From Actinomycetota bacterium (GTDB taxonomy: Bacteria > Desulfobacterota > Deferrimicrobia > Deferrimicrobiales > Deferrimicrobiaceae), in assembly GCA_016844415.1 (NCBI GenBank), contig JAENIX010000001.1:1-14233 (forward strand): a DNA stretch of 14,233 bases, given 5' to 3'. This document shows, piece by piece, positions 1-14,233 of the stretch (positions within the stretch are counted from its first letter, which is position 1; each line of letters starts with the position of its first letter). The position numbers were made by a program, and so were the translations under genes. The notes under the pieces were generated by a model. That model was not told the origin of the DNA. It did not search any database and saw nothing but the letters and a program-made list of their open reading frames with translations.

Positions 1-120
1 GTCGGGAAGGGCCTGAACCTGGGCTTCAAGCTCGTTGATCCGTCGAACGAGGGGGGCGATTCGCTCCAGCACGCGCTCGTTCTGCGTGCCGAACATTTTT
101 TTCAGGAGATTTCCGATCAT
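1..120 (-). CDS. secA: SecA, preprotein translocase ATPase, N-terminal fragment (gene continues past the left edge)
   Basis: Only the first 40 codons lie in the window, read right to left from an ATG at 120. The peptide begins MIGNLLKKMFGTQNER and continues with a helix rich in Arg, Ile and Glu. This is the typical SecA amino terminus (family pattern M-x-G-x-LLKK-x-FG-x-x-N-[ED]-R). SecA is the cytoplasmic motor that drives unfolded preproteins through SecYEG; its ATPase domains are outside the window. The gene upstream on the same strand is an M23 peptidase, an arrangement I recall from Geobacter-type genomes. A strong terminator and a structured element lie between the two, so secA probably has its own promoter. 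A weak -10-like TAGAAT on the minus strand (142–147) sits 22 bp before the start codon, and no strong Shine-Dalgarno is visible. The identification rests on a short but characteristic stretch. Confidence 0.88.
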   Translation of the reverse strand, partial: MIGNLLKKMFGTQNERVLERIAPLVRRINELEAQVQALPD

Positions 121-152
121 TGGTTTGTTAACCCGCCCATCATTCTACCTTA

Positions 153-450
153 GCGCTCCATTCCGGATTACGGCAATATGGTATCGCCTGGTATCCGGAC
201 GCAGGGCTCGCGGGGGGTCTTCCCCGGAGCTACGCCTGCCCCCCGGTCGAGGTATTTGGTAGGGGGGCTCGCGACCTGCACCACCTCGGAGGTTAACTCC
301 GTCGTGGTGCACCGTAGAGTATTCATGGGCGGTTTCGCCCGCTCACTGCGGATTCCGCTCGACGCAATCTATCCCTCGCTCCATACGCCGCTCCGTGGAA
401 GCCCCCCGCTACGCCCTGCGTCCGCGCAGCCGAATTATTGAATGGAGCGC
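153..450. repeat. 298-bp highly structured element with inverted ends (MITE-like repeat or structured leader RNA)
   Basis: This is the only gene-free stretch over 300 bases. The ends are exact inverted copies of GCGCTCCATTC (153–163 and 440–450). Inside them a long interrupted stem forms by exact pairing of 197–207 with 413–423, 210–217 with 402–409, 219–223 with 397–401, and 225–230 with 390–395. With the ends this gives 41 base pairs. Between the arms are further hairpins: 238–244/262–268 (GCCCCCC/GGGGGGC), 277–284/304–311 with inner 288–291/297–300, 327–331/336–340, and 348–351/355–358. No convincing protein is encoded; the short open frames lack ribosome sites. No target-site duplication is evident next to the ends. 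It could be a non-autonomous mobile repeat or a multibranched RNA in the secA leader. I do not recognise it as a named family. Confidence 0.7.
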
Positions 451-456
451 CAGACT

Positions 457-480
457 AAAAAAAAATCCCCCTTGCGGGGG
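457..480 (-). terminator. Rho-independent terminator of the M23 peptidase gene
   Basis: Read on the minus strand, a perfect 5-bp stem CCCCC/GGGGG (476–480 with 467–471) with loop GCAA is followed by one A and then nine T residues (457–465). It begins 27 bp after the stop codon of the M23 peptidase gene. It lies immediately before the structured element and should separate peptidase transcription from secA. Confidence 0.85.
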
Positions 481-507
481 CTTCTTACCGCAGCGGCCTC
501 TCCTAAC

Positions 508-1407
508 TCAGTTGAGGAAGCGGACCGGGTTCACCGGAAGGCCGTTCACGTGGACTTCGTAGTGAAGATGGGATCCCGTGGTCCGGCCGGTTTTCCCCAC
601 CGTGCCGATGGAGTCTCCCGTTTGCACGATGTCGCCCACGGCCACCCGCCGCTCCCCAAGATGCGCATACAGCGTCCGGTATCCGTATCCATGATCCAGG
701 ACGACGACGTTTCCGAACAGCGACTCGTAACCGCTACGCACCGCTTTACCGGCGGCGGCCGCCTTCACCGGTGCGCCCTGCCTGGCTATGATGTCCATCC
801 CGTGATGAAACACCTTGGTATCCGTGAAGGGGGAGGTTCTGACCCCGAAACCGGATGACAGAATCCCCCGCACCGGCCATATGGCCGGAGCGCTCTCAAG
901 GACTATCCGCCGGCCATCCAATTCCTCGCAGACGGCTTCAAGGTCCTTGACATCCACCAGTACATCCTTTTTCAGCTGCTCGAAACGCAGGTCCAGGAGA
1001 CGGTCGAGGCGGCTTAGCGCGCCGGCTTCCTGGGTTTCCATCCCTCCGATGCCGGAGGATTTGTCCCGCTTCCTGGCAGCCCCGGGGCGCAACGACTCGT
1101 TTATTCGAACCAGGGACCGAACCCGGGCGTCCACGGCCCGGAGGCGTTCGACCTCCGTCTCAAGGCTTTCGAACTTCGAGTGGAGGTTGTACAGGGTGAG
1201 GTCCTGCTCGCTCACGCGCTGCCGCAGGACGCTAAGGTCTCCGAGATTCGAGAGATTCTCGCGGTAATCATAGAGAAAATGCGTAAATGCGATAAACAGG
1301 AGGGCAAATGTAGCGACGGCGGCAACGAAGCCCTTCCGTCCTATGCGGAACTCCCGGGCACGACCCCCGTAGCCGATCCGCAGTGTAAAGTCGTGCTCTG
1401 CGCGCAC
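508..1407 (-). CDS. M23 family peptidoglycan metallopeptidase, membrane-anchored with coiled coil
   Basis: Predicted 299-residue envelope protein. A short basic cytoplasmic N-terminus is followed by one membrane segment (about residues 27–46), a coiled-coil region (about 50–105 and 125–170), and a C-terminal LytM/M23 domain (about 175–299). Zinc ligands are visible in the HxGxD motif (HHGMD, about 201–205) and in HLH (280–282). The lysostaphin-type fold signature GFGVRTSPF precedes them. Such proteins either cleave peptide crosslinks in peptidoglycan or regulate amidases; since the ligands are present, enzymatic activity is plausible. I chose GTG at 1407 because a purine-rich AAAGGGG lies about 7 bases upstream; a TTG one codon earlier (1410) is possible. 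A consensus TTGACA promoter lies upstream and a strong intrinsic terminator downstream, so it is probably transcribed alone. It sits upstream of secA. Confidence 0.93.
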   Translation of the reverse strand: MRAEHDFTLRIGYGGRAREFRIGRKGFVAAVATFALLFIAFTHFLYDYRENLSNLGDLSVLRQRVSEQDLTLYNLHSKFESLETEVERLRAVDARVRSLVRINESLRPGAARKRDKSSGIGGMETQEAGALSRLDRLLDLRFEQLKKDVLVDVKDLEAVCEELDGRRIVLESAPAIWPVRGILSSGFGVRTSPFTDTKVFHHGMDIIARQGAPVKAAAAGKAVRSGYESLFGNVVVLDHGYGYRTLYAHLGERRVAVGDIVQTGDSIGTVGKTGRTTGSHLHYEVHVNGLPVNPVRFLN

Positions 1408-1444
1408 CAATCCCCCCCTTTGAATGTAAACGAAACAGAGGAAG

Positions 1445-1474
1445 ACCGTAGCACAAAATGCAACATGGTGTCAA
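1445..1474 (-). promoter_or_regulatory. Predicted sigma70-type promoter of the M23 peptidase gene
   Basis: On the minus strand a perfect TTGACA (-35, plus-strand 1469–1474) is followed after 18 bp by TACGGT (-10-like, 1445–1450), preceded by TGC as in extended -10 promoters. Transcription would start near 1438, giving a leader of about 30 bases before the start codon. The -35 is ideal but the -10 matches only three of six consensus positions. Confidence 0.55.
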
Positions 1475-1519
1475 CGGAATGAAAGAGTATATAAATCAAG
1501 CGTTTGTGGTGTTTGTCTT

Positions 1520-1705
1520 TCACCCCATCGCCCGTTTCTTCGGCTTCTTTTCCTGGCCGCGGTTCATGACGACTACCGGGTCCACTATCTCGCCGCAGTT
1601 CAGGCACCTCCAAGCGTAGAAAAGGTCGAGCATATCCTGGAAGCGTTCGTAAACCATCGCCCCGTTGCAACGAGGGCACCTTATCGGCCTGCTTACCCTG
1701 CGCAT
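1520..1705 (-). CDS. Small zinc-ribbon protein, 61 residues, unknown function
   Basis: A 61-codon gene with two CxxC knuckles, CPRC at residues 10–13 and CLNC at 34–37, separated by 20 residues, followed by a basic tail containing KKPKKR. This is a classic single zinc ribbon. Proteins of this type usually bind nucleic acid or a protein partner, but nothing here fixes a role. I chose the ATG at 1705 because a purine-rich AAGGGGG lies about 10 bases upstream and the first CxxC begins 9 residues in. An in-frame ATG 12 codons earlier (1741) is possible but has a weaker ribosome site. The frame stays open much further upstream, but that part overlaps the opposite-strand ATPase gene and is not coding. 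The gene is divergent from an ATPase that itself ends in a double zinc ribbon. Confidence 0.72.
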   Translation of the reverse strand: MRRVSRPIRCPRCNGAMVYERFQDMLDLFYAWRCLNCGEIVDPVVVMNRGQEKKPKKRAMG

Positions 1706-1832
1706 TCCACCATCCCCCTTATCTCCCCTTCGATGTTCCATGTCGGAATAAGGTTCCACTGATAAAACGGCACCGATAAAAAAAAAGGCGGCAGGGGGAG
1801 TTCTTTGGTAAAATTTCCGGATTGGATCGTAA

Positions 1833-1841
1833 GGGAGGAGG
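1833..1841 (+). promoter_or_regulatory. Shine-Dalgarno that fixes the start of the GspE/PilB-like ATPase
   Basis: GGGAGGAGG ends 8 bases before the ATG at 1850. An in-frame start at 1805, 15 codons earlier, has no comparable site, and the N-terminal domain aligns naturally with MGKKRLGELL. This decides for the shorter protein. Confidence 0.75.
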
Positions 1842-1849
1842 CAAGATAC

Positions 1850-3748
1850 ATGGGCAAGAAACGGCTGGGGGAGCTCCTCGTCGAGACAGGGTTGCTCACG
1901 GAGGAGAACCTCACCCGGGCACTCACCGAGCAGCGATCCCGGCGGGGCAAGTTGGGGGAAGTGATCGTCGCGCTCGGGATGGCCACCGAGGATGAGATAG
2001 CCCAGACCCTTTCCGTCCAGCTGGGAATTCCTTTCATAGACCTGACGCAGACCCCGGTGGAGCCGGAGGCGATCGAACTGATCACGGAAAAGGTCGCCCG
2101 CAAGCACCTGATCCTGCCGATATCGATCGATCAGAAGGACCTCCATATAGCCATGGCGGACCCGTTGAGTTTCGAGGCGTTCGAGGACGTGCGGTTCGCC
2201 TCCGGGTACACCATCAAGCCCGCAATCGCCACCCGCACCAACATACTCTGGGGGATCGAGCAGCACTACCACCTGGGATCCTCCCTGGACAACATAGTCA
2301 GGGACATCGCGGACGAGCGGCTCGTCGAGGTGGTGCTGGAAAAAAGGGAAGGGGATTCGAAGGAATCCGAGGACCTCCGGAAGAAGAGCGAAGCGGCTCC
2401 CATCATCCGGATGGTGAACCTGATCGTTTCAGAGGCCGTGGAGAAGGGCGCGTCCGACATACATGTCGAACCCACCAAGGCGGATCTGAAGATCCGGAAC
2501 CGGGTCGACGGGCTCCTCCGGAAATCGCTGGAGCTGCCCAAGTGGGTGCAGGGCGCGGTGATCTCGCGCATCAAGATCATGGCCAAGATGGACATCGCGG
2601 AGAAGCGCCTCCCCCAGGACGGACGGATAGGCGTGCGCGTGGGTGCGAAGACCTTCGACCTTCGCGTGTCGACGATGCCGACGACCTACGGGGAAAAGGT
2701 GGTCATCCGGATCCTGGATTCCGCAAACGCCCAGATCCCGCTGGAGGCGATGGGCCTGAGCGCCGGAGAGCTCCAGCAGCTTGAAGGTTTGATCCGCAGG
2801 CCCCAGGGGATCCTGCTCGTCACAGGCCCTACCGGCTCCGGGAAGACTACCACCCTCTACGGGATCCTCAACCGGATAAAGAGCGTGGAGCAGAACATCA
2901 CGACGATCGAGGACCCGGTGGAGTACGAAATCGAGGGCGTCAACCAGGTGGCGATCCAGGAAAAGATCGGGATGACGTTCGCGTCGACCCTGCGGTCGAT
3001 GCTGCGGCAGGACCCGGACATCATCATGCTCGGTGAGATGCGCGACCTGGAGACGGTGACCATCGCCATGCAGGCCGCCCTGACCGGCCACTTCGTCCTG
3101 TCGACGATCCACACCAACAGCTGCACCGCCACGATAACGCGGTTGCGGAACCTGGGTGCTGCCTCGTATCTCCTCGCCTCCACGATCAATTGCATCATGG
3201 CGCAGCGGCTTGTGCGGGTCATCTGCATGAAGTGCCGCGTGGAGTACGATCCTCCCGAGGGCGACCTGGCCAAGATCGGGTTCAAACCGAAGAAGGGGAA
3301 GGGGGATTTCACCTTCTACCGGGGAGAAGGATGCTCAACGTGCGAGGGGACCGGATACAAGGACCGTATAGGGCTGTACGAGATCCTCCCGTTCACACAG
3401 CCGATCCGGGACCTGGTCGTTTCCGATGCCTCCGAGACCCTCCTTCGCCAGCAGGCCATCGCGTCGGGAATGGTGACGCTTGCGCGCGGAGCCCTGGATA
3501 AGGTCAGGGCGGGGGTCACCACGCTGCAGGAGCTATTCCGGGTGGTTGAGACGGAGGAGGATTTCGGCACCATGTGCCCCGAGTGCCACGGCGTGCTGGG
3601 AGCCGGGTTCGTGATGTGCCCCACATGCGGGCACAGCCTTATGTCCACATGCGGGTCCTGCCAGAAGACGGTTTCCCCCGAGTGGAAATTCTGCCCCTAC
3701 TGCCGGCACGACTTCGTCAAACCGGCCCCGGGGCGGTCGTTCGCGTAA
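1850..3748 (+). CDS. GspE/PilB-family type II secretion / type IV pilus assembly ATPase with C-terminal double zinc ribbon
   Basis: A 632-residue secretion ATPase. An N-terminal GspE/MshEN-type domain (about 1–140) and a linker precede the core (about 180–565). The core shows Walker A GPTGSGKTT (326–334), the Asp box with IEDPVEYE (353–360), Walker B with LGEMRD (394–399), and the His box TGHFVLSTIHTN (412–423). The family's zinc-binding insert has CMKC at 459–462 and CSTC at 495–498. Unusually, the protein continues with four further CxxC pairs (576–579, 590–593, 601–604, 615–618), which form a double zinc ribbon not found in standard PilB or GspE. Hexamers of this family power pilus extension or pseudopilus assembly at the inner membrane. 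No pilin, PilC or PilT gene is in the window, so pilus, type II secretion and Msh-type systems cannot be told apart. No convincing promoter was seen. The 3' end lies 8 bp from the convergent oppF stop. Confidence 0.93.
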   Translation: MGKKRLGELLVETGLLTEENLTRALTEQRSRRGKLGEVIVALGMATEDEIAQTLSVQLGIPFIDLTQTPVEPEAIELITEKVARKHLILPISIDQKDLHIAMADPLSFEAFEDVRFASGYTIKPAIATRTNILWGIEQHYHLGSSLDNIVRDIADERLVEVVLEKREGDSKESEDLRKKSEAAPIIRMVNLIVSEAVEKGASDIHVEPTKADLKIRNRVDGLLRKSLELPKWVQGAVISRIKIMAKMDIAEKRLPQDGRIGVRVGAKTFDLRVSTMPTTYGEKVVIRILDSANAQIPLEAMGLSAGELQQLEGLIRRPQGILLVTGPTGSGKTTTLYGILNRIKSVEQNITTIEDPVEYEIEGVNQVAIQEKIGMTFASTLRSMLRQDPDIIMLGEMRDLETVTIAMQAALTGHFVLSTIHTNSCTATITRLRNLGAASYLLASTINCIMAQRLVRVICMKCRVEYDPPEGDLAKIGFKPKKGKGDFTFYRGEGCSTCEGTGYKDRIGLYEILPFTQPIRDLVVSDASETLLRQQAIASGMVTLARGALDKVRAGVTTLQELFRVVETEEDFGTMCPECHGVLGAGFVMCPTCGHSLMSTCGSCQKTVSPEWKFCPYCRHDFVKPAPGRSFA

Positions 3749-3756
3749 GTAATTCC

Positions 3757-4728
3757 CTATACGAAGTGGCAGGCGGTGAAGCGGCCGGGGGCGGACTCGC
3801 GGAACGCCGGGCAGACCTCCTCGCAGACTTCTTTCGCCATGAAGCAGCGTGTGTGGAACCGGCAGCCGGGCGGCGGGGCTATGGGGCTCGGGATCTCCCC
3901 GCGCAGCACGATCTTCTCCCGCGGGGTCCCGCCGATCATCGGAACGGCCGACAGCAGGCTGCGCGTGTAAGGGTGCAAAGGGCTGCAGAACAGCTCCGCC
4001 GCCGGTGAGACCTCCATCATCTTGCCCAGGTACATCACCGCCACGACGTCGCTCACGTGACGGATCACCCGCAGGTCGTGGGAAACGAACAGGTAGGCCA
4101 TTCCGTACTCTTGCTGGATGTCCATCAGCAGGTTAAGGATCTGCGCCTGGACGGAGACGTCGAGCGCTGACACCGGCTCGTCCGCGACGACGAGCTTCGG
4201 CGACAGCGCGATCGCCCGCGCGATCCCGATGCGCTGCCGCTGGCCGCCGGAGAATTCATGTGGGTACTTGTCGGCGGCGTCCTCCGACAGCCCTACGCGC
4301 AGCAGCAGCCGCAACGCCATCTCCCGGATCTCCCTGCGGTTGGCCATCCCGTGGACGAGCCATCCCTCGCCGACGATGTCGCGGACCCGCATCCGCGGGT
4401 TCAGCGAGGAGTACGGGTCCTGGAAGATGATCTGCATCATCCTCCGGGTGCGGCGCATCTCCTCGCCGGCCAGGCTCGTGATGTCCCGCCCGTCGAACCG
4501 TATCGTCCCGCTGTCGGGGGAAATCAGCCGTAGCGCGACGCGCCCCAGCGTGGTCTTGCCGCATCCCGACTCGCCCACCAGTCCGACGGTCTTCCCCGCC
4601 GGGACGTCGAGCGATACCCCGTCGACGGCATGCACCCGAAGCATCTCCCGTGAGAAGAACGACGCCTTCACCGGAAAAAGCTTGTAGATGTTCTCCAGAG
4701 AGAGAAGTATTCCGCTGCCGCCGGTCAT
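3757..4728 (-). CDS. oppF: Oligopeptide/dipeptide ABC transporter ATPase, OppF type
   Basis: A 323-residue nucleotide-binding subunit and the last gene of the operon. It has Walker A GESGCGKTT (52–60), Q-loop Gln about 103 in IFQDPYSSLNP, signature FSGGQRQR (159–166), Walker B VVADEP (180–185) and the H-loop His in SHDL (216–219). The C-terminal oligopeptide-transporter extension carries cysteines at about 289, 295, 302, 306 and 320, the pattern typical of OppD/OppF/DppF. It pairs with OppD to energise peptide uptake through OppBC at the inner membrane. The ATG at 4728 overlaps the oppD stop as ATGA and has GGAGG 8 bases upstream, so translation is coupled. Opp and Dpp cannot be separated by sequence alone. 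No terminator is visible after the stop. Confidence 0.95.
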   Translation of the reverse strand: MTGGSGILLSLENIYKLFPVKASFFSREMLRVHAVDGVSLDVPAGKTVGLVGESGCGKTTLGRVALRLISPDSGTIRFDGRDITSLAGEEMRRTRRMMQIIFQDPYSSLNPRMRVRDIVGEGWLVHGMANRREIREMALRLLLRVGLSEDAADKYPHEFSGGQRQRIGIARAIALSPKLVVADEPVSALDVSVQAQILNLLMDIQQEYGMAYLFVSHDLRVIRHVSDVVAVMYLGKMMEVSPAAELFCSPLHPYTRSLLSAVPMIGGTPREKIVLRGEIPSPIAPPPGCRFHTRCFMAKEVCEEVCPAFRESAPGRFTACHFV

Positions 4729-5798
4729 GCCTTGCCCTCCGAGGATGCATCCCCGCTTCGGGGACCTCCCTTGTGCGCCGCCTTCTGATAGTGGCACGCC
4801 GCGAAGTGCCCCGGCGCGTATTCCTCCAGCGGCGGGTCCGCACGGTCGCAGATCGAAAGACCGTCTTCCGCCGTCTCCCCCGCGCGGAACCGTTCCATGG
4901 CCTTCCGCCGGAACGGGCACCGGTCGGCGAACGGGCATCCCGGGGGGATCGCGTGCAGGTCGGGCACCGTGCCGGGGATCGACGGGAGCCGCTTCTCCCC
5001 GACGGTCCTTCCCGGCAGCGACCGGAGCAGACCCTGCGAATACGGGTGGATCGGATCGCCGAAAAGGTCCGCCGTCTTCGCGATCTCCACGATCCGTCCC
5101 AGGTACATGATCGCCACCCGGTCGGCGAATTCGTGGACCACCCCCAGGTCGTGGGTGATGAGGAGGATCGCCATCCTCCTTTTCTGCTCCCGCATCTCCT
5201 TCAATAACGCGAGGATCTGCGCCTGGATGGTGACGTCGAGCGCCGTGGTGGGCTCGTCGGCGATAAGCAGCGCTGGCTCGAGGGCGAGCGCCATCGCGAT
5301 CATCGCCCGCTGCCGCATCCCCCCGCTCAACTGGTGGGGATACTCCCGCGCGCGCCGCTCCGGGTCCGGTACCTTCACGCGGCGCAGCCATTCGACCGCG
5401 CGATCCGCGGCTTCCCTCTTCCCGCATGTCCCGTGCGCGGTGAACACCTCGGCCACCTGGCCCCCGATGGTCAGCACGGGGTTCAGTGAGGTCATCGGCT
5501 CCTGGAAGATCATCGAGATCTCCTTCCCGCGCACGGCGCACATCTCCTCTTCGGAGATCGCCAGAAGGTCGCGGCCCCGGAAAGAGACGCTCCCCCCCTC
5601 AGCCACCGCGGGGGGCTGCTGGAGAAGCCGGAGGATCGAAAGGGCCGTGACGGTCTTGCCGCACCCGGATTCCCCGACAAGGCCAAGCGTTTCTCCTGCC
5701 TCAAGGGAAAACGAGACGCCGAACAGGGCGCGGACCGTCCCGCGCTCCGTGCGGAACGCTACGCGGAGATCCTTTACCGCCAGCAGAGGTTCCGCCAT
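4725..5798 (-). CDS. oppD: Oligopeptide/dipeptide ABC transporter ATPase, OppD type
   Basis: A 357-residue ATP-binding subunit that forms the heteromeric motor with the OppF protein encoded next. Motifs: Walker A GESGCGKT (42–49), Q-loop in IFQEPMTSLNP (about 97–107), signature LSGGMRQR (157–164), Walker B LIADEP (178–183), and H-loop in THDLG (215–219). The C-terminal peptide-transporter domain has cysteines at about 288, 294, 317 and 335 in the arrangement GCPFADRCP…C…C; in some family members this motif binds an iron–sulphur cluster. The start at 5798 lies 3 bp after the oppC stop and has GGGGGAGG about 6 bases upstream. The tail after about 337 is hydrophilic and probably not conserved. 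Its stop overlaps the oppF start by 4 bp. Confidence 0.95.
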   Translation of the reverse strand: MAEPLLAVKDLRVAFRTERGTVRALFGVSFSLEAGETLGLVGESGCGKTVTALSILRLLQQPPAVAEGGSVSFRGRDLLAISEEEMCAVRGKEISMIFQEPMTSLNPVLTIGGQVAEVFTAHGTCGKREAADRAVEWLRRVKVPDPERRAREYPHQLSGGMRQRAMIAMALALEPALLIADEPTTALDVTIQAQILALLKEMREQKRRMAILLITHDLGVVHEFADRVAIMYLGRIVEIAKTADLFGDPIHPYSQGLLRSLPGRTVGEKRLPSIPGTVPDLHAIPPGCPFADRCPFRRKAMERFRAGETAEDGLSICDRADPPLEEYAPGHFAACHYQKAAHKGGPRSGDASSEGKA

Positions 5799-5801
5799 CC
5801 C

Positions 5802-6662
5802 CTACCTCCCCCGCAACCGGGGATCCACGGCGTCGCGGATCCCTTCGCCGAGCAGGTTGTACCCGAGCACGGTGAGAAGGATCGCCAGCCCCGGGTAGAC
5901 GGATAGCCACCAGGCGAACTCGATGTTGTCCTTCCCCGCGGTCAGGATGTTCCCCCACGACGGCGTCGGCGGCTGCACGCCGATCCCCAGGAAGGAGAGC
6001 GCCGACTCCGTGAGGATCGCCCCGGCCACTCCCAGCGTCGCGGCGACGAGGACGGGCGCCAGCGTGTTGGGCAGGATGTGCCGGAAGATGATCCGGGCGT
6101 CGCCCGCCCCCTGCGCGCGTGCCGCCGCCACGAAGTCGCGTTCCTTTAGCGACAGTGTCTCCGCGCGGACCAGCCGCGACACGCCCATCCATCCCGTGAC
6201 GCCGATGACTATCATGATGATGTAGATGGATGGCTCGAGAAAGGCTATCACCGCCAGGATGAGGAAAAACGTGGGAAAACAGAGCATGATGTCGACGAAG
6301 CGCATGAGGACGGCGTCCGCCAGGCCGCCGTAGAACCCCGAAAAAAGCCCTACCAGGAGGCCGATGCAGGTCGCGATCCCCACCGCCACGAATCCCACCT
6401 TGAGCGAGATGCGGGCCCCGTACGCCATCCTCGCCAGGACATCCCGCCCCAGCTCGTCGGTCCCCAGGGGATGCCCCGCGGAGGGCGGCTGGAGAACCTT
6501 GAGGACGTCTATCCGGTTCGGATCGTGTCCGGAAAAGACCTGCGGAACGGCTGAGAGGATGAAAAAGAAAAGGACCACCGCTCCGCCGGCGACCGCCAGC
6601 CGGTTCCGGGCCAGCCGCCGCAGGAAGTCGATGAACATGGAGTGCGCTCCGCCCCCCGCCAT
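5802..6662 (-). CDS. oppC: Peptide ABC transporter permease, OppC/DppC type
   Basis: A 286-residue inner-membrane permease. After a basic N-terminus come a first membrane helix (about 21–42) and a periplasmic segment with the family hallmark HPLGTDELGRDVLAR (about 64–78). The BPD_transp_1 core of about five helices follows, with the EAA loop (ERDFVAAARAQGA, about 174–186) that docks onto the ATPases, then TESALSFLGIG (218–228) and a final PRLRGR. It works as a heterodimer with OppB. I chose the ATG at 6662, 4 bp after the oppB stop. An ATG at 6638 (residue 9, MFIDFLRR) has a better-spaced GGAG and is a real alternative. The frame is open to 6710, but that would overlap oppB by 44 bp and adds a non-conserved, Arg-rich start. 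Confidence 0.94.
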   Translation of the reverse strand: MAGGGAHSMFIDFLRRLARNRLAVAGGAVVLFFFILSAVPQVFSGHDPNRIDVLKVLQPPSAGHPLGTDELGRDVLARMAYGARISLKVGFVAVGIATCIGLLVGLFSGFYGGLADAVLMRFVDIMLCFPTFFLILAVIAFLEPSIYIIMIVIGVTGWMGVSRLVRAETLSLKERDFVAAARAQGAGDARIIFRHILPNTLAPVLVAATLGVAGAILTESALSFLGIGVQPPTPSWGNILTAGKDNIEFAWWLSVYPGLAILLTVLGYNLLGEGIRDAVDPRLRGR

Positions 6663-6666
6663 CGCG

Positions 6667-7641
6667 TCATCCCGCCCGGATGCGCGGGTCGGCCAGCGCG
6701 TAACCGACATCCGCCAGGAGGTTGCCGATCAGCGTCAGGAAAGCGCCGATCACCAGGATTCCCATTATGAGAGGGACGTCGCGGGACATCACCCCCTGGT
6801 AGAAGAGCTGCCCCATCCCCGGGATGGCGAAGATAGTCTCGAAGATGACCGCCCCGCCGAGCAGGTCAGGCACGGAGAGCCCAAGTATCGTGATGACGGG
6901 GAGCAGGGCGTTCCGCATCGCGTGCCGGAACACCACCTGCCGCTCGACGAGTCCCTTTGCCTTCGCGGCGGCTATGTAATCCTGCCGTATCACCTCCAGC
7001 ATGTTGGAGCGCATGTAGCGCGACATCCCCGCCAGCCCGCCGAACCCGGCCAGAAGGACCGGCAGGACCAGGTGCCTCGCCCGGTCCCACGCCTTTCCCG
7101 CGAGGGAGAGCGAGTCGTGCTCCAGCGAGACCAGCCCCGAGATGGGAAGCCAGCCCAGCTTCACTCCGAACAGGATCATGAGGAGCAGGGCGAGCCAGAA
7201 CGTGGGGACGGCGAAACCGGTGAAGACGGTCACCGTCGAGATCCGGTCGAACCATGAGTCCTTCCGGACCGCCGAGTAGATCCCCAGCGGGATGGCGACA
7301 AGAAAGATCAGTCCCATGGAAAGGATGTTGATCGTGAGAGTGACCGGGATCCTCTCCCTGATCTTCTCGGAAACCTGACGCCCGTCTGGGGCGAAGCTCT
7401 CGCCGAAGTCGAGCGTCGCCATCCGCCCCAGCCATCGCCCGTACTGCACGTGGATGGGCTGATCGAGGCCGTAGTAACGCACCATCCGCTCCCGATACTC
7501 CGCCGTGGCCTTGGGGTTCAGGTCGGCGGCGACGCTGATCGGCCCCCCGGGGGCCATGTGTATGGCGAGGAACGACAGCAGGCTGATGCCGACGAGGAGC
7601 GGAATCGTCAGGAGCAGTCGTCGGCCGATGTACCGGAGCAT
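6667..7641 (-). CDS. oppB: Peptide ABC transporter permease, OppB/DppB type
   Basis: A 324-residue inner-membrane permease. The N-terminus ([16 protein letters not shown]) and the following [11 protein letters not shown] motif are hallmarks of OppB/DppB. A periplasmic region (about 35–98) contains [15 protein letters not shown] and LDFGESF. The transport core then has five or so helices and the EAA loop [13 protein letters not shown] (219–231), which contacts an ATPase. The C-terminus has the typical [14 protein letters not shown] segment (267–280) and ends DPRIRAG. It forms the pore with OppC. It starts 10 bp after the stop of the binding-protein gene with only a weak CGGGG ribosome site, so expression probably depends on operon translation. 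All expected domains are present and the length is normal for the family. Confidence 0.95.
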
Positions 7642-7651
7642 CGGAACCCCG

Positions 7652-9289
7652 TCACTGGTAAGAGGTGTACTTCTGTTCGGCCTTCGGAACGTACCACTTG
7701 ATGAAGTTGTAGCCTATCCCCGCGGGAGCCGGCTCGATCCCCCGGACCCGCTTGTGGAAGACCGGCAGCGCCTCCGGCGCGTAGAGGAAGACGTAAGGCT
7801 GCTCCTCCGCCAGGATCTCCTGGATCCGGAAGTACGCCTTCTTCCTCTTCTCCATGTCGAAGGTGCGGCGGCCACCCTCGAGAAGCCGGTCCACCTCGGC
7901 GTTGGCGAAGCCCACGTGGTTCAGCTCGTCGGGGCCCGTCTTGGTGGAGCTCCAGATGTCGAACTGGTCCGGCTCGGGGCCCGTCGCCCAGCCGAGGATC
8001 AGGGCGTCGAACTTGCGCTTCTTCACGAACTCGTTGATGAAGGCGGCCCACTCCAGCGTACGGATCTCCATCTTGATCCCCACGGCGGCAAGCTGCTGCT
8101 GGATTATGGCGGCCGTCTTGGAGCGGCTCTCGTTCCCGGCGTTGGTGAACACGGTGAAAGCGAATTTCCGGCCGTCCTTTTCCATCGTCCCGTCCGCGCG
8201 GAGCTTCCATCCCGCCTCCGCGAGGAGTGCCTTCGCCTTCGCCGGGTCGTGAGGGTACTTCCGCACATCGGGGTTGTACACCCAATGGCCGGGCTTGTAC
8301 GGTCCCGTGACTTCCTGCCCCAGCCCGAAGAGGACGCCGTCGATCAGTTCCTTCTTGTTGATCGCGTGGGAGATCGCCTGCCGCACCCGCTTGTCCTTGA
8401 AGAACGGATGGTCGAGGCGGAAGCCAAGGTAGGTGTACGCGAAGCCGAGATAGCGGTACTTCCGGAAATTCTTCCGGAACTCCTCCGTGTCCGTCTGCTT
8501 GGAATATTGCAGCGGGGTGAGCGTCATCTGGTCGATGCCGCCCGACTTGAGCTCGAGGAACATCGTCGCCTGGTCCGGGATGACGCGGGTGACGACCCGG
8601 GCGATGTACGGCTTCCCCTCGAAGTAGTCCGGGTTCGCCTCGAAGACGATCTTCGCCCCCGGCTTCCACTCGATGAATTTATACGGCCCCGTTCCGATCG
8701 GGTGCGATTTGTTCAAGGGGCTCTGCTTGATGTCCGGGTATTTTTCGAGAAGGTGCTTGGGCAGAATGTTCAATCCCCAGGATTCCATGGCGGGGGCGTA
8801 TGGCTTGTCGTATTCCACGATGACCGTATAGGGGTCCGGGTTGGTCACCCGCCGCACCTGCTTGAAGGCTTCTCCGTACGCCGTGGGCGTCTTCGGGTCG
8901 ATCATCTTCCGGTAGGTGAACATCACGTCGTCGGAGGTGAACGGGACGTTGTCGTGCCACTTCACGTTTTTCCGGAGGCGGAAGGTGATCTTCCTCCCGT
9001 CGGGGGCCACCTCCCAGGACTCGGCGAGCTCCCCCTCGAGCTTGAGGTTCTTGTCGTACCGGACAAGGCCGTTGAATATGTAGTTCGCTGCTCCGTGGGA
9101 GGCCGAATCGCTCGTCACTGCGGACAGGAACCCGCTGACATCCCCGTTGCTCCCCTCCACCAGCGCGTCGCCGTATGCCGGGGCCTCCTGCGTTCCCGCA
9201 TCACCCTTGACCGGGGCCTCCCTCTTCTCCCCGGAACATCCGGCGGCAAGGGCGGCGAGAACCACAAGCAAGAGAAGCGGGCGCCTCAT
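7652..9289 (-). CDS. Peptide-binding lipoprotein of the ABC importer (SBP family 5, OppA/DppA-like)
   Basis: A 545-residue extracytoplasmic solute-binding protein. It starts with a lipoprotein signal peptide ([18 protein letters not shown], lipid-modified Cys at 18). The SBP_bac_5 hallmark region covers about residues 70–125 ([19 protein letters not shown], then [16 protein letters not shown]), and [13 protein letters not shown] is the usual mid-domain motif. It should capture peptides, or possibly nickel or another family-5 ligand, and deliver them to OppBC. The ATG at 9289 overlaps the stop of the upstream lipoprotein gene as ATGA and is preceded by AAGGGA. The same frame is open to 9499, but that part is the 3' end of the upstream gene in another frame. 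Residue +2 after the lipid Cys is Ser, not the Asp that retains lipoproteins in the inner membrane of E. coli. Ligand specificity cannot be read from the sequence. Confidence 0.93.
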
Positions 9290-9942
9290 TCCGTATCCCT
9301 TCGAAATATTATTTTCGCTCCGGATATTTCGATATTCACCACCGGCGGCGGCCCCGGCAACTCCCGTCCCGGATAGGAAACCGCCACATCCTTTCCGGCG
9401 AAAACGTACTCGGCGCGCACCAGGAGGCGCCGGGACGAGTCGGAAAAGAGCCGCTGCCGCCGGTCTTCCAGGACCCACTCGCCGTCCTGCGTCCTCCACG
9501 GATCTCCTTCGTCAAGGGTATACGCCGGCGCCCCTGAGAGGATCCGCCCGAGGGAAACCGGCCCCGCCGGCACCGGGGGAAAATCAGGAGGCGGAAATTT
9601 TCCAGCGGCCAGGCCGCGGGAAACCGTCACGTAGATCCCGTCGTTCGTGAGGAACATGACCGGGCGGCCGAGCGGATCGTAGAACCCGACGGTCTCCTCG
9701 GATGGAGTCCGGGAATTCACCCCGGCGACGAACGGGAACACGCCGCCTGAAACCTCGGCGACCCCGGTAAAGGATGTCTCGATGGGAAAGGTGACAGCTG
9801 CGGCCGACGCGAACAGCTCCCGCGCCCCCCGCGCTTCCTCCCCCGCCAGGCGATGCAGGCCGGAAGCGCATCCGGTTGCAAGGACCAGCGCCGACGCGAC
9901 AAAGCAGGCCGATGCCGCCCCTGACAGGAGTCGGCGTCCCAT
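9286..9942 (-). CDS. LolB-like / outer-membrane lipoprotein-sorting-like lipoprotein
   Basis: A 218-residue lipoprotein with signal peptide and lipobox LATGC (Cys 25). The mature part has features of LolB/DUF4292-type half-barrel proteins. An early region resembles the beta-strands preceding a DPLGRPVMFLTNDG motif (about 90–103), comparable to the NPLG…D.G pattern of LolB. A LILSGxP-like helix (GRILSGAP) follows, then alternating strands ending in PPVVNIEISGAKIIF. In gammaproteobacteria LolB accepts lipoproteins from LolA and inserts them into the outer membrane. The match here is by pattern only and is not proof of function. The context supports it: the gene lies 1 bp after a TPR protein gene, and in Pseudomonas lolB also neighbours a TPR gene of similar type. 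Its stop overlaps the start of the binding-protein gene, which is itself a lipoprotein. A lipoprotein of another half-barrel family is the main alternative. Confidence 0.6.
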   Translation of the reverse strand: MGRRLLSGAASACFVASALVLATGCASGLHRLAGEEARGARELFASAAAVTFPIETSFTGVAEVSGGVFPFVAGVNSRTPSEETVGFYDPLGRPVMFLTNDGIYVTVSRGLAAGKFPPPDFPPVPAGPVSLGRILSGAPAYTLDEGDPWRTQDGEWVLEDRRQRLFSDSSRRLLVRAEYVFAGKDVAVSYPGRELPGPPPVVNIEISGAKIIFRRDTE

Positions 9943-9943
9943 A

Positions 9944-11644
9944 TCACCTGGCGGGCGGATCCTCTTTCTTGACCCGGCTGATCTTATTCCTTATCTCCTC
10001 CGGCTTATCGTGCCCCTTCGCTATCGCCTTCTCGAACAATGCGGAGGCCTCTTTCCCCTTCCCCTGGCTGACGAGGACGTCGCCAAGGTGCTCGAGCACC
10101 ACCGGATCGTCCGGCACGAAGGTCAGCGCCCGCCGCAGCTCCGACTCGGCCCGCGGAAGATCCCCCTGCCGGTAGTAAACCCAGGCCAGGCTGTCGATGA
10201 AAAATCCGTCGCTCGGCCGGACCTCCAGCGCCCGGAGGATAAGCGCTTCCGCCTCCTTGAGCTTCACGTTCCTGTCCGCGTAAGAGTAGCCGAGGTAGTT
10301 GAGCGCGACCGCGTTCTTCGGGTCGATCTCGATGGCGCTTTGAATCGCCTCGACCATTTTCTCGAAGTTTCCCATCTTGTCGTACACGACGCCCAGTGAA
10401 AACCGGGCGGAGGCGCTCTTCGGGTCCTTGGCGGCCGCCTCTTTGAGGATGCCCACCGCCTCCTCGTATTTCCCCGCCTCTTCCAGCTGCCCGCCGAGGA
10501 ACACCATCAGCGTCACGTCCTCCGGATACTTGGCCCGGAGCCTGCGCGTGACCTCGATCGACTCGTCCAGCTTCTTCTTCCGCCCCAGTGTCATCGCAAG
10601 GTGCAGCATCGCGTCCCTGTATACCGGCGAGGTGTCGGGAATCCCCTGGAACTGCTCCTGCGCCTCGGGCAGCAGCCCCTTTTCCTCGTACGTCGTGCCG
10701 AGGAAAAAGCGGACGTTGTGGTTCTGGGGCTGGGCGGACAGGACGAAGCGGAACTCGTTTATCGCTTCGTCGTAGCGGTCCCGCTCGAGGTAGAGGATGC
10801 CAAGCCTTGTCCTGAACTCCAGGTTGTCGCTTGAGAATTTCTTGAGCTCTTCGTACTGGTCGACGGCCTGCTCGATCTTGTTCTCCATTATGAGGACGCG
10901 CCCCAGCCGCTCGCGGACGAGCAGGTTGTACGGCGAAATCTCCAGCGCCTTCTTGTACCGCTCCTCCGCCTCCGGGATCTTCCCCATCATCTCCAGAACT
11001 CCGCCGGAATCCACCAGGGCGCCGTCGAAGAAGGGGTGCAGGGAAAGGGCCTTGTCGAAATCCTTCAGGGCGTCCGGAAGCTTCTTCTGGGCGGCCAGGA
11101 GGCGTCCGCGGTAGTAATACCCCATGGCCGACTCCGGATTCTTCCCGATCAGCGCGTCGAGATATTCGCCGGCCTTCGCGAGTTCGCCCTTCTCCACGGA
11201 AAGCGTGGCCAGGTGCACATAGACTTCCTCGTTCTCGGGATCTTCCGAAAGGGTCCGGCGGTAGAGCTCGGCGGCCTTCTCCTTTTCTCCCGTCGTGGCC
11301 AGGATGCCGGCGAGCAGGTAACGCGACCGGGCGTGGCCGTCGTCTATCGACAGCGCCTTTTCGAGAACCTCCCTGGCCTCTACGAGCTTCCCCTTCTTGA
11401 CATATACGTTGCCGATTTCATAGAGGATCGCAGGTTCGTTCTCCGCATACCGTAGGGCTTTCTGGTACATATCGAGAGCCGCGTCGAGATTCCCTTCCCT
11501 GTAAGAGAGATACCCGGACAGGAAAAATGAGTAGGCCCTGCCCGTCGCCCGGACGTTTCCCGCCATGCCGTTTCCGGGATACGCCTGCGCGTTTCCGGAG
11601 AAAACAAAAAGGGCCAAGGCCCCCAGGGCGAGTATTCTTTTCAT
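9944..11644 (-). CDS. Exported tetratricopeptide-repeat protein
   Basis: A 566-residue protein, first gene of the operon. An N-terminal signal peptide (about 1–21, ending GNAQA before YPG) exports it to the periplasm. The rest is an almost continuous array of 34-residue TPR helical hairpins from about residue 40 to 555. Clear copies include AILYEIGNVYVKKGKLVEAR, MGYYYRGRLLAAQKKLPDAL and NYLGYSYADRNVKLKEAEAL. The C-terminal segment (LGYSYADR … DSLAWVYYRQGDLPRAE … LEHLGDV) matches the conserved end of TPR proteins encoded next to lolB in other proteobacteria. TPR arrays are protein-interaction scaffolds; the partner is unknown. AAAGGGAG lies 3 bases before the ATG at 11644, and a perfect TATAAT is located upstream (11680–11685). 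The stop is 1 bp from the start of the LolB-like gene. Confidence 0.9.
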   Translation of the reverse strand: MKRILALGALALFVFSGNAQAYPGNGMAGNVRATGRAYSFFLSGYLSYREGNLDAALDMYQKALRYAENEPAILYEIGNVYVKKGKLVEAREVLEKALSIDDGHARSRYLLAGILATTGEKEKAAELYRRTLSEDPENEEVYVHLATLSVEKGELAKAGEYLDALIGKNPESAMGYYYRGRLLAAQKKLPDALKDFDKALSLHPFFDGALVDSGGVLEMMGKIPEAEERYKKALEISPYNLLVRERLGRVLIMENKIEQAVDQYEELKKFSSDNLEFRTRLGILYLERDRYDEAINEFRFVLSAQPQNHNVRFFLGTTYEEKGLLPEAQEQFQGIPDTSPVYRDAMLHLAMTLGRKKKLDESIEVTRRLRAKYPEDVTLMVFLGGQLEEAGKYEEAVGILKEAAAKDPKSASARFSLGVVYDKMGNFEKMVEAIQSAIEIDPKNAVALNYLGYSYADRNVKLKEAEALILRALEVRPSDGFFIDSLAWVYYRQGDLPRAESELRRALTFVPDDPVVLEHLGDVLVSQGKGKEASALFEKAIAKGHDKPEEIRNKISRVKKEDPPAR

Positions 11645-11678
11645 CGGCTCCCTTTACTCACGGATACGGTGTTGGATG

Positions 11679-11685
11679 TATTATA
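11679..11685. promoter_or_regulatory. Overlapping divergent -10 elements between the TPR operon and tldD
   Basis: In the 71-bp divergent gap, the minus strand carries a perfect TATAAT (11680–11685), which would start the operon transcript about 28 bases before the TPR start codon. The plus strand carries TATTAT (11679–11684) facing tldD. Neither has a good -35 at 16–18 bp, so both may be weak or activator-dependent. Because the hexamers overlap, polymerase could occupy only one direction at a time. Confidence 0.42.
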
Positions 11686-11715
11686 CACAAAACCGCCCTT
11701 CTGCCGGAGGATGCA

Positions 11716-13095
11716 ATGCTCTCGAAAACCGATACCGAGCGGGTCCTTTCCGCCCTGATGTCCCGTGGGGGGGAATACGGCGAGCTGTTTTTCGAGGAAG
11801 TGCGATCCCTCACGGTTCTGCTCGAGGACGGAAAGATCGAGAGGGTCCTTTCAGGGACCGACGCCGGGATCGGAATACGGTTGATCTTCCGCGGCAAGAC
11901 GTTCTACGCGTACACGAACGAGACCGGGACGCGCACTCTCGCGGCCCTCGCTTCCGACCTCTCGCGGCACGCGGAGGGCGGCGGTGTCCCCGTGGCCCTT
12001 CCGGCCTCGGCAACCGCCGCGCGAAACCCTTCCCCGGTGCGAAAGCCGCCCTCGGCGAAAGGCATCGGAGAAAAAACATCCCTGGTCACCCTCATGGACC
12101 GCGTCGCGAGGGGTGTGTCGCCGGAAATCCGCCAGGTCCGCGCCACCTACGGCGAGGCGGAGCGCCGCATCGAGGTCGCGGCGCACCCGGCCGGGTTCGC
12201 CACCGATGCGCAGACGTTCACCGTGCTGTCCGTCCAGTGCGTGGCGGGGAACGGGGGCGGGCTGGCATCCGGCTACGAGTCGGGCGGAGGGACGGCGGGC
12301 TGGGAGTTCCTGGAGGAATTCAATCCGGAAGCTCTTGCGCGCAAGGCGGCGATCCGGGCCGTTATAACCCTCTCCGCCCGCAGGATTCCGGGGGGCCGTA
12401 TGCCGGTCGTCCTCTCCGCAGAGGCTGGCGGGACCATGGTGCACGAAGCGATCGGGCATGGGCTGGAGGCGGATCTGGCGCTCCAGGGAATGTCGGTTTA
12501 CAAGGACGAACTTGGGAAGTCGGTGGCGAGCCCGCTCGTTTCGATCGTCGACGACGCCACGGTTCCGTGGAAGCGGGGATCGTTCGGCATCGACGACGAA
12601 GGCACGCCCGGCGAAAGGACCGTTCTGGTGGAAAAAGGAGTTCTGAAGGGGTTCCTTCACGACCGGCTCTCCGCCATGAAGGAAGGAGCGCGCCCAACGG
12701 GGAACGGGCGCCGGGAATCGTACCGGCACAAGCCGATCCCGCGGATGAGCAACACGATCATCCTGCCCGGGACGGTACCGCCGGGAGAGATACTCCGGTC
12801 CGCCGAGCGCGGCCTGTTGGTGCTCAAAATGGGAGGAGGCCAGGTCAACACCGTCACCGGAGACTTCATGTTCGAGGTGGCGGAAGGATACAGGATCGAG
12901 AACGGGAAGCGCGGAGATCCGGTCCGCGGCGCCACAATCACGGGAAACGGCCCCGGGCTGCTCAAGATGATCGACAGGGTGGGGAGCGACCTGGGGTTCG
13001 GGCTGGGGACCTGCGGCAAGGAGGGACAGGGCGTCCCGGTGGGAGACGCGCAGCCCACCTTGAGCATCGGGCCGCCATGGATAACCGTGGGATAG
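11716..13095 (+). CDS. tldD: TldD metalloprotease subunit (TldD/PmbA family)
   Basis: A 459-residue TldD protein. The zinc-protease signature HEAIGHGLEAD (243–253) supplies ligands His243 and His248 and the catalytic Glu244. Other family hallmarks are DDEGTPGERT (293–301), TGNGRRESYRHKPIPRMSN (328–346), GGGQVNTVTGDF (373–384) and the C-terminal GTCGKEGQGVPVG (431–443). TldD forms a heterodimer with TldE/PmbA and degrades unfolded peptides; in E. coli it also processes the microcin B17 precursor and affects CcdA stability. The TldE partner is not in the window. The ATG at 11716 has GGAGG 5 bases upstream (11706–11710), and the open frame before it overlaps the TPR gene and is not coding. It is divergent from the TPR operon. 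The length is near the family norm and no residue of the motif is missing. Confidence 0.95.
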   Translation: MLSKTDTERVLSALMSRGGEYGELFFEEVRSLTVLLEDGKIERVLSGTDAGIGIRLIFRGKTFYAYTNETGTRTLAALASDLSRHAEGGGVPVALPASATAARNPSPVRKPPSAKGIGEKTSLVTLMDRVARGVSPEIRQVRATYGEAERRIEVAAHPAGFATDAQTFTVLSVQCVAGNGGGLASGYESGGGTAGWEFLEEFNPEALARKAAIRAVITLSARRIPGGRMPVVLSAEAGGTMVHEAIGHGLEADLALQGMSVYKDELGKSVASPLVSIVDDATVPWKRGSFGIDDEGTPGERTVLVEKGVLKGFLHDRLSAMKEGARPTGNGRRESYRHKPIPRMSNTIILPGTVPPGEILRSAERGLLVLKMGGGQVNTVTGDFMFEVAEGYRIENGKRGDPVRGATITGNGPGLLKMIDRVGSDLGFGLGTCGKEGQGVPVGDAQPTLSIGPPWITVG

Positions 13096-13106
13096 CGCAA
13101 TCCGGC

Positions 13107-13143
13107 TTTTCAATTGCCGCACTTTGTATATACTGTACACAGT
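13107..13143 (+). promoter_or_regulatory. Probable promoter with small inverted repeat upstream of the exported-protein gene
   Basis: TTTTCA (13107–13112) and TATACT (13129–13134) are separated by 16 bp and make a plausible sigma70 promoter in the 101-bp gap after tldD. An inverted repeat ACTGT–AC–ACAGT (13132–13143) overlaps the end of the -10 and the expected start site, a position typical of repressor operators. It would start a leader of about 55 bases. There is no experimental support. Confidence 0.42.
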
Positions 13144-13196
13144 TTTCCGCCGTTCCTTCATATCCCGGCCGTTCGCCTGAAAAGGAGGGTTGCGAT

Positions 13197-13553
13197 ATGC
13201 ATCCAAGGTGTTTCTTCCTGCGGTTTTTTCTCCCCGCCGCCCTGCTGGCCTGCTTCCTGGTCTCCGGTGCGACCGTTCCCGCAATCGCCCAGGAGCCGGA
13301 GGTCCTTAAAGGGACCGTCAAGTCGCTCGGGCCGGGCGCGCTCCTTCTGACCGACGCAAGCTTCAGCGACGAGACCCTCCCGCGCCAGGACGTCAAGGTG
13401 CTCTGGGACAATGCAACGGCCTTCTACTACGGGGTGACCAGGGTCCCCAAGGAGGAGGTCACACCGGGATGCCGAGTTCTGGTCAAGTGCGCGCAGGCTG
13501 GGTCGGAGCGCAAGGCGATCCTGGTCCGCGTCATCATGGGGAAAGCGCAATAG
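13197..13553 (+). CDS. Small exported protein of unknown function, 118 residues
   Basis: A 118-residue protein with an N-terminal signal peptide (basic and aromatic start, hydrophobic core about 6–26, probable AxA-type cleavage after AIA at about 31). The mature part of about 87 residues starts VLKGTVKSLGPGALLLTD and alternates short strands with polar turns. This suggests a small beta-barrel (OB-like or DUF5666-like), but I do not recognise the family. LLAC at 16–19 resembles a lipobox but lies within the hydrophobic core, so secretion by signal peptidase I is more likely. The ATG at 13197 has a strong AAGGAGG 8 bases upstream (13182–13188). The frame is open far upstream through tldD in another frame, which is a shadow. 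It lies on the same strand as tldD and has its own probable promoter and inverted repeat. Confidence 0.75.
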   Translation: MHPRCFFLRFFLPAALLACFLVSGATVPAIAQEPEVLKGTVKSLGPGALLLTDASFSDETLPRQDVKVLWDNATAFYYGVTRVPKEEVTPGCRVLVKCAQAGSERKAILVRVIMGKAQ

Positions 13554-13562
13554 GGTTAAGGT

Positions 13563-13584
13563 TTCCGGCCGGAACCGGTTCCGG
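13563..13584. repeat. Nested perfect palindromes between the exported-protein and DedA genes
   Basis: Two perfect palindromes overlap here: TTCCGGCCGGAA (13563–13574) and CCGGAACCGGTTCCGG (13569–13584). They begin 10 bases after the stop of the exported-protein gene. The 16-bp palindrome could form a short hairpin in RNA but is not followed by a T tract, so a classical intrinsic terminator is unlikely. An operator or a rho-dependent 3' end is possible. Confidence 0.5.
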
Positions 13585-13648
13585 TCATTCCCCGCCCCCG
13601 TAGGCCGCCGAAGAACCGGACCCGATTACCGCACCGGGAGTCTGCCCA

Positions 13649-14233
13649 TTGGTCACCCGCATCCTGGAAGCGCTCGCCTCGTTCGTCATCTACGTGATAT
13701 CAAGGATGGGACTGCCCGGCATCGTACTTCTCATGGCCATAGAGTCCGCCTGCATACCGCTGCCCTCGGAGGTGATCATGCCGTTCTCCGGGTACCTTGT
13801 CTTCCTGGGGAAGTACTCCCTGTGGTCCGTGGGGCTGGCGGGAGCGATAGGATGCGTCGTGGGCTCCGTTCCTGCGTATTACCTCGGGATGTACGGGGGT
13901 CGGCCGCTCGTGGAGAAGTACGGCAAGTACATACTTATGTCCCGACACGACCTGGATCTTGCGGACCGCTGGTTCACGAAGCATGGGGAGGCGACCGTGT
14001 TTTTCGCGAGGCTTCTCCCCGTCATCCGGACCTTCATCGCCTTCCCCGCGGGAGTGGCGCGGATGGAAATGAAGCGGTTCATCGTCTACACTTTCGCGGG
14101 ATCCCTGCCGTGGTGCCTGGGGCTCGCATATATAGGCATGGTCATGGGAGAGTCATGGCCGACGCTGCGTGAATACTTCCACCGGTTCGACCTGGCGATA
14201 GGCGCGGTCCTTCTCGCCGCGATCGTCTGGTAT
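13649..14233 (+). CDS. DedA-family membrane protein (partial, runs off the right edge)
   Basis: The first 195 codons of a DedA/VTT-domain protein lie in the window. Hallmarks are ESACIPLPSEVIMPFSGYL (about 33–51) in the first re-entrant region, GSVPAYYLGMYGGRPLVEKYG in the middle, and FFARLLPVIRTFIAFPAGVA (about 118–137), the conserved F-x-R-x(3-4)-R-TF-x-x-PAG motif. DedA proteins lie in the inner membrane and are linked to recycling of undecaprenyl phosphate and other lipid carriers and to membrane homeostasis. The start is TTG at 13649, chosen because GGGAG (13636–13640) lies 8 bases upstream and the peptide gives a normal N-terminal amphipathic segment. The first in-frame ATG (13706) is 19 codons later and would leave a short N-terminus. 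There is no stop before the edge; only the C-terminal part is missing. Confidence 0.92.
   Translation, partial: MVTRILEALASFVIYVISRMGLPGIVLLMAIESACIPLPSEVIMPFSGYLVFLGKYSLWSVGLAGAIGCVVGSVPAYYLGMYGGRPLVEKYGKYILMSRHDLDLADRWFTKHGEATVFFARLLPVIRTFIAFPAGVARMEMKRFIVYTFAGSLPWCLGLAYIGMVMGESWPTLREYFHRFDLAIGAVLLAAIVWY

Follow-up and report, generated by a model that had tools for sequence, protein, structure and literature searches.

Positions 153–450 of the window (the whole stretch of 14,233 nucleotides that was analyzed) very probably represent a non-autonomous, MITE-like repeat that landed between an M23 peptidase gene and secA, and that came from a subfamily carrying two inner modules, B and A, which spread as a composite. 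A MITE-like element was one of two readings offered by the original prediction, and it is now backed by dispersed copies, terminal inverted repeats and one empty orthologous site, and perhaps by equal 3-bp flanks at nine of 19 elements. In the proposed course of events, a MITE-like repeat, built of an inner hairpin between terminal inverted repeats, would have inserted between the two genes, the outer element presumably being moved by a transposase acting in trans. The inner hairpin of its subfamily would have taken up two palindromic repeats, B (57 bp) and A (33 bp), which may move as DNA units rather than being copied by recombination or template switching; the composite would then have multiplied, and interiors would later have been lost between short direct repeats in the related genome G003.

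The case bears on how repeats of 20–60 bp multiply in bacterial genomes. A single locus holds several nested size classes here, and related drafts give filled and empty sites, even in an enzyme of the citric acid cycle, at which insertion junctions and protein consequences are directly readable. The genomes are drafts, including that of the organism itself (G000; 1.5 Mb in 286 contigs, 75.7% complete) and G001 (61% complete).

Fold, copies and outer ends of the element

The outer ends of the element pair with each other (GCGCTCCATTC at 153–163 with GAATGGAGCGC at 440–450), and the exact 11-bp inverted ends, the inner arms and the hairpins described in the original prediction were all recovered at their places in the minimum-energy fold, the 7-bp G/C stem lying inside module A and the 8-bp stem inside module B (Table 1). 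Folded as RNA, the segment reached −167.5 kcal/mol, compared with −121.7 ± 4.9 kcal/mol in 200 dinucleotide shuffles (z = −9.4, none of the 200 as low); the reverse strand gave z = −8.3, and DNA folding parameters z = −7.4. The fold was exceptional in this comparison with shuffled sequence, a kind of comparison that had been named as a possible refutation. Likewise, the statement that no family is recognized agreed with Rfam, which had no match at gathering thresholds in the window and none at E ≤ 1 in 100–520. What had been described as one fold is, as a history, at least three repeats that differ in age, stacked on one another; judging from the alignments, the unequal arms are mostly the product of inserted modules and divergence, rather than of one designed fold. 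A strong fold before a gene can consist of piled-up insertions instead of a regulatory RNA.

Table 1. Features at the left end of the window, with the nested repeats of the element.
Feature	Position	Strand	Remarks
secA, 5′ end	1..120	minus	start codon 118–120; only the first 40 codons inside the window; these 40 residues are conserved in orthologues
Left terminal inverted repeat, degenerate copy of GTGCTYCAYTTCRTAAATACGG	153..173	+	aligns with C103, a complete copy, at its left end
Core hairpin repeat (GGAC...GTCC), interrupted by modules A and B	197..423	+	arms about 197–223 and 398–423; copies in G000 and relatives, covariation
Module A, 33-bp G/C hairpin repeat, CCTGCCCCCC...GGGGGG	235..267	+	sits between GCTACG and (C/T)TCGCGACC
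Module B, 57-bp palindromic repeat, TGCACCAC...GGGCGGT	277..333	+	sits between GCGACC and TTCGCCC
Right terminal inverted repeat, degenerate	430..450	-	first 11 bases complementary to 153–163; differs from the family terminal repeat at 7 positions
M23 peptidase gene	508..1410	minus	Pfam Peptidase_M23; lies upstream of the element, reading towards secA

The placement in front of secA was borne out by the start codon, the identity of the gene being given by its L053 orthologue, a full SecA (Pfam). A terminator-like hairpin followed by a T run, recognized by eye at about 456–482, was assigned to the M23 gene. The element had been said to have no coding potential; it shows no sign of a gene, but an 87-aa open reading frame does cross it (178–441, plus strand). 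A phage or plasmid origin was rejected, as neither collection matched the element at E 1e-5.

The dispersed copies expected of a mobile element were found by a sequence search: positions 140–465 gave 43 matching pieces in G000, different copies covering different parts of the query. Related copies were present in at least 14 of 40 genomes (own genome included), a lower bound given that at most 18 candidates per genome were scored; all 14 fell among the 24 genomes of the same family, and none among the 16 others. From the matches listed, 33 core copies were extracted in which modules A and B are both missing and query positions 57–95 are joined via about nine bases to 195–287. The window copy minus A and B was 88% identical to the complete copy C103 over 190 bp, with 1-bp gaps only. 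Module B had 11 matches in G000, one in G001 and none in 28 other genomes. For module A, all 10 strict matches came from G000 and none from the 29 others searched, and a looser pattern gave eight in G000, two in G001 and none in 22 others (two matches elsewhere for the reversed control); a degenerate unit in the gspI-type gene of G002 was missed by these pattern searches. Within the searches made, A and B appear nearly confined to the species of G000, while the core is family-wide.

In C20, C31 and C38, module A is located identically, and so is the left junction of B; the composite of core, A and B therefore probably spread as a unit. Elsewhere, module B occupies a second core site in C139 and C128, and in C270 and C260 it lies outside the core. 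In contig C260 of G000 (6573–6754; L187), two tandem copies of B lie in the 5′ part of a frame that is SahH-like by eye, at a contig end, which is either a disrupted gene or an assembly artefact. At another intergenic place, where G000 carries a truncated core with A (L186, C245), the G001 counterpart is a different repeat, about 310 bp long (L307, C193).

The terminal repeat of the family is GTGCTYCAYTTCRTAAATACGG, to which the left end of the window copy has nine mismatches position for position, owing to a 1-base shift. Allowing up to three mismatches, this repeat was found in 17 of 24 genomes, two of the 17 being outside the family, with one match in all for the reversed control; the matches listed included 25 inward pairs with spans of 74–292 bp. 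The nine elements with equal 3-bp flanks, out of 19 paired elements read, had TAA or TTA in eight cases. Among the 10 elements with unequal flanks are C103 (TAA/TTA) and also, as judged by eye, the window copy (TTA vs. CAG), its own duplication not being seen. Such TAA/TTA flanks might point to an IS5-type or PIF/Harbinger-like origin. The complete copy C103 is bounded by GTGCTCCACTTCGTAAATACGG and CCGTATTTATGAAGTGAAGCAC and measures 212 bp end to end; it is present in G000 and absent at the orthologous place in G003. This empty site is the one clean locus for the outer element, C31 and C245 having been dropped from the comparison as their loci were not clean.

Interiors differ among elements with the same ends: that of the window copy is one type, and a second, CATTCGAGCGCC...GACGCTCTCGGTGC, occurs in several genera. 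Another repeat family, with loci L191 and L185 (C66 and C139 of G000), had many strong matches at many places in G001–G003, and one element bounded by the same terminal repeats, in C139, has part of its interior made up of this family. A transposase gene for the outer element was searched for within DDE_Tnp_1 alone, in 17 genomes. No autonomous partner was found at 15 loci of this family, where the terminal repeat yielded just two single matches with six mismatches, and no pair of terminal repeats at transposase spacing was seen by eye among the matches listed.

The M23–secA gap and stem covariation

The other reading in the original prediction, a structured RNA in the 5′ leader of secA, here taken as one regulating that gene, was evaluated in the orthologous M23–secA gaps of relatives. 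The position between the M23 terminator and secA, the strong fold, the covariation of stems among copies and the occupation of the same place in G003 would all suit such an RNA. However, just one of eight orthologous gaps, that of L049 (= G003), matched the element at E below 0.01, and its copy is collapsed: both outer arms and the first core bases are kept, and 216 bp are lost between two CGC. The other seven gaps had no match below E 0.035. Since the element is missing from most orthologous gaps, secA does not need it, and with copies at many other places and no Rfam match besides, a leader RNA regulating secA is barely credible and was rejected in favour of the inserted MITE-like repeat. 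No role in secA expression is indicated, yet a strong leader hairpin could still have a side effect.

The possibility that the G003 gap represents the pre-insertion state was rejected as well, as both arms and the first core bases are kept and the join lies at a CGC shared by both edges, which is deletion-like. A second interior loss, as at secA, was observed at L304 (G003:C40), which keeps both core arms without the interior of its G000 counterpart L193 (G000:C255). In the gap of L050, a 14-bp piece resembles the element's left end (E 0.12), possibly the remnant of an earlier, since-lost copy. In the gap of L054, a lone piece resembling the terminal repeat, AGTGCTTCATTTCATGGAT, was noticed by eye before the M23 gene.

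Covariation was evaluated in 30 of the 33 extracted core copies, aligned after omission, before the count, of L037 and L042 (divergent) and of L132 (doubled 5′ arm); the latter, together with L045 (G003:C131), corresponds to a core copy with a tandemly doubled 5′ arm. For a 25-pair stem that was drawn by us from the same alignment used for the test, 92% of the cells were standard pairs, and both sides had changed in 33 cells, compared with 8.6 ± 2.4 in shuffles (0 of 500) and 2–19 in slid controls. Nine pairs had changes on both sides, a number also reached by one slid control, and the covariation term in the consensus fold of core copies was small (−0.91 kcal/mol). Covarying stems, originally expected of a structured RNA, were thus found among dispersed copies, but as these copies lie in many different places, they speak for a maintained palindrome and not for a secA regulator. 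Moreover, template switching is another way in which the two arms of a palindrome can become alike, so that covariation is no proof of an RNA function.

Module A in protein genes

A BLAST search with tandem A (E below 1e-5) revealed 12 clear places in G000 and two in G001. Four of the 12 were in core copies (C20, C31, C38, C245), and the remaining eight inside protein genes or at their ends. The aconitase (Pfam) of G000 has 11 extra residues (PLQTSSTGGQA) with respect to G001, G003 and G002, within a stretch that has no aligned counterpart in the IRP1 structure (2b3x; query 418 to 476); read on the opposite strand, its DNA runs from CGGAACG through 33 bp to ACTGCC, where G001 has CGGAACG directly followed by ATTGCC. 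The C-terminus of the cytochrome oxidase COX1 (Pfam) in G000 is longer than those of G003 and G002 by exactly 33 bp, or 11 residues, although all of them finish in AGDG. These two genes therefore carry A in frame, internally or C-terminally, and their relatives are without it. An aminotransferase C-terminus (Aminotran_3; BioA by eye) carries A in frame too, and was not counted as an exact insert, G001 and G003 being too different there.

The gspI-type prepilin (N_methyl) of G000 is 66 bp longer than the G001 gene, and A was also found in the leaders of gspH- and gspJ-type genes and in two prepilins on C181 (N_methyl); the gsp letters were assigned by eye from order and similarity, beside a T2SSG gene (Pfam). 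Translation of these prepilins could begin inside A (TTG before GTAGGGGGG), in which case the inserted peptide would be only an open frame. Since A measures 33 bp in the intergenic element too, frame-keeping is a property of its length; five of its six frames are open, and all six in the GGAG variant.

Module A may be a self-contained mobile hairpin of 33 bp (11 codons), which would enter repeats and genes exactly, with no fixed target duplication and no recognized transposase, and would have moved since the species split from its sisters. This reading is tentative, and it is also conceivable that A and B have no enzyme of their own and spread where short G/C-rich homologies allow template switching or recombination. 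The YGCC beside the A inserts in the aconitase and oxidase targets does resemble the first bases of the unit, and the tandem 33-bp units, the two loop types on one stem and the G003 deletions between short direct repeats are of the kind expected from such processes, yet the core and gspI sites lack this homology, and 12 clear places for one 33-bp unit weigh against it. That a Y1 tyrosine transposase (RAYT) moves A and B as REP-like repeats is unlikely. REPs would be matched in size, palindromy, occurrence inside genes, and arrangement in tandem and in both orientations, and also by the GTAG that precedes the 3′ arm in several copies of A. That GTAG, however, lies in the loop, and neither unit has a GTAG or CGTC tag at an end, A being bounded by CCTG and GGGGGG, and B by TGCA and GGGCGGT. 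In addition, Y1_Tnp (PF01797) had no match in G000, G001 or G003, yet 16 of the 24 searched genomes have one. Membership in the tagged REP/RAYT group was rejected on the end tag and on PF01797 in the carriers, which are incomplete drafts; as the gene may be missed in G000 and G001, REP-like movement was kept as a rival.

Even less likely, to the point of being very improbable, is that A is kept for a useful peptide or hairpin in prepilin leaders and that its intergenic presence is secondary. Of the 12 clear places in G000, prepilin genes do account for five, the GG/F cleavage context is preserved by the end of the unit in G000 (gspI- and gspH-type genes) and in G001 (gspJ), and the gspI gene of G002 has a degenerate unit. 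Nevertheless, both strands of A are read, in differing frames, and give different peptides; the gspI genes of G001 and G003 are without the unit, and A also stands in aconitase and an oxidase.

Resemblance to known repeats

None of the literature titles listed concerned repeats of this lineage, the Deferrimicrobia. Bacterial MITEs, according to PMC10969869, are short and palindromic, with terminal inverted repeats, short target duplications, an intergenic location and no transposase gene. The outer element is alike in its ends, size, palindromy, intergenic site and lack of a transposase gene, and the equal 3-bp flanks of some copies may correspond to target duplications, but its interiors differ between same-ended elements, and no partner transposase was found in the searches made. 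Regarding the layering, the pneumococcal BOX, RUP and SPRITE repeats, as outlined in PMC3049150, nest within one another, and boxB is optional or repeated within fixed outer modules; the optional inner module and the nesting are alike here, by architecture and not by sequence. Unlike in BOX, module A also stands alone in genes, and neither the sequence nor the host is known to be related.

REPs that carry GTAG or CGTC tags, according to PMC3733652, are palindromes of 20–40 bp in tandem or in pairs, some of them in coding regions or at ORF ends; A is similar in size, palindromy and gene locations, but has no end tag, and its carriers have no Y1 transposase match. The palindromic elements of Rickettsia lie in frame inside unrelated protein genes, according to PMC10969869 and PMC3733652. 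Module A does likewise, but with 33 bp versus about 150 bp and in a different phylum, the likeness being one of description. By analogy with these systems, nested repeats and palindromes in genes would be of an already known kind, and the 33-bp unit may be the more novel part.

Cyanobacterial small dispersed repeats insert into larger repeats. They are named as very small and perhaps mobile in PMC3116915 and PMC2884548, and modules A and B are comparable to them in small size, being set beside them by description, not by sequence.
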